The notes beneath the pieces were generated by a model. It ran no database searches, was not told where the DNA came from, and worked only from the letters and a program-made list of their open reading frames with translations. Made by a program: the position numbers and the translations under genes. 64,000 nt of DNA from Arthrobacter sp. FB24 (GTDB lineage: Bacteria > Actinomycetota > Actinomycetes > Actinomycetales > Micrococcaceae): positions 620,001 through 684,000 of the forward strand of contig NC_008541.1 in assembly GCF_000196235.1 (NCBI RefSeq), given 5' to 3'. Position 1 is the stretch's first letter; every line of letters begins with the position of its first letter. Positions 1 through 64,000 of this stretch are shown piece by piece.

Positions 1-29
1 TGACACCGCTCACACATCAAGCTAGAACG

Positions 30-55
30 ACTTTTGCCGATGGTCAAGCAAAAGT
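30..55. promoter_or_regulatory. inverted repeat upstream of ROK gene (possible operator)
   Basis: Perfect 8-bp arms ACTTTTGC (30-37) and GCAAAAGT (48-55) are separated by 10 bp in an AT-richer stretch about 65 bp before the ROK gene. ROK-type repressors bind AT-rich inverted repeats, so this may be an operator for this regulator or for a gene lying to the left of the window. Inference only; the left neighbour is not visible. Confidence 0.4.
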
Positions 56-84
56 TGAAAAGTAATCGGCGATCTTTCGGTGGC

Positions 85-114
85 GTGACATGCATAAGGC
101 CTTCGTGCTATCTA
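85..114 (+). promoter_or_regulatory. probable leaderless promoter of the ROK gene
   Basis: GTGACA (85-90) and TATCTA (109-114) are spaced by 18 bp, and the -10-like hexamer ends 7 bp before the ATG at 121. There is no Shine-Dalgarno sequence before that ATG. Transcription would therefore start at or very near the initiation codon, giving a leaderless mRNA, a common arrangement in actinobacteria. Confidence 0.4.
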
Positions 115-120
115 TGATTC

Positions 121-1353
121 ATGAGTCCAACGTCCGGAAAAGAGACCGGCATCGACGCCGGAACCGATGCCGCGCCTGATGGTGCGGGGAGCCTTTCCCG
201 GGCCGGCGACCTCTTCCAGCTGCTCCGCGACGGCAAGGCCCGCACCAGGGCCGAACTGGCCCTGACGACTGGCCTGGCACGGTCCACGGTGGCCGCCCGC
301 ATCGACGCGCTCATCTCCTCCGGACTGGTGGGCCCGGCCGGTGAGGCCAGTTCCAGCGGCGGCAGGCCGCCGTCGCGCTTTGCCTTCAACCCCGCCGCCC
401 GCTCTGTCCTGGCAGTCGACGTCGGCGCCACGCACGTGATCGTTGCCGTCACCGACCTTGGCGGCAACGTCCTTGCCGAACGGCGCCTGGCCCAGGACGT
501 TGCCGACGGTCCGGAAGCGGTACTGGGCCGTGTGGTCGAGGAAGGAAAAACACTCCTCAGTGAGGCAGGCCGGACAGCCGCGGACCTCGCCGGCATCGGG
601 ATCGGGCTGCCCGGCCCGGTGGAGCATGCCACCGGCATGCCGGTTAAGCCGCCCATCATGCCCGGCTGGGACGGGTTCGACGTGGTGCGTTACGTTCGGC
701 GCTCGCTGCCGGTCCCCGTGCTGGTGGACAACGACGTCAACATCATGGCGCTCGGCGAACGCACGGCGTACTGGCCCGAACACGACAACTTCCTTTTCAT
801 CAAGGTGGCCACCGGCATCGGTGCAGGAATCATCAGCAGCGGCGAACTCCAGCGCGGCGCCAACGGAACGGCCGGGGACCTGGGCCATGTAAGGGTCCCG
901 CGCGGGGACGAAGTCCTTTGCCGCTGCGGCAACTACGGCTGCCTCGAGGCACTGGCTTCGGGCCCCGCCGTCGCCCGCGAACTGGCCCGCCATGGGCTTC
1001 CGGCCGAGAAGGGAAGCGATGTGCTGCGACTCGTTGCCGAGGGAAACCTGCAGGCCATCCAGGCGCTCCGCCAGGCCGGCCGGGACGTCGGGGACGTACT
1101 GGCTACGGTGGTCAACCTGCTGAATCCGTCGGTGATCGTGATCGGCGGCAGCCTCGGCCAGGCGGGCGAGCACCTGATGGCGGGAGTGCGCGAAGTGGTT
1201 TACCGGCGGTCGCTGCCGCTGGCCACGTCACATCTTCGGATAGCCCTTTCGATGGCCGGGGACCAGGCCGCGATCCTTGGCGCCAGCCAGATGGTCACGC
1301 AACACGTGTTATCTCCTGCCGTGATAGAAGCCACCCTGCAGGCAACGGGATAA
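121..1353 (+). CDS. ROK family transcriptional regulator
   Basis: A 410-residue protein with an N-terminal winged helix-turn-helix (about 28-75) followed by a complete ROK sugar-kinase-like domain. Visible ROK features are the phosphate-binding DVGATH at 100-105, VDNDVN at 202-207 with D205 at the catalytic-base position, and the zinc site H256/C267/C269/C274 in the GCLE signature region. Because the kinase motifs are intact, sugar binding is likely and residual kinase activity is possible. Proteins of this NagC/XylR-like architecture usually repress sugar uptake or catabolic operons and release DNA on binding the sugar. No sugar operon is adjacent on the right, so the target probably lies to the left of the window. 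The start at 121 fits a leaderless promoter. Confidence 0.9.
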   Translation: MSPTSGKETGIDAGTDAAPDGAGSLSRAGDLFQLLRDGKARTRAELALTTGLARSTVAARIDALISSGLVGPAGEASSSGGRPPSRFAFNPAARSVLAVDVGATHVIVAVTDLGGNVLAERRLAQDVADGPEAVLGRVVEEGKTLLSEAGRTAADLAGIGIGLPGPVEHATGMPVKPPIMPGWDGFDVVRYVRRSLPVPVLVDNDVNIMALGERTAYWPEHDNFLFIKVATGIGAGIISSGELQRGANGTAGDLGHVRVPRGDEVLCRCGNYGCLEALASGPAVARELARHGLPAEKGSDVLRLVAEGNLQAIQALRQAGRDVGDVLATVVNLLNPSVIVIGGSLGQAGEHLMAGVREVVYRRSLPLATSHLRIALSMAGDQAAILGASQMVTQHVLSPAVIEATLQATG

Positions 1354-1436
1354 CGTCCGTCATGTTGCCGCGGGCATGATAGCAATGATCTGATGACACG
1401 GATTCCCAGCTCCCTCACCAAACCGCAGCCCGCCTC

Positions 1437-2630
1437 ATGACGGCGAACATCCTCGCCAGGGTCCCGCGCGGCTGGATCCTGCTGGCCAGCATCGGACTCA
1501 TCGCGCTGAACATGCGCGGCCCGTTCGTGGCTGTGGCCCCGGTGGTTGGCCCGATGCAGCAGGACCTTGGGTTCTCACCCGTGGAACTGGGGCTGCTGAC
1601 CGGCATTCCGGTGCTGTGCTTCTCGCTGGCGGCGCCGCTCGCGTCGTTTGCGGGCCGAAAATTCGGGGCGGAATTTGCCATCATGCTCACGCTGCTGGGC
1701 GTGCTGGCCGGCGTCATTGTCCGCTCGGCCGGAAACGGCGGCCTGGTGCTGTTCGGAACCGCGATCATCGGCGTGGCCATCACCATCGGCAACATCGCCG
1801 TTCCGCTGATCATCAGGCGGGATTTTTCGCCCCACCGGCAGGGGACCGCCATGGGCATTTACACCGCGGCCCTGAACATCGGGTCCTTCCTCACGTCGGT
1901 GGTCACCGCGCCCCTGGCCGAGGTGGCCGGCTGGCGGCTCGCGCTGGCAGCCAGCGGGCTCTTCGCCGTGGCCGCCACAGTCTTCTGGGTGATGGCGGTG
2001 GGCCGGCAAGCCTTCGTTCCGTCCCCCGTCGAAGAGTCCGATCCCCGTCCCGCCGGCGGTCGGCCGGCGTCCCGCTGGATTACGGCCGGGCTGACGGCGG
2101 GCTTTGCCGGGCAGGCTTTCTCCTACTACGGCGTCACTGCCTGGCTGCCCACCTTCCTGATCGACGAACTGGGCATGGCGCCCTCCGCCGCCGGCGCCGG
2201 GTCCTCGCTCTTCCAGATCCTCGCCATTGTGGGCGGCCTCGGGGTGCCGATGGTGGCCAGGTTTGCCAGTACGACGGCGGTGGCGGTCACCCTGGGCCTG
2301 ATGTGGCTGACCGTTCCACTTGGCCTGCTGCTGGCCCCGGAATTGTGGTGGCTCTGGTCCTCCGTGGGCGGCGCAGCGCAGGGCGGCGGCATCACTGTGA
2401 TTTTTATTGCCATCATCAAGCTGGCCCGCGACCAGGCATCGGCAGGCCGGATGTCGGCCGTCGTCCAGGGCGTTGGCTACTCGGTAGGCGCTGTCGCCCC
2501 GACGCTCCTGGGCTACGTCCACGGGCTGTCCGGATCCTGGACCAACCCGCTGCTGCTGATCCTTGCATCGGTGGCGGCGTTCTTCCTGGGCACGACCCTC
2601 TCCGTCCGGAAGGTGCCGAAGACCCGCTGA
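1437..2630 (+). CDS. MFS transporter, CynX/NimT (cyanate/nitroimidazole) type
   Basis: A 397-residue integral membrane protein with about 12 hydrophobic helices in two halves, joined by a polar Pro/Arg-rich loop near residues 195-212. The opening, with NMRGPFVAVAPVVGPM soon after the first helix, is typical of the CynX/NimT branch of the major facilitator superfamily, whose members move cyanate, 2-nitroimidazole or unknown small solutes. It belongs in the cytoplasmic membrane. It lies 83 bp after the ROK gene on the same strand with no obvious terminator between them, so cotranscription is possible. No cyanase gene is nearby, so the substrate is unknown. No strong ribosome binding site is visible at the ATG. 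Confidence 0.85.
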   Translation: MTANILARVPRGWILLASIGLIALNMRGPFVAVAPVVGPMQQDLGFSPVELGLLTGIPVLCFSLAAPLASFAGRKFGAEFAIMLTLLGVLAGVIVRSAGNGGLVLFGTAIIGVAITIGNIAVPLIIRRDFSPHRQGTAMGIYTAALNIGSFLTSVVTAPLAEVAGWRLALAASGLFAVAATVFWVMAVGRQAFVPSPVEESDPRPAGGRPASRWITAGLTAGFAGQAFSYYGVTAWLPTFLIDELGMAPSAAGAGSSLFQILAIVGGLGVPMVARFASTTAVAVTLGLMWLTVPLGLLLAPELWWLWSSVGGAAQGGGITVIFIAIIKLARDQASAGRMSAVVQGVGYSVGAVAPTLLGYVHGLSGSWTNPLLLILASVAAFFLGTTLSVRKVPKTR

Positions 2631-2668
2631 CGGGTCCCGCCGTCGTCGTACTTCACGCCCTGCAACAG

Positions 2669-2734
2669 AAGCGCGAACTGGCAGCTAATGCCCTCAAAAC
2701 GAAGTTTCGGGTCATTAGCTGCCAGTTCGCGCTT
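2669..2734. repeat. long nested palindrome (repeat family 4), probable bidirectional terminator
   Basis: Two perfectly complementary 22-nt arms (2669-2690 and 2713-2734) contain AGCGCGAACTGGCAGCTAAT and its complement. The 22-nt loop holds a smaller hairpin (AAAC GAA GTTT). It sits between the convergent ends of the MFS gene and malate synthase, so it could stop transcription from both sides. The 13-bp piece GCCAGTTCGCGCT recurs at 37046-37058, between another pair of convergent genes, which suggests a dispersed family rather than a simple terminator. Confidence 0.7.
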
Positions 2735-2835
2735 AGTGGTTCTTCCGTTGCCGGGCCGCCGCCCCGGATTTCGGGGTGCCTGTTGCGGAGGGCATGGCAG
2801 CCCGGCGAACGGAAATCTTCTCGATTACCGCCGGA

Positions 2836-4500
<1,665 letters not shown>

Positions 4501-4521
4501 GAGAGTTCTCCTGGTGCAAGG

Positions 4522-4587
4522 CCCAACTGAGGCGCAGTAGGTGTCGTTTTGAGCCTCCAAAACGACACCTACTGCTATCTAGTTGGG
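4522..4587. repeat. long palindrome between aceA and aceB (repeat family 3)
   Basis: Perfect 18-nt arms at 4534-4551 and 4558-4575 (GCAGTAGGTGTCGTTTTG and its complement) enclose a 6-nt loop, and outer arms CCCAACT (4522-4528) and AGTTGGG (4581-4587) extend the structure. It fills the intergenic space between the aceA stop and the aceB ribosome binding site. As RNA it would be a very stable hairpin that could attenuate aceB relative to aceA or protect the aceA 3' end. No U-tract follows. No second copy is seen in this window. Confidence 0.7.
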
Positions 4588-4593
4588 GAAGAG

Positions 4594-5925
4594 TTAGTGG
4601 AACTGGCCCTCTTCGGTCGATCCGACCAATGCGAGGGTGGATGCGTTCGGGTTGAGCGCAGTTGCGATGTCGTCGAAGTAGCCGGTGCCGACTTCGCGCT
4701 GGTGCTTGGTCGCGGTGTAGCCGCGGGACTCGGAGGCGAATTCCTTTTCCTGGAGCTCGACGTAGGCGCTCATGCCTTCACGGGCGTAACCGTGGGCGAG
4801 ATCGAACATTGAGTAGTTCAGGGCGTGGAATCCGGCCAGGGTGATGAACTGGAACGTGAAGCCCATGGCGCCGAGTTCACGCTGGAACTTGGCGATGGTG
4901 GCGTCGTCCAGGTGCTTGCGCCAGTTGAACGACGGCGAGCAGTTGTAGGAAAGCATCTGGTCCGGGAACTCGGCCTTGACGGCTTCGGCGAACTTACGGG
5001 CAAGTTCGAGGTCCGGAGTGCCCGTCTCCATCCAGATGAGGTCGGAGTACGGGGCGTAGGCCTTGGCGCGGGCGATGCAGGGTTCGATGCCGTTGCGGAC
5101 CTTGTAGAAGCCTTCCGGGGTGCGGACCGGCTGTCCGCCTTCGCGGAGGATGAATTCCTGGTCGCGCTCGTCGACGTCGGAGGTGATCAGGGTTGCCGCC
5201 TCGGCGTCGGTGCGGGCGATGACCACGGACGGGGTGCCGGCGACGTCGGCGGCCAGGCGGGCCGCGTTCAGGGTGCGGACGTGCTGCTGGGTGGGGATGA
5301 GCACCTTGCCGCCGAGGTGGCCGCACTTCTTCTCGGAAGCGAGCTGGTCCTCCCAGTGAACGCCTGAGGCGCCGGCCTGGATCATGGACTTCATCAGTTC
5401 GTAGGCGTTGAGCGGGCCGCCGAAGCCGGCCTCGGCGTCAGCGACGATCGGCACCATCCAGTCCTCGACGGTCTGGATGCCTTCGGAGAACTCGATCTGA
5501 TCGGCGCGGAGGAGGGCATTGTTGATCCGGCGGACAACCGTGGGAACGGAATTGGCCGGGTACAGCGACTGGTCCGGGTAAGTGTGGCCGGAGTTGTTGG
5601 CATCCGCGGCAACCTGCCAGCCGGAGAGGTAGATGGCGCGGAGGCCGGCCTTGACCTGCTGCACCGCCTGGTTGCCGGTGAGGGCGCCGAGGGCGTTGGT
5701 GTAGCCGCCGGTCTTGTGCTCTTCGGTCAGCTGCTTCCACAGCTTCTCGGAGCCGCGGCGGGCCAGGGTGTGCTCTTCGGAGACGCGGCCGCGGAGGCGG
5801 ACGACGTCGGAAGCCTTGTAGTCCCGGGTCACACCTTCCCAGCGCGGGTTGGCGGCCCACTCGAGCTCCAGTGCGGCGGCCTGCTGCTCGGGCGTCTGCT
5901 GGGTGGGCTCAAATGCTGCAGTCAT
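4594..5925 (-). CDS. aceA: isocitrate lyase
   Basis: A 444-residue protein cleaving isocitrate to succinate and glyoxylate, the entry step of the glyoxylate bypass. The active-site signature KKCGH lies at 199-203 with catalytic C201, and the family motifs [10 protein letters not shown] (161-170) and SGVHWEDQ (187-194) are intact. The frame is open to 6048, but the ATG at 5923-5925 has AAGGAGA at ribosome-binding distance and begins [10 protein letters not shown], which fits actinobacterial isocitrate lyases. It precedes aceB on the same strand and is divergent from a RamB-like regulator, the regulator class that controls aceA and aceB in Corynebacterium and icl in Mycobacterium. Control by that neighbour is likely. 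Confidence 0.97.
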
Positions 5926-6074
5926 CTTTGTCTCCTTGTTTGTGCTCCGGGGTGTCCTGGCCGGTCCCGCCCTGCGCCTTTGCAGAGGGGGACCGGCTGG
6001 ACCGGTGCGGTGTTTCTTTCCGTGAGATCTACTTTTCTGCACTTTCAAGCGGGTTACTAGAGGAAAACCGTGGA

Positions 6075-6100
6075 AAGAAATGCGTTTCTTCGCGTATGCT
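6075..6100 (+). promoter_or_regulatory. leaderless promoter with overlapping inverted repeat, RamB-like gene
   Basis: The inverted repeat AAGAAA-TGCG-TTTCTT (6075-6090) sits immediately before a -10-like TATGCT (6095-6100). That hexamer ends 7 bp before the ATG at 6107, which has no Shine-Dalgarno sequence, so the mRNA is probably leaderless. The repeat occupies the -35/-10 spacer, where binding would block transcription. It is a candidate site for autorepression by the downstream regulator, and for control of divergent aceA. Confidence 0.45.
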
Positions 6101-6106
6101 CAATAA

Positions 6107-7594
6107 ATGTCGCCTACGAGCTGGAACCGCAAAGCCGCCACCCCGCCGTCGTCCCCTGCAACCGCGGAACTGGACGTCATCAGCCTGGGCCGCCGCGTAC
6201 GCCACCTGCGCAAAGCGGCGGCGATGACCCTCGATGACCTGAGTGCCGCCGTCGGGACCGCGCCGAGCCAGCTGAGCCTGATCGAGAACGGGAAGCGGGA
6301 GCCCAAACTTGGCCTGCTGCAGCAGCTGGCCGCCGCGCTGAATGTCAGCATCGACCAGCTGCTCGGGGCGGAGCCGCCCAACCGGCGGGCGGCCCTGGAG
6401 ATCGAGCTGGAACGTTACCAGCGCAGCCCCCTCTACGAGTCCCTGAACCTGCCCAAAATCCGCATCAGCTCGCGGCTTCCGATGGATGTGCTGGAATCTA
6501 TGGTGGGCCTGCAGCATGAGCTGGAGCGCAGGCTCAACGAACAGGTGGCGACGCCGGAGGAGGCCCGCCGCGCCAACGCAGAGCTGCGGGCCATGATGCG
6601 CGAACGCAACAACTACTTCCCTGAGTACGAGGCGGAGGCGCAGAAGGTCCTGGCGTCCGTGGGGCACAAGAACGGCCCGCTGTCCCATCACGTCATTGCC
6701 GACATTGCCGGGCACCTCGGTTTCAGCCTCCACCACGTGGGCGATCTGCCGCATTCCACCCGCTCCGTGACGGATCTTAAGAACCGCCGAATTTACCTCA
6801 CGCAAAACCAGCGCTCGGATCATGACCCCCGTTCGGTGCTGCTGCAGGCACTGGGCCACTACGTTCTGGGCCACCAGACGCCGTCGAACTACGGGGACTT
6901 CCTGATGCAGCGCGTGGCCACGAACTACTTCGCAGCCGCGCTGATGCTGCCTGAGCAGGCCACCGTGGAGTTCCTGCAGAAAGCCAAGCAGGCCAAGGAG
7001 ATCGCCGTGGAGGACATCCGCGACGCCTTCGCCGTGTCCTACGAAACCGCTGCACACCGGTTCACAAACCTGGCCACCCAGCACCTGGACATCCGCACGC
7101 ACTTCCAGAAAACGCACAAGAGCGGCATCATCTACAAGGCCTACGAGAACGACGGCGTGACGTTCCCGCAGGATCACACCGGCGCCATTGAGGGCCAGCC
7201 ATCGTGCAAGAACTGGACGTCGCGGGTGGTGTTCGATGTGCCGGACAAGTTCAGCGCGTACAACCAGTACACGGATACACCGGCGGGAACCTACTGGTGC
7301 ACGGCACGGACCGAGCGCTCGGCCAACGGTGAATTTTCACTCTCCGTCGGCGTCCCGTACGCGCAGGTGAAGTGGTTCCGCGGCCGGGATACGACCGAAC
7401 GGTCCAAGTCCACCTGCCCGGACGAGAGTTGCTGCCGCCGTCCGCCGGCGTCGCTGACGTCTGAGTGGGCGGGCAACGCCTGGCCGTCGGCGCGGGCGCA
7501 CTCGCACCTGCTCGCCGCGATGCCGCCGGGCGCCTTCCCCGGCGTGGACGAGACCGAGGTCTACTCGTTCCTGCAGGCGCACTCGGGGAGCTGA
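6107..7594 (+). CDS. XRE-family regulator with IrrE/DUF2083-type C-terminus (RamB-like)
   Basis: A 495-residue cytoplasmic regulator. An XRE helix-turn-helix spans about 28-86, a long helical linker follows, then an IrrE/ImmA-like middle region (around ALGHYVLGHQTPSNYGDFLMQRVATNYFAAALMLP, shown here only in outline as ALGHYVLGHQ then NYFAAALMLP), and a C-terminal domain with clustered cysteines (CPDESCC). This is the organisation of RamB and related short-chain fatty acyl-CoA regulators. The usual HExxH zinc site is replaced by LGHYV, so peptidase activity is doubtful and the middle domain is more likely an effector sensor. It is divergent from aceA, matching the known role of RamB in glyoxylate-cycle control. 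Which branch (RamB or PrpR) it belongs to is not settled by eye. Confidence 0.88.
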   Translation: MSPTSWNRKAATPPSSPATAELDVISLGRRVRHLRKAAAMTLDDLSAAVGTAPSQLSLIENGKREPKLGLLQQLAAALNVSIDQLLGAEPPNRRAALEIELERYQRSPLYESLNLPKIRISSRLPMDVLESMVGLQHELERRLNEQVATPEEARRANAELRAMMRERNNYFPEYEAEAQKVLASVGHKNGPLSHHVIADIAGHLGFSLHHVGDLPHSTRSVTDLKNRRIYLTQNQRSDHDPRSVLLQALGHYVLGHQTPSNYGDFLMQRVATNYFAAALMLPEQATVEFLQKAKQAKEIAVEDIRDAFAVSYETAAHRFTNLATQHLDIRTHFQKTHKSGIIYKAYENDGVTFPQDHTGAIEGQPSCKNWTSRVVFDVPDKFSAYNQYTDTPAGTYWCTARTERSANGEFSLSVGVPYAQVKWFRGRDTTERSKSTCPDESCCRRPPASLTSEWAGNAWPSARAHSHLLAAMPPGAFPGVDETEVYSFLQAHSGS

Positions 7595-7629
7595 ACAAAC
7601 CCTCTATCACTTCTGGCGGTGTTCCCGCA

Positions 7630-7700
7630 GACGCTCTCTCACTTTCTTGGGGAAAGTGAGGGAGCGTTGCCGCATTTGCTGCCGGAGGTGAGGGAGCGTC
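7630..7700. repeat. palindromic repeat, family 1, copy A
   Basis: ACGCTCTCTCACTTTCTT (7631-7648) is followed by the imperfect inverted copy AAAGTGAGGGAGCGT (7653-7667), and a further single arm GGTGAGGGAGCGTC lies at 7687-7700. It fills the space between the convergent RamB-like gene and the TAXI gene, where it may act as a bidirectional terminator. The same modules occur at four other loci in the window. Confidence 0.75.
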
Positions 7701-7705
7701 TTGCT

Positions 7706-8731
7706 TTACCCGTGCAGTTCCCGGTAGGCGGCAGCGGCTGCGGGGTGCAACGGCAGGCCGGCCGTGTTGATCAGCGATTCCGGGCTCAGGAACTGGACTC
7801 CCATGCTGGAGCGGGGGATCAGTTCCTCGGCGTGGTCCACCAGCAGTTCGACGGTTCTCTTCACTGTCCGCTCATCCAGGTCACTGCGGCACAGGAGCAG
7901 ATTGGCCACACCCACTGCCCAGACAGCCGGAATGCCCTCGTAGGCGCCTTCCGGGATCAGGACCCGGTCGTAGAACGCGCCGTACTTGGTCCGCAGTTTG
8001 GGCAGCAGCGGGGAGAGGTCCAGGAATCCGAGCCCGACCTCATGGTGGGTGGCGGCAATGGCGGCCGTAGGCACCCCGCCGGACCAGAACAGCGCGTCCA
8101 CCGACCCGTCCTGCAGCGCCGCAAGCCCCGCGTTGAGTCCGAGGTTCAGGACGGTGACCGTCTTGCCGCCATTGGCGGCGGGCGCGGCGCCCACAGCCAC
8201 GGAAGCCAGCCCGGCGGCCTCCAGCAGGCGCGGGGTGGTAAGCGACGTCCCTGAACCGGGCTCGCCGACAGCCACGGTCCGGCCAGCCAGTTCCGTGAGG
8301 GTCCGGATGCCGCCAGCCCTCCGGACGACGCAGTGGACGTAGTTTTCGTACACCCTTCCAAGGGCCGCGATTCCCGCGTCCGACGGGCCGCCCGCCGGCA
8401 TCTTCTGTGCCGCGGCATCCGCGAGTGCGACGGCGAACGTCGCTTGCCCCGTCAGGAGCTGCCGCAGGTTGTCGAGGCTGCCACCGGTGGTCAGGGCTGA
8501 AGCGCTGCCGGCCACGCCATGGCGCTGGATGGACTCCGCCAGCAGCGTTGCAAATTCAAGGTAGAAGCCTCCCGGCTCACCCCCTGCCACGGTGACGGTG
8601 CCTGGCTTGTCCTCGGCAGTGCATGCGGTGAGGGCCGGGATGAGCAGTCCGGCCAGGCCAGCGGCCAGCCCGGCCTTGAGGGCGGCCCTCCGTGGCGGCA
8701 GGCTTCCAGCCAGGTCAGTCATGCCGGTCAT
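7706..8731 (-). CDS. TAXI-family solute-binding lipoprotein
   Basis: A 341-residue exported protein. A twin-arginine-containing hydrophobic leader ends in the lipobox LTAC with C37 as the lipidated cysteine, then a TRAP-associated extracytoplasmic (TAXI) binding domain begins at GTVTVAGGEPGGFYLEFATL. TAXI proteins normally deliver glutamate or other carboxylates to TRAP membrane subunits, but no TRAP permease gene is nearby. Instead it is the last gene after a response regulator and a sensor kinase and faces a dicarboxylate MFS transporter. A plausible role is as an accessory ligand sensor for the kinase. The start is set by GGAGG about 7 nt before the ATG, inside the second copy of a tandem duplication. 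Confidence 0.88.
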   Translation of the reverse strand: MTGMTDLAGSLPPRRAALKAGLAAGLAGLLIPALTACTAEDKPGTVTVAGGEPGGFYLEFATLLAESIQRHGVAGSASALTTGGSLDNLRQLLTGQATFAVALADAAAQKMPAGGPSDAGIAALGRVYENYVHCVVRRAGGIRTLTELAGRTVAVGEPGSGTSLTTPRLLEAAGLASVAVGAAPAANGGKTVTVLNLGLNAGLAALQDGSVDALFWSGGVPTAAIAATHHEVGLGFLDLSPLLPKLRTKYGAFYDRVLIPEGAYEGIPAVWAVGVANLLLCRSDLDERTVKRTVELLVDHAEELIPRSSMGVQFLSPESLINTAGLPLHPAAAAAYRELHG

Positions 8732-8780
8732 GAAAGGGCCTCCGGCCCTGTCATGCCGGTCATGAAAGGGCCTCCGGCCC
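8718..8780. repeat. 32-bp tandem duplication across a stop/start junction
   Basis: Two 31-nt identical copies (8718-8748 and 8750-8780), period 32, span the end of the kinase gene and the start of the TAXI gene. Each copy carries GGAGG, an ATG and the bases that form the kinase stop. In the kinase-proximal copy the stop and an ATG overlap as ATGA, which looks like the ancestral coupled junction. The duplication now leaves an 11-codon mini-ORF between kinase and TAXI gene. Confidence 0.85.
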
Positions 8781-10193
8781 CTGGGAAGCCATGGCGCGCG
8801 GAAACTCGATGCGCGCGGTCAGGCCGTGGGGCGAGGTTTCCGTCAGAAGCAGCCGGCCCCCGTTGGCTCCCGCAAGTTTGTCCACAATGGTCATGCCCAG
8901 GCCGTTGCCACGGATCTCACGGTGCTGCGGGGAGCGCCAAAAGCGGCTGGTAGCAGCAGCCCGTTCCTCAGCGGAAAGCCCGGGGCCGGTATCGGAGACC
9001 TCTACGGCAACCGCATCCTGGCGTACGCGGACTGCCACGGCTATTCGGGCGCCGGCGGCGTATTTGATGGCGTTATTGATCAGTTCCCCCACCATCTGGG
9101 CCAGTTCTGCGGCGTTGCAGGCGATGTGCGCCGCCGGGTCCGGCGGATCCTCCAGCAGGATCGACGAGCCGCCGCGCCGTGCCGCAGGTCCTGCCCGTTC
9201 GGTCTCTTCCTGCAGGACAGGGTACGGATCAATAACGGCACGGAACCCGCGCGAAGGGGCCCCCGGCGGGCCTCCGGCGGAGTCTTCGAAGGCCCTGTGC
9301 TCGGCCGTCGCCAGCTTCAATACCCCGTCAAGGATCTCTTCCACACGTTCGAGTTCCGCCAGGACTCCGGCCGCCGCATTGTGCTCCCGGGCTGTCTGCA
9401 GTTCAAGCTGCAGCAGGTCGATCCTCAAGCGCAGGGCGCCGACGGGGTTGCGCAGCTGGTGGGAGGTGTCGGCAATCAGCTGGCGCTGGGAGTCGATGCT
9501 GTCGCTGACCGTCCGGGCCATCCTGGTAAAGGACCGGCTCAGCTCCCGAAGCTCCGGCGGCCCGTCTTCCGGAAGCCGGCTGCTCCTGCCTGTTGACTCA
9601 AGCTCGGTCACCGCCGAATTCAGGCGGTGTACCGGACGCAGTACCCAGCGCGTCACCCGGGCCGCACCGAGGAGGAGCACTGCAGCGAGGGCGGCCGCCG
9701 CCACTCCGACGAGAAGCCACCGTTCCCGGAGTTTCTGCCGGGCCGCATCCAGGTTGACCTCCAAAACCGCCTCGCCAAGAACCTGGCTTGCGCTGCCGAA
9801 GGAGCGTGAGATCACCTCAGAACCGGTTCCGAACGGCTGAATCTGACTGAGCGTGGTGTCGCTAAGGTTCAGCTTTGCCCGGGCAACAGCGTCGCGGACG
9901 TCTGCCCTGTCCTCGCTCAGGCCGCCTGAGCGCAGGGTGCCCTGCTGGAGGCGGATCAGCACCCCCTCACCGTACAGTTCCGAGTACCTGTCCATCTCTG
10001 CCTGCAGCTGGATGGATTCACCGTCGTTCGCGGCGTCGAACGCCACCTGCGCGAGCCTGTTGAGCGCAGCCGCCCGGTTGATCTGGAGTTCCTGGGTGAG
10101 CTCCCGGCTGGCCGAGGTCAGGAGGGCGGTGGAGGCGAAGATGACGATGAGGACAGACAGCACACTCAGGACTCCGAGGACACGCAGCTTCAC
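8760..10193 (-). CDS. two-component sensor histidine kinase
   Basis: A 477-residue membrane kinase: a first membrane helix (about 5-27), an extracytoplasmic sensing region (about 28-158), a second helix (159-178), a HAMP-like segment, a HisKA dimerisation helix with phospho-acceptor H245 in DTSHQLRNPVGAL, and a HATPase domain with N-box NNAIKYA, G1 DTGPGLS and G2 GNGLGM. The sensor region is of the unspecialised double-helix type common in kinases that respond to carboxylates. It starts with a 4-bp ATGA overlap with the response regulator upstream and is followed by the TAXI protein, so the three form one operon. The stop at 8760-8762 lies within the tandem duplication. Confidence 0.93.
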   Translation of the reverse strand: MKLRVLGVLSVLSVLIVIFASTALLTSASRELTQELQINRAAALNRLAQVAFDAANDGESIQLQAEMDRYSELYGEGVLIRLQQGTLRSGGLSEDRADVRDAVARAKLNLSDTTLSQIQPFGTGSEVISRSFGSASQVLGEAVLEVNLDAARQKLRERWLLVGVAAAALAAVLLLGAARVTRWVLRPVHRLNSAVTELESTGRSSRLPEDGPPELRELSRSFTRMARTVSDSIDSQRQLIADTSHQLRNPVGALRLRIDLLQLELQTAREHNAAAGVLAELERVEEILDGVLKLATAEHRAFEDSAGGPPGAPSRGFRAVIDPYPVLQEETERAGPAARRGGSSILLEDPPDPAAHIACNAAELAQMVGELINNAIKYAAGARIAVAVRVRQDAVAVEVSDTGPGLSAEERAAATSRFWRSPQHREIRGNGLGMTIVDKLAGANGGRLLLTETSPHGLTARIEFPRAMASQGPEALS

Positions 10194-10858
10194 GCAGGAT
10201 CCGCCTCGACCCGATAGCCCACACCGCGCACATTGATGATGAAGCCGGGGAGCTGGAGCTTTGCCCGGAGACCCGTCAGATGCACGTCAAGGGACCGCGA
10301 CGACGCCAGGAAGGCGTCCCCCCACAGCGCATCCAGGATCTGCTCCCGGGTGACCACTGAACCGGCATGGCCGGCCAGGAGTGCGAGCAGGTCGAATTCG
10401 GTGGCGGTCAGAGGCAGGACCCTGGGACCGACCGCGGCCACGCGCCGTTCGAGGTCCACTTCGAGTTCGCCCAGCACGATGCTCCGCTGCCTGCTGTCCT
10501 TGCTGCGGCCTGCTCGCCTCGTCACGGCTTCGATGCGGGCAAGCAGTTCAACCAGTTTCACCGGCTTGACGAGGTAGTCATCGGCTCCCGACCGCAGGCC
10601 AAGGACCACGCTGCGCTCGTCGTCGCGGGCGGTGAGGATGAGGATCGGGACCGGTGTGACCTGGCGGAGCTTCCGCAGCACGTCGAGGCCGTCCATGTCC
10701 GGCAGCCCCAGGTCCAGCAGGATGACCTCGAACCGGCGGTGCTCAAGGAGCGCGTCAGCCCCGCGGGCAACCCGGGACGCCGTGTGTCCGGCGGAAACCA
10801 CCGCCGCATCGAGGGCGGACGCCATCGCGTCGTCGTCCTCGACGATGAGCACATCCAT
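10190..10858 (-). CDS. OmpR-family response regulator
   Basis: A 222-residue regulator with a receiver domain (acidic pocket E7/D8/D9, phospho-acceptor D49 in LLDLGLPDMDG, T76, K98) and a C-terminal winged helix (about 125-220, with LTATEFDLLALLAGHAG and a recognition-helix region SLDVHLTGLRAKL). It is the first gene of the operon with the kinase and TAXI protein and is divergent from the KgtP-like transporter across about 180 bp. The layout resembles the DctR/CitB-type control of carboxylate transport, so the transporter is the likeliest target. Target identity is inferred from position. Confidence 0.94.
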   Translation of the reverse strand: MDVLIVEDDDAMASALDAAVVSAGHTASRVARGADALLEHRRFEVILLDLGLPDMDGLDVLRKLRQVTPVPILILTARDDERSVVLGLRSGADDYLVKPVKLVELLARIEAVTRRAGRSKDSRQRSIVLGELEVDLERRVAAVGPRVLPLTATEFDLLALLAGHAGSVVTREQILDALWGDAFLASSRSLDVHLTGLRAKLQLPGFIINVRGVGYRVEADPA

Positions 10859-11038
10859 TGCCTGGTCCTGTTCGTTGACGGGGCATCTTCGATCTGCCCG
10901 CTGTGGAGATTATCCCTTGTCCCGGCGAAACCTAAGGAAGTGTTAGGAATTCCCCCTTCACGTAGCTAGTGGGGTGGATCACCCATAGCGTGGATGGGTC
11001 CTCGGCTTTCGGAGGACCGTCAACGTCGAGGAGGAACC
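10859..11038. promoter_or_regulatory. divergent control region between response regulator and kgtP-like gene
   Basis: This 180-bp space holds promoters for both directions. Visible structures are a near direct repeat (TGGATCACCCA at 10975-10985 and TGGATGGGTCC at 10991-11001), and a hairpin GGTCCTC (10997-11003) with GAGGACC (11012-11018) in the kgtP leader just before the leader-ORF ribosome binding site. Either could bind the OmpR-type regulator, whose sites are usually direct repeats. No clear consensus promoter could be assigned. Confidence 0.4.
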
Positions 11039-11119
11039 ATGAGCAATGTTGCCATGGACAGCACAGGATTTTGCCCGGAACGGTTGCCGGGAGCACAGCC
11101 AAGCGAGGTTCAGCGATGA
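11039..11119 (+). CDS. 26-residue leader ORF coupled to the kgtP-like gene
   Basis: ATG at 11039 is preceded by an excellent GAGGAGG ribosome binding site (4 nt spacing), better than that of the transporter itself. The ORF encodes 26 residues (begins MSNVAMDSTGF) and its TGA stop (11117-11119) overlaps the transporter ATG (11116-11118) as ATGA. This is the classic arrangement for translational coupling, so the peptide may simply feed ribosomes to the transporter or act as a regulatory leader. The peptide has no recognisable domain and no run of a single amino acid that would suggest attenuation. Confidence 0.6.
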   Translation: MSNVAMDSTGFCPERLPGAQPSEVQR

Positions 11120-12510
11120 GCACCCAGCAAGCCGAAGTCCAGAGTGAGTCAGCCCAGACCCGCCGCGCCGTGAGCAATATCCTCAAAGGCTCGGCCGGCA
11201 ACCTGGTGGAATGGTACGACCTCTACGTCTACACAGTCTTTGCCGCATATTTCCAGTCCCACTTCTTCAATTCCAAGGACGAGCTGCAGGCCGGCCTGGA
11301 GGCGATGGCCGTCTTCTCAACGTCGTTCCTGATGCGCCCCATCGGCGCCTGGTTCTTCGGCCGCTACGCGGACCGCAAGGGCCGGAAGGCGGCGCTGACG
11401 CTCAGCGTGACGCTGATGTCGGCAGGTTCCTTCGCCATCGCGCTCCTGCCCACAACGCAGCAGGTCGGCGTCTGGGCACTGGTGCTGCTGATCCTCATCC
11501 GCCTGATCCAGGGGTTCTCCGTGGGCGGGGAGTACGGCACCAGCGCCACCTACATGTCCGAGGCCGCCACGTCCAAGCGCCGCGGCTTCTTCTCCAGCTT
11601 CCAGTACGTGACCCTGATCGGCGGCCAGATGATGGCCTTGCTGGTCCTCGTCATCCTGCAGAACGTCATGCCGAAGGGCGACCTGACTGAGTGGGGCTGG
11701 CGTATTCCGTTTGCCATCGGCGGCGTAGCTGCGCTGGTGGTTCTGTGGCTGCGGCGCTCAATGGAGGAGACCGTATCGGCTGAGCAGGTCGAAGCCGCCA
11801 AGATCCCGGCCGTTGCGGGCGTCGCGCAGCCCGGCACCATGAGGCTGCTGTTCACGCAGTACTGGAAGCCGCTGCTGATCTGCATCGGCGTCACCCTCGG
11901 CGGCACCGTGGCGTTCTACACGTACACCAACTTCATCCTGAAGTTCATGAACGACACCTCCGGCATCGCCAAGACCGACACCTCGGTGATCAACTTCTGG
12001 GCCCTCTTCATCTTCATGCTGCTCCAGCCCGTTTACGGCCTGATCTCGGACAAGGTGGGCCGCAAGCCGCTGCTGCTGTGGTTCGGCATCACCGGCGTCC
12101 TCTTCACCTGGCCGCTGCTCTCCACGCTCTCCGACACCAAGGACCCGTTCACGGCGTTCCTGCTGATGATGGGCGGCCTGCTGATCGTTGGCGGCTATAC
12201 CTCCATCAATGCCCTGGTGAAGGCGGAGCTGTTCCCCGCGTCCATCCGCGCACTCGGCGTCGGCCTGGGCTACGCGATCGCCAACTCGCTCTTCGGCGGA
12301 ACCGTCCCGCTGATCGGCGCCGCGTTCCAGAAGGCCGAGCGGGTGGACCTGTTCTTCACCTACGTCACCGTGGCCATCGCCATCTCGCTGGTCGTCTACA
12401 TCTTCGCACTCAGGAACAAGAAGGCCACCCACCTCGATCACGAACAGGGCCACGCCTGGTCCCAGACCCGCAAGGATGACGACAAGGACAAGGACCTCCT
12501 CAAGGTCTGA
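11116..12510 (+). CDS. MHS-family MFS transporter, alpha-ketoglutarate/dicarboxylate type
   Basis: A 464-residue cytoplasmic-membrane symporter of the metabolite:H+ symporter family. It opens with GSAGNLVEWYDLYVYTVFAA, has the signature RYADRKGRKAAL in the first intracellular loop and IQGFSVGGEYGTSATYMSE in helices 4-5, all typical of KgtP/ProP/ShiA relatives; overall it is closest by eye to alpha-ketoglutarate permeases. The C-terminus is strongly charged (DDDKDKD). The frame could open earlier at 10969, but the ATG at 11116 begins at the conserved N-terminus and overlaps the stop of a leader ORF. The divergent TAXI/two-component operon suggests substrate-induced expression on a C4/C5 dicarboxylate. 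Confidence 0.88.
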   Translation: MSTQQAEVQSESAQTRRAVSNILKGSAGNLVEWYDLYVYTVFAAYFQSHFFNSKDELQAGLEAMAVFSTSFLMRPIGAWFFGRYADRKGRKAALTLSVTLMSAGSFAIALLPTTQQVGVWALVLLILIRLIQGFSVGGEYGTSATYMSEAATSKRRGFFSSFQYVTLIGGQMMALLVLVILQNVMPKGDLTEWGWRIPFAIGGVAALVVLWLRRSMEETVSAEQVEAAKIPAVAGVAQPGTMRLLFTQYWKPLLICIGVTLGGTVAFYTYTNFILKFMNDTSGIAKTDTSVINFWALFIFMLLQPVYGLISDKVGRKPLLLWFGITGVLFTWPLLSTLSDTKDPFTAFLLMMGGLLIVGGYTSINALVKAELFPASIRALGVGLGYAIANSLFGGTVPLIGAAFQKAERVDLFFTYVTVAIAISLVVYIFALRNKKATHLDHEQGHAWSQTRKDDDKDKDLLKV

Positions 12511-12558
12511 CCGGTTACAGTACGGCGGCCGTAAGGTGCGGGGGAGCAAAAGTACGAC

Positions 12559-12590
12559 GGCGGGCGGCAGCCCAGCAGCCCCCGCCCGCC
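12559..12590 (+). terminator. hairpin after kgtP-like gene
   Basis: Arms GGCGGGC (12559-12565) and GCCCGCC (12584-12590) follow the transporter stop by about 50 bp. There is no U-tract. The much stronger family-1 palindrome directly behind it may be the real terminator. Confidence 0.35.
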
Positions 12591-12688
12591 CCGGACGCTC
12601 TCTCAGATCCTGCGGTAAATCCCGGGACGCTCTCTCACTTTCTTAGGGAAAGTGAGAGAGCGTCCCGGGTTTTCTTGCCTTAAGTGAG
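12591..12688. repeat. palindromic repeat, family 1, copy B (split by IS110 element)
   Basis: A single arm GGACGCTCTCTCA (12593-12605) is followed by a perfect hairpin with 21-nt arms at 12621-12641 and 12649-12669 (CCCGGGACGCTCTCTCACTT and complement). The third arm begins TTAAGTGAG at 12680-12688 and is then interrupted; its missing end AGAGCGTTC resumes at 14271. Intact copies such as 18267-18285 show the uninterrupted form AAGTGAGAGAGCGTC. Confidence 0.85.
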
Positions 12689-12976
12689 TTTCTCAGGGGC
12701 GCTTTCGCTCCGCCGTGGGGGCCGAAAATGTACTGCTGTGGGGAACCTTTGCGGTGTCGGGGCTGCCGGAGCAGACTGAAGAGTGTGTTCCGGTCGACCC
12801 CGGTCTCTCTTTAGTGCCGGTGAGCCTGTAAGTGAGTTTGGTGGTGGAGGGCGCAGCTTTTGTCCGCGGGACCGTGGAATGTTGCCGTTGAGCACGAATG
12901 TCAGATTTGTTGTTTATCCGCCTTCCCCGGGACACAGACGCCATCTGTTGGACTGTTCGAGGAAGGGTGAGCTCTC
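12689..12976 (+). ncRNA. candidate bridge RNA region of the IS110 element
   Basis: In the IS110 group the non-coding 5' end encodes a bridge RNA whose loops pair with target and donor DNA. Here 12829-12839 (TAAGTGAGTTT) repeats 11 nt of the left junction including the target half and AG core, and 12898-12904 (ATGTCAG) repeats the right end of the element plus AG core (14264-14270). The target-like match lies 5' of the donor-like match, the order known from IS621. A CTCTCT run at 12805-12810 is complementary to the right target half. Loop folding was not computed, so exact RNA ends are unknown. Confidence 0.5.
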
Positions 12977-14221
12977 ATGGAGGTCATTCACCCGCGCTGC
13001 GCGGGTGTCGATATTTCAAAGAAGGACGCGAAGGTCTGTGTCCGCATCCAGGGCCGCGGCGGCCGGTCCACCACATCCACCATCACGACCTGGGGTTCGA
13101 TGACGGGGCAGATCCTGGGGCTAAAGGAACACCTCCTGGACGAGCACGTGGATCTGGTGGTCATGGAGGCCACCGGTGATTACTGGCGCCCCTTCTACTA
13201 CCTGCTTGAAGACGACGGACTGAACATCATCCTGGTCAATGCCCATGACGCCAGGAACGTCCCGGGCCGCAAAACCGACGTTTCCGACGCTGCCTGGCTT
13301 GCCGACCTGGGCGCCCACGGGCTGGTCCGGGCCTCCTTCGTGCCCCCGCCTCCGATCCGTGAACTGCGGGACCTGACCCGGGCCCGGACCATCATCACTC
13401 AGGAACGGACCCGGGAAATCCAGCGCCTGGAGAAACTCCTCGAGGACGCCTGCATCAAACTATCCTCGGTAGCTTCGAACATCACCGGGGTCTCCGGACG
13501 ACTGATCCTCCAAGCACTCATCGACGGGCAGACCGACCCCGCGGCCCTGGCAGAGATGGCCCAACGCCGGCTGCGGTCCAAAATCCCTGAACTCACCCAA
13601 GCCCTCAACGGCCGGTTCACCGAACACCACCGCTACATGACCGGACTCTATCTGCACCGGATTGATGCCCACACCGCCGATATCAACGACCTCAGCGCCA
13701 GGATCGAGGCGGCGATGGAGCCCTTTCGTTTCGCCCGGGAGCTCCTCGTGAGCATCCCGGGGTTCAGCACCACCATCGCGGAAATCTTCATCGCCGAAAC
13801 CGGCGCCGACATGAGCGCATTCGCCACCGCAGGGCAGCTGGCATCCTGGGCCGGTACTTCCCCGGGATCCAACGAATCCGCCGGACGGGTCAAATCCACC
13901 AAAACACGGCCCGGCAACCGGTACCTCAAAGGTGCCCTGGGCATCGCTGCTCTGTCCTGCGCGAAATCGAAGAACACCTACCTCGGTGCCAGATACCGGC
14001 GCATTGCCTCCCGGCGCGGACCCGCCAAAGCCCTCGTCGCCGTCGAACACTCCATCCTCACCGCAGCGTGGCACATGCTCACCACCGGCGAACTCTACAA
14101 CGACCCCGGCGCCGACTACTTCACCCGGCAGACACCCGTTAAAACCATGGCCCGGGCCGTCAGACAACTAGAATCCCTCGGCTATCAAGTCATTCTCGAA
14201 CCCCTGCAACAGACCGGATAA
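12977..14221 (+). CDS. IS110-family transposase (bridge-RNA-guided recombinase type)
   Basis: A 414-residue intact transposase. The N-terminal RuvC-like domain has the DEDD residues D12 (GVDISK), E64 (VVMEATGDYW), D101 and D104 (KTDVSDAAWLADL), at almost the same spacing as in IS621. A coiled helical region (about 130-250) leads to the C-terminal domain with SIPGFSTTIAE at 259-269 and a serine-bearing segment WAGTSPGSNESAG (291-303) that should hold the catalytic serine. No frameshift or missing motif is seen, so the element is probably active or recently active. GAAGGG lies upstream of the ATG at ribosome-binding distance. Confidence 0.95.
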   Translation: MEVIHPRCAGVDISKKDAKVCVRIQGRGGRSTTSTITTWGSMTGQILGLKEHLLDEHVDLVVMEATGDYWRPFYYLLEDDGLNIILVNAHDARNVPGRKTDVSDAAWLADLGAHGLVRASFVPPPPIRELRDLTRARTIITQERTREIQRLEKLLEDACIKLSSVASNITGVSGRLILQALIDGQTDPAALAEMAQRRLRSKIPELTQALNGRFTEHHRYMTGLYLHRIDAHTADINDLSARIEAAMEPFRFARELLVSIPGFSTTIAEIFIAETGADMSAFATAGQLASWAGTSPGSNESAGRVKSTKTRPGNRYLKGALGIAALSCAKSKNTYLGARYRRIASRRGPAKALVAVEHSILTAAWHMLTTGELYNDPGADYFTRQTPVKTMARAVRQLESLGYQVILEPLQQTG

Positions 14222-14270
14222 CACCGCTCACCCCACGCACCCCACCGCACTCACCTAATTTTCATGTCAG

Positions 14271-14280
14271 AGAGCGTTCA
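14271..14280. repeat. distal fragment of family-1 repeat copy B
   Basis: AGAGCGTTCA here completes the arm interrupted at 12688. Joining the two flanks restores TAAGTGAGAGAGCGTTC, which matches intact family-1 arms. The remaining 140 bp up to poxB contain no gene; a GGGAG ribosome binding site lies near 14408. Confidence 0.8.
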
Positions 14281-14420
14281 GCCGGTAGAGGGTCCCCGGC
14301 GGCGGCCGACGTCGTCGGCTGCTGAGAACCTGGCGGCTGACAGCCTGGGAAGCGCCCCAAGGCGGGCGGACTATATTGGCCCTGTCAGCTCATCAAACCT
14401 GATCGCGGGAGTGTGCACTC

Positions 14421-16169
14421 ATGGCCAAGGAACTCGCCAGCCAGCTCATTGAACAACTCCAGGCTGCCGGTGTGCAGCGAATCTACGGGATCGTGGGCGA
14501 CAGCCTCAACCCGATTGTCGACGCCGTCCGCAAGACGGGCGGCTCCCAGCAAGGCGGCATCGACTGGATCCACGTGCGGCACGAGGAGGCAGCTGCGTTC
14601 GCCGCCGCGGCCGAAGCCCAGCTGACCGGCCGGCTGGCCGTCTGCGCCGGCTCGTGCGGCCCCGGCAACCTGCACCTGATCAACGGCCTGTACGACGCCA
14701 ACCGCTCGGGCGCGCCGGTGCTGGCCATCGCCTCGCACATTCCGAGTAAGCAGATCGGCAGCGGCTACTTCCAGGAAACCCACCCGGACCGGCTCTTCAA
14801 CGAATGCTCGGTATACTCGGAACTCGTCAGCACGGCAGAGCAGGCGCCGCGGGTGATGCACAGCGCCATCCAGCACGCCGTCGGACTCGGGGGAGTCGCC
14901 GTCGTTACCCTCCCCGGCGATATCGCCGGGCTGGAAGCCACCGGCCGAACGCCGCTGCCCGCAACCTTCCGGCGCGCCACACTGACTCCCGACGCCGCGA
15001 GTGTCCGGGAGCTCGCCGATGCCATCAACGCGGCGGAGAAGATCGCCATCTTTGCCGGCGCGGGAACGCAGGGTGCCCACGATGAAGTGGTGGCCCTCGC
15101 GGAACTCATCGGCGCCCCGATCGGTCACTCGCTGCGGGGCAAGGACTTCATGCAGTACGACAACCCTTACGACATCGGCATGACCGGGCTGCTCGGCTAC
15201 GGCGCCGCGGCGGAGGGCATCGAGGATGCAGACCTGCTGATCCTGCTCGGCACCGACTTTCCGTACGACCAGTTCCTTCCCGGCACGCGCACGGCCCAGG
15301 TGGACCGCGCCGCGCACAAGCTGGGGCGAAGGACCGACGTCGACATCGCCGTCCATGGCGACGTGCTGCCCACGCTCGGCGCGTTGAAGCCGTTGCTCGC
15401 CCGGAAAAAGAACCGCCGCTTCCTCAACCAGATGCTCAAGAAGCATGACCGGCTCATGAACAAGGCCGTGGGCGCCTACACCCGCAAGGTGGAGAAGAAA
15501 CAGCCCATCCACCCGGAGTACGCGGCCTCGATCCTGGACCAGGTGGCGGCGGAGAACGCCATATTCACCGCGGACACCGGCATGTGCAATGTCTGGACGG
15601 CCCGCTACATCAACCCGTTGGGCACGCGCAGGCTGATCGGATCGTACCTGCACGGCTCCATGGCCAACGCGCTGCCGCATGCGATCGGCGCGCAACTGGC
15701 CTATCCCGGCCGACAGGTGATTTCGGTGTCCGGTGACGGCGGCCTGTCCATGCTGCTGGGAGAGCTCATCACCGTTGCGGCACACCGGCTGCCGGTGAAC
15801 GTGGTGGTCTTCAACAACTCCACGCTGGGCATGGTCAAACTCGAGATGCTCGTGGACGGGCTTCCCGATTTCGGCGTTGACGTTCCCGACGCCGATTACG
15901 CCGCCGTCGCCCGCGCGCTCGGCTTCCACGCTGTCCGCGTGACCGATCCGGCCCGGATCGAGGACGCCTACCGGGAGGCCTTCGCCCACCCCGGACCGTC
16001 GCTGGTGGAGCTCATCACGGATCCGAAGGCGCTGTCGATCCCACCGAAAATCACCGGCTCGCAGGTCCTTGGCTTCGCAACAGCCATGTCGAAGGTGGTC
16101 CTGAACCGGGGCGCCGGCGAGGCCGTCAGCATGGCCCGCAGCAACCTGCGCAATATCCCGCGGCGGTAG
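14421..16169 (+). CDS. poxB: pyruvate dehydrogenase (quinone) / pyruvate oxidase
   Basis: A 582-residue thiamine-diphosphate enzyme that oxidises pyruvate to acetate and CO2, passing electrons through FAD to membrane quinones. The three-domain order is visible: an N-terminal PYR domain with the catalytic glutamate in HVRHEEAAAFAAAAEAQ (51-67), a central FAD-binding domain (about 190-340) and a C-terminal PP domain with the ThDP signature running from VSGDGGLSMLLGE to FNNSTLGM. A positively charged C-terminal tail could serve in membrane association as in E. coli PoxB. It lies just behind the IS110 element. Because the insertion sits about 150 bp upstream, poxB expression could be altered by it. 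Confidence 0.93.
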   Translation: MAKELASQLIEQLQAAGVQRIYGIVGDSLNPIVDAVRKTGGSQQGGIDWIHVRHEEAAAFAAAAEAQLTGRLAVCAGSCGPGNLHLINGLYDANRSGAPVLAIASHIPSKQIGSGYFQETHPDRLFNECSVYSELVSTAEQAPRVMHSAIQHAVGLGGVAVVTLPGDIAGLEATGRTPLPATFRRATLTPDAASVRELADAINAAEKIAIFAGAGTQGAHDEVVALAELIGAPIGHSLRGKDFMQYDNPYDIGMTGLLGYGAAAEGIEDADLLILLGTDFPYDQFLPGTRTAQVDRAAHKLGRRTDVDIAVHGDVLPTLGALKPLLARKKNRRFLNQMLKKHDRLMNKAVGAYTRKVEKKQPIHPEYAASILDQVAAENAIFTADTGMCNVWTARYINPLGTRRLIGSYLHGSMANALPHAIGAQLAYPGRQVISVSGDGGLSMLLGELITVAAHRLPVNVVVFNNSTLGMVKLEMLVDGLPDFGVDVPDADYAAVARALGFHAVRVTDPARIEDAYREAFAHPGPSLVELITDPKALSIPPKITGSQVLGFATAMSKVVLNRGAGEAVSMARSNLRNIPRR

Positions 16170-16221
16170 GTGCCCGACGGCGGTTCGCGGGTCGCGCGGT
16201 TACGGTCGCCTCCAGCGCCGG

Positions 16222-16611
16222 CTACCGGCCGCCGTCTTGCGTGTCCGACGGCGGCTGGGGGCCGCGGCGCCCGGCGGCAAGCCGTGCCGCCGTCTTTTCG
16301 ATGAGCTCGTACGGGACCGGCTTGCCCAGGGGGAATTTCAGTGTTCCCTTGGCTGCCCGGTACGGCGCGATCGCAGCTTCGAATGCCTCGTCTCCGGCCG
16401 GGACGGGGTACACGGAAATATGGTGTGCCCAGCCCGCGAAATAGACCACGTACTTACCGTTCAAAGTGATGGTGGGGATGCCGTAGCTGATCACCTCGCC
16501 GGACTCCGGGACGGCCTCATGGCACCTGCGCCGGATTTCCTGAAGTGTGCCCTGTACCTCGGCCGGAAACGACGCAATGTACTCGTCAACGTTGTCGAAA
16601 TGCTGTGCCAT
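16222..16611 (-). CDS. DUF1801 (YdhG-like) protein
   Basis: A 129-residue soluble protein. It begins with the helical DVDEYIASFP-like opening and contains EVISYGIPTITLNGKYVVYFAGWAHHISVYP in outline (ISYGIPT, then HHISVYP), followed by GTLKFPLGKPVPYELI near residues 90-105, all conserved in the DUF1801 fold. Relatives include Bacillus Fra, proposed as an iron chaperone, but the biochemical role of this branch is unproven. The C-terminus is a short disordered tail (RGPQPPSDTQDGGR). It is monocistronic, convergent with poxB and divergent from the serpin gene. Confidence 0.85.
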   Translation of the reverse strand: MAQHFDNVDEYIASFPAEVQGTLQEIRRRCHEAVPESGEVISYGIPTITLNGKYVVYFAGWAHHISVYPVPAGDEAFEAAIAPYRAAKGTLKFPLGKPVPYELIEKTAARLAAGRRGPQPPSDTQDGGR

Positions 16612-16656
16612 TTACCGCTCCTTCGTTATCTCCCGAGAGTACGCCGGTGCCCGCAG

Positions 16657-16700
16657 CGAGAGAGCGTTGCTCAAAACGTTGCGAAAAGTGGGAGAGCGTC
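16657..16700. repeat. palindromic repeat, family 1, copy C (degenerate)
   Basis: AGAGAGCGTTG at 16659-16669 and AAAGTGGGAGAGCGTC at 16685-16700 are two same-direction family-1 arms with a CAAAACGTTGC spacer. Unlike the other copies this one lies between divergent genes (DUF1801 and serpin), near the promoters rather than behind genes, and lacks the central hairpin. Confidence 0.6.
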
Positions 16701-16828
16701 GGAAGGCGAGACCAAAACGACGGCAAACCGTGACCCTGCGGGCATCGTTCGGCGGCGGTCAGGCTGGTTGACTGAAGGAGGCAGGCCGAGTCCTGCCAAA
16801 TGCCGGCATGGCAGGAGCCCGCGCCGCC

Positions 16829-16876
16829 GGTCCAACGGGCAGTCCAACGGCCGGTCCGACGGCCGGTCCAAGGGGG
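16829..16876 (+). repeat. 12-bp tandem repeat (four units) before the serpin gene
   Basis: Four 12-bp units related to GGTCCAACGGCC run from 16829 to 16876. The last unit turns into the AGGGGG ribosome binding site of the serpin gene. Variation in unit number would change the untranslated leader. Confidence 0.7.
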
Positions 16877-16880
16877 AAAC

Positions 16881-18176
16881 ATGAAAACGCACCGTGTGGC
16901 CAGGATCGCGACGGCCGGTGCCCTTGCGGCGCTCACCGCATGTTCGGCGTCGTCCCCGGAGCTCCTGAAGGCCGACGGCGTGGAACGGATTTCGGTGGAC
17001 GGCGCGGCGTATGCCGCTGAACTGCGCTCCTTCCGGGCCTCTGCTCTCGGGCTCGGCGAGGCCCTGCTGGCCGACGGCGGCGACGGCTCCAAAGGGAACG
17101 TGGTCTCCTCGCCGGGGAGTCTGCTGATTGCCCTCGCCATGCTCCGAGCCGGGGCATCCGGCGAGACGGCGGCCGAGATGGACAGCGTCCTGAAGCTCCC
17201 CGCGGAACATCGCGACGAAGCCATGAACGCGCTGCTCAGCTCGCTCGGGAAGTTCGACGGCGACCCCGGCTCGGTGGATGAGGACAACCCGCCGCGGAAG
17301 CCCGTGATGCACGCCGCCAACGGATTGTTCGTGGACAAGGACGTGCCCACGGGCGACGCCTTCCTGGAAACACTGGCCCGGCACTACGGAACCGGCGTCT
17401 ATCCCGTGGACTTCAGCAACGAAGCGGCAACCAAGCCGGCCATCGATGCCTGGGTGAACCGGAACACGGGCGGCCGGATCAAGGAGGCCCCCGCAAAGTA
17501 CGATCGCGACAACACCTTCAGCCTGCTCAACTCTCTCTACTTCGCGTCCGCCTGGCGCGCGCCCTTTGATCCGAATGACACCTCGGACCTGCCCTTCACG
17601 ACGGCTGCCGGCGAGAAGATCGACGCCCCGGCAATGCACAACGAGCTGGAGATGAAATACGCGGAGGGGGCTGGCTGGCAGGGCGTGGACCTGCCCTACG
17701 CCGACGGTTTCGTCATGCGGCTGGTCCTCCCGGGCACAGGCGTCCCAGGTGCGGGCACAGGCGCCGGTTCGCCGGTCTTTGGTGCGGAACGGCTCACGGA
17801 CATTGCGGATGCTTTTGACCGCGCACCGCTGGAGACCGTGCAGATCCAGCTGCCCCGCTGGGACCATAAGTGCAGCTTCGACCTGAGGAAAGTCTTTGAA
17901 TCCCTGGGGCTCCGGAAGACCCTCACCACCACGGAGGACTTCAACAACATCCAGCCCGGGATGATGATCACCCAGGCCGCCCAGGCAGCCAACATCACGG
18001 TCGCGGAAAAGGGCACGGTTGCCGCGGCTGTCACCCAGATCAACGGAGCTGTCACCAGCGCGCCGCCCCAGCCCGAACGAACCATCACGTTCGACCGGCC
18101 GTTCCACTACCAGATTGTGCACGTCGAAACCGGGCTGCCGCTCTTCATGGGAACGGTGGCCGACCCCCGTTCCTAG
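16881..18176 (+). CDS. serpin-family protease inhibitor, lipoprotein
   Basis: A 431-residue exported protein. A short leader ends in the lipobox LTAC with C21 as the lipidated residue, so it should be anchored on the outer face of the membrane. The rest is a full serpin fold: NVVSSPGSLLIALAMLRAGA near the N-terminus, NSLYFASAWRAPFD in the middle, and the reactive-loop hinge EKGTVAAAVT at 376-385 followed by FDRPFHYQI at 404-412. The small-residue hinge is the inhibitory type, so it probably traps serine or cysteine proteases from competitors, hosts or the cell itself. The scissile bond is not certain; counting from the hinge puts P1 near T392. The ATG at 16881 with AGGGGG is preferred over an earlier in-frame ATG at 16800. 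Confidence 0.9.
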   Translation: MKTHRVARIATAGALAALTACSASSPELLKADGVERISVDGAAYAAELRSFRASALGLGEALLADGGDGSKGNVVSSPGSLLIALAMLRAGASGETAAEMDSVLKLPAEHRDEAMNALLSSLGKFDGDPGSVDEDNPPRKPVMHAANGLFVDKDVPTGDAFLETLARHYGTGVYPVDFSNEAATKPAIDAWVNRNTGGRIKEAPAKYDRDNTFSLLNSLYFASAWRAPFDPNDTSDLPFTTAAGEKIDAPAMHNELEMKYAEGAGWQGVDLPYADGFVMRLVLPGTGVPGAGTGAGSPVFGAERLTDIADAFDRAPLETVQIQLPRWDHKCSFDLRKVFESLGLRKTLTTTEDFNNIQPGMMITQAAQAANITVAEKGTVAAAVTQINGAVTSAPPQPERTITFDRPFHYQIVHVETGLPLFMGTVADPRS

Positions 18177-18179
18177 CCG

Positions 18180-18285
18180 GACGCTCTCTCAGATCGTGCC
18201 GCTTACAACACGACGCTCTCTCACTTTCTTGAGGAAAGTAAGAGAGCGTCGTGGTTTTTCGCGCTAAAAGTGAGAGAGCGTCCCG
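18180..18285. repeat. palindromic repeat, family 1, copy D
   Basis: A forward arm GACGCTCTCTCA at 18180-18191, a hairpin at 18210-18252 (ACGACGCTCTCTCACTTTC with its inverse, one mismatch), a T-rich spacer and a reverse arm AAAAGTGAGAGAGCGTCCCG at 18266-18285. It fills the gap between the convergent serpin and kinase genes and is the most complete example of the arm-hairpin-arm layout. Confidence 0.8.
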
Positions 18286-18300
18286 AAACGCGGGGACGGG

Positions 18301-19143
18301 TTAGCGCGGGCCGCCCTGCCAGAGGGCGTCGAACGGGGCGCCCGAGGCCACGCGGTTGCGGATCCCGGCGGTCACGAAAGCCTTCGCCGTGCGGGCAGCC
18401 TCAAGCGGGGTCGCACCCTTGGCAAGCTCGGCGGTCACTGCGGCGGCGAGGGAGCAGCCGGCACCGGACACGGCTACTTCGCCCACCTTGGGGGCGGAGA
18501 GGATTTCCAGGGTGTCGCCGTCGTAGTAGACGTCGACGGCGTCGGGCCCGGCCAGACGCACGCCGCCCTTGGCCAGCACCGCGGCTCCGCTCAGCTCATG
18601 GATGCGGATTGCGGCGGCTTTAAGGGATTCGACGTCCGTGATTTCCAGGCCGGAGAGGGACTCTGCTTCGAAATGGTTGGGCGTGACGAACGTGGCCAGC
18701 GGCAGGATCTGTGCCTTCAGTGCCTGGTCCGTGTCCAGTGCGTGGCCCGGTTCCTGGCCCTTGCAGATCAGCACAGGGTCCAGCACCACGTTGGAGAACG
18801 CGCCGGCAGCGAGCGCGGACGCCACGGTCGAAATCGTGGCCGGGCTGCCCAGCATGCCGATCTTCACGGTGTCCAGCACGGAAGGCGCGCCGGACGCGGC
18901 GCCGTACGCCGCCGTCGTCGCCTCCAGCTGGTCGGCGATGACCTGCTGGTCCACTGGTACAAAACGGTGGTTCCAGTTGTCGTTCGGGTTGAAGGAAACG
19001 ATGCAGGTCAGGTTTGCGATGCCAAAGACACCCAGTTCCTGGAACGTCTTCAGGTCCGCCTGCGCACCAGCACCGCCCGTCGCCTCGGAACCGGCAATGG
19101 TCAGGGCGACGGCGGGATACGTGTCAACAGCAGCAGAAGTCAT
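18301..19143 (-). CDS. PdxK/ThiD-type pyridoxal or hydroxymethylpyrimidine kinase
   Basis: A 280-residue ribokinase-like kinase. It opens with VALTIAGSEATGGAGAQADLK in outline (ALTIAGSEATGGAGAQADLK at residues 13-32), and ends with the anion-hole loop SGAGCSLAAAVTAELAKGATP, where a cysteine follows GAG. This GAGC form is typical of Bacillus-type PdxK, a ThiD relative that phosphorylates pyridoxine, pyridoxal and sometimes HMP, while true ThiD usually has GTGC. The substrate is therefore either vitamin B6 or HMP. No other thiamine or B6 genes are nearby, which favours a salvage role. Monocistronic, convergent with the serpin. Confidence 0.85.
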   Translation of the reverse strand: MTSAAVDTYPAVALTIAGSEATGGAGAQADLKTFQELGVFGIANLTCIVSFNPNDNWNHRFVPVDQQVIADQLEATTAAYGAASGAPSVLDTVKIGMLGSPATISTVASALAAGAFSNVVLDPVLICKGQEPGHALDTDQALKAQILPLATFVTPNHFEAESLSGLEITDVESLKAAAIRIHELSGAAVLAKGGVRLAGPDAVDVYYDGDTLEILSAPKVGEVAVSGAGCSLAAAVTAELAKGATPLEAARTAKAFVTAGIRNRVASGAPFDALWQGGPR

Positions 19144-19221
19144 CCACCTATATTGCCACCGCGCCTAAATTGGCCGCATTGTGCGGATGACCAATCTGAC
19201 GAAACCGGCCGGTTACGGGAC

Positions 19222-19641
19222 TTACGGTGCGGCCGCCGGCGGGCCGCCGTCGTACTGCCGGGCGAGCTTCCACACGGCAAGGCGTCCCACCGCCGCCGAC
19301 GTGCCCATCGCCGTCGCCGTGAACAAGTCCGGCGGGGAGTCGAACCCTCCAAACGGCGCACCCAGGGCAAGGCCCAGGACGCCGAAGGCAGCGACATGCA
19401 GCCACTGGCTGCCGACCGGCCGCATCAGCAGGCCCGTCGGCAGGGCCACGCCCCAGCCGACGACTACCGCGGGGATGGCGCCGACCATCAGGGCCATCAC
19501 CGCGAACCAGACGCCGGACACGGCTCCGGAATTGAGCAGCTGCACACGGGCGCCGAGCACCAGGCAGAACGTCAGATGCGTCACGAGGATGCCGAGCCAC
19601 ACCGCGCCGGCGCCAAGCACCACGCGCTGCGGCCGGCTCAT
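19222..19641 (-). CDS. small four-helix membrane protein, function unknown
   Basis: A 139-residue hydrophobic protein with about four membrane helices, including GAGAVWLGILVTHLTFCLVL near the start and FAVMALMVGAIPAVVVGWGV in the middle. No family could be named. The frame stays open upstream to 20232, but that part only shadows the epimerase gene; the real start is the ATG at 19639-19641, which overlaps the epimerase stop as ATGA. Translational coupling suggests a shared role with the TetR-epimerase operon. Confidence 0.7.
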   Translation of the reverse strand: MSRPQRVVLGAGAVWLGILVTHLTFCLVLGARVQLLNSGAVSGVWFAVMALMVGAIPAVVVGWGVALPTGLLMRPVGSQWLHVAAFGVLGLALGAPFGGFDSPPDLFTATAMGTSAAVGRLAVWKLARQYDGGPPAAAP

Positions 19642-20543
19642 GCCTGCCGCCCGGTAACGTCCTGGAGCGCGTTGCCCAGCTCGGCATGCCGGAAGATGAA
19701 GCCGGCGTCCAGCAGCTTCTGCGGCTGGATCCAGCGGCTTTTGAGGACCAGTTCGGTCTCGGTGCGGATCATCGCGGCCCCCAGCTCCAACAGCCAGCCG
19801 GGTGTGGGCAGGCCGAACGGAACCCGGTAGGCCCGGCGTACCAGGCGCATCAGCTCCCGGTTGTCCACGACCTCGGGCGAAGCCACATTCACCGGCCCCG
19901 TGAGGTCCGTCCGCCGGTGCACAAACAGCGCGCTGCGGTAGAGGTCCTCCACGTGGACCCAGCTGAACTTCTGGCTGCCGCCACCCATGTGCCCGCCAAG
20001 GCCAAGCCTCGCGAGAGCGGCGAAGGGCCGCATCACGCCGCCTCCCGGGCCGAGCACGATGGAGATCCGGAGCGGGACCTTGCGGGTGGACGGGGTTTCG
20101 GCGGCGGCCAGGGCGGACTCCCAAGCGCGGGCGACGTCCACCGAGAACCCGTCGCCCAGCTCGCCGTCGTGTTCCGACTGGGGCGAGTCTTCGGCGTGGC
20201 GGTAGATGGTGCCGGTGCTGGCGTTGAGCCATGTCGCCGGGGGAGCGGAACAGCGGCGCGCTGCCCGGCCAAGTTCCGCCGTCGTGGACACCCGGGACTC
20301 CAGGATCTGCGCCTTGTTCCGCTGGCTGTAGCGGCAGTCCACTGACCGTCCGGCGAGATTCACCAGGAGCTCGGCGCCGTCCAGTGCCCGGGTGAGTCCG
20401 TCGTGGTCACCCCAGCGGACTGTGTCAGCGCCGCTGCGGCCGACGGCGAGCACCTGCCAGCCGTCCTGCTCGAAGCGCGTCCGGAAATAGCCGCCGATGA
20501 AGCCGGATGCGCCGGCTAGGACCACGGTCTTAGGGTTGTTCAT
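19638..20543 (-). CDS. YfcH/TIGR01777-type NAD(P)-dependent epimerase
   Basis: A 301-residue extended short-chain dehydrogenase. The Rossmann motif GASGFIGGYF is at 11-20, LLVNLAGRSVDCRYS near residue 65 and ASTGTIYRH in the catalytic Tyr region near 115 are diagnostic of the YfcH (DUF1731) branch, whose C-terminus carries LKSRWIQPQKLLDAGF as here. The substrate of this branch is unknown; sugar-nucleotide epimerase activity is only assumed. It is downstream of the TetR gene on the same strand (52-bp gap) and coupled to the membrane protein gene. Confidence 0.88.
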   Translation of the reverse strand: MNNPKTVVLAGASGFIGGYFRTRFEQDGWQVLAVGRSGADTVRWGDHDGLTRALDGAELLVNLAGRSVDCRYSQRNKAQILESRVSTTAELGRAARRCSAPPATWLNASTGTIYRHAEDSPQSEHDGELGDGFSVDVARAWESALAAAETPSTRKVPLRISIVLGPGGGVMRPFAALARLGLGGHMGGGSQKFSWVHVEDLYRSALFVHRRTDLTGPVNVASPEVVDNRELMRLVRRAYRVPFGLPTPGWLLELGAAMIRTETELVLKSRWIQPQKLLDAGFIFRHAELGNALQDVTGRQA

Positions 20544-20595
20544 GGTTCCCCCGAATGATTGTCGATGACTCGTCTCCGCCGGTGTTGATGCCCGG

Positions 20596-21252
20596 CTAGT
20601 CCCGGACGCCGCGGCTCAGGCTGAGGACGTCGCCCAGGACCTTGTTGACGCCGGGGATCCTTGCCAGGGAAAGCCCTCGCGCAATGAGCGGCGCCATCCC
20701 GTCGACCAGCTTCCGGGTGCGGCGCCGGTCCTCCGAAGTGTCGTAGACCCAGAAGAGAGCCGCACCCATGTAGCTGAGCCACAGCAGTTCCGGAAGTTCC
20801 GCGCGGAATTTCCTGGGAACTGACGGGCTGGCGCCCTCCACGACGTTCCGGAAGATAGCCAGCGAGGCGTCGCGGGCAGCCATGGACTCGCCGGAGAACG
20901 GGTTGACGGGCGACGTCGGCCGGATTGCGGTGGCGATGAATTCGGCGCCGAAGCGGTGGTAGGGCTCCATAACGTCCAGCCCGGTGTGCAGCGTTGCCTT
21001 GAGCCTGCCGCTGAGGTCCTTGACGCCCTCGAGGGCTTTGGCGGCCTTGGCCGCGTGCTCCGCCTGGACCTGGACGTAGAGCTCCTGGACCAGTTCGTCC
21101 TTTGACGCGAAGTAGTAGTAGGCGTTGCCCACCGACACTCCGGCCTCGGTGGCGATGGCGCGCATGGTGGTTTTTTCAAAGCCGATCTCGCGGAACATGC
21201 GCAGCGCCACATCCGCAACCAACTGCCGGGTCTGCTCGCTCTTGCGCGCCAT
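20596..21252 (-). CDS. TetR-family regulator
   Basis: A 218-residue repressor. The N-terminal helix-turn-helix is clear (MRAIATEAGVSVGNAYYYFA, about 28-47), followed by an all-helical ligand domain with no named family. GGGGGAG lies about 9 nt before the ATG. Two copies of the palindrome TTGAACGTGTTCAA lie 20-65 bp upstream, almost certainly its own operators. It heads the operon with the epimerase and membrane protein, and the operators also face the divergent queuosine transporter gene. Ligand unknown. Confidence 0.92.
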   Translation of the reverse strand: MARKSEQTRQLVADVALRMFREIGFEKTTMRAIATEAGVSVGNAYYYFASKDELVQELYVQVQAEHAAKAAKALEGVKDLSGRLKATLHTGLDVMEPYHRFGAEFIATAIRPTSPVNPFSGESMAARDASLAIFRNVVEGASPSVPRKFRAELPELLWLSYMGAALFWVYDTSEDRRRTRKLVDGMAPLIARGLSLARIPGVNKVLGDVLSLSRGVRD

Positions 21253-21272
21253 GGTTACCGTCTCCCCCTTTT

Positions 21273-21317
21273 TTGAACGTGTTCAAGAAGTGTGGCACGA
21301 AAACTGAACGTGTTCAA
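21273..21317. promoter_or_regulatory. two TetR operators TTGAACGTGTTCAA
   Basis: A perfect palindrome TTGAACGTGTTCAA at 21273-21286 is followed by CTGAACGTGTTCAA (one mismatch) at 21304-21317. Their centres are 31 bp apart, close to three DNA turns, so two dimers would bind the same helix face. They lie between the TetR start and the yhhQ-like gene. The remaining 180 bp up to 21495 show no further motif. Confidence 0.8.
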
Positions 21318-21495
21318 ATACTCTCGCCGTCCGCAACAGTGGCACCTCCCTCAGCCGGTGATGCGACAATGGAACACGGTTCCGGCGGCAGGACGCTGCG
21401 GGACCCCTCCCAGTGCTAATACAGCCGGCTGCTGCAGCGATCTCCTCCGCGATCGTTCCCGGGCAGCCGCGCGAACCACTCCGAATGGATCACCC

Positions 21496-22191
21496 ATGAC
21501 TTCCGCCAAGACTTTCCCCGCCTCCGCGGCGCCGAAATTCGCCTCGATCGGTTCCCCTTATTTCGGCATCATGCTGGCCTTCATGGCGGTGGTGCTGATC
21601 CTGTCCAACATCGGGGCATCCAAGGGCGTGGCGATCGGTCCCATCATCACGGACGGCGGCTTCTTCCTGTTCCCGCTGGCCTACATCCTGGGCGACGTCA
21701 TCAGCGAGGTCTACGGATTCGCCGTGGCTCGCAAGGCGATCATCACCACCTTTGCCCTGTCTGTGTTCGCATCCGCCTGCTACTGGGTCATCATTGCGCT
21801 GCCCGGCTTCGACGACGAGTTCGGTACGTCCAAGCAGGCCGCGCTCGAGGGTGCGCTGGGGCCGGTTCCGCAGATCGTCCTGGCTTCGCTGCTGGCGTTC
21901 CTGGCCGGCCAGACCATCAACTCGTGGATCCTGGTGAAGATGAAGGCCCGCACGGGCGAGAAATCCCTGTGGGCGCGGATCATGGGCTCGTCAGTGGCCG
22001 GTGAGTTTGTGGACACACTCATCTTCTGCAGCATTGCGGCGTCCGTCATCGGCATCACCGACGCCGGCAGCTTCGTGAACTATGTGCTGGTCGGCTTCCT
22101 CTACAAGACCCTGGTGGAGTTCCTCTTTGTGCCCGTGACTGCGTCCGCCATCGGCTGGATCAAGAAGCGCGAACCGAGCTACGGCGCGTAG
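21496..22191 (+). CDS. queuosine precursor transporter (YhhQ/VUT family)
   Basis: A 231-residue membrane protein with about six helices. The family signature LSNIGASKGVAIGPIITDGG and FPLAYILGDVISEVYGF lie near residues 35-75, and FVDTLIFCSIAASVIG near residue 175. YhhQ proteins import preQ0, preQ1 or queuine. A tRNA-guanine transglycosylase gene lies 2 kb downstream while no queC/D/E/F genes are present in this window, so uptake of a preformed base is plausible. The ATG at 21496 begins at the conserved N-terminus; the frame is open to 21292 but that stretch includes the TetR operators. No good ribosome binding site is visible. Confidence 0.88.
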   Translation: MTSAKTFPASAAPKFASIGSPYFGIMLAFMAVVLILSNIGASKGVAIGPIITDGGFFLFPLAYILGDVISEVYGFAVARKAIITTFALSVFASACYWVIIALPGFDDEFGTSKQAALEGALGPVPQIVLASLLAFLAGQTINSWILVKMKARTGEKSLWARIMGSSVAGEFVDTLIFCSIAASVIGITDAGSFVNYVLVGFLYKTLVEFLFVPVTASAIGWIKKREPSYGA

Positions 22192-22233
22192 GCCCCGGCT
22201 CTCCGCGGAGCCTTCGAACCTCAGCACCGCCGG

Positions 22234-22303
22234 TTCGACGGTTCCCTGCCCGCTCGACGCCGGGAAGCGTCTATCCTGCACGGAACCGTCGTAACGGCGA
22301 GGC
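22234..22303. repeat. 70-bp family-2 palindromic repeat, left copy
   Basis: Identical over 70 bp to 23303-23372. Internally it is an imperfect palindrome: CGACGGTTCCCTGC at the left and GCACGGAACCGTCG at the right (one mismatch). It overlaps the 3' end of the DUF559 gene and supplies its TAG stop and about ten C-terminal codons. Confidence 0.9.
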
Positions 22304-23233
22304 GCCTGCGCCTGCTCCGAGGTTCAGCGCCGCCAGGACCCGGTATTTGAACTCCACCTCGTTGAACAGGTCTTTCCATTCGATACGCAGGAACGTCCAG
22401 CCCTGTTCCATCAGTGCCTTCTCGCGCCGCCGCTCCGCAAACAGAACATCTCCGGTGGGCCGGTAGTCGAAGTACTTGGTCTTCCCGTCGAATTCGAGGG
22501 CGACCCTGCGCTCCGGCCACGCGAAGTCCAGCCGATGTTCCCCAAACGGACTCCGGACTTGGTACTGCAGCTCCGGCGGTGTGATTCTGAGCCGGTGCAG
22601 CAGTTCCCTTGTGAGGCTTTCCCCGGCCGACTCCGAGCGCGGGTCAGCAAGTTCGAGGGCCCGGCGGAGGGCGACTACTCCGTTGCGGCCGATGAGGTCG
22701 GAACACTGAGAGCGGAGCAGGCCAAGGTCCGCTCCCATGCGGGCGGCGTGATCAACCAGGATCACGGCCTGTTGCACGGTGAACATCAGGGAGCAGTCGA
22801 CTACCGTGCGTTCCAGTGACGTACAGGGGAGCCCGTCCACGAAGCAGAGCTCACGGCTACCCAACGGACGGGTGTGGGCAATCACGTCTCTCCCATGTGT
22901 GACTGCGGAGGGGGAGCCTTCTCGGGTGAGGTGCACTCGGTCATCGACCTTCCACAACTGGAGGCCATGGAGGCTGGCTCCGGACACATGGCTATAAGCG
23001 AACCTTCCCGCTGACGTCGTGAGCGTTCCGAGCGAATGCGCAAAGATCAGCTGCCGACGTCGGGCGGTGGCGTTCAAGGAGCGCCACCAATCCCCGCGGG
23101 CGTAGCAACCGCGGCGCAGCCGGACCAGTTTCCCCTCTTGCACCAGCCTGGCTATGGCACGGGAATTGGATCCGGAAGCAAGGAGCTGGTCCGTGCGCCA
23201 CAGGTTCGCGCCTGGTGGGCTTTCGTGAATCAT
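22271..23233 (-). CDS. AbiEi-like winged helix plus DUF559 nuclease-like protein
   Basis: A 320-residue protein. The N-terminal part (about 10-60, with SRAIARLVQEGKLVRLRRGC) is a winged helix of the AbiEi antitoxin type. The middle matches the fused AbiEi-like region, and the C-terminus (about 215-305, with LDFAWPERRVALEFDGKTKY) is a DUF559/Vsr-like PD-(D/E)xK nuclease fold, with D and ExD positioned as catalytic residues. This fusion is abundant in actinobacteria, but its function is unproven. The ATG at 23231-23233 is chosen because upstream codons run into the flanking repeat. The gene sits between two identical 70-bp repeats, and the left repeat supplies its stop. Confidence 0.8.
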   Translation of the reverse strand: MIHESPPGANLWRTDQLLASGSNSRAIARLVQEGKLVRLRRGCYARGDWWRSLNATARRRQLIFAHSLGTLTTSAGRFAYSHVSGASLHGLQLWKVDDRVHLTREGSPSAVTHGRDVIAHTRPLGSRELCFVDGLPCTSLERTVVDCSLMFTVQQAVILVDHAARMGADLGLLRSQCSDLIGRNGVVALRRALELADPRSESAGESLTRELLHRLRITPPELQYQVRSPFGEHRLDFAWPERRVALEFDGKTKYFDYRPTGDVLFAERRREKALMEQGWTFLRIEWKDLFNEVEFKYRVLAALNLGAGAGASPLRRFRAG

Positions 23234-23302
23234 GAGACCAAGCTTCCACCGCGCACACGGCACCGCCCAGACATCATCGCGGGTATGTGGACAACAAGCC
23301 GT

Positions 23303-23372
23303 TTCGACGGTTCCCTGCCCGCTCGACGCCGGGAAGCGTCTATCCTGCACGGAACCGTCGTAACGGCGAGGC
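23303..23372. repeat. 70-bp family-2 palindromic repeat, right copy
   Basis: A perfect direct copy of 22234-22303, offset by 1,069 bp. It lies 70 bp upstream of the DUF559 gene start and immediately behind the dienelactone hydrolase gene. A third, diverged copy is at 44569-44634. Confidence 0.9.
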
Positions 23373-23400
23373 ATCGGCAGGTCAGGAGAGCAGCCCGGCG

Positions 23401-24150
23401 TCAGCCCTTGAGCGTTGAGTCGAGGAGGGCCCGGAGTTCCCGGAAGTGCCGTTCCGTGGCCTCGGCGTGGAATGCAGAGGTGTCTGCCATCGAGTAGCCG
23501 TGGGATGCGCCGGGGTAGATCTCGTTCGTAGCTTCGAGGCCCGCGGCGTCGAGCGCCCTGCCCAGGCGCGCGACGGCGTCGGCATCCATGCTCTGATCAT
23601 GGTCGGCGTGGCCGAACACGAATCGGGCCGAGGCGTTGCCGAGTCCCAGATGCGGGCTGTCAGGGGCGTCGGTGGCAAGCCCGCCGCCGTGGAAGCCCGC
23701 GCATGCTGCCACCACCCCAGGATGGGTGGTGGCCGTGCGCACCGCGAGCCGGGCACCCATGCAGTAGCCAAAGGTGCCGATCGGGCCTGGTGCGACGCCG
23801 TCGAGCGTTCGCAGCGCAGCAACCCACGCGTCAATGTCAGGCTGCGCCTTGTCCGTTGTGAGGCGTCCGACCCGCGGGAACGCTTCCTTGCCGGCAGCGG
23901 CCCGGCCCTCCGGGGTGGTCATGTCCGTGTGCGGTTCGATTTCTGCGGCCGTTCCTTCGCGGTAGAAGGTGTTCGGCGCCAGGACCACGTAGCCCCAGTC
24001 GGCGATGCGCTGCGCCATCTCCTGGATGCGGGGACGCAGACCGAATGCGTCCATGTACAGGATGACACCCGGCCAAGGGCCCGGGCCCTGGGAGGGGCGG
24101 GCGACAAGGGCCTCGGCAGTTCCGTCTGCGGCCGGGATCTCGATGAGCAT
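23401..24150 (-). CDS. dienelactone hydrolase family protein
   Basis: A 249-residue alpha/beta hydrolase. The catalytic triad is visible as C130 in GTFGYCMGARLA, D183 in FGHADHDQSM and H217 in GASHGYSM, with MDAFGL near residue 33 forming the oxyanion region. A cysteine nucleophile is the mark of dienelactone hydrolases, which open the lactone ring in chlorocatechol degradation, but most family members act on other small esters. No aromatic-degradation genes are nearby, so the substrate is unknown. Monocistronic; the first codons MLIEIPAADG match the family start. Confidence 0.9.
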   Translation of the reverse strand: MLIEIPAADGTAEALVARPSQGPGPWPGVILYMDAFGLRPRIQEMAQRIADWGYVVLAPNTFYREGTAAEIEPHTDMTTPEGRAAAGKEAFPRVGRLTTDKAQPDIDAWVAALRTLDGVAPGPIGTFGYCMGARLAVRTATTHPGVVAACAGFHGGGLATDAPDSPHLGLGNASARFVFGHADHDQSMDADAVARLGRALDAAGLEATNEIYPGASHGYSMADTSAFHAEATERHFRELRALLDSTLKG

Positions 24151-24181
24151 CCGGTCAGAATATCGGAGGACGACGGCGGGA

Positions 24182-24257
24182 GGCGCCTTTCGGGCGCCCC
24201 GCCCCCGCGTCCGGCACCCCGCGTCCGGCCCCCCGCGTCCGGCATCCCTCGTCCGGA
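24182..24257. repeat. hairpin and CCCGCGTCCGG tandem repeat
   Basis: A 6-bp hairpin GGCGCC (24182-24187) / GGCGCC (24193-24198) is followed by four imperfect 13-16-bp units with core CGCGTCCGG or CTCGTCCGG up to 24257, right behind the tgt stop. It may terminate tgt transcription; otherwise it is low-complexity sequence. Confidence 0.5.
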
Positions 24258-25565
24258 CTACGAGTAGTAGCGGCCCAGGGTCTCGGCCTTGAAGTCGAAG
24301 AAGTTGCCGGCCTCGATGGCGAGCCGGGCGTCGTCCACCATCTTCACCACGAAGCGCTCATTGTGGATCGAGATCAGCGTGGCGGAGACCATTTCCTTGG
24401 CCTTGAACAGGTGGTGGATGTAAGCGCGGGAATAGTTCAGGCAGGCGTAGCAGTCGCAGCCTTCCTGCAGCGGGCCGAAGTCGCGCTTGTACTTGGCGCC
24501 GGAGAGGTTGAACCGTCCCTCCGGGTGGTAGAACGCCGAATTGCGGGCCACCCGGGTGGGGGAGACGCAGTCGAAGGTGTCCGCGCCGTTCTCGATCGCA
24601 GTGAAGATGTCATCAGGCTCGGAGATGCCCAGCAGGTGCCGCGGTTTGTTCTCCGGAAGTTCCTCGTTGCACCAACGCACGATCGTGCCCAGGTTCTCTT
24701 TCTCCAGCGCCCCGCCGATGCCGAAGCCGTCGAAGTTCATGGCGCCGAGGTCCCGGCAGGCCTTGCGGCGCAGGTCCTCGTACTGGGCGCCCTGGATCAC
24801 GCCGAACAGCGCCTGGTACGGTTTCCCCAACCGGGACTCGGTCAGCCGGAAGTGCTCGGTGATGCAGCGTTCGGCCCAGCGGCGGGTGCGTTCCAGCGAC
24901 TCCTCCTGGTACCCGCGGGAATTCTGCAGCGTGGTCAGCTCATCGAAGGCGAACATGATGTCGGCGCCGATCTGGTGCTGGACATTCATGGAGATTTCGG
25001 GGCTGAAGCGGTGCCTGTCGCCGTTAAGGTGGCTCTTGAACCACACGCCTTCCTCATCCACGTGCGCCAGGCGTTCCTTGCCGGGTGCCACTGCGTCGTC
25101 CGGCCCGGAGGTGTCCACCGATTTCATGTCGATGACTTTTTTGAACCCGGAGCCCAGGCTCATCACCTGGAAGCCGCCGGAGTCCGTGAATGTGGGCCCG
25201 CGCCAGTTCATGAAGGCTCCCAGACCGCCGGCTTCGTCCAGGATGTCCGCCCCCGGCTGGAGGTAGAGGTGGTAGGCGTTGGCCAGCACCGCCTGGGCGC
25301 CGAGTTCGGCGACGGACTCGGGCAACACTGATTTCACCGTGGCCTTGGTGCCCACGGCGATGAACGCCGGCGTCTGGATCTCGCCGTGCGGGGTGCTGAT
25401 GGTGCCGGTGCGGCCCAGCAACTCTCCGCCGTTGGCGGCCACCTGCTCCGGAGTGGGTGAGCACGTCTCGCTAAGCCGTTTGCCCACGGTGAAGGAAAAC
25501 TCGGACTGCAGGGCTGCGGCACCCGGCTCGAGAGGCGGGAGTGAGGGTTCAGTATTGGCTGGCAC
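24258..25565 (-). CDS. tgt: tRNA-guanine (queuine) transglycosylase
   Basis: A 435-residue enzyme exchanging guanine-34 of GUN-anticodon tRNAs for a 7-deazaguanine base. Visible motifs are TFTDSGGFQVMSLG with the active-site Asp, the nucleophile region FDCVSPTRVARN, GGALEKE, and the zinc site CDCYACLNYSRAYIHH near the C-terminus. An N-terminal extension of about 45 residues precedes the catalytic domain. The annotated start is a GTG at 25565 inside a palindrome and lacks a ribosome binding site, so the true start may be further downstream. With the YhhQ-like transporter nearby it suggests queuosine salvage. Confidence 0.95.
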   Translation of the reverse strand: MPANTEPSLPPLEPGAAALQSEFSFTVGKRLSETCSPTPEQVAANGGELLGRTGTISTPHGEIQTPAFIAVGTKATVKSVLPESVAELGAQAVLANAYHLYLQPGADILDEAGGLGAFMNWRGPTFTDSGGFQVMSLGSGFKKVIDMKSVDTSGPDDAVAPGKERLAHVDEEGVWFKSHLNGDRHRFSPEISMNVQHQIGADIMFAFDELTTLQNSRGYQEESLERTRRWAERCITEHFRLTESRLGKPYQALFGVIQGAQYEDLRRKACRDLGAMNFDGFGIGGALEKENLGTIVRWCNEELPENKPRHLLGISEPDDIFTAIENGADTFDCVSPTRVARNSAFYHPEGRFNLSGAKYKRDFGPLQEGCDCYACLNYSRAYIHHLFKAKEMVSATLISIHNERFVVKMVDDARLAIEAGNFFDFKAETLGRYYS

Positions 25566-25582
25566 GGTTCAAGTGTGCCAGC
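25558..25582. promoter_or_regulatory. inverted repeat over the tgt start codon
   Basis: GCTGGCAC (25558-25565) and GTGCCAGC (25575-25582) form perfect 8-bp arms with a 9-bp loop, and the GTG start of tgt is the end of the left arm. In RNA this would hide the start codon, or in DNA it may be an operator. It could also mean that this GTG is not used. Confidence 0.4.
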
Positions 25583-25608
25583 TTGGCACCGGGAAACTTA
25601 GCTGGCGG

Positions 25609-26334
25609 TCAGTGCACGGGGTCCGATGTGGGATAGTTCTCAGCCCGCCAGCTGTCCCAGCTGTTGCGGATTTCCTCGAGTCGGTGGGCGCCGAGGTCGT
25701 AGGTGGAGACGATCACCATGGACCCGCCGTCGGGCCTTATTTCGGCAATGGGCGGCTGGTCGGCCACGATCAGCAGGCCGTCGCCGTGCTCGGCGTAACT
25801 GTGCACGGTGAGTCCCACCTGGTGGTTGGTCCGGTACCAGACCTTGCCGGAGATTTCCTCGCCGGTCGCAAGGGTCAGCGAGTACGGCTCACCTGGCTTG
25901 GGAACGTCCCCCAGGCCCAGCTTGTCGATGGCCGAACCGTCTCCGCCCGGAACGGAGAAGAAAGCTGTGCGGCGTTTGCCGTGCGGGTGGTGCTCCAGTG
26001 CGAAGCGGAGCTGCTGGAGGAACGTCAGCCAGCTTTGGGTGATGTCCTCGTCCCACGCGGCCCACTCGGAATTGTGGTCAAGGGCTGCCCGGGTCACGCT
26101 GACTTCGGTGCCGGCGGGGACGGGTCTCAGGGTGAACTCGTCCCCGCCGTCCACGGTCAGGCTGGTGTGGTCCGGGCCTTCGACCACGGTGTCCTTGAAG
26201 TAGATCTCGTTGATTTCGGCGGCAAGGTCGTCGGCCTCCCAGCCGTGCCACTGGGCTACCTTGGCGGGTTCACGCAGCATTGTCCAAACCTGCTGCGCAT
26301 CGGAGTTGATCACAACGCTCAGATTGTTCGTCAT
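25609..26334 (-). CDS. SRPBCC (START-like) domain protein
   Basis: A 241-residue soluble protein with the opening NLSVVINSDAQQVWTMLREP and the sequence DHNSEWAAWDEDITQSWLTFLQQLR (shown here as WDEDITQSWLTFLQQLR) that ends in the long C-terminal helix of Bet-v-1/AHSA1-like domains (about 1-130). A second half (about 130-241) repeats a shorter similar pattern. The fold forms a hydrophobic pocket; ligands cannot be predicted. It lies 43 bp upstream of tgt on the same strand, so the two may be cotranscribed. Confidence 0.75.
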   Translation of the reverse strand: MTNNLSVVINSDAQQVWTMLREPAKVAQWHGWEADDLAAEINEIYFKDTVVEGPDHTSLTVDGGDEFTLRPVPAGTEVSVTRAALDHNSEWAAWDEDITQSWLTFLQQLRFALEHHPHGKRRTAFFSVPGGDGSAIDKLGLGDVPKPGEPYSLTLATGEEISGKVWYRTNHQVGLTVHSYAEHGDGLLIVADQPPIAEIRPDGGSMVIVSTYDLGAHRLEEIRNSWDSWRAENYPTSDPVH

Positions 26335-26411
26335 GGGGCGAATCTACAACTCCGGGCGCCGCCCGGGTAGGGCCTAACGGGAACGGGCTCCAGGACCGGC
26401 GCTGATGGGCC

Positions 26412-27482
26412 TCAGGCCCGCACGGACTCCAGCTCGTTGCCGATCCGGCGTTCCAGTTCCTTTAGCCCGATGGTTTCCGATCCCCCGTGCGCCCGCAGGA
26501 ACATCAGGGCCTCAAGCCGCAGCAGCCGCCATTCGCGTTCGGCGTCCGGGTTCGAGTTGTCGATGGCCCGGAAAATTTCCTTGTCGTACAGATTGGGTTC
26601 GTTCAGCGAGCGCTGGCGGACCTTGGCATTCATCCGGGCCTTGAACGGGTCCGTTTCCATCGCGTCGGGGGCGCGGAGGAGCTTCTCATACACCTCAGCG
26701 CGTTCCTCCTGCCCGGTCTGCCGGCAGATGTAGCTGGAGAGGGCCAGTGCCGCCTCGACGGACGTCCAGCGGCCCGGGTTGCCGTCAAAGGGCAGCACGT
26801 TGAGCAGGTCTGCGACGGCGAGGGCGCCCTCGGCATCCTTGAGCGCGACGAAAAGTTCGTGGGCGAGGTCGTTGAGGTCCTTGAGGCAGCTTCCGGACTT
26901 GGTGTTGATGCCCTTGGCCAGGCGGTCGCTGAGCAGCATCACGCCCACTGCGTCCGGGTGGGCCGAGGCAACCGACTCCACCACCGACTCGGGTGTTCCC
27001 GCGGGCTCCGGGATCAGTGCCAGTTCTTCCGCACTCGGACCGGCCGCCGGCGCAGCGGCCGGAGTGGTGGCGGGAAGGGGAGGTACGACGACGGCGGGAG
27101 CCGCCGGGGCGGCGGCCTCCCCGGCGGACTCTGCCCGGGCGGCGGGGGGCTCAACCAGCTGAAGCGGGGTGGCGGCGTCGGACTCTTCGGAAACTGCCGT
27201 CTCTTCGCCGCCGGCGTTGGCTGCGGTGCCGCCGGGGGAGGCGGCCTCCATGCCCGCACCGGAGCCGGCCACCAGCACTGTGGAGCCGGCCGCAATGCGA
27301 AGGATCCCGCCGCCGGTGAGCGTTGCGAGGACTACGGCCGGGGTGCCGAAATCGTCGTCCTCAACGAGTACGCTCTGGATTTCGGCGGACCGTTCGCCGT
27401 CGGGGAGGAGCAGCAGGTGGCCGGCCTGCAGAGAGCCAGCCTGGAGCTCGTTGTAGTGCTGGGCGGCTGGGCGGTGGGTCAT
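26412..27482 (-). CDS. uncharacterised protein with Pro/Ala-rich linker (DUF6707-like)
   Basis: A 356-residue soluble protein not assigned with confidence. Residues 1-75 form a small beta-rich domain (LQAGHLLLLPDGERSAEIQS), 76-180 are a disordered Ala/Pro/Glu linker, and 185-356 are all-helical, resembling a repeat-like helical domain (DRLAKGINTKSGSCLKDLND; RWTSVEAALALSSYICRQTG). The helical part looks like the actinobacterial DUF6707 group, but that is from memory. No signal peptide or membrane helix. It is monocistronic. Confidence 0.6.
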   Translation of the reverse strand: MTHRPAAQHYNELQAGSLQAGHLLLLPDGERSAEIQSVLVEDDDFGTPAVVLATLTGGGILRIAAGSTVLVAGSGAGMEAASPGGTAANAGGEETAVSEESDAATPLQLVEPPAARAESAGEAAAPAAPAVVVPPLPATTPAAAPAAGPSAEELALIPEPAGTPESVVESVASAHPDAVGVMLLSDRLAKGINTKSGSCLKDLNDLAHELFVALKDAEGALAVADLLNVLPFDGNPGRWTSVEAALALSSYICRQTGQEERAEVYEKLLRAPDAMETDPFKARMNAKVRQRSLNEPNLYDKEIFRAIDNSNPDAEREWRLLRLEALMFLRAHGGSETIGLKELERRIGNELESVRA

Positions 27483-27542
27483 CGGGAGTCCTTAAGTTCT
27501 CTTGCGGTCCGCCCTACAGTCTACAAAGGAGCCTGCCCAAAT

Positions 27543-27576
27543 CCGGGGACGCCCGGGTTCCTTCGAGCGTCCCCGG
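27543..27576 (-). terminator. hairpin behind NUDIX-like gene
   Basis: Perfect 10-bp arms CCGGGGACGC (27543-27552) and GCGTCCCCGG (27567-27576) lie 15 bp after the stop of the gene at 27591. No U-tract follows, as is usual in high-GC actinobacteria. Confidence 0.6.
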
Positions 27577-27590
27577 TGTAGCCGCGGAGC

Positions 27591-28130
27591 TTAGCTGCCG
27601 ACGCCCGCGAACGCGAGTGCCTGCCGGACCAGTACCCCGCGGCCGCCGCTGAATTCCAGCTGCACGTCCGGGCTCAGGACCTCTTCGGGGGTCATCCAGG
27701 TGAGTTCGAGTGCGTCCTGCCGGGGCTCGCATTCACCGGTGACCGGAATGATGTAAGCGAGCGAAACGGCATGCTGGCGGTCGTCGGTGAATCCCGTGTG
27801 GGACGGTGCCGGGAAGTACTCGGCCACCGTGAACGGGACCGGGCTGATGGGCAGCTGCGGGAATGCCAGGGGGCCGAGGTCCTTCTCCATGTGACGGAGC
27901 AGGGCGGCGCGGATGGTTTCGCGGTAGAGGACGCGGCCGGACACGAGGGAGCGGATCATGGTTCCGTCCTCGTCGGCCTGCAGCAGCGTGCCGACTTCGT
28001 TCACGAACCCCAGGGGATCGAGGCGGACGGGTACGGCTTCCACGTAAACCATGGGAAGCCGGCCCCTGGCTTCGAAGAGGTCCTCATCGGACAGCCAGCC
28101 GGGGTTCGGGTCAGGAGTGCGCACGTTCAT
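27591..28130 (-). CDS. NUDIX-fold protein (DUF4916 type) with degenerate Nudix box
   Basis: A 179-residue protein opening with NPGWLSDEDLFEARGRLPMVYVEAVPVRLD, of which WLSDEDLFEARGRLPMVYVE is typical of the DUF4916 actinobacterial branch of Nudix proteins. The box G-x5-E-x7-R-x2-E is present as GRVLYRETIRAALLRHMEKD, but the canonical EE pair is replaced by KD, so the metal site is altered. It may hydrolyse a nucleoside diphosphate derivative or only bind one. Short and soluble; no operon partner. Confidence 0.8.
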   Translation of the reverse strand: MNVRTPDPNPGWLSDEDLFEARGRLPMVYVEAVPVRLDPLGFVNEVGTLLQADEDGTMIRSLVSGRVLYRETIRAALLRHMEKDLGPLAFPQLPISPVPFTVAEYFPAPSHTGFTDDRQHAVSLAYIIPVTGECEPRQDALELTWMTPEEVLSPDVQLEFSGGRGVLVRQALAFAGVGS

Positions 28131-28178
28131 GCTTAAGTTCTACCCCATCCCTGTCAGAACCCCGCGCCGGACCGGCCA

Positions 28179-28895
28179 TCAGTGACGGGAAGAAACCCAG
28201 AGCGCCGGGGCGTCCCCGGCTGTGGCGTCCGGGTTGGCCACATGCAGGGTCCGCCCGAATGCTTCCTCCGTCATGGTGGTCCTGATGCCCGCGGCCGCCA
28301 GCCGGTCCCGGAGGACCGACAGCTCGCCTGTGTACTCGAAGCCCAGCCCGGACCGCGGAGCGCCGCTGCCGGGGCGGACCATCAGCACACCGCCATTCTT
28401 TGCGGTGAAATCCGCGGTTTCGTCGTTGTCCGGCACCGGCCGGAGCCGCGCGCCCATGTTCCGGAGCGTCTGTGCTGCGGCTGCGGCGTCCGGAGTGAAC
28501 CAGATTTCGACGACGGCGAGCCCCGGATCGGCGTCCGCGCACTGGGCGCCGTGGGCTGCTTTGTCCGCGAAGAAGCTGAAGCCGTCCTCGCCGGTGATCC
28601 GGCAGGAGGCGCCGTGGTCGGCGTCGACCAGCTCGGCCGGCGTCGTGCCCTCCTCCATCCCGGCCGCGTTGGTGCGGCGGGCAAATTCGGCGAGGTCGCC
28701 CACTTCGACGCCGAACGACGTCGTGCCGTCCTCGGCGGAACCGGCCTCGGCGGCGTGCAGCGCCAGGCGGCCCGAACCGGAGTCGTACTCTTTCCAGGGG
28801 CCGTCGTCGACGGTCTTCACCATTCCCAGCGCCGTGAGGAGCTGTTCCCATTGGTCCGGGCGGGAGGTGAAATGGACGGGGCGGACACGCAGCAT
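28179..28895 (-). CDS. VOC-superfamily (glyoxalase-like) protein, two domains
   Basis: A 238-residue soluble protein with two vicinal-oxygen-chelate half-domains: the first (about 1-110, LRVRPVHFTSRPDQWEQLLT) and the second (about 120-238, LAVVEIWFTPDAAAAAQTLR). Metal-binding residues are not all obvious. Such proteins act as dioxygenases, glyoxalases or resistance proteins. The ATG at 28893-28895 has GGGAG upstream and begins the fold; the frame remains open to 29411 only as a shadow of the opposite gene. Confidence 0.8.
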   Translation of the reverse strand: MLRVRPVHFTSRPDQWEQLLTALGMVKTVDDGPWKEYDSGSGRLALHAAEAGSAEDGTTSFGVEVGDLAEFARRTNAAGMEEGTTPAELVDADHGASCRITGEDGFSFFADKAAHGAQCADADPGLAVVEIWFTPDAAAAAQTLRNMGARLRPVPDNDETADFTAKNGGVLMVRPGSGAPRSGLGFEYTGELSVLRDRLAAAGIRTTMTEEAFGRTLHVANPDATAGDAPALWVSSRH

Positions 28896-28978
28896 TGGAT
28901 CTCCCGGAGTAGGAATGACGGTGACACTGCCATGATGCCACGCCTTGTTTGCGGAGTCCCGGGTAGCAGAATGGTGCC

Positions 28979-29575
28979 ATGGCCATCGAACTTGAGGAAC
29001 TGCTGGTGAAGGATGCCGCCGCATGGCGCGCCTGGCTGGAACAGCACCACGCCACCAGCCCGGGCGTCTGGCTGGTGCTGCACAAGAAGGGCGGCAACAC
29101 CACTGAGCTGGACTATGAAGCGGCGTTGCAGGAGGCGCTGTGCTTCGGGTGGATCGACGGCCAGGGGAAGAGGCGCGACGACCACAGCTCCTTCCAGCGG
29201 ATGACGCGCCGCGGACCGAAGAGCGTGTGGTCGGCGCGGAACGTGGACCGCATCGAAAAGCTTGAAGCGGCGGGCCGGATGACCGCAGCCGGCCGGGCCG
29301 CCGTCGAAGCCGCCAAAGCGGACGGACGCTGGGAGGCGGCGTATTCCGGAGCGGCCTCCGCCGAAGTGCCTGCGGACCTGGCCGCCGCCATCGCCGCCGA
29401 ACCGCGGGCACAGGCCATGTTCGACGTGCTGACGTCGGTGAACCGCTTCGCCCTGATCTACCGCACCAACTCCGTTAAACAGGCAGCCACCCGGGAACGG
29501 AAGATTGCCGGATTCGTGGATATGCTCGCCCGCGGCGAGACGCCCTATCCGCAGAAGAAACGCCCCGCCGGCTAA
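28979..29575 (+). CDS. YdeI/OmpD-associated family protein
   Basis: A 198-residue cytoplasmic protein. LEQHHATSPGVWLVLHKK, CFGWIDGQGKRRDDHSSFQR and FTPRRPKSVWSxxN-like (here TRRGPKSVWSARNVDRI) are the conserved blocks of the YdeI family, and the C-terminal RKIAGFVDMLARGETPYPQ is also typical. The E. coli relative is linked to polymyxin and bacteriocin resistance, but the mechanism is unknown. Divergent from the VOC gene. Confidence 0.85.
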   Translation: MAIELEELLVKDAAAWRAWLEQHHATSPGVWLVLHKKGGNTTELDYEAALQEALCFGWIDGQGKRRDDHSSFQRMTRRGPKSVWSARNVDRIEKLEAAGRMTAAGRAAVEAAKADGRWEAAYSGAASAEVPADLAAAIAAEPRAQAMFDVLTSVNRFALIYRTNSVKQAATRERKIAGFVDMLARGETPYPQKKRPAG

Positions 29576-29631
29576 CGCCCCGCCGGGCAGCGGGCGTCCG
29601 GCCGCCTGGTGCGGGCGTCAGAAACCCCGCG

Positions 29632-30822
29632 TCAGGCGCTGGCGTCCTCGTCCACGGGGAAGGCCACGGCCTCTCCCACCACGCGCAGGCAGAGCTCCAT
29701 GCCTGGCCGCGCGATGGAGGCGTTCCAGTGCCGGATCGTGATCACTTCGCCGCCGCCCGGGAAACGGTGGTCCGGGACGGCGCCGGCAGCCAGTTCCGGC
29801 GGCACGGCCAGTTTCAGGCGCACAGTGGTTTCGGGCCCGAAGTAGTCCGTATCAACCACCACGCCGCGGATGGGGCCGTCTTCGGCGATGCGGATCTGCT
29901 CGGGCCGCAGCATGAGCTGCACGCGGCCTTGGGCCGGCGGCCTGCGCACGGGAATGCCGCCCAGCGAACACGTCGCCAGCGAGCCCTCCATCCAGGCGTC
30001 CAGGATGACGGCGTCGCCCAGGAACTCCGCCGTGGCCCTGTCCGCCGGGCGGGTGTAGACCACAAAGGGGTTGCCGATCTGGGCCAGCCTGCCGCCGCGC
30101 ATCACGGCCACCTGGTCGGCGAAGGAGAGCGCCTCGGCCTGGTCGTGCGTGACCAGGATGGTGGTCACGCCGGCCTCGTTGAGGACCTTGGCCACAGCGC
30201 GGCGGGTGGCGACCCGGAGACCTGCGTCCAGCGCTGAGAAGGGCTCATCCAGCAGCATCAGCTCCGGCTCCCGGGCCAGGGCACGGGCGAGGGCTACGCG
30301 CTGTTGCTGCCCGCCGGAGAGCTGATGCGGCCGGCGTTTGGCCATGGACGGATCCAGGGACACCATTTCCAGAAGTTCAGCGACGCGGGCCGCCACCTCG
30401 CGCCGGCCGCCGGAGAGGCGGCTGGCGCTGAGGCCGAAGGAGACGTTCTGGCCCACGGTGAGGTGCGGGAACAAGGCGCCGTCCTGGGCCACATAGCCGA
30501 CATGGCGTTTGTGCGCCGGCACCCAGAAACCTTCGCCGGCCACCTTGGCGCCGTTGAGCGAAATGCTGCCGGTGTCGGGATGCTCGAAGCCCGCAATGAG
30601 GCGAAGCAGGGTGGTCTTGCCGGAGCCTGATGGGCCCACGATCGCGGTGGTCCCGCCCTTGGCCACGGACAGGTTGACGCCCTTGAGGACCGCCTGCGAA
30701 CCGAAGTTCTTGGTGACGGACTCGATCTCCAGGTGGCTGTTGGTGCTGGTCGCCACCGACGGGGCGATCCGCGGCTCCGGAAGCCTGGAGGGGGCATCAG
30801 GCGAAGTGTAGGAATCTGTCAC
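29632..30822 (-). CDS. ABC transporter ATP-binding protein, ferric iron type
   Basis: A 396-residue ATPase energising the adjacent importer. Walker A GPSGSGKTTLLR near residue 63, signature LSGGQQQRVALARALA near 163, Walker B LMLLDEPFSALD near 184 and H-loop VTHDQAEALSF near 218 are all intact, and a TOBE-like C-terminal domain (about 280-390) marks the CUT1/FbpC class. Starts at a GTG whose GTGA overlaps the permease stop, so the two are coupled. With the FbpA-like binding protein and the iron box upstream, iron(III) is the likely substrate. Confidence 0.92.
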   Translation of the reverse strand: MTDSYTSPDAPSRLPEPRIAPSVATSTNSHLEIESVTKNFGSQAVLKGVNLSVAKGGTTAIVGPSGSGKTTLLRLIAGFEHPDTGSISLNGAKVAGEGFWVPAHKRHVGYVAQDGALFPHLTVGQNVSFGLSASRLSGGRREVAARVAELLEMVSLDPSMAKRRPHQLSGGQQQRVALARALAREPELMLLDEPFSALDAGLRVATRRAVAKVLNEAGVTTILVTHDQAEALSFADQVAVMRGGRLAQIGNPFVVYTRPADRATAEFLGDAVILDAWMEGSLATCSLGGIPVRRPPAQGRVQLMLRPEQIRIAEDGPIRGVVVDTDYFGPETTVRLKLAVPPELAAGAVPDHRFPGGGEVITIRHWNASIARPGMELCLRVVGEAVAFPVDEDASA

Positions 30823-32429
30823 TGTCCGGCCACTTTCTTGGACTGCTGGAAGAGGAGGTAGGTCATGGGGGCGGAGATGAGGATCATCAGCAGCGCATAC
30901 GGTGCCGCGCCGGCGTAGTCGATCTCGCTGCTCTTGCTCCAGAATTCTGTGGCAAGGGTCCGTGTGCCGTTGGGGGAGAGCAGCAGGGTGGCCGTGAGTT
31001 CGTTGACGATGGCAAGGAATACGAGTGCGGCCCCGCCTGCCGCAGCGGGCGCGGTGAGCCGCAGCGTGACGCGGATAAAAGACACCAGCGGCGGCTTGCC
31101 CAGCGCCTGCGCGGCTTCGTCGAGTTCCTTGGGCGCCTGGGCCAGCCCCGCCCGGATGTTAACCAGCGCGCGGGGCAGGAACAGCAGCACATAGGCCGCG
31201 ATAAGCAGCACGGTGGTCTGGTAGAAGCCGGGGGCAACCCTGATGCTGACGGTCACGAAGGCCAGGCCCACCACGATGCCCGGCATGGAGCTGGTGACGT
31301 AGTTGGACAGCTCCAGCGCCTTGCTGAACCAGCTGGGGTGCCGCACGGCGAGGTAGGCCATGGGGAACGCCACCACGGTGGTGGCCAGCGCACCGGCCAG
31401 GCCGTAGCCCATGGTCTGCATCAGGGCCGGAAGGAATTCGTCGGCCACCCAGATGTCCGCTCCGCCCGCGACGATCCACCGCAGGACGAATGTCAGCGGA
31501 AGGCCGAAGGCCAGGGCCGTGAGGCTGGCCAGGAAGAACTGTGCCGGAGCCTGGTAGGCGTGGAGCGGCAGGCGGAGCGCCCTGGCCTGCGCGCCGGAGC
31601 CCACCCGGGCGTAGCGTGCGGTACCGCGGCTCCGCACCTCCACCAGGAGCAGGATGAGGCAGAAGAACACCAGTACGCTGGCCAGCATGTTCCCGGCGGT
31701 GCCGTTGAACGTGGACTGGTACTGCACCATGATCGCAGTGGTGAACGTGTCGAAGCGGATCATCGCGAACGCGCCGTATTCGGCAAGCAGGTGCAGCGAG
31801 ACCAGGAGCGCCCCGCCGGTCATGGCGATGCGGAGCTGCGGGAGGACCACCCGGAAAAACGTGCGCCAGGCGCCCAGGCCCAGCGACGCCGCGGACTGCT
31901 CGATCGCGGGGTCAAGCCGGCTGAGCGTGGCTGCGGCGGGGATGTAGACCAGCGGGAAGTAGGACAGCGTGGCGATCAGGACACCGGACCAGAGCCCGCC
32001 CAGGGAGGGCACGGCGGAAACCCAGGCGTAGCTGTTGACGAAGGCCGGGATGGCCAGCGGCGCGGCCAGCAGGACGGCCCACCATTTGTGACCCCGCAGT
32101 GTGGTGCGTTCCACCAGCCAGGCCCCGCCCACGCCCAGGACCACGCAGAGCGGTACGGTGACGGCCATCAGCAGGACCGTGTTGAGGAGAAGCTCCCCTA
32201 CGCGCTCGCGGAAGATCAGTCCGACGGCGGTGTCCCACCCCGTGGCGGCCGTCATCACGATGACATACCCCAGCGGGACCAAGGAGAACAGGGCAATGAG
32301 GACGGCAATGACGGATACCGCGGAAACGCCGAAAGGCGGGCGGGGGCGCTTGCCCCTACCCGCCGTCGTCGTGCTTCCGGAAGTGTCCGGAGCCGCTAGG
32401 TCAGTTGGCACTGATTTACCATTTGGCAC
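30819..32429 (-). CDS. ABC iron(III) permease, fused FbpB type
   Basis: A 536-residue membrane protein with two six-helix halves, each with a binding-protein-dependent transport (EAA) loop: EQSAASLGLGAWRTFFRVVL in the first and DEAAQALGKPPLVSFIRVTL in the second. This fused layout is the norm for FbpB/SfuB iron permeases. Two GTG start options lie in an 18-bp in-frame tandem duplication; the distal one begins 5 bp after the stop of the binding protein gene. No good ribosome binding site precedes either, so reinitiation from the upstream gene is likely. Confidence 0.9.
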   Translation of the reverse strand: MPNGKSVPTDLAAPDTSGSTTTAGRGKRPRPPFGVSAVSVIAVLIALFSLVPLGYVIVMTAATGWDTAVGLIFRERVGELLLNTVLLMAVTVPLCVVLGVGGAWLVERTTLRGHKWWAVLLAAPLAIPAFVNSYAWVSAVPSLGGLWSGVLIATLSYFPLVYIPAAATLSRLDPAIEQSAASLGLGAWRTFFRVVLPQLRIAMTGGALLVSLHLLAEYGAFAMIRFDTFTTAIMVQYQSTFNGTAGNMLASVLVFFCLILLLVEVRSRGTARYARVGSGAQARALRLPLHAYQAPAQFFLASLTALAFGLPLTFVLRWIVAGGADIWVADEFLPALMQTMGYGLAGALATTVVAFPMAYLAVRHPSWFSKALELSNYVTSSMPGIVVGLAFVTVSIRVAPGFYQTTVLLIAAYVLLFLPRALVNIRAGLAQAPKELDEAAQALGKPPLVSFIRVTLRLTAPAAAGGAALVFLAIVNELTATLLLSPNGTRTLATEFWSKSSEIDYAGAAPYALLMILISAPMTYLLFQQSKKVAGQ

Positions 32430-32440
32430 TGATTTACAGG
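32405..32440. repeat. 18-bp tandem duplication at permease start
   Basis: Units of 18 bp (32405-32422 and 32423-32440) share 15 identical bases (TTGGCACTGATTTAC). They span the end of the binding protein gene and the first codons of the permease. In the permease frame they encode two six-codon segments VPNGKS and VPTDLA, each starting with GTG, giving two possible starts. Confidence 0.8.
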
Positions 32441-33489
32441 AGTCCTGCCTTGGTCATCAGCTCGGTGACCTTTTCGGAGTTGAGCTTGGCCGGGTCCACG
32501 GTGGGTGCCTGGAGTTCCGTCAGCGGAACCAGCTTGTCGTTGGCCGGGACGTCGGAGGCGATGGCGTATTCGAAGGAGGTGCCCTTCTGCAGGACTTCCT
32601 GGCCCTTCTTGCCGGTGACGAACTTCAGGAAGGCCTGGGCTGCGGCCGCGTTCTTGGAGGAGTTGAGCACGCCGCCGCCGGAGACGGAGACGAATGCGCC
32701 CGGGTCCTGGTTCTTGAAGTAGTACGGCGTGACGTTCTTGGAGTTCTCGCCGGTCTTGGCCTGGTCGCCGTAGTAGTAGTAGTGGTAGATCAGCGCGGCG
32801 TCGACTTCGCCGGCATTGACGGCCTTCATGGCCGTGCTGTTGCCCTTGTAGGCCTTGAAGTTTTCCTTCATGCCCTTGAGCCATTCCTCGGCTGCGGCTT
32901 CGCCCTTGAGCTCCAGCAGGGCCGAAACGATCGCCTGGAAGTCAGCACCGGACGGCGAAGCGGCCCACTTGCCCTTCCACTCCGGCTTGGCCAGGTCCAG
33001 CATGGACTTGGGCAGCTGGTCTTCGCTCAGCTTGGCCTTGTCGTAAACCAGGACCGTGGAGCGCGCTGCAATGCCGGTCCACTTGCCGGTGGAGGGACGG
33101 TACTCGGCAGGCACCTGGTCGATGGTGGCTTTGTCCACGTCCGCGAACAGTCCGGCGTTCTCAACCTGCGCCATTGCGGGGGAGTTTTCAGTCAGGAAAA
33201 CGTCGGCCGGGGAGGCTGCGCCTTCCTGGATGATCTGGTTGGACATCTCGGTGTCCGAGCCCTGGCGAAGGGTGACCTTGACGCCGGTTTCCGCGGTGAA
33301 AGCGTCAACCCATTCCTTGGTCAGGCTTTCGTGCTGGGCGTTGTAGACGGTGATTTCGCCGGACACTTTGCCGTCGGCCGCGGCGGTGCTTGCAGCGGGG
33401 GTGGAGCTTCCGGAGCCGCAGGCGGCGAGGCCGAGGGCTGCGGTGGCGGCGAGTGCGATTCCTGCCAGCGCGTTGGTGCGGATCTTCAT
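32434..33489 (-). CDS. iron(III) ABC transporter substrate-binding lipoprotein
   Basis: A 351-residue exported protein. A leader with lipobox LAAC (C24) is followed by a type II periplasmic-binding fold: EITVYNAQHESLTKEWVDAF near residue 45, and the iron-ligating tyrosine pair in IYHYYYYGDQ near residue 240, as in FbpA/FutA-type ferric binding proteins. It should capture iron at the outer face of the membrane and hand it to the permease. AGAAAG lies at ribosome-binding distance before the ATG. It is first in its operon behind a DtxR/IdeR box. Confidence 0.93.
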   Translation of the reverse strand: MKIRTNALAGIALAATAALGLAACGSGSSTPAASTAAADGKVSGEITVYNAQHESLTKEWVDAFTAETGVKVTLRQGSDTEMSNQIIQEGAASPADVFLTENSPAMAQVENAGLFADVDKATIDQVPAEYRPSTGKWTGIAARSTVLVYDKAKLSEDQLPKSMLDLAKPEWKGKWAASPSGADFQAIVSALLELKGEAAAEEWLKGMKENFKAYKGNSTAMKAVNAGEVDAALIYHYYYYGDQAKTGENSKNVTPYYFKNQDPGAFVSVSGGGVLNSSKNAAAAQAFLKFVTGKKGQEVLQKGTSFEYAIASDVPANDKLVPLTELQAPTVDPAKLNSEKVTELMTKAGLL

Positions 33490-33571
33490 TGGGGCTTCTT
33501 TCTGGAAAAAAGTCTCGGTGGACCGGAGTCCGCGTGAGGGGGAAGTTAGGGCATGCTCACTGCAAAAAACT

Positions 33572-33590
33572 GTAGGTTAGCCAAACCTAA
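33572..33590 (-). promoter_or_regulatory. DtxR/IdeR iron box
   Basis: GTAGGTTAGCCAAACCTAA matches the 19-bp consensus TTAGGTTAGSCTAACCTAA at 17 positions. It lies 82 bp upstream of the binding-protein start and within the probable promoter, so iron-loaded DtxR/IdeR should repress this importer. Confidence 0.85.
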
Positions 33591-33613
33591 GGAACCAAGC
33601 TGAAGCGGCCTTA

Positions 33614-33629
33614 AGTGATCAGGATCACA
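33614..33629 (-). promoter_or_regulatory. CRP/GlxR-like site
   Basis: AGTGATCAGGATCACA fits the GTGA-N6-TCAC pattern of CRP/GlxR sites and contains the perfect palindrome GTGATC-AG-GATCAC. It lies about 40 bp upstream of the iron-box centre, a position suited to activation of the iron importer. A 7-bp hairpin (33663-33684) further on probably ends the GH76 gene. Confidence 0.55.
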
Positions 33630-33690
33630 TCAATTACGGAACTTTTACGTGACTTAATTAGCGGCGCCCGGCGGTGGGGGCGCCCGGGAG

Positions 33691-34893
33691 TCAGTTCGGT
33701 GCGCCGGGCCGCGTGCCATGGCCGGCGGCTTGGACCGCCGCGGCAGCCTCCAGCACCATCCAGGCCTGCAGCTGGGTGGAAAGTTCGACGGCGGCACCCG
33801 CCGGATACGACCGGCCTGCCGGCGTCTCGGGGAACAGGGGGAACACCAGGTGCGCGCCGTGGCGCGCCAGCGGTTCCTCCGGATCCACGGCGCGGCGGCC
33901 TTCCCAGAGCGCCTGCGCGGTCTCCGCAACCAGCGTGGACGCGATGGCGCGCGTCCGGTCGGGCAGCCGCCCGTCCACTGCCGCCAGCGCCAGGTACCGC
34001 GCCAGGATCCCGGTGAACAGGCCGCCGTCGCCCGTTCCGTCGCAGCGGAGCACGGCGGCTGTCCTGCCGGACGCGAGAGTGGCGGGGCGGGTCAGGTTGC
34101 GGGACACGGCGTCCACCAGGGCCGCAGCCCGGTCAAGGTTCCCCTGGCCGCCGAGCTCCAGCAGCGCTCCCAGGACCGGGCCCTGGTTGTAGGTGTAAAT
34201 GGCGGCTTCCAGCACCACTTCGCCGCCGGCGCCGATCCGCAGCCCGTCCTGGTACATGCCCTGGGCCGGGTCGAACAGCTTGGCGTGGAGCCAGTCCACC
34301 AGGGCCTGGGCCTTGGCCGCATTCCCGGTGCGGGCATAGTAGAGCGCCACCGGAGCCGTGGCGGGCGTGTTCTTGAAGTCCCTTTTCTTGCTCCAGAAGG
34401 TGCCGCCGCCCAGGTCATCCGTGGAGGCGGAGTCGAACTGCAGCGTGAGGCTTTGCCGGATCCGGGCGTGCCGCCGGCTGCCCGGCTTTCGCGTCTCTTC
34501 GGCGAGTTTCTCCAGCCGGAGGGTGGACAGTGCGAGCCAGGCCATGTCGTCGTAGTAGTTGTTGACGAAGGTGAGGAAGTTGCGCAGCCGGATGCCGGTG
34601 ACCAGCTGCGAGGCGAGCCTTCCGGCACTGGGCCGGTTCCCGCCGTCGAACCTCGCACCCCGCGCCAGTTCACGGCGGCCGGCGTCCACGAGGCAGTCCA
34701 CATAATGCGCCTGCCACCAGTAGTGCCATGGCCGCCTCAGGTTCTTCAGCCGGCTGGACGGACGTTCGATCGCCGCGATATGCGTCCCGGGCAGGAAGAA
34801 GAGCCGCTGCCCGAACATCCTGGTCACGGACCGGGCGGCCTCGTCGGCCCTGGCAGACCAGTCCGCGGGTGCGGCGGCGTCTGGAGAGGTCAT
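33691..34893 (-). CDS. glycoside hydrolase family 76 (alpha-1,6-mannanase-like) protein
   Basis: A 400-residue (alpha/alpha)6-barrel glycosidase. The catalytic Asp pair is at D115/D116 in NNYYDDMAWLAL, followed by the helix pattern of GH76, including NTPATAPVALYYARTG and YTYNQGPVLGALLELG near the middle. GH76 enzymes cleave alpha-1,6-mannans, such as fungal mannan or mycobacterial-type lipomannan backbones. No signal peptide is present, unusual for an enzyme acting on polymers; it may act on imported oligosaccharides or leave the cell by another way. Monocistronic upstream of the iron operon. Confidence 0.85.
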   Translation of the reverse strand: MTSPDAAAPADWSARADEAARSVTRMFGQRLFFLPGTHIAAIERPSSRLKNLRRPWHYWWQAHYVDCLVDAGRRELARGARFDGGNRPSAGRLASQLVTGIRLRNFLTFVNNYYDDMAWLALSTLRLEKLAEETRKPGSRRHARIRQSLTLQFDSASTDDLGGGTFWSKKRDFKNTPATAPVALYYARTGNAAKAQALVDWLHAKLFDPAQGMYQDGLRIGAGGEVVLEAAIYTYNQGPVLGALLELGGQGNLDRAAALVDAVSRNLTRPATLASGRTAAVLRCDGTGDGGLFTGILARYLALAAVDGRLPDRTRAIASTLVAETAQALWEGRRAVDPEEPLARHGAHLVFPLFPETPAGRSYPAGAAVELSTQLQAWMVLEAAAAVQAAGHGTRPGAPN

Positions 34894-34967
34894 GATCCCA
34901 GCCTAGCGGGGGAGTCCGGCCGCGTTCCTCGAGGGCAGCCGCCCAACGTGCGGTTTGCGCCTGTTCC

Positions 34968-34985
34968 AGTTAACATTCATTAACT
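34968..34985. promoter_or_regulatory. inverted repeat upstream of SDR/acyl-CoA dehydrogenase operon
   Basis: AGTTAA and TTAACT separated by CATTCA form a palindrome in a locally AT-rich patch 40 bp before the SDR start. It is a candidate operator for a fatty-acid or other degradation regulator; no regulator gene is adjacent. Confidence 0.4.
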
Positions 34986-35024
34986 AGCGTTACGCCGGGT
35001 TCGGTTCCACATCAAGGAGGATGC

Positions 35025-35816
35025 ATGGACATCAAAGGTACTGTCGCGCTCATTACAGGCGGGGCATCCGGGCTGGGCGCTGCAACGGCGAGGCGCTTGT
35101 TCGACGCCGGGGCATCGGTGGTGCTGGTGGACCTGCCGTCGTCGCGTGGCGAAGCGTTTGCGGCGGAGCTTAACGCCGCCAGCGGGGCCGGAACGGCCGT
35201 CTTTGTCCCTGCCGACGTAACCAGCGAGGAGCAGGTGCAGGCCGCCGTCGCCGCCGCCGTCGCGCTGGGGCCGCTGCGCATTGTGGTGAACTGCGCGGGC
35301 ATCGCTACGCCGGGGAAGGTCCTGGGCCGCGACGGTGTGCTGCCGCTGGATACTTTCAGCCGCGTCATCCAGATCAACCTGGTGGGAACCTTCAACGTGA
35401 TCCGCCTGGCGGCCGCTGCCATGGCCGCTACCGAGCCCGTCTCGACCGAACTTGGCGGACCGGAGCGCGGCGTCATCATCAACACCGCCTCCGTGGCCGC
35501 ATTCGACGGCCAGATCGGCCAGCCCGCCTACGCTGCATCCAAGGGTGCCGTGGCGGCCATGACCCTGCCGATCGCCCGGGAACTGGCCCGGTCCCTGATC
35601 CGCGTGGTCACCATCGCGCCGGGCATCTTCGAGACACCAATGATGGCCGGACTGCCGCAGGAAGCCCAGGATTCGCTGGGAAAGCAAGTACCGCACCCGT
35701 CCCGCCTGGGCAGGCCTGCCGAATACGCCAGCCTGGCCGCGCACATTGTGGATAACGCCATGCTCAACGGCGAGACCATCCGCCTCGACGGCGCCATCCG
35801 GATGGGACCGAAATGA
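35025..35816 (+). CDS. short-chain dehydrogenase, 3-hydroxyacyl-CoA dehydrogenase type II-like
   Basis: A 263-residue classical SDR. Cofactor motif TGGASGLG (10-17), NCAG near 89, catalytic Ser and YxxxK as YAASKG near residue 168, with the DVTSEEQVQ pattern favouring NAD. The best match by eye is the HSD17B10/HADH2 branch acting on 3-hydroxyacyl-CoAs, and the acyl-CoA dehydrogenase immediately downstream (ATGA overlap) supports a beta-oxidation role. AAGGAGG precedes the ATG at ideal spacing. Confidence 0.9.
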
Positions 35817-37045
35817 CCCCGGCGGCGGTCCCGGTGCAGCCGGCGGCTCCGGCTGCGAATGACGTGGATTCGCTGCCAACGGCCGACTTCTTCGGGTTCG
35901 AGTCACTGCTCAGCGACCGGGAGCGGCGGAAGCTGGAGGAGCTGCGCGAATTCCTGGCGGCCGAGATCGCACCGTTCGCCACGGAGTGGTGGAACAACGC
36001 CGAATTCCCCGCCCATATCCTCCCGAAACTGGCCGCCCTCGAGCTGAGCGCCCCCGCCCAGCGCGGCTACAGCCACCTGTTCGCGGGCCTGGTGATTGCC
36101 GAAATCACCAGGGTGGATACGTCCATTGCCACGTTCTTCCTGGTGCACCATGACCTCTTCGTGGAATCCCTGTACGGGTTCGGCTCCGATGAGCAGAAAG
36201 CCCGCCTGCTCGACGACGCCGCCAGCCTCCGCACCACCGGAGCCTTTGCGCTGACCGAGCCGGAGCACGGCTCCGATGTGGCCGGCGGAATGGAAACGCG
36301 GGCGCGGCGGGTTCCCGGGGGAGCGGACGACGGCGGCGACTGCTGGATCCTCAACGGCGCCAAACGCTGGATCGGCAACGGGACGTTCTGCGATTACATG
36401 CTCGTGTGGGCCCGGGACGAAGCCGACGGCGCCATCCGGGGATTCATCGTGGACGCGGCCCTCCCCGGCGTCAGCCGAAGCCGGATCGAAAACAAGATCG
36501 CCCTGCGCACGGTGCAAAACGCGGACATTGTCTTCCGGGATGTCCGGGTAGCGGAGACGGACCGCTTCGCCGGCATCAGCAGCTTCGAGGACACCAACGA
36601 ACTGCTCCGCGGATCCCGGATCATGGTGGCATGGCAGGCGGTGGGCCAGCAGCTGGCGGCCTTCGACGTTGCCCGGCAGCACGCCGTTGAACGCCAGCAG
36701 TTCGGCCGTCCGCTGGCCAAATTCCAGCTCATCCAGCAGCAGCTGGTGACCATGCTGGGCAATGCCGTGGCCAGCATGGGGATGATGGTCCGGATCGCCC
36801 AGCTGCAGCAGGATGGGGCCGCGGATATGGCCCAGGTGGCGCTGGCGAAGTCGTACACGAGCGCCCGGATGCGCGAAACCGTGGCCATGGGGCGGTCCAT
36901 CCTGGGCGGGAACGGGATTGTGTCGGATTTCCGGATGGCCAAGATCTTCGCCGACGCGGAGGCCATTTACACCTATGAGGGCTCGTTCGAGATCAACACG
37001 CTGATCGTGGGCCGCGCCGTCACCGGCGTGTCCGCGATCGTCTGA
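35813..37045 (+). CDS. acyl-CoA dehydrogenase
   Basis: A 410-residue flavoenzyme for alpha,beta-desaturation of acyl-CoAs. It has the FAD-binding block [20 protein letters not shown], the helical C-terminal domain with [17 protein letters not shown], and the end block [18 protein letters not shown], where EGSFEIN stands in for the usual EG(T/S)xxIx with the catalytic Glu. Translationally coupled to the SDR. The group resembles glutaryl-CoA and medium-chain dehydrogenases; exact substrate not clear. Confidence 0.92.
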
Positions 37046-37057
37046 GCCAGTTCGCGC

Positions 37058-37882
37058 TCAGCCGGCGATCATCGGGTCCTTCTCGCCGGCTTCGATCCGG
37101 TAGTCCAGGCTGTTGTTCTTCACCGGCATGGGGCAGGTTCCGTACGGGGTGAACGCGCTTGGGTAGTTGATGGCGCGGTTGAAGTCCAGAACCACTGAAC
37201 CGTCCGGCCGGGGCCGGGCCGTGGACACCTTGCGCCACTCGTCCGTCGAGTCCCCGTTGGTTTCGTCGTGGAATGTGACGGTCAGGGCGCCGAGCTTCTC
37301 CTCTTCGGCCTGCAGGTGGAACTCATGGTCCTTGCCGGGAAGCCGGAACACCAGCTCGCCGACGGTGCGGTGCACGCCGTCCACCAGCGGGTTCGCGGTG
37401 CCGATCGGAACATCCACGGGCTCCGGATAGGGGCGGAACTCGGCGTCGACCACCAGGTCGGGGCGGTACTCAAAGGAGGGCACGCCGTCGAACTCCGTAA
37501 ACACCGGTGAGCGGGAATCGCGGGTTCGGATGGCGTACTTGTCCGCGCGCATGGCCAGCTCCACCACCACCTGCCTGCCGTCGTCGCCGCCGAACTGCAC
37601 CCACATCAGCGACTCCTCGTCCGCCAGCGCGGCGGAAATGGTGCCGTCCACGGCTTCGCCCGTTGCCACCAGCGTCAGTCCGTCGGCCGCCGCCGCGGTG
37701 AGGAACGCCGTCGTTCCGTCGGTGGACCAGAGTCCAGGGACGAGGTCGACGGCGGCGGGTCGGCTTTCCAGCCACTGGAACGACGTGAGTGTCAGCCAGC
37801 CGTACTCGCTGGCCAGTGCCTTGTTGCGGTTGGTGCGGAACCGGTTCCAGCGTTCCAGTTGTGCGTCAGTAGCAGTGTTCAT
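37058..37882 (-). CDS. DUF1684 protein
   Basis: A 274-residue soluble protein. The family hallmark near the C-terminus is visible as DFNRAINYPSAFTPYGTCPM, preceded by RPRPDGSVVLDF. DUF1684 proteins are widespread in actinobacteria and have no proven function, though some are coupled to redox or lipid genes. The start is at the ATG at 37882; there is a short gap to the TetR gene on the same strand, so the two may be cotranscribed. Confidence 0.85.
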   Translation of the reverse strand: MNTATDAQLERWNRFRTNRNKALASEYGWLTLTSFQWLESRPAAVDLVPGLWSTDGTTAFLTAAAADGLTLVATGEAVDGTISAALADEESLMWVQFGGDDGRQVVVELAMRADKYAIRTRDSRSPVFTEFDGVPSFEYRPDLVVDAEFRPYPEPVDVPIGTANPLVDGVHRTVGELVFRLPGKDHEFHLQAEEEKLGALTVTFHDETNGDSTDEWRKVSTARPRPDGSVVLDFNRAINYPSAFTPYGTCPMPVKNNSLDYRIEAGEKDPMIAG

Positions 37883-37915
37883 GGTTCCTCGTTCATTGGT
37901 CCGGGTCGCTCCGGG

Positions 37916-38524
37916 TCACTCCGGGTTGCCCAGGCTGGCGGTTATCAGCTGGGAGGCGGCCTCCCGGGCGGTGATGGCGGCTTCGGGGTCCCCGTCCAGC
38001 ACGCCGCTGGCCAGGCCGCCGTCCAGAATCAGCGAGAGGCTTCGTGCCAACCGGTCCGGCCGTGCGGCGCCGGCCTCGGCGGCCAGCCCCTGCATCCACG
38101 CCAGCACGGCCTTCTTATGGGCAACGGTGCGATCATGAACCCGCGTTCCGGACGCTGACTCGGCGGCGGCGTTAATGAAGGCGCAGCCCCGGTAGCCGTC
38201 GCGGCGGCAGGCGGAAGCGAGGGCATCGAACAGCCCTGCAAGCTGCGCCGCAGGGTCCGGGCCCGCGGCCTCCGCTGCAGCGTGGAGCTGTCCCGTCCAG
38301 ATGGCATCCACCTTGTCCAAGTAGGCGAGGATTAGTTCGTCCTTGGCGGGAAAATACTTGTAGAACGTGGCCTTGGAGATTCCGGATTCGGCGATGATGG
38401 TGTCGATGCCGGCAGCGCGCAGGCCGTGGGCGTAGAAGAGCCTGAAAGCGGTGGCCAGGATCTTCTCTTTGGCGGGTCCGGCCGGCGTTCGGACAGCCTG
38501 CTGTGCGGGTGCTGGCGTCGTCAT
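37916..38524 (-). CDS. TetR-family regulator (second)
   Basis: A 202-residue repressor. The helix-turn-helix lies at about 38-58 (IDTIIAESGISKATFYKYFP), followed by an AcrR/TetR_C-like helical ligand domain with CRRDGYRGCAF, found in several regulators of xenobiotic or oxidative stress genes. The ATG at 38522-38524 is chosen; upstream codons belong to the opposite gene. Three AGAC(N6)GTCT operators lie between it and the divergent reductase gene. Confidence 0.93.
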   Translation of the reverse strand: MTTPAPAQQAVRTPAGPAKEKILATAFRLFYAHGLRAAGIDTIIAESGISKATFYKYFPAKDELILAYLDKVDAIWTGQLHAAAEAAGPDPAAQLAGLFDALASACRRDGYRGCAFINAAAESASGTRVHDRTVAHKKAVLAWMQGLAAEAGAARPDRLARSLSLILDGGLASGVLDGDPEAAITAREAASQLITASLGNPE

Positions 38525-38539
38525 GACTCTATGGTACAC

Positions 38540-38553
38540 AGACCAGTCTGTCT
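38540..38553. promoter_or_regulatory. TetR operator O1, AGAC(N6)GTCT
   Basis: AGACCAGTCTGTCT, 16 bp before the TetR ATG. It likely governs autorepression. Confidence 0.8.
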
Positions 38554-38598
38554 GCGCCCCGCGCAAGTCGTCGGCTGGCCCGCAGGGATCCTTGCCGT

Positions 38599-38612
38599 AG
38601 ACAGATCTGTCT
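38599..38612. promoter_or_regulatory. TetR operator O2, AGAC(N6)GTCT
   Basis: AGACAGATCTGTCT, a perfect 14-bp palindrome, midway between the divergent genes. Confidence 0.85.
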
Positions 38613-38633
38613 GATAGCGTCTTCTTCACTGGT

Positions 38634-38647
38634 AGACGGACCTGTCT
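38634..38647. promoter_or_regulatory. TetR operator O3, AGAC(N6)GTCT
   Basis: AGACGGACCTGTCT lies 65 bp before the reductase ATG, with longer arms GGTAGAC (38631-38637) and GTCTACC (38644-38650). Confidence 0.8.
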
Positions 38648-38711
38648 ACCCGGGCGCCTCATGCACTGAGACGCAGCCGTAGAGACGCTTTTCGACCAGA
38701 ATGAGGACGCC

Positions 38712-39392
<681 letters not shown>

Positions 39393-39417
39393 GCCGGCGG
39401 GCCTCCCGATAAGGCCG

Positions 39418-39450
39418 GCGGCGGCCCCTACTAAAACAGGGGGCCGCCGC
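39418..39450 (+). terminator. strong hairpin after the reductase gene
   Basis: 11-bp GC-rich arms GCGGCGGCCCC (39418-39428) and GGGGCCGCCGC (39440-39450) with an A-rich loop follow the stop at 39392. No U-tract. The remaining 140 bp to ppc contain no recognised motif. Confidence 0.65.
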
Positions 39451-39593
39451 GGACGTCAAGGGCACGAACACTATCTGAGACAAATTCCCACCCCGCGAGA
39501 GTGCCGGGTAACATCCCATAGGAACACGTAACCCGGCTCACAGTATCCAGCGCAGTGTACGAGCCAAGTCCGAACCCTCGAAAGATAGTTTCC

Positions 39594-42458
39594 ATGGCTG
39601 ACACTGCAGTAAATCCAGGCGCTCATCTCGCGGCAGGCACTGATCCTGCCGGTTCCGATTCCAGCGCTGATCTCGCGTCCGAACTCCGGGCGGATGTCCG
39701 GCGCGTCTCCACGCTGCTGGGCGAATCGCTGGTCCGCCAGCACGGCCCGGAGCTCCTCGACCTCGTCGAGCAGGTCCGCCTGCTGACCAAGGAGTCCAAA
39801 GAGGCGGCCCGCGGAGGCGCGGACGCCACCGGCCCTTGGAGCTCGCACGACGTCGTCGCCCAGGTCCGCGAACTGCTCGGCTCCCTGCCCATTGACCAGG
39901 CCACCGACCTGGTCCGTGCTTTTGCGTTCTACTTCCACCTGGCCAACGCCGCCGAACAGGTCCACCGGGTCCGGGGCCTGCGGACCCGGCAGGAGAAGGA
40001 CGGCTGGCTGGCCAAGGCCGTGGAGGAGATCTCCGGCCAGGCCGGACCGGCAGTCCTCCAGGAAGTGGTCAACGAGCTGGATGTCCGCCCCATCTTCACA
40101 GCCCACCCCACAGAAGCCTCCCGCCGCTCCGTCCTGGACAAGATCCGCCGGCTTTCCGACGTCCTGGCAGTTTCCACGGAGGAAGGCACCTCGGCCCGCC
40201 GCCGCCAGGACCGCCAGCTCGCCGAGGTGATCGACCAGATGTGGCAGACGGACGAGCTCCGCCAGGTCAGGCCCACCCCCGTGGACGAGGCCCGCAACGC
40301 CATCTATTACCTGAACAGCATCCTCACCGATGCCATGCCTGAAATGCTTTCGGACCTCTCCGAGCTCTTGGGTGAGCACGGCGTGACGCTGCCGTCGCAG
40401 AAAGCCCCCATCCGCTTCGGCTCGTGGATCGGCGGCGACCGAGACGGCAACCCGAACGTCACTGCCGGCGTCACCCGCGAGATCCTGCAGATCCAGAACC
40501 AGCACGCCGTCCGGATCAGCATTGCCATGATCGACGAGCTCATTGCCATCCTGTCCAACTCCACCGCGCTGGCCGGGGCGGACCGGGAGCTGCTGGACTC
40601 GATCGATACGGACCTCAAGAACCTGCCGGGCCTGGACCGCCGGGTCCTCGAACTCAATGCCCAGGAGCCCTACCGGCTCAAGCTCACCTGCATCAAGGCC
40701 AAGCTCCTCAATACCGCCAAGCGCGTGGCGGCCGGCTCCTCCCATGAGCCTGGCCGGGACTACACGTCAACGGCCGGCGTCCTGGCCGAGCTGGGGCTGC
40801 TGGAGGAATCGCTGCGCAACCACCACGCCGGGCTTGCCGCCGACGGTGCGCTGGCACGGGTGCGCCGCGCCATCGCCTCCTTCGGACTGCACCTCGCCAC
40901 CCTGGACATCCGCGAGCACGCCGACCACCACCATGACGCCGTCGGGCAACTCATGGACCGCCTGGGCGGTCCCGGCGTGCGGTACTCCGAACTCAGCCGT
41001 GCCGAGCGCCTCGAGGTGCTGGGAGCGGAACTGGGATCCCGCCGTCCGCTGTCCGGCCACCCGATAAAGCTCGACGGCGTGGCTGACGGCACGTACGACG
41101 TCTTCCGTGAGATCCGCCGGGCCCTTAAGACCTATGGCCCGGACGTCATCGAGACATACATCATTTCCATGACCCGCGGCGCCGACGACGTCCTTGCCGC
41201 AGCTGTGCTGGCCCGCGAAGCGGGGCTCGTCAGCCTCTTCGGTGACGCGCCCTACGCCAAGATCGGTTTTGCTCCGCTGCTGGAAACGGTGGAGGAGCTG
41301 CGGGCTTCAGCGGAGATCGTGGACCAGCTGCTGTCCGATCCGTCCTACCGGGAACTCGTCCGGCTGCGCGGCGACGTACAGGAAATCATGCTTGGCTACT
41401 CGGACTCCAACAAGGAATCCGGCGTGATGACCAGCCAGTGGGAGATCCACAAGACCCAGCGGAAGCTGCGCGATGTCGCGGCCAAGCACGGCGTCCGGGT
41501 GCGCCTCTTCCACGGCCGCGGCGGATCCGTGGGCCGCGGCGGCGGGCCCACCTATGACGCGATCATGGCGCAGCCCAACGGCGTCCTCGAAGGTGAAATC
41601 AAGTTCACCGAGCAGGGTGAAGTCATCTCGGACAAGTACTCGCTGCCTGAGCTGGCCCGCGAGAACCTGGAGCTTTCCCTGGCCGCCGTGATGCAGGGCT
41701 CAGCGCTGCACCGCACCCCGCGCACGTCCGAGGACCAGCGCGAGCGCTACGGCCACGTCATGGAAACCATTTCCGATGCCGCCTTCGCACGCTACCGCTC
41801 CCTCATCGACGATCCGGACCTGCCGGCCTACTTCATGGCCTCCACTCCCGTGGAACAACTGGGCTCCCTCAACATCGGCTCACGTCCGTCCAAGCGCCCG
41901 GACTCCGGCGCCGGTCTGGGCGGGCTGCGCGCCATCCCGTGGGTCTTCGGCTGGACCCAGTCGCGGCAGATCGTGCCGGGCTGGTTCGGCGTGGGCTCCG
42001 GGTTGAAGGCTGCCCGCGAAGCCGGCAACACGGAACAGCTCACGGAAATGATGGACCGCTGGCACTTCTTCCGCTCGGTCCTGTCCAACGTGGAAATGAC
42101 GCTGGCCAAGACGGATATGGACATTGCCGGCTACTACGTCTCGACGCTGGTACCTGAAGAGCTGCACCATTTGTTCCGGGCCATCCGGGAGGAATACGAC
42201 CTCACAGTCGCCGAGATCCAGAAGCTCACCGGCGAGCACGTGCTCCTGGACGCGCAGCCCACCCTCAAGCGCTCCCTGGAGATCCGCGACCAGTACCTCG
42301 ATCCCATCAGCTACCTCCAGGTGGAGCTGATGCGCCGCATGCGGGCCGAGGGTTCCGAGGGCGAGAGCATTTCCGGAGCAGAGATCGACGAACGCCTCCA
42401 GCGCGCCATGCTCATCACGGTCAACGGAGTGGCGGCGGGCCTCCGCAACACCGGATAA
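39594..42458 (+). CDS. ppc: phosphoenolpyruvate carboxylase
   Basis: A 954-residue anaplerotic enzyme converting PEP and bicarbonate to oxaloacetate. The catalytic histidine H171 in [21 protein letters not shown], and the loop [14 protein letters not shown] are intact, and the protein ends NTG after [11 protein letters not shown], the canonical C-terminus. Allosteric control by acetyl-CoA and aspartate is usual for the family. The ATG at 39594 begins MADTAVN; a GTG at 39555 is in frame and neither has a strong ribosome binding site, so the start is a judgement. Confidence 0.96.
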
Positions 42459-42460
42459 CC

Positions 42461-42587
42461 AACGCTCTCTCACTTCCTGCGGGAAATCTCCAGACCCTCT
42501 CTCACCTGTGAGGGAGGGTCTGGTTTTTGGCGGCCAAAGGTGAGAGAGCGTCCGGGAAATACCGACGAAAGGTGAGAGAGCGTCCTG
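42461..42587. repeat. palindromic repeat, family 1, copy E
   Basis: AACGCTCTCTCACTT at 42461-42475, a hairpin CCAGACCCTCTCTCAC (42490-42505) with its near-inverse to 42523, then two reverse arms at 42536-42552 and 42567-42583 (AAAGGTGAGAGAGCGTC each). The longest copy in the window, with four modules behind ppc. A T-tract follows the hairpin, so it can work as a terminator. Confidence 0.8.
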
Positions 42588-42604
42588 ACGCTAGGGTTGA
42601 TTTT

Positions 42605-42910
42605 ATGCCTTCGTTCCAGACCAGACTCAAGATCACCGGGCTGAAGCCCGGCAATCCTCCCGAGGCCGTGATGGCCGCCGCAGTCGAAGCGCTCGGCACG
42701 AGGCACCACGTGGAGTCGAACCAGCTGCAGATTGCCGCCGGCGTCCCGGAGTTGAACCTTCGCTTCCTGGTGGAGCCGACGGAGTACACCGGCGAGAACA
42801 ACCAGGCGCGGGAATCGGCAGCAATGATGCGCGACGCCGTCGAGCGCGTTGCGGTGACTGGCGCACTTTTGGTGCTCCGCCGCAGCCGCGGCCGCTGGGC
42901 TCCCGTCTAA
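42605..42910 (+). CDS. small uncharacterised protein
   Basis: A 101-residue soluble protein beginning MPSFQTRLKITGLKPG. It looks like a single alpha/beta domain, with no assigned family. The ATG at 42605 is chosen over an earlier ATG at 42527 that lies in the family-1 repeat; no strong ribosome binding site is seen. Its stop overlaps the DedA stop tail to tail. Confidence 0.6.
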   Translation: MPSFQTRLKITGLKPGNPPEAVMAAAVEALGTRHHVESNQLQIAAGVPELNLRFLVEPTEYTGENNQARESAAMMRDAVERVAVTGALLVLRRSRGRWAPV

Positions 42911-43542
42911 GCCGGATCGCCGGGTTCGTCCACGGGGGACCGGCTGCCGCGGCGTCGGGTGACAATCATGCCCACCACCGCACCGATCACCAGCCCGACG
43001 GCGACGCCGATCAGCGAGCTCGCCCAGAACGGCAGCTTGGTGGCTGATCCGGTGAAATAGCCGAGCCCTGTGAGCCAGGTACCCCAGAGAACTCCGCCCA
43101 GCGCGGCGCAGAAGCTGAATGCCCGGGTGGTGACGTCGGCGATCCCGGCGGCCGCAGACGTCGCCAGCCGTCCGCCCGGAATGAAACGCACACCGATGAT
43201 GGCGCCGTACGTGGTGGAACGGCCCGCTTTGGCGATGGCGGCGTGGATGCCGCGGTGGAACGTGCGGCCCCACCCCCACCGGTCCAGGACATGGCTCAGG
43301 CGGCGCTTGAAAAGCTGGAACACCACAACATCGCCCGCCCACGACGCAAACGCGGCCAGGAATCCCACCAACAGGAAGTTGGCGCGGCCTTCTGCGGCGA
43401 GCGCCCCGCCCGTGATCACCACCATTTCGGAGGGGACAGGCGGGAAAACGGCGTCGCCAAGGACGATGGGGATGATCCAGAAATAGATCGCGGCGCCCCA
43501 GGTGTCAGCGTTGGCGAGGTCCATGGGCACAAGGTACCTCAT
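42907..43542 (-). CDS. DedA-family membrane protein
   Basis: A 211-residue inner-membrane protein of the SNARE-associated (DedA/VTT) family. Visible are the re-entrant helix block ENxxPPVPSEMVV-like (DAVFPPVPSEMVVITGGALA) and the second half GVRFIPGGRLATSAAAGIA, with the conserved FxPGGR. DedA proteins flip or transport lipids such as undecaprenyl phosphate. The start is either the ATG at 43542 or the one at 43524 (MDLANAD). Confidence 0.88.
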   Translation of the reverse strand: MRYLVPMDLANADTWGAAIYFWIIPIVLGDAVFPPVPSEMVVITGGALAAEGRANFLLVGFLAAFASWAGDVVVFQLFKRRLSHVLDRWGWGRTFHRGIHAAIAKAGRSTTYGAIIGVRFIPGGRLATSAAAGIADVTTRAFSFCAALGGVLWGTWLTGLGYFTGSATKLPFWASSLIGVAVGLVIGAVVGMIVTRRRGSRSPVDEPGDPA

Positions 43543-43589
43543 TTTCGTGACGTGGGACGGACCGGGCGTGGTCCGGTCCCGGGTCCGTC

Positions 43590-44537
43590 CTAGGCCGGGG
43601 CCTCGCTGAGCTGAAGCCGGCTGCGGTACTCCACAGGCTGCCCGGTGATGGGGTCGATAAACCGGATTCCGCGGGCCAGGAGCTGCAGAGGCCTGGTGTA
43701 GTCGTCCGGTGCCTTGTCCAGCAGCTCGGGGTAGAAGGCGTCATTGACGATCCCCAGTCCCAGCGACGCCATGTGCACCCTGAGCTGGTGGGTCTTTCCC
43801 GAGTGCGGCTCAAGGCGGTACAGGCCCCGGCGCGCCGGTTCACTTGCGTGAGTGCCGGCGTCGAATGTTTTTGTCAGTTCAATGCGGGTTTCCGCGTTGG
43901 GTTCGCCGTCCACCACCTCGGCCAGCAGGTAGCTGCGGGACTTGGTCATGCGGTTCCGGACCACCACGGGGAAGCCGACGGCGGGGTACCCGGCGGCCGG
44001 TTCCGCGGCGGACACGCACTCGTACTCCTTCTGGACCTGGCGCTTCTCGAAGAGCACCTGGTACTTGCCGCGGGTCTCCGGGTTGGTGGAGAGCAGGAGG
44101 ATGCCGGCCGTCATCCGGTCCAGGCGGTGCATGGGGATCAGGTCCGGGAGGTCCAGCTGGTTCCGAAGCCGCACCAGGGCCGACTCCTGAATATATGTAC
44201 CGCCCGGCGTGGTGGGCAGGAAGTGGGGCTTGTCCACCACAAGGATGTGGTCGTCCTGGTGCAGGATGCTGAGTTCAACGGGAAGCCGCGTCTCAGGCGG
44301 GAGGGTGCGGTAGTACCAGATGAAGGTGTGGTCCTCCAGCCTGGTGAGCCTGTCCAGCGGAACGCCGCCCTCGCCCACGATCTCGCCGGCGTCGAAACGG
44401 TCCTCGATGCCCTGCGGGTCGATGTGGCCCCAGCGGTGCATCATGTAGTCCATCGCGGTATCCCACGGCCCCTCGTCCGGGAGGCGCAGGCGGGTCGCGT
44501 TCACGCCGCCGCGCACGGGGAGGGGGGATTGCATCAC
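43590..44537 (-). CDS. RluA-family pseudouridine synthase
   Basis: A 315-residue enzyme converting uridine to pseudouridine in rRNA or tRNA. The catalytic HRLDRMTAG motif has D140, and LEPHSGKTHQLRVHMASLG lies near residue 250. An N-terminal extension of about 85 residues takes the place of the S4 domain. This longer form is common in actinobacteria. The RNA target is unknown. The ATG at 44537 or the next codon may be used. Confidence 0.92.
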   Translation of the reverse strand: MMQSPLPVRGGVNATRLRLPDEGPWDTAMDYMMHRWGHIDPQGIEDRFDAGEIVGEGGVPLDRLTRLEDHTFIWYYRTLPPETRLPVELSILHQDDHILVVDKPHFLPTTPGGTYIQESALVRLRNQLDLPDLIPMHRLDRMTAGILLLSTNPETRGKYQVLFEKRQVQKEYECVSAAEPAAGYPAVGFPVVVRNRMTKSRSYLLAEVVDGEPNAETRIELTKTFDAGTHASEPARRGLYRLEPHSGKTHQLRVHMASLGLGIVNDAFYPELLDKAPDDYTRPLQLLARGIRFIDPITGQPVEYRSRLQLSEAPA

Positions 44538-44568
44538 CGGTCCATTCTACCGGGGCCCCCTCCACGCC

Positions 44569-44634
44569 GTTTCGACGGTTCCCTGCGTGCCAGACGCTGC
44601 GCGACGTCTAGCCGGCAGGGAACCGTCGATACGG
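44569..44634. repeat. family-2 palindromic repeat, third copy
   Basis: TTTCGACGGTTCCCTGC (44570-44586) and GCAGGGAACCGTCGATACGG (44615-44634) are the ends of the palindrome; the middle differs from the copies at 22 and 23 kb. It lies in the intergenic region upstream of both the RluA gene and the ArsR-type gene. The arms are perfect inverse copies over 14 bp, so this is a better palindrome than the other two. Confidence 0.8.
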
Positions 44635-44655
44635 CCGCCGACGGTAAAAAAATTC

Positions 44656-44691
44656 TTGACAAATAAAATTGTCGGTAGCGATACTTAAGCC
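44656..44691 (+). promoter_or_regulatory. strong leaderless promoter with operator
   Basis: A consensus -35 TTGACA (44656-44661) and GATACT (44680-44685) are separated by 18 bp, and the ATG at 44692 is 7 bp beyond the -10. No ribosome binding site is present, so the transcript is leaderless. The palindrome GACAA (44658-44662) / TTGTC (44669-44673) covers the -35 and is a likely site for autorepression. Confidence 0.65.
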
Positions 44692-45324
44692 ATGTTGGAC
44701 ATCGAAGTGATCGAGGACGCGGCGGCTGCGGAAGCCTCGCTGGACCCCATCCGGACCCGCATCCTCCGGGAGCTCGCGGAGCCCGGTTCGGCCACCCAGC
44801 TCGCCGCGAAAGTAGGGCTGCCCCGGCAGAAAGTGAACTACCACCTCAAGGCGCTGGAGCGCCACGGCCTCGTCGAGCTGGTGGAGGAGCGCCGCAAGGG
44901 CAACGTCACGGAGCGGGTGCTGCAGGCCACGGCCGCTTCCTATCTCATTTCGCCGGTGGCACTGGCCTCCGTTGCGCCGGATCCGCACCGTTTCGCGGAC
45001 CGGTTCTCCGCCTTCTGGCTGCTGGCCCTCGCCGGGCGCATGGTCCAGGAAGTGGGGACGCTCATCGCCGGGGCAGCGGCCGCACGGCAGAAAGTCGCCA
45101 CGTTCGCTATCGACGGTGAAATCACCTTCCGCACCGCCGCAGACCGTGCCGCCTTTGCCGAAGAACTGGGCGTTGCGGTCACCCGGCTCGTGGACAAATA
45201 CCACCACGACGGCGGGACGGGCGGGCGGAAGCACCGGCTCGTCGTCGCGCTTCACCCGGCACTCAAAGAACCAAAACAAACCACCCCGTCCGGGGAAAAG
45301 GAACAGGAGCAGGACAATGACTGA
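44692..45324 (+). CDS. ArsR-like helix-turn-helix regulator
   Basis: A 210-residue regulator. The winged helix (about 18-78) includes ATQLAAKVGLPRQKVNYHLK and the ArsR-like wing. The C-terminal half has FADRFSAFWLLALAGRM and a helical domain, then a charged tail (EKEQEQDND). No metal-ligand cysteines typical of ArsR are present. It overlaps the SRPBCC gene by 8 bp, a pairing common in actinobacteria where the regulator controls its own START-domain partner. Leaderless promoter. Confidence 0.88.
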   Translation: MLDIEVIEDAAAAEASLDPIRTRILRELAEPGSATQLAAKVGLPRQKVNYHLKALERHGLVELVEERRKGNVTERVLQATAASYLISPVALASVAPDPHRFADRFSAFWLLALAGRMVQEVGTLIAGAAAARQKVATFAIDGEITFRTAADRAAFAEELGVAVTRLVDKYHHDGGTGGRKHRLVVALHPALKEPKQTTPSGEKEQEQDND

Positions 45325-46009
45325 CAACCGGAAATTCGAGATTGTTTACGACACCGAGCTGCCCGGCACCCCGGAGCGCGTCTGGGAAGCCGTCACGAAG
45401 GGGACGCCCGGGTGGATGTTCCCCACGGACCAGTGGCCGGACGTGAAAACGGTGGAGGAGTATCCGCAGCACCTGGTGTCCCGCATGGACGGGCCGGACG
45501 GCTGGTTCAACCAGCTCGAACACGTCCTGGAACCGCTCGACGGCGGCCGGGCCAGGCTGCATTACGTCCACAGCGGCATCTTCGCGGACAACTGGGACGA
45601 GCAGTACGACGGCGCCAGCAAGCACACGGAGTTCTACCTCCACACCCTGGGCCAGTACCTGCAGTACTTTGACGGCCGCCCGGTGGTCTTCACGGACATC
45701 CAGGGTCCGGCGGCCTCGCAGGTGCCGGACGGCTTCGTGCGGCTGAAGAGGGCCCTTGGCGTCGACGCCGCGTCGCAGGGTGACACCTTCGATGCGGAGC
45801 TCGAGGGCGTGGGGCGGCTCACCGGGCAGCTGGACTTCTCCAACCAGAACTTCCTGGGCCTGCGGACCGCGGACACCATGTACCGGTTCTTCGGCCGCAA
45901 TGCGTTCGGGGCGCCGGTGGGCATGACGGTCCACGACTTCAGCGGCGGCGGGAATTCCGAGGCTACGGCAAAGGCTTGGGGCGGCTACCTCGCCAAGGTC
46001 TACGCATAG
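45317..46009 (+). CDS. SRPBCC (AHSA1-like) protein paired with ArsR-type regulator
   Basis: A 230-residue soluble protein with an AHSA1/START fold (FEIVYDTELPGTPERVWEAV, WMFPTDQWPDVKTV and a long C-terminal extension to residue 230). ArsR-SRPBCC pairs occur across actinobacteria; the SRPBCC partner may sense a hydrophobic ligand or a stressor. The ATG at 45317 overlaps the regulator stop; coupling is expected. An upstream open frame is a shadow of the ArsR gene. Confidence 0.85.
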   Translation: MTDNRKFEIVYDTELPGTPERVWEAVTKGTPGWMFPTDQWPDVKTVEEYPQHLVSRMDGPDGWFNQLEHVLEPLDGGRARLHYVHSGIFADNWDEQYDGASKHTEFYLHTLGQYLQYFDGRPVVFTDIQGPAASQVPDGFVRLKRALGVDAASQGDTFDAELEGVGRLTGQLDFSNQNFLGLRTADTMYRFFGRNAFGAPVGMTVHDFSGGGNSEATAKAWGGYLAKVYA

Positions 46010-46044
46010 GAGCCGGCCGCCCACGGCCCGCCTTGGTGCCGAAG

Positions 46045-47535
46045 TCAGGCGATGGCGACGGCGGGCGTGCGGCGGAGGCTGCGGCGGAGACGGGGTGCGG
46101 AGTCGAGCTTGTCCTGGGCTGACCGCAGGGCACGCACCGCCGTCTCCAATTGCCCGGGCGGAAGCGTGAAGGGGATTCGCAGGTAGTGCTCGAAAGCCCC
46201 GCCCAGGCCGAACCTTGGGCCGGCTGCCAGCCTCACGCCGAAGTCGGGGCCGAGGACCGTCAGCGCGGTGCTGATCGGTGCAGGTAGCCGGCACCAGACG
46301 CTCAGCCCGCCGTCGGGCCGCTCCGGCTCCCAGTCGGGGAGGATCCCGCCGAGCAGCTCAAGCAGCGCTGCCCGATTCTCGCGGAGGGCCGCCAGCCGGG
46401 CAGGAAGCGGCTCGTCGAGCGAGCGGACCAGGTGTGCCGCCGCCAGCTGTTCCACCACCGGTCCGCCCAGGTCCATGGTGGTCCGGGCAGCTGCGAAGCG
46501 CTGAATCAGTGAACTGCCGGCCCTTATCCAGCCGGTCCTCAGGCCGGCCCAATGCGACTTGCTCAGCGAGCCGATGGTGACCACCGCCGGACTGAAGGCC
46601 GCCAGCGGGGCCGCGCCCACGGCGTCGAGGTTCAATTCACGAAGTGTCTCGTCCACCACCAGCACTGTTCCCGCGGCCGCCGCCGCCCGGACAAGGCGGC
46701 GGCGCTGGGGATCGGTCATCAGCCGGCCCGTCGGGTTGTGGAAGTCGGGCACCACGTAAGCCATCTTCGGCCGCTGCTGCATCATGGCGGATTCCATTCC
46801 GGCCACGTCCCAGCCGCGCCCGTGCGGGAGTGCGACCGGCACCGGCCGGCAGCCGCTGGCGCGGATGGCATCAAGCGCGTGCGGGTACGTGGGATGGTCC
46901 ACGAGTACTTTGTCCTGCCGGCCGGCCAGGGTGCGGAGCACGATGTTCAGTGCGTGCTGCGCGCCTGATGTCACCAGGATCTGCTCCGCCGTGGTGGGGG
47001 CTCCGGCCGCCGTGTACCGCGCGGCGATGGCCTCCCTCAGCGGTGCGATGCCGACGGCGTCATAGCCGAAGCCCGGAAGAAGTGCAGGGAGCTCCGTCAG
47101 TGCGGCGGCAAAGGCCCGGTGCACCACTTCGCCGCTGGCCGGCAAGGACGCGTAGGCGAGGTCGAGCAGGCCCGGCGGCGCTGCCAGTCCCGGTGCGCCG
47201 GCCAGCGCGTTAGGGCTGATCAGTTCAGCGGCCGCCGGACCCCCTGCACCCGCCGGCATTTGGCGGGGAATGCAGGTCCTGCCGCGACTGCCCTGCCGGC
47301 TGCTCAGGAACCCCTGCTCGCGGAGGCTGGCATAGGCGGCCGTCACCGTTGTCCGGCTGACACCCAGGGTTTCGGCCAGGGCGCGCTCGCTGGGCAGTGC
47401 CATGTCCAGGGGGACGCGCCCGTCCAGGATGAGGAGGCGTACGACGTCGGCCAGCTCGCGGTAGGCGGGCCCCGCGCCGCGGTGCCACCCGCCCAGGAGG
47501 CGCACCAAGGCAGTGGGATTGAGGGATCCGGACAT
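46045..47535 (-). CDS. yczR: MocR-type regulator (GntR head, PLP-aminotransferase body), YczR-like
   Basis: A 496-residue regulator with a GntR winged helix (about 25-90, ERALAETLGVSRTTVTAAYA) and a class I aminotransferase-like domain with the PLP lysine K326 in IGSLSKSHWAG, N267 and D295, so PLP should bind as in PdxR/GabR-type MocR proteins. It is divergent from a YczE-type membrane protein, the pairing described for YczR in firmicutes and actinobacteria. The ligand is unknown. The promoter region has three CCAGT/ACTGG half-sites. Confidence 0.88.
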   Translation of the reverse strand: MSGSLNPTALVRLLGGWHRGAGPAYRELADVVRLLILDGRVPLDMALPSERALAETLGVSRTTVTAAYASLREQGFLSSRQGSRGRTCIPRQMPAGAGGPAAAELISPNALAGAPGLAAPPGLLDLAYASLPASGEVVHRAFAAALTELPALLPGFGYDAVGIAPLREAIAARYTAAGAPTTAEQILVTSGAQHALNIVLRTLAGRQDKVLVDHPTYPHALDAIRASGCRPVPVALPHGRGWDVAGMESAMMQQRPKMAYVVPDFHNPTGRLMTDPQRRRLVRAAAAAGTVLVVDETLRELNLDAVGAAPLAAFSPAVVTIGSLSKSHWAGLRTGWIRAGSSLIQRFAAARTTMDLGGPVVEQLAAAHLVRSLDEPLPARLAALRENRAALLELLGGILPDWEPERPDGGLSVWCRLPAPISTALTVLGPDFGVRLAAGPRFGLGGAFEHYLRIPFTLPPGQLETAVRALRSAQDKLDSAPRLRRSLRRTPAVAIA

Positions 47536-47539
47536 GTAG

Positions 47540-47578
47540 CCAGTATCTCAAACTGGATATGGATTACAAGGCCAGTTT
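47540..47578. promoter_or_regulatory. CCAGT/ACTGG half-sites between yczR and yczE
   Basis: CCAGT (47540-47544), AAACTGG (47550-47556) and CCAGTTT (47572-47578) give two overlapping inverted repeats. The latter two form perfect 7-bp arms. MocR regulators usually bind paired half-sites, so these are probable YczR sites controlling both genes. Confidence 0.6.
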
Positions 47579-47596
47579 TGCCGGAGGATGATTCCC

Positions 47597-48259
47597 ATGA
47601 TGATCCGAAGACTCCTTCAACTGTTTACCGGCCTGGCCATGTACGGCATTTCGCTGGCCATGTTCATCCGTGCCGGCCTTGGCCTTGACCCTTGGGATGT
47701 CTTCCATCAGGGCCTGTCCGGAAAGACGGGCCTCTCCATCGGAGCGGTGGTGGTGATCGTGAGCTTCCTCGTCCTTCTTCTCTGGATTCCGTTGCGGCAG
47801 TGGCCCGGCTTCGGCACCTTGTGCAACGCCGTGCTGGTGGGTGTTTTCGCGGACGTGGGGCTGGCGCTGATTCCCGAGTTCTCGCATCTGGGCGGCCAGA
47901 TCGGCATGCTGGCGGGGGCTGTGCTGCTGAATGGCATCGCGTCGGCCTGCTACATTGGCGCCCGGTTCGGCCCCGGCGCCCGCGACGGGCTGATGACCGG
48001 CCTGGCGCGGCGGACGGGGTGGTCGGTGCGGACGTCCCGGACGGGCATCGAAATCGTGGTCCTGGCTGCCGGATGGCTGCTGGGCGGCTCCGTGGGCGTG
48101 GGCACAGTGGTGTACGCCCTGGCTATCGGACCGCTGGTGCAGTTGTTGCTGCCGCGGTTCACGGTGCCGGAGGCGCCGCGCCCGGTCCCGCTTCCGCTTG
48201 AGTCAGCCGCCGATCATGCAGTTCCTGCCGGCGGCGGCTGGCAGCTCGGGCAGAAGTAG
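47597..48259 (+). CDS. yczE: YczE-like membrane protein
   Basis: A 220-residue integral membrane protein with about six helices (FTGLAMYGISLAMFIRAGLGLDP, in outline GISLAMFIRAGLGLDPWDVF) and the family block GARFGPGARDGLMTGLARRTG near residue 125. This is the YczE/YyaS/YitT-like family whose function is unknown. An earlier ATG at 47588 directly touches the GGAGG motif, so the ATG at 47597 (9 nt spacing) is chosen. It overlaps the convergent Nei2 gene end by 46 bp. Confidence 0.85.
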   Translation: MMIRRLLQLFTGLAMYGISLAMFIRAGLGLDPWDVFHQGLSGKTGLSIGAVVVIVSFLVLLLWIPLRQWPGFGTLCNAVLVGVFADVGLALIPEFSHLGGQIGMLAGAVLLNGIASACYIGARFGPGARDGLMTGLARRTGWSVRTSRTGIEIVVLAAGWLLGGSVGVGTVVYALAIGPLVQLLLPRFTVPEAPRPVPLPLESAADHAVPAGGGWQLGQK

Positions 48260-49053
48260 ATGTCCCGCTCCTCGGTGCCCGCACCCTTGGCGAGCACGCC
48301 GTGCCGGATGGGCGTACCGCATTTGAGGCACGGCTGGTGCTCGCGGCGGTATACCCAGTATCCAGGTCTTCCGGCCATCCGTCCCACCGGCATTCCGCGC
48401 GGGTTGAGGACGGTGGTCCGGCGCCCCGGCCCCAGGTTGGCCTCCAGCAGCTGCTTGGCCGTGGTCATCATGGCGGCCAGGTCCGTCACCTCGGAGACCG
48501 GTGCTGCGGGATGGATGCCGGACAGGAAGCAGGCCTCGCAGCGGTAGATGTTGCCGATGCCGGCGAGGTTTCGCTGGTCCAGCAGTGCCACGCCGATGGG
48601 AACGTCCGGCGCTGCGCGCAGCCGCCGTTCAGCCTCCGCCATGTCCCAGTCCGGCCCCAGCAGGTCCGGCCCCAGGTGGCCGACGACGGAGTCCTCGTCA
48701 GCGGTGCGAACCACTTCCAGGATGCCAAGGGAAAACCCGACGGCGTCCGCCGTGGCCGTGCGCAGTACGCACCGCGCGGTGAACCCCGGTTTCCGCCAGC
48801 GGCCGCCGGGCGGGTAGACCTGCCAGGCGCCTTCCATCTTCAGGTGGGAGTGGATGGTAAGCCGTTCCTCCGCCGGACCTCGAAGCCGCATGAAGAGGTG
48901 CTTTCCGCGGGGCACCACCTCGTCCACGGTCCAGCCCGCCAGCTTCAGGGTGGCGAACCGGGGCACCCGGAAGTCGGAGGCTGTGAGTTGGTGCCCGGCC
49001 AGGGCGGCATGCAGCTGGGCCGCCGCCCGCCAGACGGAATCGCCTTCAGGCAC
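48214..49053 (-). CDS. Fpg/Nei family DNA glycosylase (Nei2-like)
   Basis: A 279-residue base-excision enzyme. The N-terminal PEGD carries the catalytic P2 and E3; K51 in PRGKHL is conserved; the helix-two-turn-helix is GIGNIYRCE (165-173), and the zinc finger has C242/C245 and C268/C271. This is the endonuclease VIII (Nei) type that removes oxidised pyrimidines from DNA. It overlaps the Lhr helicase end by 8 bp; the same pair (lhr-nei2) is adjacent in Mycobacterium, so a shared repair role is likely. Confidence 0.92.
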   Translation of the reverse strand: MPEGDSVWRAAAQLHAALAGHQLTASDFRVPRFATLKLAGWTVDEVVPRGKHLFMRLRGPAEERLTIHSHLKMEGAWQVYPPGGRWRKPGFTARCVLRTATADAVGFSLGILEVVRTADEDSVVGHLGPDLLGPDWDMAEAERRLRAAPDVPIGVALLDQRNLAGIGNIYRCEACFLSGIHPAAPVSEVTDLAAMMTTAKQLLEANLGPGRRTTVLNPRGMPVGRMAGRPGYWVYRREHQPCLKCGTPIRHGVLAKGAGTEERDIYFCPSCQPPPAGTA

Positions 49054-52000
49054 GGATTCTCAGTCCCTTCGGAGTCGAATAGGCGCCGGCGTGGGTCAGG
49101 GCAGCGGCTGCGGGAGTGTCCAGGATGCCGTGGCCGTTGACCTTCTCCATGATGAGCTTGTCCACGGCGCCGCGCTTGACCACGCCGACCAGGGCTGCTG
49201 CCGCGGCGGCCAGCACCTCCGGATCTTCATCGAAGGCGAGCAGCGTCTTGCCGCCGCGTTCCACGTACAGTGCCAACGCGCCGTCGACCATCACCACCAG
49301 GGCTCCGGCTTTCCTGCCCGGACGGTGGCCGCTTCCGGCCTCGACACTGAGCGCGGGCCACGGCAGAGCCGCACCGTACGGGTTGGCGGGGTCGGTCGCG
49401 GCAAGCGCAAGGGCAACGGGCTCCGGCTTCGCCAGCTGGGAGTCTTCAGAGTACGACCGCAGCCGGTCCACGGTGGCGGGAACGGCAAACTGCGCGGCGC
49501 CGAGGTGTTCAATGAAGTACCCCCGGCGGCAACGCCCGGCCTCTTCCAGCCTGGCAAGGACTTTGTACATCAGGCCGAATCCGCCCAGGATGTTCTCGGC
49601 CATGACGGAGCCGCGGGTGACCACCCCGTAGCGGTCCAGCAGAAGCTCCGCCGTGGCGCGGGCATGGATGGTGGGGTCCAGTTCCGGCAACGGCAGGGCG
49701 GACCACCGGCCGGCCGCCAGCGGAGGGGTAGGGGCGGCGCCGGTCACGGAGCCGTAGCGTCCGCCGGTCAGCCCGGCAGATCCCATCAGGCCGGTTCCGT
49801 GGGCGCGGCCCAGCCTGCTCATGCGGGGTGCACGCGCCCGCGGGGCCCGGGCAACCTGCCGGTGCGCCGTGTGGCCGCCGGCGATCATGGCCCGGACCGG
49901 AGCGAAGGTGTCGCCGGTGATGCGGCCCGCCCACGCCAGGTCCCACAGGGCGGACACCACATCCTGGTCGCTCAGCACGGAATCCATGCCGCCTGCAATG
50001 TCGGTCAGCTGGCGGAAGAAGTAGCCGCCGCCGTTGTTCTGCAGGTGCTCCAGCAGCCGCTGCTGCGCGTCCCCGGGCTGGTAGTCCGGAGCGGGGTTCA
50101 GCGTGAGTTCGGCCGAGTCCGCAAGGTGCAGGCTCACCCATCCGTCATTGCCGGGCAGCGCGCCGGCGCCGGACCAGAGGACCTCGCCGGCGGCCATCAG
50201 CTCGTCCAGCATGGCGGGCTGGTAGTCGCTGACGCGGCTTGCGAGGACGAGCGGCTCCCACGCCGAGGCGGGAACCGGCACGCCGGAGAGCTGGTCGACG
50301 GCGGTGATGATGCCGTCCAGCCCGCGCAGGGCGGACTGGCCCCGGCGGCCGGGAGTCCGGACGTTCTGCCAGGCAGGGAGGAACCGTCCGTACGCGGAGG
50401 CATCCACGGGTTCCACTTCGGCCCGCAGCGCCGCCAGCGACCGGCGGCGTAGCTTTCGCAGCACCTCGGCATCGCACCATTCACTGGTGCCGGCCAAGGT
50501 GATGGTAGAGGCGGACGGCAACGCCGGCGCATCTTCCTCGCCGGGTTCCGGTGTTTCGGGCACTTGGCGGGGCGGTGTGGCGTGCGGGCGGAACTCGCCT
50601 TCCACCACGCGGCCGTCCGCGGCGAGCCGTTTGAGCGCGGTGCCGACGACGGCGACGCCGAGTCCCAGCCGGGCCGCGGCTTCCGCTGCGGTGAAGGGCC
50701 CGTGGGTGCGGGCGTAGCGGGAGACGAGGTCGCCCAGGGGGTCGGCGACAGGTTCGATGAACGCCAGCGGCACCCCCATGGGCAGGGGCACCCCGATGGC
50801 GTCCCGCAGGCGGGCAGCGTCCTCCACGGCCGCAAAGCGCTCGACGCCGCCGATATTCACCCGGAGTGCGCGGTTGGCCCGCTGCAGGGCGGCTAGGTGG
50901 GCAGCGGCGTCGGCCACGAGTGTTCCGACAGGCTCAACCACCGGGGCTGGCTCAACGCCCGGGGCTGGCTCGGCTACCGGCGGTCCGGCGGGTTCCAGCC
51001 GCGCGGCCACTTCCGCGGGCGTCAGCGGACCGAGCAGCCGGAGCAGATCCGCGACACCTTCCATGCCGCGCACCCGGCGGTCCGGGGCGAGGCGCTGCAG
51101 CTCCCGTTCGGTGGCGTCGATGACCTTGGCGTCGAGCAGTTCGCGCAGCTCGACCCGGCCGAGGAGCTCGTTGAGCAGGGTCGAATCCAGCGCCAGCGCC
51201 GCGGCCCGGCGCTCGGCCAGCGGCGAATCGCCCTCGTAGAGGAACTGCGCGACGTAGCCGAACAGCAGGGACTTGGCGAACGGCGAGGGCTGCTGGGTGG
51301 TGGTCTGCAGGATCCGCAGCTCCCGGCGCTCGATGGACGCCGCTATGTCTTTAAGCGCCGGAAGGTCATAGACATCCTGCAGGCATTCGCGGACGGTCTC
51401 GAGGACGATCGGGAAGGTGGGGTACTTCCGCGCGACGTCCAGCAGTTGGGCGGAGCGCTGCCGCTGCTGCCACAGGGGCTGCCGTTTGCCCGGGGTCTGC
51501 CGCGGGAGCAGCAGGGCCCGGGCGGCGCACTCACGGAAACGGGAGGCGAAGAGAGCGCTGCCGCCGACCTCCGCCGTCACGATCTGTTCGAGTTCCTCCG
51601 GGTCGAACAGGAACAGTTCCGCCCCGGGCGGTTCGTCCTCCATCATGGGCACACGCAGCACAATGCCGTCATCGGCGGCCATCGCGGAGCCGTCCATCCC
51701 GTAGCGCTGGTGCAGCCGCTGCCCGACGGCGAGGGCCCACGGCGCGTGCACCGGCATGCCGAACGGGCTGTGCAGCACCACCCGCCAGTCGCCGAGTTCG
51801 TCGTGGAAGCGCTCCACCACCAGGGTCGTGTCGCTGGGGACCACCTCGGTGGCCAGCTTCTGCTCGGCAAGGTACTGGATCAGGTTGTTCGCGGCGAAAT
51901 CGTCCAGGCCGCTGGCCTTGCAGCGTTCCATCGCCGGCCCGACGTCGGACGCGGACAGTTCGCGCACGAACGCGCCCAGGGCGCGGCCGAGGTCCACCGG

Positions 52001-54130
52001 GCGGCCGAGGGAGGCGCCCTTCCAGAACGGGAGCTTCCCCGGCTGGCCGAAGGCGGGGGAGACCAGGACCCGGTCGTGGGTGATGTCCTCGATCTTCCAG
52101 CTGGTGGCGCCGAGGGCGAACACGTCACCGACCCGGGATTCGTAGACCATTTCCTCGTCGAGTTCACCGACCCGGCGGCCGCCCTTGGCTGCCGCGGCGG
52201 CCGGACTGGCCGCCCGGCCGTCGCCGCTGGCGGAGCCCGGGGATCCGGAGGAACCGGTCCCCTCCGTCTCGGTGCCGATGATGTAGACGCCGAAGAGCCC
52301 GCGGTCCGGGATGGTGCCGCCGGAGGTGACCGCCAGCCGCTGGGCGCCGGGGCGGCCCTCGATGGTGCCCGCATTGCGGTCCCAGATGATCCGGGGCCGC
52401 AGTTCGGCGAATTCGTCGGAGGGGTAGCGGCCGGCGAGCAGGTCCAGGGTGGCCTCGAAGGCGGACCGGGGGAGGGAGGCGAACGGCGCTGACCGGCGCA
52501 CTGTGGAGAACCATTCCTCCACATCGATGGACCCGAGCGCCGTCGCGGCGACGGTCTGCTGGGCCAGGATGTCCAGCGGGTTCGCCGGGACGTAGAGCCG
52601 TTCGATCTTGCCGGCGAGCATCCGTTCCACGGTGATGGTGGTGTGCACCAGGTCGGCGCGGTGTTTGGGGAACAGGACGCCCTGGGAGACCTCGCCGACC
52701 TGGTGACCGGCGCGGCCCACCCGCTGCAGCCCGCTGGCCACCGACGGCGGGGATTCCACCTGCACCACCAGGTCCACGGCGCCCATGTCGATGCCCAGTT
52801 CAAGGGAGGACGTGGCCACGACGCAGCGCAGCCGGCCGGATTTCAGGTCGTCCTCGATCAGGGCCCGCTGGTCCTTGGAGACCGAGCCGTGGTGGGCCCG
52901 GGCCAGGACCGGATCGGCCCCGACGGTGCTGCCGGCCTGGGCCATCATGTGCGCCGGTGTCGCGGTGGAGGTCGGTACCGCGGCGGAAGCGCCGCCGGCC
53001 GGTGCGCCGGCCGGCTCGAAGTCGGGCGCACCGGCGCCGGACCCGTCCAGGCCGCCGCTTGCGGCCATCAGTTGCCGCTCGGCGTAGATCTCGTTGAGCC
53101 GGGCGGTCAGGCGCTCCGCGAGGCGTCGCGAGTTGGCGAAGACGATCGTGGACTGGTTGGCCATCACCAGGTCCACGATCTTCTCTTCCACATGCGGCCA
53201 GATGGAGGCCTGCGGCTGCAGCCCTGAGGCAGGCCCGGAGTCGAAGGCGCCGGCGGCCCCCTGCAGGTCGGACATGTCCTCCACCGGCACGGAAACTGTC
53301 AGGTCCCAGTTCTTTTTGGACGGCGGGGCCACGATTTCCACCGGCGCGGAGCCGGCCAGGAACTGGGCCACGAGTTCACGGGGCTCCACAGTGGCCGAGA
53401 GGCCGATCCGCTGCGCCGGTTTGGGCAGGAGGGCATCCAGGCGTTCGAGTGATACGGCCAGGTGCGCGCCGCGCTTCGTGCCTGCGACGGCGTGGACCTC
53501 GTCCACGATGATGGTGTCCACTTCGGACAGCGTTTCCCGGGCTTTTGACGTGAGCATCAGGAAGAGGGATTCGGGCGTGGTGATCAGGATGTCCGGCGGG
53601 TGGCTGAGCAGCGCGCGGCGGTCCGCCGTCGTCGTATCTCCCGAGCGGACGCCCACGGTGATCAGCGGGGCGGGCAGTCCCAAACGCTTTGCTGTCTGCG
53701 TGATGCCGATGAGCGGCGCGCGGAGGTTGCGTTCGACGTCGACGCCCAGCGCCTTGAGCGGCGAGATGTACAGGACGCGGGTTTTCCGCTTGGGTGTCTT
53801 GGGCTTCCTGCCTTTGGCGGCCGGGTCCAGGCCCGGCAATGCTTCCGGCTCGGCGGGAGCGGATGACTGGAGTCGGTCCAGCGCCCAGAGGAACGCCGCG
53901 AGCGTTTTGCCGGAGCCGGTCGGGGCGACTACCAGTGCATGGGACCCGGACGAAATAGCGTTCCAGGCGCCGTTTTGTGCGGGCGTGGGCGCGGAGAACG
54001 CACCGAGGAACCATTCCCTGGTGGCCTGGCTAAACCGGTCCATGGTCCGCGCGGAAGTACGCCCGCCGGCTGGCGTTCCTGATGGTGTGTCGCCCGGCGG
54101 CATGCCGCTGGCGGACTCCTTCCCCTGCAT
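49046..54130 (-). CDS. lhr: Lhr-family ATP-dependent DNA helicase
   Basis: A very large repair helicase of 1,694 residues. Walker A APTGSGKT at 69-76, DEVH motif and SLELGIDMGAVDLV followed by QRVGRAGHQVGE are the superfamily 2 helicase blocks, then the winged helix and Lhr-core C-terminal regions extend for more than 1,000 residues. Mycobacterial Lhr unwinds RNA:DNA and DNA, and is induced by DNA damage. The frame is open to 54556, but the segment above 54249 is a shadow of the FAD gene. The ATG at 54130 (MQGKESASG) is chosen, though later ATGs are possible. Forms an operon with the nei-like gene. Confidence 0.93.
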   Translation of the reverse strand: MQGKESASGMPPGDTPSGTPAGGRTSARTMDRFSQATREWFLGAFSAPTPAQNGAWNAISSGSHALVVAPTGSGKTLAAFLWALDRLQSSAPAEPEALPGLDPAAKGRKPKTPKRKTRVLYISPLKALGVDVERNLRAPLIGITQTAKRLGLPAPLITVGVRSGDTTTADRRALLSHPPDILITTPESLFLMLTSKARETLSEVDTIIVDEVHAVAGTKRGAHLAVSLERLDALLPKPAQRIGLSATVEPRELVAQFLAGSAPVEIVAPPSKKNWDLTVSVPVEDMSDLQGAAGAFDSGPASGLQPQASIWPHVEEKIVDLVMANQSTIVFANSRRLAERLTARLNEIYAERQLMAASGGLDGSGAGAPDFEPAGAPAGGASAAVPTSTATPAHMMAQAGSTVGADPVLARAHHGSVSKDQRALIEDDLKSGRLRCVVATSSLELGIDMGAVDLVVQVESPPSVASGLQRVGRAGHQVGEVSQGVLFPKHRADLVHTTITVERMLAGKIERLYVPANPLDILAQQTVAATALGSIDVEEWFSTVRRSAPFASLPRSAFEATLDLLAGRYPSDEFAELRPRIIWDRNAGTIEGRPGAQRLAVTSGGTIPDRGLFGVYIIGTETEGTGSSGSPGSASGDGRAASPAAAAAKGGRRVGELDEEMVYESRVGDVFALGATSWKIEDITHDRVLVSPAFGQPGKLPFWKGASLGRPVDLGRALGAFVRELSASDVGPAMERCKASGLDDFAANNLIQYLAEQKLATEVVPSDTTLVVERFHDELGDWRVVLHSPFGMPVHAPWALAVGQRLHQRYGMDGSAMAADDGIVLRVPMMEDEPPGAELFLFDPEELEQIVTAEVGGSALFASRFRECAARALLLPRQTPGKRQPLWQQRQRSAQLLDVARKYPTFPIVLETVRECLQDVYDLPALKDIAASIERRELRILQTTTQQPSPFAKSLLFGYVAQFLYEGDSPLAERRAAALALDSTLLNELLGRVELRELLDAKVIDATERELQRLAPDRRVRGMEGVADLLRLLGPLTPAEVAARLEPAGPPVAEPAPGVEPAPVVEPVGTLVADAAAHLAALQRANRALRVNIGGVERFAAVEDAARLRDAIGVPLPMGVPLAFIEPVADPLGDLVSRYARTHGPFTAAEAAARLGLGVAVVGTALKRLAADGRVVEGEFRPHATPPRQVPETPEPGEEDAPALPSASTITLAGTSEWCDAEVLRKLRRRSLAALRAEVEPVDASAYGRFLPAWQNVRTPGRRGQSALRGLDGIITAVDQLSGVPVPASAWEPLVLASRVSDYQPAMLDELMAAGEVLWSGAGALPGNDGWVSLHLADSAELTLNPAPDYQPGDAQQRLLEHLQNNGGGYFFRQLTDIAGGMDSVLSDQDVVSALWDLAWAGRITGDTFAPVRAMIAGGHTAHRQVARAPRARAPRMSRLGRAHGTGLMGSAGLTGGRYGSVTGAAPTPPLAAGRWSALPLPELDPTIHARATAELLLDRYGVVTRGSVMAENILGGFGLMYKVLARLEEAGRCRRGYFIEHLGAAQFAVPATVDRLRSYSEDSQLAKPEPVALALAATDPANPYGAALPWPALSVEAGSGHRPGRKAGALVVMVDGALALYVERGGKTLLAFDEDPEVLAAAAAALVGVVKRGAVDKLIMEKVNGHGILDTPAAAALTHAGAYSTPKGLRIRA

Positions 54131-54163
54131 TCTTCCATCATGCCCTACGGCACCGACACTCTT

Positions 54164-54213
54164 GGCGGCGCCCCTGACAGGGCTGGCGGCGCCCCTGACA
54201 GGGCTGGCAGCGC
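54164..54213. repeat. 21-bp tandem repeat before lhr start
   Basis: GGCGGCGCCCCTGACAGGGC-type units at 54164-54184 and 54185-54205 are identical over 21 bp, followed by a partial third. It lies between the FAD gene stop and the chosen lhr start, where each unit also forms a small GC hairpin that could terminate the FAD gene. Confidence 0.7.
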
Positions 54214-54248
54214 CGCCGTCCGCGGGCGGGCGGGCCGCCCCTGACGGG

Positions 54249-55760
54249 TCAGTCAAGCTGTCGCAGATTGCGGACCGCAGGTCCCTCCAGCACGGTGCCG
54301 TCGCTGCTGAAGCGCGAGCCGTGCAGCGGGCAGTCCCACGACTTCTCGCTATCGTTCCAGCGCACGATGCCACCCAGATGCGTGCAGACGGCGGACAGAG
54401 TGCAGCGGGTGCCGTCCACGGTGGACACCGCCACGGGTTTCCGGCCGCGGCGGGACACGATTCCTGCCCCTTCCGGCGGCTGCTCCAGGGATTCGTCGAG
54501 GCGCTTGAGCCCCACCTGGCCCCAGTCCTTGGCTGCCTTAGCCGCAACGGCCGCATTGAGGGAGACCGCGGAGGCGGCTCCGGGAGGAGACGTGACCCGG
54601 TGGTGGATGACGCCGGCCCAGGGGAGCCGGGTGCCGAGGATATCAGCCGTAATGTCCAGTGCCGCGGCCACGGAGTTGGTCATGCCCCACTTGTTATAGC
54701 CGGTGGCGAAATAGACGCGGCCCCGCCCTCGCGGCAGTTTGCCGAAAAACGGCATCAGGTTGGTGGCCTGGTAGTCCTGTGCGGACCACGAATGGGTGAG
54801 GCTGGCGCCCGGAAACTGGGCCGATGTCCACGCGACCAGGGTGTCGAGGTAAGCCCGCGCTGACCTGGCATGGCCCACGGGGTGTCCGTTGCCTCCCACC
54901 AGGAGGAGCCGCCGGCCGTCGCCAGGATAATCGCGCAGGGACCGGACCGGCGTTTCAACGGAAAGGAAGATGCCGTCCGGCACGGCAGTTGTTCCGGGTA
55001 GTTCGAACGCCGCCGCGTAGGAACGGAGCGGCTTGAGTTTGGCAAAGTACAGACCCCGGTCCAGGACCGGTGTCCCGGTTGCCAGCACCACGTCCCGTGC
55101 GCGGACTGGCCCGTGGTCGGTCTGGATTTCCACGGGGTCCCGCCCGCCGCCCAGGCGCGGCCCACGGAGCCCGTTCAGCCGCACGCCTGAGACGATCTGC
55201 CCGCCGTGCGCGCGGACATCCTCCACCAGGGAATCGATGACTTCCATCGGGTGAATCTGGGCCTGCCCGGCGAGGCGGATGGCGCCGCTGACGGGAAAGG
55301 GCAGCCCAGGGTCGTTCACGTACTCCGCATCGAGCCCGGCGGCCCGGGCTGCGGCCAGCTCCCGTCGGAGGGTTTCGGTCCCGTCCGCGGAGGTGGCGTA
55401 GGTGTAGGCCTCGCGGTGCTGGAAAGGCACACCCCGGTTTGCCAGGTACCGGAGCAGCCAGGCCTGACCCTCGCGGTTCATCTCGACGTAGGCACCCACT
55501 ACTTTCTCTGAATACTGCTGGCGCAGCGCTGAAAGCACAGTTCCCTGCAGAAGCGAGACCTTCGCGGTGGTGTTGCCGGTGGTCACGGCTCCCGGGCTCC
55601 GGGCTTCGACAACCAGCACCTTGTTGCCTGCGCGGGTCAGCAGGAGGGCGGCCACCAGTCCGGTCAGTCCGGCCCCTGCCACCACGGTGTCAAAGGTGCT
55701 GCGGGGGTGGAACTGGTCGCTGCGGAAGGCGTGGTCGCGGTCCAACCAGAGCGAGGTCAT
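54249..55760 (-). CDS. FAD-dependent oxidoreductase with C-terminal Rieske domain
   Basis: A 503-residue fusion. The N-terminal DAO-type FAD domain begins VVAGAGLTGLVAALLL (26-41), and the C-terminus (about 420-503) is a Rieske [2Fe-2S] domain with ligands C459/H461 (CTHLGG) and C477/H480 (CPLHGS). This arrangement is common in bacteria but no substrate is assigned; it may be an amino-acid or glycine-betaine-like oxidase. It is divergent from the DUF4383 gene, with a palindrome between them. Confidence 0.9.
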   Translation of the reverse strand: MTSLWLDRDHAFRSDQFHPRSTFDTVVAGAGLTGLVAALLLTRAGNKVLVVEARSPGAVTTGNTTAKVSLLQGTVLSALRQQYSEKVVGAYVEMNREGQAWLLRYLANRGVPFQHREAYTYATSADGTETLRRELAAARAAGLDAEYVNDPGLPFPVSGAIRLAGQAQIHPMEVIDSLVEDVRAHGGQIVSGVRLNGLRGPRLGGGRDPVEIQTDHGPVRARDVVLATGTPVLDRGLYFAKLKPLRSYAAAFELPGTTAVPDGIFLSVETPVRSLRDYPGDGRRLLLVGGNGHPVGHARSARAYLDTLVAWTSAQFPGASLTHSWSAQDYQATNLMPFFGKLPRGRGRVYFATGYNKWGMTNSVAAALDITADILGTRLPWAGVIHHRVTSPPGAASAVSLNAAVAAKAAKDWGQVGLKRLDESLEQPPEGAGIVSRRGRKPVAVSTVDGTRCTLSAVCTHLGGIVRWNDSEKSWDCPLHGSRFSSDGTVLEGPAVRNLRQLD

Positions 55761-55832
55761 GTTCCTGCCTGCCTTTCCCGGTCCCGCAAATGCCGTTTCC
55801 GGAACGTCATCGGCGGGACTCCGACGGACTTC

Positions 55833-55846
55833 ATAAGTAGACTTAT
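55833..55846. promoter_or_regulatory. palindrome between FAD gene and DUF4383 gene
   Basis: ATAAGTAGACTTAT is a perfect 6+2+6 palindrome in the divergent promoter region, 41 bp from the DUF4383 start. A candidate operator or -10 element; no regulator is adjacent. Confidence 0.4.
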
Positions 55847-55886
55847 CATGTCATGAGCAGCGTGACCGGGGAACAGGAGCGGCACC

Positions 55887-56357
55887 ATGAAAACAACCGA
55901 AGCCGCCAGTGTCCGATTTGGCTTTCGGAAGAACGTCCAGAAGTCGTCCCTCCTTGCCGGGGCGGCACTTTTTCTTGTGGGAGTGCTGGGTTTCATTCCG
56001 GGTGTCACTGAGAACTATGGCGCGCTGGCCTTTGCCGGGCACGACTCGGAGGCAATGCTCCTAGGCGTCTTCCAGGTGTCCGTGGTGCACAACCTCATCC
56101 ACCTGCTGTCCGGACTCGCCGGCGTGCTGATGTCGCGGCGTCCGCTGCCGGCCCGGAACTTCCTGATCGGCGCCGGGGTGTCGTACATGGTTCTGTGGAC
56201 CCTCGGGCAGTTCCTGGCACTGGACTCGCCCGTGAACATCCTCCCCGTTAACAGTGCCGACAACTGGCTGCACCTGATTATGGGCATGGCACTGATCGGG
56301 TTCGGCGTGGCGTTCTCCCGCGATGCGCCCGCAAGGTTGCGAGAATCCCGCGCTTAA
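55887..56357 (+). CDS. DUF4383 membrane protein
   Basis: A 156-residue protein with four membrane helices. The family block LGFIPGVTENYGALAFAGHD and SVVHNLIHLLSGLAGVLMSR are visible. DUF4383 proteins are common small actinobacterial membrane proteins of unknown function. AGGAG lies before the ATG at good spacing. Divergent from the FAD/Rieske gene. Confidence 0.85.
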   Translation: MKTTEAASVRFGFRKNVQKSSLLAGAALFLVGVLGFIPGVTENYGALAFAGHDSEAMLLGVFQVSVVHNLIHLLSGLAGVLMSRRPLPARNFLIGAGVSYMVLWTLGQFLALDSPVNILPVNSADNWLHLIMGMALIGFGVAFSRDAPARLRESRA

Positions 56358-56393
56358 GTTCTTGGCGCTTAGGTTCCTGCCGGGGCTAAGTGC

Positions 56394-57035
56394 CTACCGG
56401 ACGTGGAACGCCCCGATAGTCAGCAGCTCGATAGCTTCGTTGCTGCAGGCGGTCCGGGGTTCGGCGAGGAACAGCGAAGCGGTCTCCTCCGGCGGATAGA
56501 CCCGGTAGCCGGCAGCCTGCGTAGCGTTGCAGTCGGTGTAGTTCCCCGCCTGCGTGTAGCGCATGTCCGCGGCCCCCGCCTGTCCCGGGGCAAGGAGGAC
56601 GTCCGCAACGGGCGAGGACCCGTCCTGCCTGGCGGGGGCACCGATTGGGGCGCCGTTGGCGTCCGCTGTGAGGGACACGCCCGGGAAGCCCCTCAGGAGG
56701 CACGGCTCGGTGCCGGAGTTGGTAAGGATCAGTTTGGAATAGATGCTGCCGGCGGCGCCGCCGCCGGTGGAATCGGAGGATACGGTCAGGTTGGCGGCTT
56801 TGCACAGCCCCTGCTGCGCGGACGCCGGAGTCGACGACGGCGGCGACGCCGCCGGAGTGCTGGGTGACTGGCTCGCGGCCGGGGCCGACGAGGAGGCGGG
56901 GGCGCTGGATGTGGAAGCAGCCCCGGAAGTTCCCTGGGGCTGCGGCTGGCTGGGCCCGCAGGCGGTGAGCAGGAAGGCGGCGGCCGCAACCGCCGTCGTG
57001 ATGGCAAACCCGTTTTTGATTGGCTGAGACCTCAT
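56394..57035 (-). CDS. DUF4232 lipoprotein
   Basis: A 213-residue lipoprotein: leader with lipobox LTAC (C26), then a Ser/Pro/Ala linker (about 30-75), and the DUF4232 beta domain (76-213), with cysteines placed for disulfides (LCKAANL; TEPCLLRGFPGV; YTDCNATQ; RTACSNEA). Such proteins are outer-surface lipoproteins of actinobacteria of unknown function. Monocistronic. Confidence 0.85.
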   Translation of the reverse strand: MRSQPIKNGFAITTAVAAAAFLLTACGPSQPQPQGTSGAASTSSAPASSSAPAASQSPSTPAASPPSSTPASAQQGLCKAANLTVSSDSTGGGAAGSIYSKLILTNSGTEPCLLRGFPGVSLTADANGAPIGAPARQDGSSPVADVLLAPGQAGAADMRYTQAGNYTDCNATQAAGYRVYPPEETASLFLAEPRTACSNEAIELLTIGAFHVR

Positions 57036-57091
57036 GGCTCAAACTTTATGCCTGCGGTTGCCTGAGTCAACGATGCCACGACCGCTGCCGC

Positions 57092-57129
57092 GGATTGATG
57101 CCCGGATTGTGATTTCCGGGCATCAATCC
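57092..57129. terminator. hairpin behind YcnI-like gene
   Basis: Arms of 15 bp (57092-57106 and 57115-57129), including GATTGATGCCCGGA and its complement, lie 7 bp after the stop of the gene at 57136. The stem is strong and the loop 8 bp. Confidence 0.7.
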
Positions 57130-57135
57130 CGCGCG

Positions 57136-57930
57136 CTACTTCTTCGGTACCGAAGCGGCTCCAGGAACGGGGGCTTCTGCGGGATTCCGGGTCCGGCCGC
57201 GCATCAGCGCGACTCCGCCGAGGGCAAATCCGCCGATGCCGGCCACGAGGCCTGCCCAGCTCCGCGCCTGGGCGCCGTCGTCCATGGTGGAGTCCGAAAC
57301 GGAGGAGGCCTGGCCAGTGTCCGTCCCTGTTTCGGTGGACGCCGCTGCATGGCTGCCGTGTCCGGCTGCCGCGGCCGCGGCGGTGATGGTGAGCGAAGGT
57401 GCCGGAGCTTTGAGCGAGTGCGGGTCCTGACCGTCCTTGGCGATCTCGGACCAGTCCGTCTGGCCCTGTTCGCAGTTCTGCAGGGTGGGGAAATGGAGGG
57501 TCGTGCCGGCGGCGTCGGGTAGCTTGACGGAGAGCACCAGGGCGTCGCGGAGCTCCGGGTTCAGAGGTGCCTTGGCGGTGTAAACGATCTGGCTGGTCCG
57601 CTTGGTGATGGTGGCACCGTCCGCCAGCTTTTTCGGTTCCGGCAGCTGCTCCACGACCTTTTCCACGGTCCAGTTCGGGTTCACCGTGGGCTGGGCGTCG
57701 TTGAGTTCCTCGGGCAGCGTGATGGTCACCTTGGTGGTGCCGGAGTCGTCGCAGCCGTGCGGGATGCCGAAGGTGAGCAGTGCGTAGGAGTTGGCGTCGG
57801 TCTTATCCGGCGTGACACCTACGTGCGCGGAGGCAGCCGTGACGCCGGCCAGCATGAGGGCTGCGGTGCCGCCGGCCACTGCCGTTGCGGAGAGGGTACG
57901 GCGTAAGGACAGGGGTGATGACTTTTTCAA
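57136..57930 (-). CDS. YcnI-family copper-associated protein
   Basis: A 264-residue exported protein. The signal peptide ends ASA at 33-35 and the mature protein begins with H36 (HVGVTPDK), the N-terminal histidine that binds Cu(II) in YcnI proteins. The DUF1775 domain spans about 36-190, with a His/Thr-rich linker (AAAAAGHGSHAAAST) and a C-terminal membrane anchor (LVAGIGGFALGGVALM). It probably handles copper at the cell surface. Downstream of a hydrophobic membrane protein gene, likely an operon. Confidence 0.88.
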   Translation of the reverse strand: MKKSSPLSLRRTLSATAVAGGTAALMLAGVTAASAHVGVTPDKTDANSYALLTFGIPHGCDDSGTTKVTITLPEELNDAQPTVNPNWTVEKVVEQLPEPKKLADGATITKRTSQIVYTAKAPLNPELRDALVLSVKLPDAAGTTLHFPTLQNCEQGQTDWSEIAKDGQDPHSLKAPAPSLTITAAAAAAGHGSHAAASTETGTDTGQASSVSDSTMDDGAQARSWAGLVAGIGGFALGGVALMRGRTRNPAEAPVPGAASVPKK

Positions 57931-58054
57931 AGGAAGGGCCTTTCAGGGGTGCACGACGCGCCAGGGCGGTGCACGAGAGTATCGAGGGGTGTCCGGCGCC
58001 GGGCGGGGACCGCCGGGAACGGCGGATCAGCAGGCGGGCGGGGCCGGAAGAGTG

Positions 58055-58693
58055 TCAGGAAAGTACGACGGCGGCGGGCGGGCCCCGCGGGCAGTCAGCC
58101 CTGAGGTTGCGCCAGGGGAGGGGAGCTGAATCCTCCGGCCAGCCGGCGGCGGCGGGCGCCGCGACGACGTCGGGCATGGCCGCCCGGGGGAGCCGGACGA
58201 GCGGCCGGAGCCACGCCGCGAGCGACCAGAGCGCAGCTTCGCCCTTGGCGAGCAGGAGTGCGCACGCAAGGGTGGCCAAAGCGTGTCCGCCCAGCATAAG
58301 GCCGGCAACCCAAGGTGACTCGTACTGGTGCAGGTGGGTGGCGGCGCTGCCTGCGGCGTCCAGCGGAAGGCCGGGGAACGGTACTGAGGCGGGGTGGTGC
58401 CCCGCCGGTTCTGCCGGTGCCGCTCCGGCCGGAGAGCTGAGGGCGCTGAAAGCCTCGTGGAGGACCAGCTGTCCGGTACCCAGGAGCGCAGCCATCGCGG
58501 GGAAATTCAGTTTGCACCGGGTGGCCGCAGTGGCCGCCATGCCGGTGAGGGCCAGGAACGCCGCCATGATGCCGGGCGCCGGCAGGTCACCGCCGCCAAC
58601 CACGTGGGCTGCTGCTGCAAGGGTCACGATCATCGCTGCGACCATGGCCGCGCGGAGGGAATGGAAAGGAGTCCGGGCGTGGCGAGTGCGCAC
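58055..58693 (-). CDS. hydrophobic membrane protein upstream of ycnI
   Basis: A 212-residue protein with about five membrane helices and a histidine-rich loop (ATHLHQYESPW). No family could be assigned; the sequence resembles small membrane proteins found next to YcnI and CopD-like genes. The GTG at 58691-58693 has AAGGGAGG upstream at 6 nt, so it is preferred over the open frame that reaches 58858. It is followed by ycnI on the same strand after 125 bp. Confidence 0.7.
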   Translation of the reverse strand: MRTRHARTPFHSLRAAMVAAMIVTLAAAAHVVGGGDLPAPGIMAAFLALTGMAATAATRCKLNFPAMAALLGTGQLVLHEAFSALSSPAGAAPAEPAGHHPASVPFPGLPLDAAGSAATHLHQYESPWVAGLMLGGHALATLACALLLAKGEAALWSLAAWLRPLVRLPRAAMPDVVAAPAAAGWPEDSAPLPWRNLRADCPRGPPAAVVLS

Positions 58694-58906
58694 GGAGACC
58701 TCCCTTGGGATCGGTTCGTTGCCGGCTTCGTTCCGCGGCCCCGTCCGCAACGCTGGCGCGTGGAACAGGGTGACGGATCCCTGTAATTCTAGCCGGGAAA
58801 TGGCGGCCGCCCGGCTAGTCCGTTTCCGGCCCCGAGCAGTAGTGGCAGTCATCCTCACAGAGGGTTGTGCCGGAGGCGGCCTGCTGCGAAGAGTCGGTGG
58901 TCGCCG

Positions 58907-59125
58907 TCACGAGCTGCTCCCGGCCAGCTCGTAGCCGTCACCCACATGGAACAGCCGCCTGCGGCCAAGGCTGGTCTTGATCCACACAACGTCACCGTCC
59001 GCAGTGCGGTCGTCCACCTGCCCGGTGTACTCGATCCGGCCGTTGCGGCTCAGCTGGACGCTGTCGCCCACTGGCACGTCGTCCCAGCCCGTAATGCTGA
59101 TCACCGAATTGTTCTGCGAAGTCAC
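58907..59125 (-). CDS. small uncharacterised protein
   Basis: A 72-residue protein with a GTG start. The sequence includes WDDVPVGDSVQLSRNGRIEYTG and IKTSLGRRRLFHVGDGYEL, in outline a small SH3-like beta barrel. It is unclear whether it is translated; no strong ribosome binding site is seen. The gap from 58694 to 58906 and the gap from 59126 to 59351 show no other features. Confidence 0.55.
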   Translation of the reverse strand: MTSQNNSVISITGWDDVPVGDSVQLSRNGRIEYTGQVDDRTADGDVVWIKTSLGRRRLFHVGDGYELAGSSS

Positions 59126-59351
59126 GTGTAGTCCCCGTTGCCCGTTCCTGAAACCTGGTTGATTCCCGATGCCGGCAGCTGGTGGTCAGCGCCGACATGA
59201 CTCATCTAAGCCGCCGGGGGCGGCGCGTTCAATGGATGAAGTGCTGAGGCTGGGCCGAAGGAACTGTGCAGGCGCCCAGCAGTCCCTATGCCGCGTCCGG
59301 AGCCCGGCCTAGACTGCTGGCATCAGCAGCCACCAATCCGAGGAGACAACC

Positions 59352-59696
59352 ATGGACTACGCAGGTACGGGCAATGAGAAAGCCGTTGCGGCGGGCGAGC
59401 TTAACCGGACTCACATCGGGCACACGGTCAGCTTCCAGCCGGACGAGTTCACGCTGGTGTTCGGCAGGATCGGTGCCGTCGCCCGCAAGGAGGGCGGAGT
59501 AACCATCGCACTGGACGGGGTTGACGGCGCCGGAGGGCTGCAATCGCACTACAGCCTGCCCCCCACGCAGAATGTGTACGTCCAGCCGGACATGCTGACC
59601 AACACTGAATCCACCATCAAGGATCTTTTTGGCAAGGTCCAGGAGAACCTGCGGGGCGGCGGGCACAAGGGCGACCAGCGGCCGGACGTGCCGTAA
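59352..59696 (+). CDS. small uncharacterised protein
   Basis: A 114-residue soluble protein with a good AGGAGAC ribosome binding site 4 nt before the ATG. It contains RTHIGHTVSFQPDEFTLVFG and a charged C-terminal tail (GGGHKGDQRPDVP). No family assigned. Probably a real small gene because of the ribosome binding site. Convergent with the adenylate kinase gene. Confidence 0.65.
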   Translation: MDYAGTGNEKAVAAGELNRTHIGHTVSFQPDEFTLVFGRIGAVARKEGGVTIALDGVDGAGGLQSHYSLPPTQNVYVQPDMLTNTESTIKDLFGKVQENLRGGGHKGDQRPDVP

Positions 59697-59741
59697 GGTT
59701 CGCTCCGTGGGCCACTGGTGCTCCGTAAGGGCAGCGGGGCG

Positions 59742-60335
59742 TTACGGAGGACCGTCTATGGCATCGGGGAAGGATGCGCGGAGTGCCGCAAGCAGCCTGT
59801 CGAAGACCTCGTCCGCGTGGCCGGTGCCTTCAACGCTCAAGAGGATCCCGCGCTCTGAGTAGGCCGCGGCCACCGGCTCCGTCTCGCGGTAGTAGAGCTG
59901 GAGGCGGTGCCGGATGACCTCCTCGGTGTCGTCGGCGCGTCCCATCACGGTGGCGCGGTGAAGCATGCGGCGGGAAAGTTCGGCGTCGTCAACCGTTAGT
60001 TGGAGTGCGACGTCCAGGGCATGACCGTCGGCGGCAAGCATGACGTCGAGTTCAGCCAGCTGCGAGGTGTTGCGCGGATAGCCGTCCAGGAGGAAACCGT
60101 CCCGGACGTCGGCCTGGGCAAGGCGGTCACGGACCATGTGGTTCGTGAGATCGTCGGGGACGAAGTTGCCCGCGTCCAGGTGGGCCTTGACGTCCCGACC
60201 CAGCGGCGTCAGGTCTTTCACGTGGTTGCGGAAGACCTCGCCGGTGGACACTCCGCTGATGCCGAGGCGCTGCGACAACCGTTCGGCCTGAGTTCCTTTG
60301 CCGCACCCCGGAGGGCCCATAATCAGCATTCGCAT
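59742..60335 (-). CDS. adenylate kinase family protein, short-lid type
   Basis: A 197-residue P-loop kinase with GPPGCGKGT at 7-15 (K13), FLLDGYPRN near residue 82 and RADDTEEVIRHRLQLY near residue 130. The LID is short, without zinc cysteines. It resembles adenylate kinase but is not next to ribosomal protein genes, so it is likely a second copy or paralogue. The ATG at 60333-60335 has GGAGCGG upstream and begins MRMLIMGPPG. Confidence 0.85.
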   Translation of the reverse strand: MRMLIMGPPGCGKGTQAERLSQRLGISGVSTGEVFRNHVKDLTPLGRDVKAHLDAGNFVPDDLTNHMVRDRLAQADVRDGFLLDGYPRNTSQLAELDVMLAADGHALDVALQLTVDDAELSRRMLHRATVMGRADDTEEVIRHRLQLYYRETEPVAAAYSERGILLSVEGTGHADEVFDRLLAALRASFPDAIDGPP

Positions 60336-60434
60336 CGTTGAGACCGCTCCCCGGGTGGCGTTGAAAGGTGTCCCCCTATGGTGTCCGTCCGGAGGCGGGA
60401 GCACAAGGGAGCGGGGCGCCGCGCTTCCGGTTGA

Positions 60435-60881
60435 TCAGTCCGTCTTCTGACCCAGCTCCAAGAGATCAAGGTCGACGTTGCCGGTTCCAGGTTTCGGGGA
60501 GCCGCGGCGCTTCCGGAGCCGGGTGGCCCGGTATTCATCGCGGGACAGCGTGTAGGCGTAGTAGGTGAAGGCTCCCGTCAGGGCAGTTAGGAACAGTGCG
60601 CCCCAGAACGGGCCCTCTCCACGTCCGAGCGGATCCAGGAAGAGCACCACAGAGAAAGCGGTGCTCAGTCCGGCAAAGACGGCGAGAACCCCCATGCCCC
60701 ACCATGTGCTGACCTGGGCGTGGCCACGGCCGGGCGTGAAGCCGATCTCATCACTGGGGTAGCTGTGCAACTCCCCGGTGCTGGTCTTGCGGAGTACCCG
60801 CTTCTCGCCGGCCGCCACCGCCGTCTTGTGTTCGGCGTATACGGCATCCTCGCGCCGCTCCCGCTCACGGTCGTAGACCAT
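60435..60881 (-). CDS. two-helix membrane protein A
   Basis: A 148-residue protein with a charged N-terminus, two membrane helices (about 63-115) and a C-terminal RDEYRATRLRKRRGSPKPG. It resembles the next gene in its C-terminal motif. No family assigned. Overlaps the next gene by 17 bp. Confidence 0.65.
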   Translation of the reverse strand: MVYDRERERREDAVYAEHKTAVAAGEKRVLRKTSTGELHSYPSDEIGFTPGRGHAQVSTWWGMGVLAVFAGLSTAFSVVLFLDPLGRGEGPFWGALFLTALTGAFTYYAYTLSRDEYRATRLRKRRGSPKPGTGNVDLDLLELGQKTD

Positions 60882-61512
60882 GGTTGGTCCTTTCTATGGC
60901 AACGTAGCCAGGTTCGCCCGGGAAGGGCACAGTGCTGTGAGGAAAGTTCTCCCGGGTGATCTCCAGTGTTCCGGGGTGCTCCTCGAACCATCTTCGTGCC
61001 TGATCGTCGGTCACAGCGTACAAGGGCTTTGGCAGCCCCTTGGCCTTCCGGAGCTTGCCGGCCTGCCACTCCTCGCGCAGTGCCCTAATGCTAAGGAGCC
61101 AGCCGCCGGTGAACAGGGCCGCGCATACGATGGAACCAACGATGGTTATCAGGCCCCTGCCCATGTCTCCCGGGTCCGGGAAAGATGTAACTAGGGCAAT
61201 GAGCCCGAAAAGTACCCCCAGCGGGGCCAGGAGCGCCGGGATCGTCATGAGCACGGTGACGATGCTAAGCCCTGTGAAGGTCCTGGCCCGGTAGTTGCCG
61301 CCTGAGGCGTTGCTGCCTCCGAGGCCCCACTCTTCCGGGGTGTACGCGTGGATGATGAGCTCATTGGTCCGCTGAAGACCGTACCCGTACCAGTACTTGG
61401 GCAAGGCGGGATGCTTTCTTGGTTCAGTGCCGGCCAAGGTCTGTTTTGTCCCTTCCAACGAGTTGCTGACTGCCCGTGATTCGTGGAGATCTCCCGGACA
61501 CGTAGCCCTCAC
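60865..61512 (-). CDS. two-helix membrane protein B
   Basis: A 215-residue protein with two membrane helices (about 79-146) and the motif REEWQAGKLRKAKGLPKP, similar to protein A. The GTG start at 61512 lacks a ribosome binding site; a start further in is possible. Likely a duplicated pair with the neighbouring gene. Function unknown. Confidence 0.6.
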   Translation of the reverse strand: MRATCPGDLHESRAVSNSLEGTKQTLAGTEPRKHPALPKYWYGYGLQRTNELIIHAYTPEEWGLGGSNASGGNYRARTFTGLSIVTVLMTIPALLAPLGVLFGLIALVTSFPDPGDMGRGLITIVGSIVCAALFTGGWLLSIRALREEWQAGKLRKAKGLPKPLYAVTDDQARRWFEEHPGTLEITRENFPHSTVPFPGEPGYVAIERTNHGLRP

Positions 61513-61613
61513 ACTAACGAAAAATGAGGCTGACGACTGTCAGCGCCCGGACGGGTGGTGGGGGCCCGAATTGGGCTGGGCGTAGGGTGGAAGTTGGACG
61601 AAGGGAATACTTC

Positions 61614-62390
61614 ATGAAGAAAATCCTCATGGTACTGACCAGCGTTTCCGAGATCGGCGATACGGGAGAGAAGACCGGCTACAACGTGGCCGAGGCTGCA
61701 CATCCCTGGAAGGTCTTCAAGGATTCCGGGCACTTCGTCGACTTTGCGTCCATCAAGGGCGGCCAGCCCCCGCGCGACGAGGTGGACAAAGACGATCCCA
61801 TCCAGGTCGCTTTCACGGAGGACGAGACCACGCGCGCAGGTCTCTACAACACTGCCCGCGTCGACGTCGTTGATCCCGACCAGTACGACGCCGTCTATCT
61901 CGTGGGCGGCCACGGCACCATGTGGGACTTGCCGGACAGCGAAGGCTTGCAGAAGCTCGTGGCCAGCGTCTACAACGCCGGCGGCTTGGTCGGCGCGGTC
62001 TGCCACGGACCGGCCGGCCTGCTGAACGTGGAACTGGCGAACGGGTTCCGCCTCGTCGAGGGCCGCAAGGTGGCCGCCTTCACCAACGACGAGGAGGTTG
62101 CCGCGGGAAAGGACAAGGTCATCCCGTTCTTCTTGGCAGACCGTCTTGAGGAACAGGGCGCCACCCACGTCTCCGCGGATGTCTTTGAGGAGAAGGTCGT
62201 GGTTGACGAGCGACTGGTGACCGGCCAGAACCCGGCCTCGGCCGCCGGCGTGGCCAAGGAAATGGAGAAGCTCTTCGCAGAGGTCATCCACCAGGAAAAA
62301 GCCGAGGAACAGCACGAGACGGAGGCTTTGCGCGCCGAGAAGGACGCCGAGAAGAACGCCAAGAAGGCTGCGGCAGAGGCAGAGCACTAA
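61614..62390 (+). CDS. DJ-1/PfpI family protein (Hsp31-like)
   Basis: A 258-residue protein with the cysteine nucleophile C130 in AVCHGPAGL and YLVGGHGTMWDLP before it (95-107). DJ-1/PfpI relatives of this length act as glyoxalase III, deglycase-like or chaperone proteins. The C-terminus (about 222-258) is a Lys/Glu-rich helix not usual in the family. The ATG at 61614 has AAGGGA at ribosome-binding distance. Confidence 0.9.
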   Translation: MKKILMVLTSVSEIGDTGEKTGYNVAEAAHPWKVFKDSGHFVDFASIKGGQPPRDEVDKDDPIQVAFTEDETTRAGLYNTARVDVVDPDQYDAVYLVGGHGTMWDLPDSEGLQKLVASVYNAGGLVGAVCHGPAGLLNVELANGFRLVEGRKVAAFTNDEEVAAGKDKVIPFFLADRLEEQGATHVSADVFEEKVVVDERLVTGQNPASAAGVAKEMEKLFAEVIHQEKAEEQHETEALRAEKDAEKNAKKAAAEAEH

Positions 62391-62421
62391 CACCTGCAGC
62401 CCCTGACCTGAGAGAGGGCAA

Positions 62422-62970
62422 GTGCCTACGAGCTTCGCCGTCGCCCAGCCCGCGCATCCCCTCGATTACTGGCTCTCGCCTGAACTGGCCCGGATTAGCC
62501 CGCCGGCTGCGCCTTCCCGGTTGCGGCAATTAGCCGACGCCCAAGGAGCCCTGGCCGCGGCATGGAGCAGCGCGATCGGCGGCGGATCCGTCCTGATCCT
62601 GGGTGGCGGGTTCATCACCGTCATGTCCGGGAACCCTGTGTGGGTCATGTTTCTCGGTTTGACGGGTGCTGCCCTGACGGTGCTGGGCCGGTTTTCCTGG
62701 AAGCGGGTACGTGCTTCACTGCCTGATACAAACAGACTCCTCATCACGCGGGGCCCTGGCTCGGCCCGCGGCGGCGTGGTGATGGTGTCCTTGCTGGCCG
62801 CCGTCCTGGGCGGGATCCTGGCCGCGGCATTGCCTGCCGGCGCCGTCAGGGGCACCGCTACGATCGTCGCCGTGGTCGGCGCTTATGTGCTCACCGTGGC
62901 TCTTCTGGCGGTCTGCATCCTGGCCACCTGGCGCGACCCTTACGGCACCGCGGGTTACGGCCCCCTGTAG
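62422..62970 (+). CDS. membrane protein, function unknown
   Basis: A 182-residue protein with four predicted membrane helices in two pairs (about 52-90 and 114-170). The GTG start is 31 bp after the DJ-1 gene on the same strand, preceded by GAGAGG, so the two may be cotranscribed. No family assigned. Confidence 0.6.
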   Translation: MPTSFAVAQPAHPLDYWLSPELARISPPAAPSRLRQLADAQGALAAAWSSAIGGGSVLILGGGFITVMSGNPVWVMFLGLTGAALTVLGRFSWKRVRASLPDTNRLLITRGPGSARGGVVMVSLLAAVLGGILAAALPAGAVRGTATIVAVVGAYVLTVALLAVCILATWRDPYGTAGYGPL

Positions 62971-63012
62971 AAGTAAATGACCGTCCTGCTGCGTATGGGG
63001 ACTGCAGCGGAG

Positions 63013-63618
63013 TTAGCTGACGCGGCGATAGCGGATGTGGGTTGCCAGCGGTGAGTGAAGCACCTCGGCGGGTTCGAAGCCGAAGGATTCAACGCCGTCG
63101 AAGATGCGCTCACCCGAACCGAGTAGGACCGGCGCGATATCGAGGGTGAGCTCATCGATCACGCCGGCGATCAGTGCCTGCCGGACGGTCGAGGCCCCAC
63201 CGGCGATGTCCACGCCTTGGTCCCCGGCGGCTCGGCAGGCTGCGGAGTAGGCCGCGTCGAAGCCCTCGGTAACGAAGTGGAAGGTCGTCCCGCCGTCCAT
63301 TTGGATCGGGTCATGTGCATGATGGGTCAGCACGAACACCGGCGCGTGGTAGGGCGGTTCGGCCCCCCACCACCCGGTCCATTCCTCATCCCAGTCCCCG
63401 CGGATCGGGCCGAACATGTTCCGACCCATCACATACGCGCCCCGCGGGCGCATGAGCCACTCGCTCGCCACCTTGTCGGCATCGTTGGCTCGCGGGTCGC
63501 CGATGTGCCAGCGGTGCAGCTCCAGCCCCCGCTTGCCCAGCGGGTCCTCGCGGCTCTGGTCCGGCCCGGCGACGAAGCCGTCCAGCGAGATCGACATGTG
63601 GCAGGTGGTGTCCGGCAC
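63013..63618 (-). CDS. dihydrofolate reductase-like (RibD C-terminal) protein
   Basis: A 201-residue soluble protein. SISLDGFVAGPDQSREDPLG near the start, GAYVMGRNMFGPIRG near residue 70, and DIAGGASTVRQALIAGVIDE near residue 140 are the conserved blocks of the RibD C-terminal/YyaP-type reductases. The substrate is not certain. The GTG at 63616-63618 has AGGAGG at 6 nt, so it is preferred over the longer open frame to 63822. Confidence 0.88.
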   Translation of the reverse strand: MPDTTCHMSISLDGFVAGPDQSREDPLGKRGLELHRWHIGDPRANDADKVASEWLMRPRGAYVMGRNMFGPIRGDWDEEWTGWWGAEPPYHAPVFVLTHHAHDPIQMDGGTTFHFVTEGFDAAYSAACRAAGDQGVDIAGGASTVRQALIAGVIDELTLDIAPVLLGSGERIFDGVESFGFEPAEVLHSPLATHIRYRRVS

Positions 63619-63821
63619 AGCGAACCTCCTGAGTGAATGCGACCTGCATGCGGTCGCGTGTGGGTTCTGGGGATCGTAGCACGTGCCGGCGTCAGTGGCC
63701 TGGTGGGCTGTGGCTATGACTTGCGTTCGCTGCCTCAGCGGGTAGGCTCGCGGCACGTCACGAGGTTGGGATGTGTCTGTCTCAGGACAACCAGCCCGGT
63801 CCCGCAGCGAAGGAGAAGTCA

Positions 63822-64000
63822 ATGAGCAGCCGACCCGCGGTACCGGGGCTTATTGCTGGAGTGTTCTTCCTGCTTTGGGCGGCAATCTTTCTGACGTGGG
63901 CGCCGGTGGGCACTCTGCGCCTGGTCACTGGCATCATCTTCGTGCCGATCGGCTTGGCTCTGATCCTGAAGTACTTCATCTACCGCCGACCCTCAAAACG
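63822..64000 (+). CDS. small membrane protein, truncated by window end
   Basis: Begins MSSRPAVPGLIAGVFFLLWA with AGGAGAAG before the ATG. The visible 59 codons have two hydrophobic segments (GLIAGVFFLLWAAIFLTW; TGIIFVPIGLALILKYFI) and end in basic residues (YRRPSKR). No stop is reached by 64000, so it continues outside the window. Function unknown. Confidence 0.6.
   Translation, partial: MSSRPAVPGLIAGVFFLLWAAIFLTWAPVGTLRLVTGIIFVPIGLALILKYFIYRRPSK

Follow-up and report, generated by a model that had tools for sequence, protein, structure and literature searches.

Why does an insertion sequence in Arthrobacter sp. FB24 lie exactly within one arm of a palindromic repeat, and what brought it there? 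The question is raised by an IS110-family element in the window, that is, the whole stretch of 64,000 nucleotides that was analysed. We conclude that the predicted guide RNA of this element very probably aims it at the sequence of the repeat arm, with insertion at an AG core, and that a second IS110 lineage has separately been aimed at the same arm. The ends, copies and empty sites, the co-variation of guides with flanks, and the predicted place and order of the guides rest on comparison of sequences. The element, its gene and the two halves of the arm that it splits are as follows.

12687-14270, + strand: IS110-family element, ISArsp3-like, 1584 bp including the AG core at both ends.
12682-12688, + strand: left half of the split arm, AAGTGAG, with the core AG at 12687-12688.
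14269-14279, + strand: right half of the split arm, AG-AGAGCGTTC, with the core AG at 14269-14270.
12977-14221, + strand: DEDD transposase (recombinase) of 414 amino acids, with PF01548 and PF02371; NF033542 scores 248 bits (cut-off 140).

Of the four copies of the element in the own genome, which are 100% identical, the large contig (C4) carries three and a 115-kb contig (C2) the fourth. The ends were set at 12687 and 14270 because the identical copies cease to match there; copy lengths and empty sites were also used. The left junction reads AAGTG-AG-TTTC(TC), the right junction reads (CA)TGTC-AG-AGAGCG, and the pre-insertion target is AAGTG-AG-AGAGCG, with exactly AG as the core dinucleotide between element and target. 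The initial annotation had placed the element exactly inside a repeat arm whose two halves rejoin, and had proposed an AG dinucleotide shared by the ends. The first claim is right to the base, and the second agrees with the points at which the four copies stop matching.

Both the DEDD N-terminal domain (PF01548) and the Transposase_20 C-terminal domain (PF02371) are present in the transposase, as in the IS110 family. The protein matches the IS621 structure 8wt6 with E=1.2e-11, and the serine of its NESAG motif aligns with the serine of YESGSS in the IS621 chain, which, from an offset of two, would be S241. Non-coding DNA extends for 290 bp 5' of tnp (12687-12976) and for 49 bp 3' of the stop, which fits the IS110 type and not the IS1111 type. 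Plasmids of Glutamicibacter and Pseudarthrobacter carry copies that are 99.9-100% identical over 99% of the query and that are annotated as ISArsp3 family by NCBI. The name ISArsp3 is absent from the literature searched, and we found there no description of its target or guide.

Two arrangements of copies are recorded here in their own right. At C4:4332000-4337200 (L206) of the own genome, two identical copies, each in a repeat arm of its own, stand head to head with ~634 bp between them, and this intervening piece could conceivably be inverted or excised. In the copy of another genome (L205, G058:C1:717900-721700), the transposase gene is broken by ~1.4 kb of other DNA, possibly another IS.

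The repeat consists of arms GTGAGAGAGCG that recur every 32 bp. Most of the 30 loci read have them as arrays of minus-strand arms followed by plus-strand arms (-n +n), and the spacing from the last - arm to the first + arm is often 24 bp. Two arrays of the window matter most for what follows.

12596-12662: three unsplit arms of the array that holds the element (- at 12596, - at 12628, + at 12652).
18182-18280, no strand assigned: intact four-arm copy of the repeat, used for comparison.

The element interrupts the last arm of a four-arm -,-,+,+ array that sits between two genes and has the same layout as the intact array at 18182-18280. This intact paralogue, taken as 18177-18290, folds as very stable nested hairpins (z=-8.8). 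Arrays in the window lie at 7632-7698, 12596-12662, 18182-18280 and 42463-42582, and up to seven consecutive arms occur elsewhere in the genome. Allowing at most one mismatch, GTGAGAGAGCG is found 17 times in the window compared with 1.74 expected, one of the 17 (14266) being the right junction itself. At the same threshold, AAGTGAGAGAGCG identifies 119 arms in the genome (exact matches, 61) compared with 1 for the reversed control. Its distribution in the family is patchy, with an exact match in nine of 149 genomes and at least three matches only in four genomes of the own genus. The stretch that the element's guide would read, AAGTGAGAGAG, occurs 74 times in the own genome. Among 101 genus genomes it is present in 100, many with one to three occurrences and with a maximum of 144 (G058); the reversed control gives 0-2 in each.

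The many copies and the palindromic arrangement are those of a REP or BIME. Because the genome yielded no Y1/RAYT transposase (PF01797, 0 matches; the same profile matches 5 of 14 control genomes), we regard the repeat as REP-like and not as a proven REP, and its spread by a RAYT was rejected on the same ground. For the repeat strings, the titles in the literature searched gave nothing on Arthrobacter or the repeat, and for an Arthrobacter IS110 with a palindromic target they gave only unrelated work. The available part of a RepRanger table names Arthrobacter livingstonensis. The window also contains a second palindromic-looking repeat family of ~75 nt (GGTTCGACGGTTCCCTGC...GCACGGAACCGTCG) in three copies (22229-22303, 23298-23372 and 44566-44640) and, at 8718-8780, a perfect 31-nt tandem duplication with a start-to-start spacing of 32.

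In IS621, according to the accessible portions of PMC11208160 and PMC11208158, both target guides of the bridge RNA include the core; the left guide has the sequence of the top strand, and the right guide is complementary to that strand. Candidates for the corresponding segments were located in the non-coding region upstream of the transposase gene.

12740-12930, + strand: predicted bridge RNA region, borders approximate (fold z=-2.95).
12802-12810, + strand: predicted right target guide GGTCTCTCT; its final CT complements the core, and it would pair with AG-AGAG of the top strand.
12829-12836, + strand: predicted left target guide TAAGTGAG, which copies the left target.
12897-12904, + strand: predicted left donor guide AATGTCAG, which matches the right end ATGTCAG (14264-14270).

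These predictions were evaluated by comparing guides with flanks in relatives, namely 30 loci from 101 genus genomes and the best 80 of 124 named loci. Among 106 upstream regions, 81 were parsed automatically and three by hand. Of the resulting 84 rows, 26 were dropped (11 duplicates, 12 with weak left ends and three too short or without an end), leaving 58 elements. Left ends were chosen by a matrix whose training set was 26 ends picked out visually; these choices are not blind, because the training ends were read with the guide match in view.

Across the 58 elements, 287 of 348 non-core positions are the same in the left guide as in the left flank, whereas 10,000 shuffles give a mean of 163.9 and a maximum of 195, a comparison that is inflated by kinship among the elements. 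With one row per distinct guide (26), 123 of 156 positions agree, compared with 63 by shuffling (maximum, 84). When the left flank is scanned along the aligned non-coding region, the best place is the left guide (z=14.8; next 6.1). Mismatches at this guide favour wobble pairs of a + strand RNA, by 31 to 3, or by 10 to 1 if position -8 is left out.

For the right guide the signal is moderate. At positions +1 to +4 of the right flank, 88 of 148 agree (37 rows) compared with 55, and 0 of 10,000 shuffles is as high, a test that shares the inflation by kinship; with one row per distinct guide, the figures are 36.7 of 80 compared with 23.7 (about 0.0002). Scanned in the same way as its reverse complement, the right flank (30 rows) has its best place at 12804 (z 4.6; next 3.2). 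Wobble direction does not tell the strand here, and some elements have no match at +1 to +4. In the window element the right guide fits only AG-AGAG, and the next three bases do not match. Clear single cases are L058 (TTGGG), L062 (TTGG), and L056 and L057 (ACGG).

The left donor guide occupies the best place for the right ends of 31 elements (z=9.0; next 4.4), and the variant right ends GTGGGAG and GTAAGAG are mirrored by variants at 12897-12904. A scan of the non-coding region for a right donor guide gave no convincing place. Segments of the non-coding region thus co-vary with the left target, the right target and the left donor, as is characteristic of a bridge RNA or seekRNA. Close relatives with other guides (transposase 83-85% identical) occupy other sequences. 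A consensus fold of 19 relatives, in which 98% of cells pair but the energy is low, is provisional and was set aside as evidence. Rfam gave only sub-threshold, microRNA-like matches, which fell on the hairpin and were taken as chance.

Some relatives drew our attention to other kinds of target. L078 and L057, both IS110s with guide GGGCTAG, are both inserted in GACGAAGGAGGGGCTAG-ACGGG. With at most one mismatch, GAAGGAGGGGCTAGACGG was found in 18 of 61 genus genomes at 1-6 copies per genome, compared with a total of 3 for the reversed control. Several copies often share a contig within a few kb, and the own 115-kb contig has two (C2:66917 and C2:70248). This sequence may be the end of arrayed mobile units. 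In four Rhodococcus IS110s (L083, L084, L085 and L086), the left guide CGTGTCAG is similar to the right end found in related IS110s. With left flanks that read TTTCGTATCAG, TTTTCGTGGGAG, TTTTCGTGTCAG and TTTTCGTATCAG, these elements seem to be aimed at other IS ends.

Sites of the element itself were sought by comparing its non-coding region with 206 genus genomes, of which 18 matched. In this set, and in that of the second-lineage sisters described below, the flank was picked by guide match and then by the conserved end motif, and the choice is therefore not blind. Among the matches listed, elements with guide TAAGTGAG occupy seven distinct non-plasmid sites (three in the own genome and the others in G077, G262, G298 and G058, that of G262 being on a 153-kb draft contig) and one plasmid site; three matches that escaped automatic parsing (L194, L197 and L201) carry other guides. 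All seven of the non-plasmid junctions among these matches read AAGTG-AG-AGAG[C/G]G. Further arms lie within 200 bp of six of the seven sites, and the G077 site has none. The plasmid site, GAAGTG-AG-AGGGG (own C2, G011 and G013), is outside the repeat, yet it fits the guide. Its left flank is common to plasmids of Glutamicibacter and Pseudarthrobacter, and the exact empty site is present in pASPHE302 (NC_015147). Because this site fits the guide without a repeat, the target appears to be the sequence specified by the guide, which is met most often in the repeat.

An empty counterpart of the window copy was sought through its downstream gene, which was matched in 53 of 61 genomes; 30 loci, the own included, were read. 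Repeat arms lie upstream of this gene in six of the 29 other loci (L155, L156, L159, L165, L173 and L174). In G059 (L155), the orthologous arm is unsplit, TTTAGTGAGAGAGCGTTCGGCC, with one arm base different, and is preceded by the same MFS gene. In G020 (L156), an intact repeat array is found at the orthologous place, behind the same MFS gene.

The initial annotation had suggested that the repeat is the natural target of the element, by analogy with other IS110 members that target REPs, and had proposed, as a check, a search of related genomes for the empty site and for further copies in the same arm with the same AG core. The precedent is borne out for IS621 and for ISPpu9, ISPpu10, ISPa11 and ISRm19 in the available parts of PMC11208160 and PMC1525189, and empty sites do exist, as the unsplit arm of G059, the intact array of G020 and the exact plasmid site in pASPHE302. 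The suggestion itself survives in modified form: the predicted guides and all seven non-plasmid sites, with arm sequence and AG core, agree with it, but the target appears to be the guide's sequence and not the repeat as such, and the plasmid copy lies outside the repeat. Copies in unrelated sequence were said to speak against the suggestion. The plasmid copy is technically of this kind, yet GAAGTG-AG-AGGGG fits the guide.

The same arm is used by a second IS110 lineage. L134, an IS110 that is ~50% identical, has the right flank TGAGAGAGCG. A pattern search for flanks of this type over 206 genomes, which is biased in that it demands that flank, gave 13 places in five of the genomes, seven of them in G094; a place in G327 continues as TGAGGGTCTG and is not the arm. 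The G094 elements have a transposase 48% identical to that of the window element, and their guide is TCATTAAG. All seven have the left flank CATTAAG beside repeat arms, as judged by eye, and the right flank TGAGA[G/C]AGCG. An unbiased search of G094 with the whole element returned exactly the seven full copies and two 86% relatives. These two have guide TGATCTAG and are located at CGATCTAG with no arm in view; the same flank appears twice, so they count as one site at most. Guide TCATTAAG also occurs in G013 (three left ends) and G270 (one), with flank GCATTAAG, within repeat arrays. In total, CATTAAG stands at 11 of the 11 left junctions examined for elements that carry TCATTAAG (seven in G094, three in G013 and one in G270).

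With guide UCAUUAAG, the second lineage is inserted at CATTA-AG-TGAGAGAGCG, so that its core is the first AG of the arm and lies 4 bp from that of the window element. Its predicted right guide, AGTCACT (ATCACT in G013), precedes the left guide and fits AG-TGA. The non-coding region of this lineage matched at least 19 places in 13 of 206 genomes, four with guide TCATTAAG and 15 with other guides. Among the 15 other-guide sisters, 12 have a left end with at most two mismatches to their own guide, followed by the conserved end motif, and none of these 12 has an arm; in the other three, no guide-matching left end was found. A tree of 80 transposases has a 100/100 branch that separates the two repeat-aimed groups, and each of these groups is placed among sisters that carry other guides. 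The simplest reading of these sequences is that two lineages acquired repeat-aimed guides independently.

In the window element, the predicted right guide (12802-12810) precedes the predicted left guide (12829-12836) in the non-coding region upstream of tnp. According to the available text of PMC11208158 and PMC11187229, IS621 and ISEc21 have the left guide and then the right, and IS1111 elements have the reverse. The left guide of the window element is thus not 5' of the right guide, as it is in the IS110-type elements IS621 and ISEc21, and either this order is not a rule of the whole IS110 type or the element represents a separate subgroup. In the clade at ~50% identity, parsing succeeded for 14 of 19 elements, 13 of which contain, upstream, a stretch with at most one mismatch to the left guide, its place being chosen by best match. 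By position, the right guide of this clade again comes first, a placement that is weakly tested, since the flanks that fit the right-target guides of the clade are too few to count.

It could be argued that 12802-12810 is no guide, that the true right guide lies 3' of the left as in IS621, and that the order described here is wrong. The moderate co-variation of the right guide and the scarcity of fitting flanks in the distant clade favour this view. However, when the right flank is scanned as its reverse complement along the aligned non-coding region, this stretch scores best, and both the clear cases (L058, L062, L056 and L057) and the match of AGTCACT/ATCACT to AG-TGA in the second lineage argue against it, so we consider an error in the order unlikely.

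Another view is that the recombinase protein itself recognises the palindrome or hairpin of the repeat, the match in the non-coding region being incidental. The stable nested hairpins of the array (z=-8.8) would suit such recognition, and transposases that recognise palindromic REPs are discussed in the accessible part of PMC1525189. This is nevertheless very improbable, given that the plasmid site fits the guide without any arm nearby, that guide tracks flank over 26 distinct guides, that 83-85% identical relatives with other guides occupy other sequences, and that in G094 one lineage with two guides is found in two kinds of place. Homologous recombination between repeat arrays, or segmental duplication, might instead have carried the copies to the repeats, a view favoured by the many arms in the genome and by the two chromosomal copies found head to head at a distance of ~634 bp. 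It is scarcely credible, since the surroundings differ at each of the seven sites while the junctions coincide base for base, and since the plasmid site is known in its exact empty form. Guide-directed insertion at the arm sequence is the reading that we adopt.

After the model of IS621, the element would excise as a circle joined at AG, the left donor guide of the RNA would read the circle junction, and the recombinase would exchange strands at the AG core, giving insertion in one orientation with no base lost. Transcription of the RNA, its pairing and catalysis we infer by analogy with that system. As described in the accessible portions of PMC11208160 and PMC11208158, IS621 of E. coli resembles the window element in its DEDD recombinase, upstream non-coding region, dinucleotide core and split target guides, and in having a multicopy palindromic repeat (REP) as its target. 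It differs in that the proteins are distant (E=1.2e-11), its core is CT and not AG, and, in the same portions, its left guide (50-58) lies before the right (77-80), whereas the window element has the right before the left.

Other elements share some of these features. ISPpu9, ISPpu10, ISPa11 and ISRm19 are IS110-family elements of which 7/7, 7/7, 6/6 and 4/4 copies, respectively, are REP-associated in the available part of PMC1525189; their REPs are those of Pseudomonas and Sinorhizobium, whereas that of the window element is an actinobacterial repeat of 32-bp period for which no Y1 transposase was found in the genome. In the accessible text of PMC11187229, ISEc11 and ISKpn4 (IS1111 type) have seekRNAs with the right-then-left order of the window element, and ISEc21 (IS110 type) has its non-coding region upstream, as here. 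The window element differs from the IS1111 types and from ISEc21 in joining the IS1111 order to the IS110 non-coding position. In the accessible text of the literature searched, we found no report of a right-then-left order in an upstream-type IS110. ISAar29, which by its name we take to be probably an Arthrobacter IS110, possibly belongs to the group of the window element. In the available part of PMC11208160, it is one of six predicted bridge RNAs of Extended Data Fig. 10, and that figure may already display the right-then-left order. A Kocuria paper describes an IS110, ISKrh6, without giving its target in the part available. REP-targeting IS110s are already known, and the additions made here are an actinobacterial repeat for which no RAYT was found, the convergence of two lineages in two registers, and the guide order.

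More broadly, host repeats probably attract bridge-RNA guides time and again: within a single genus, two IS110 lineages separated by a deep split would independently have taken guides for the arm GCATTAAGTGAGAGAGCG, in two registers 4 bp apart. With the same degree of assurance, a large actinobacterial part of the IS110 type would have the right guide 5' of the left. If this reversed order is true, the path of the RNA over the recombinase must differ from that in IS621, the IS110/IS1111 order rule fails for a large actinobacterial group, and models based on IS621 are not directly transferable to it. IS110 recombinases are under development as programmable DNA-insertion tools, and the elements described here provide a series of natural guide-target pairs outside the described IS621 group, including two unrelated solutions for one target. 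They also provide a natural control, in that sister elements with other guides land elsewhere, even inside one genome. Because the repeat offers dozens of landing sites, a repeat-matching guide would let an element become multicopy, which suggests that acquiring a guide that matches a dispersed repeat may be a route to the multicopy state.
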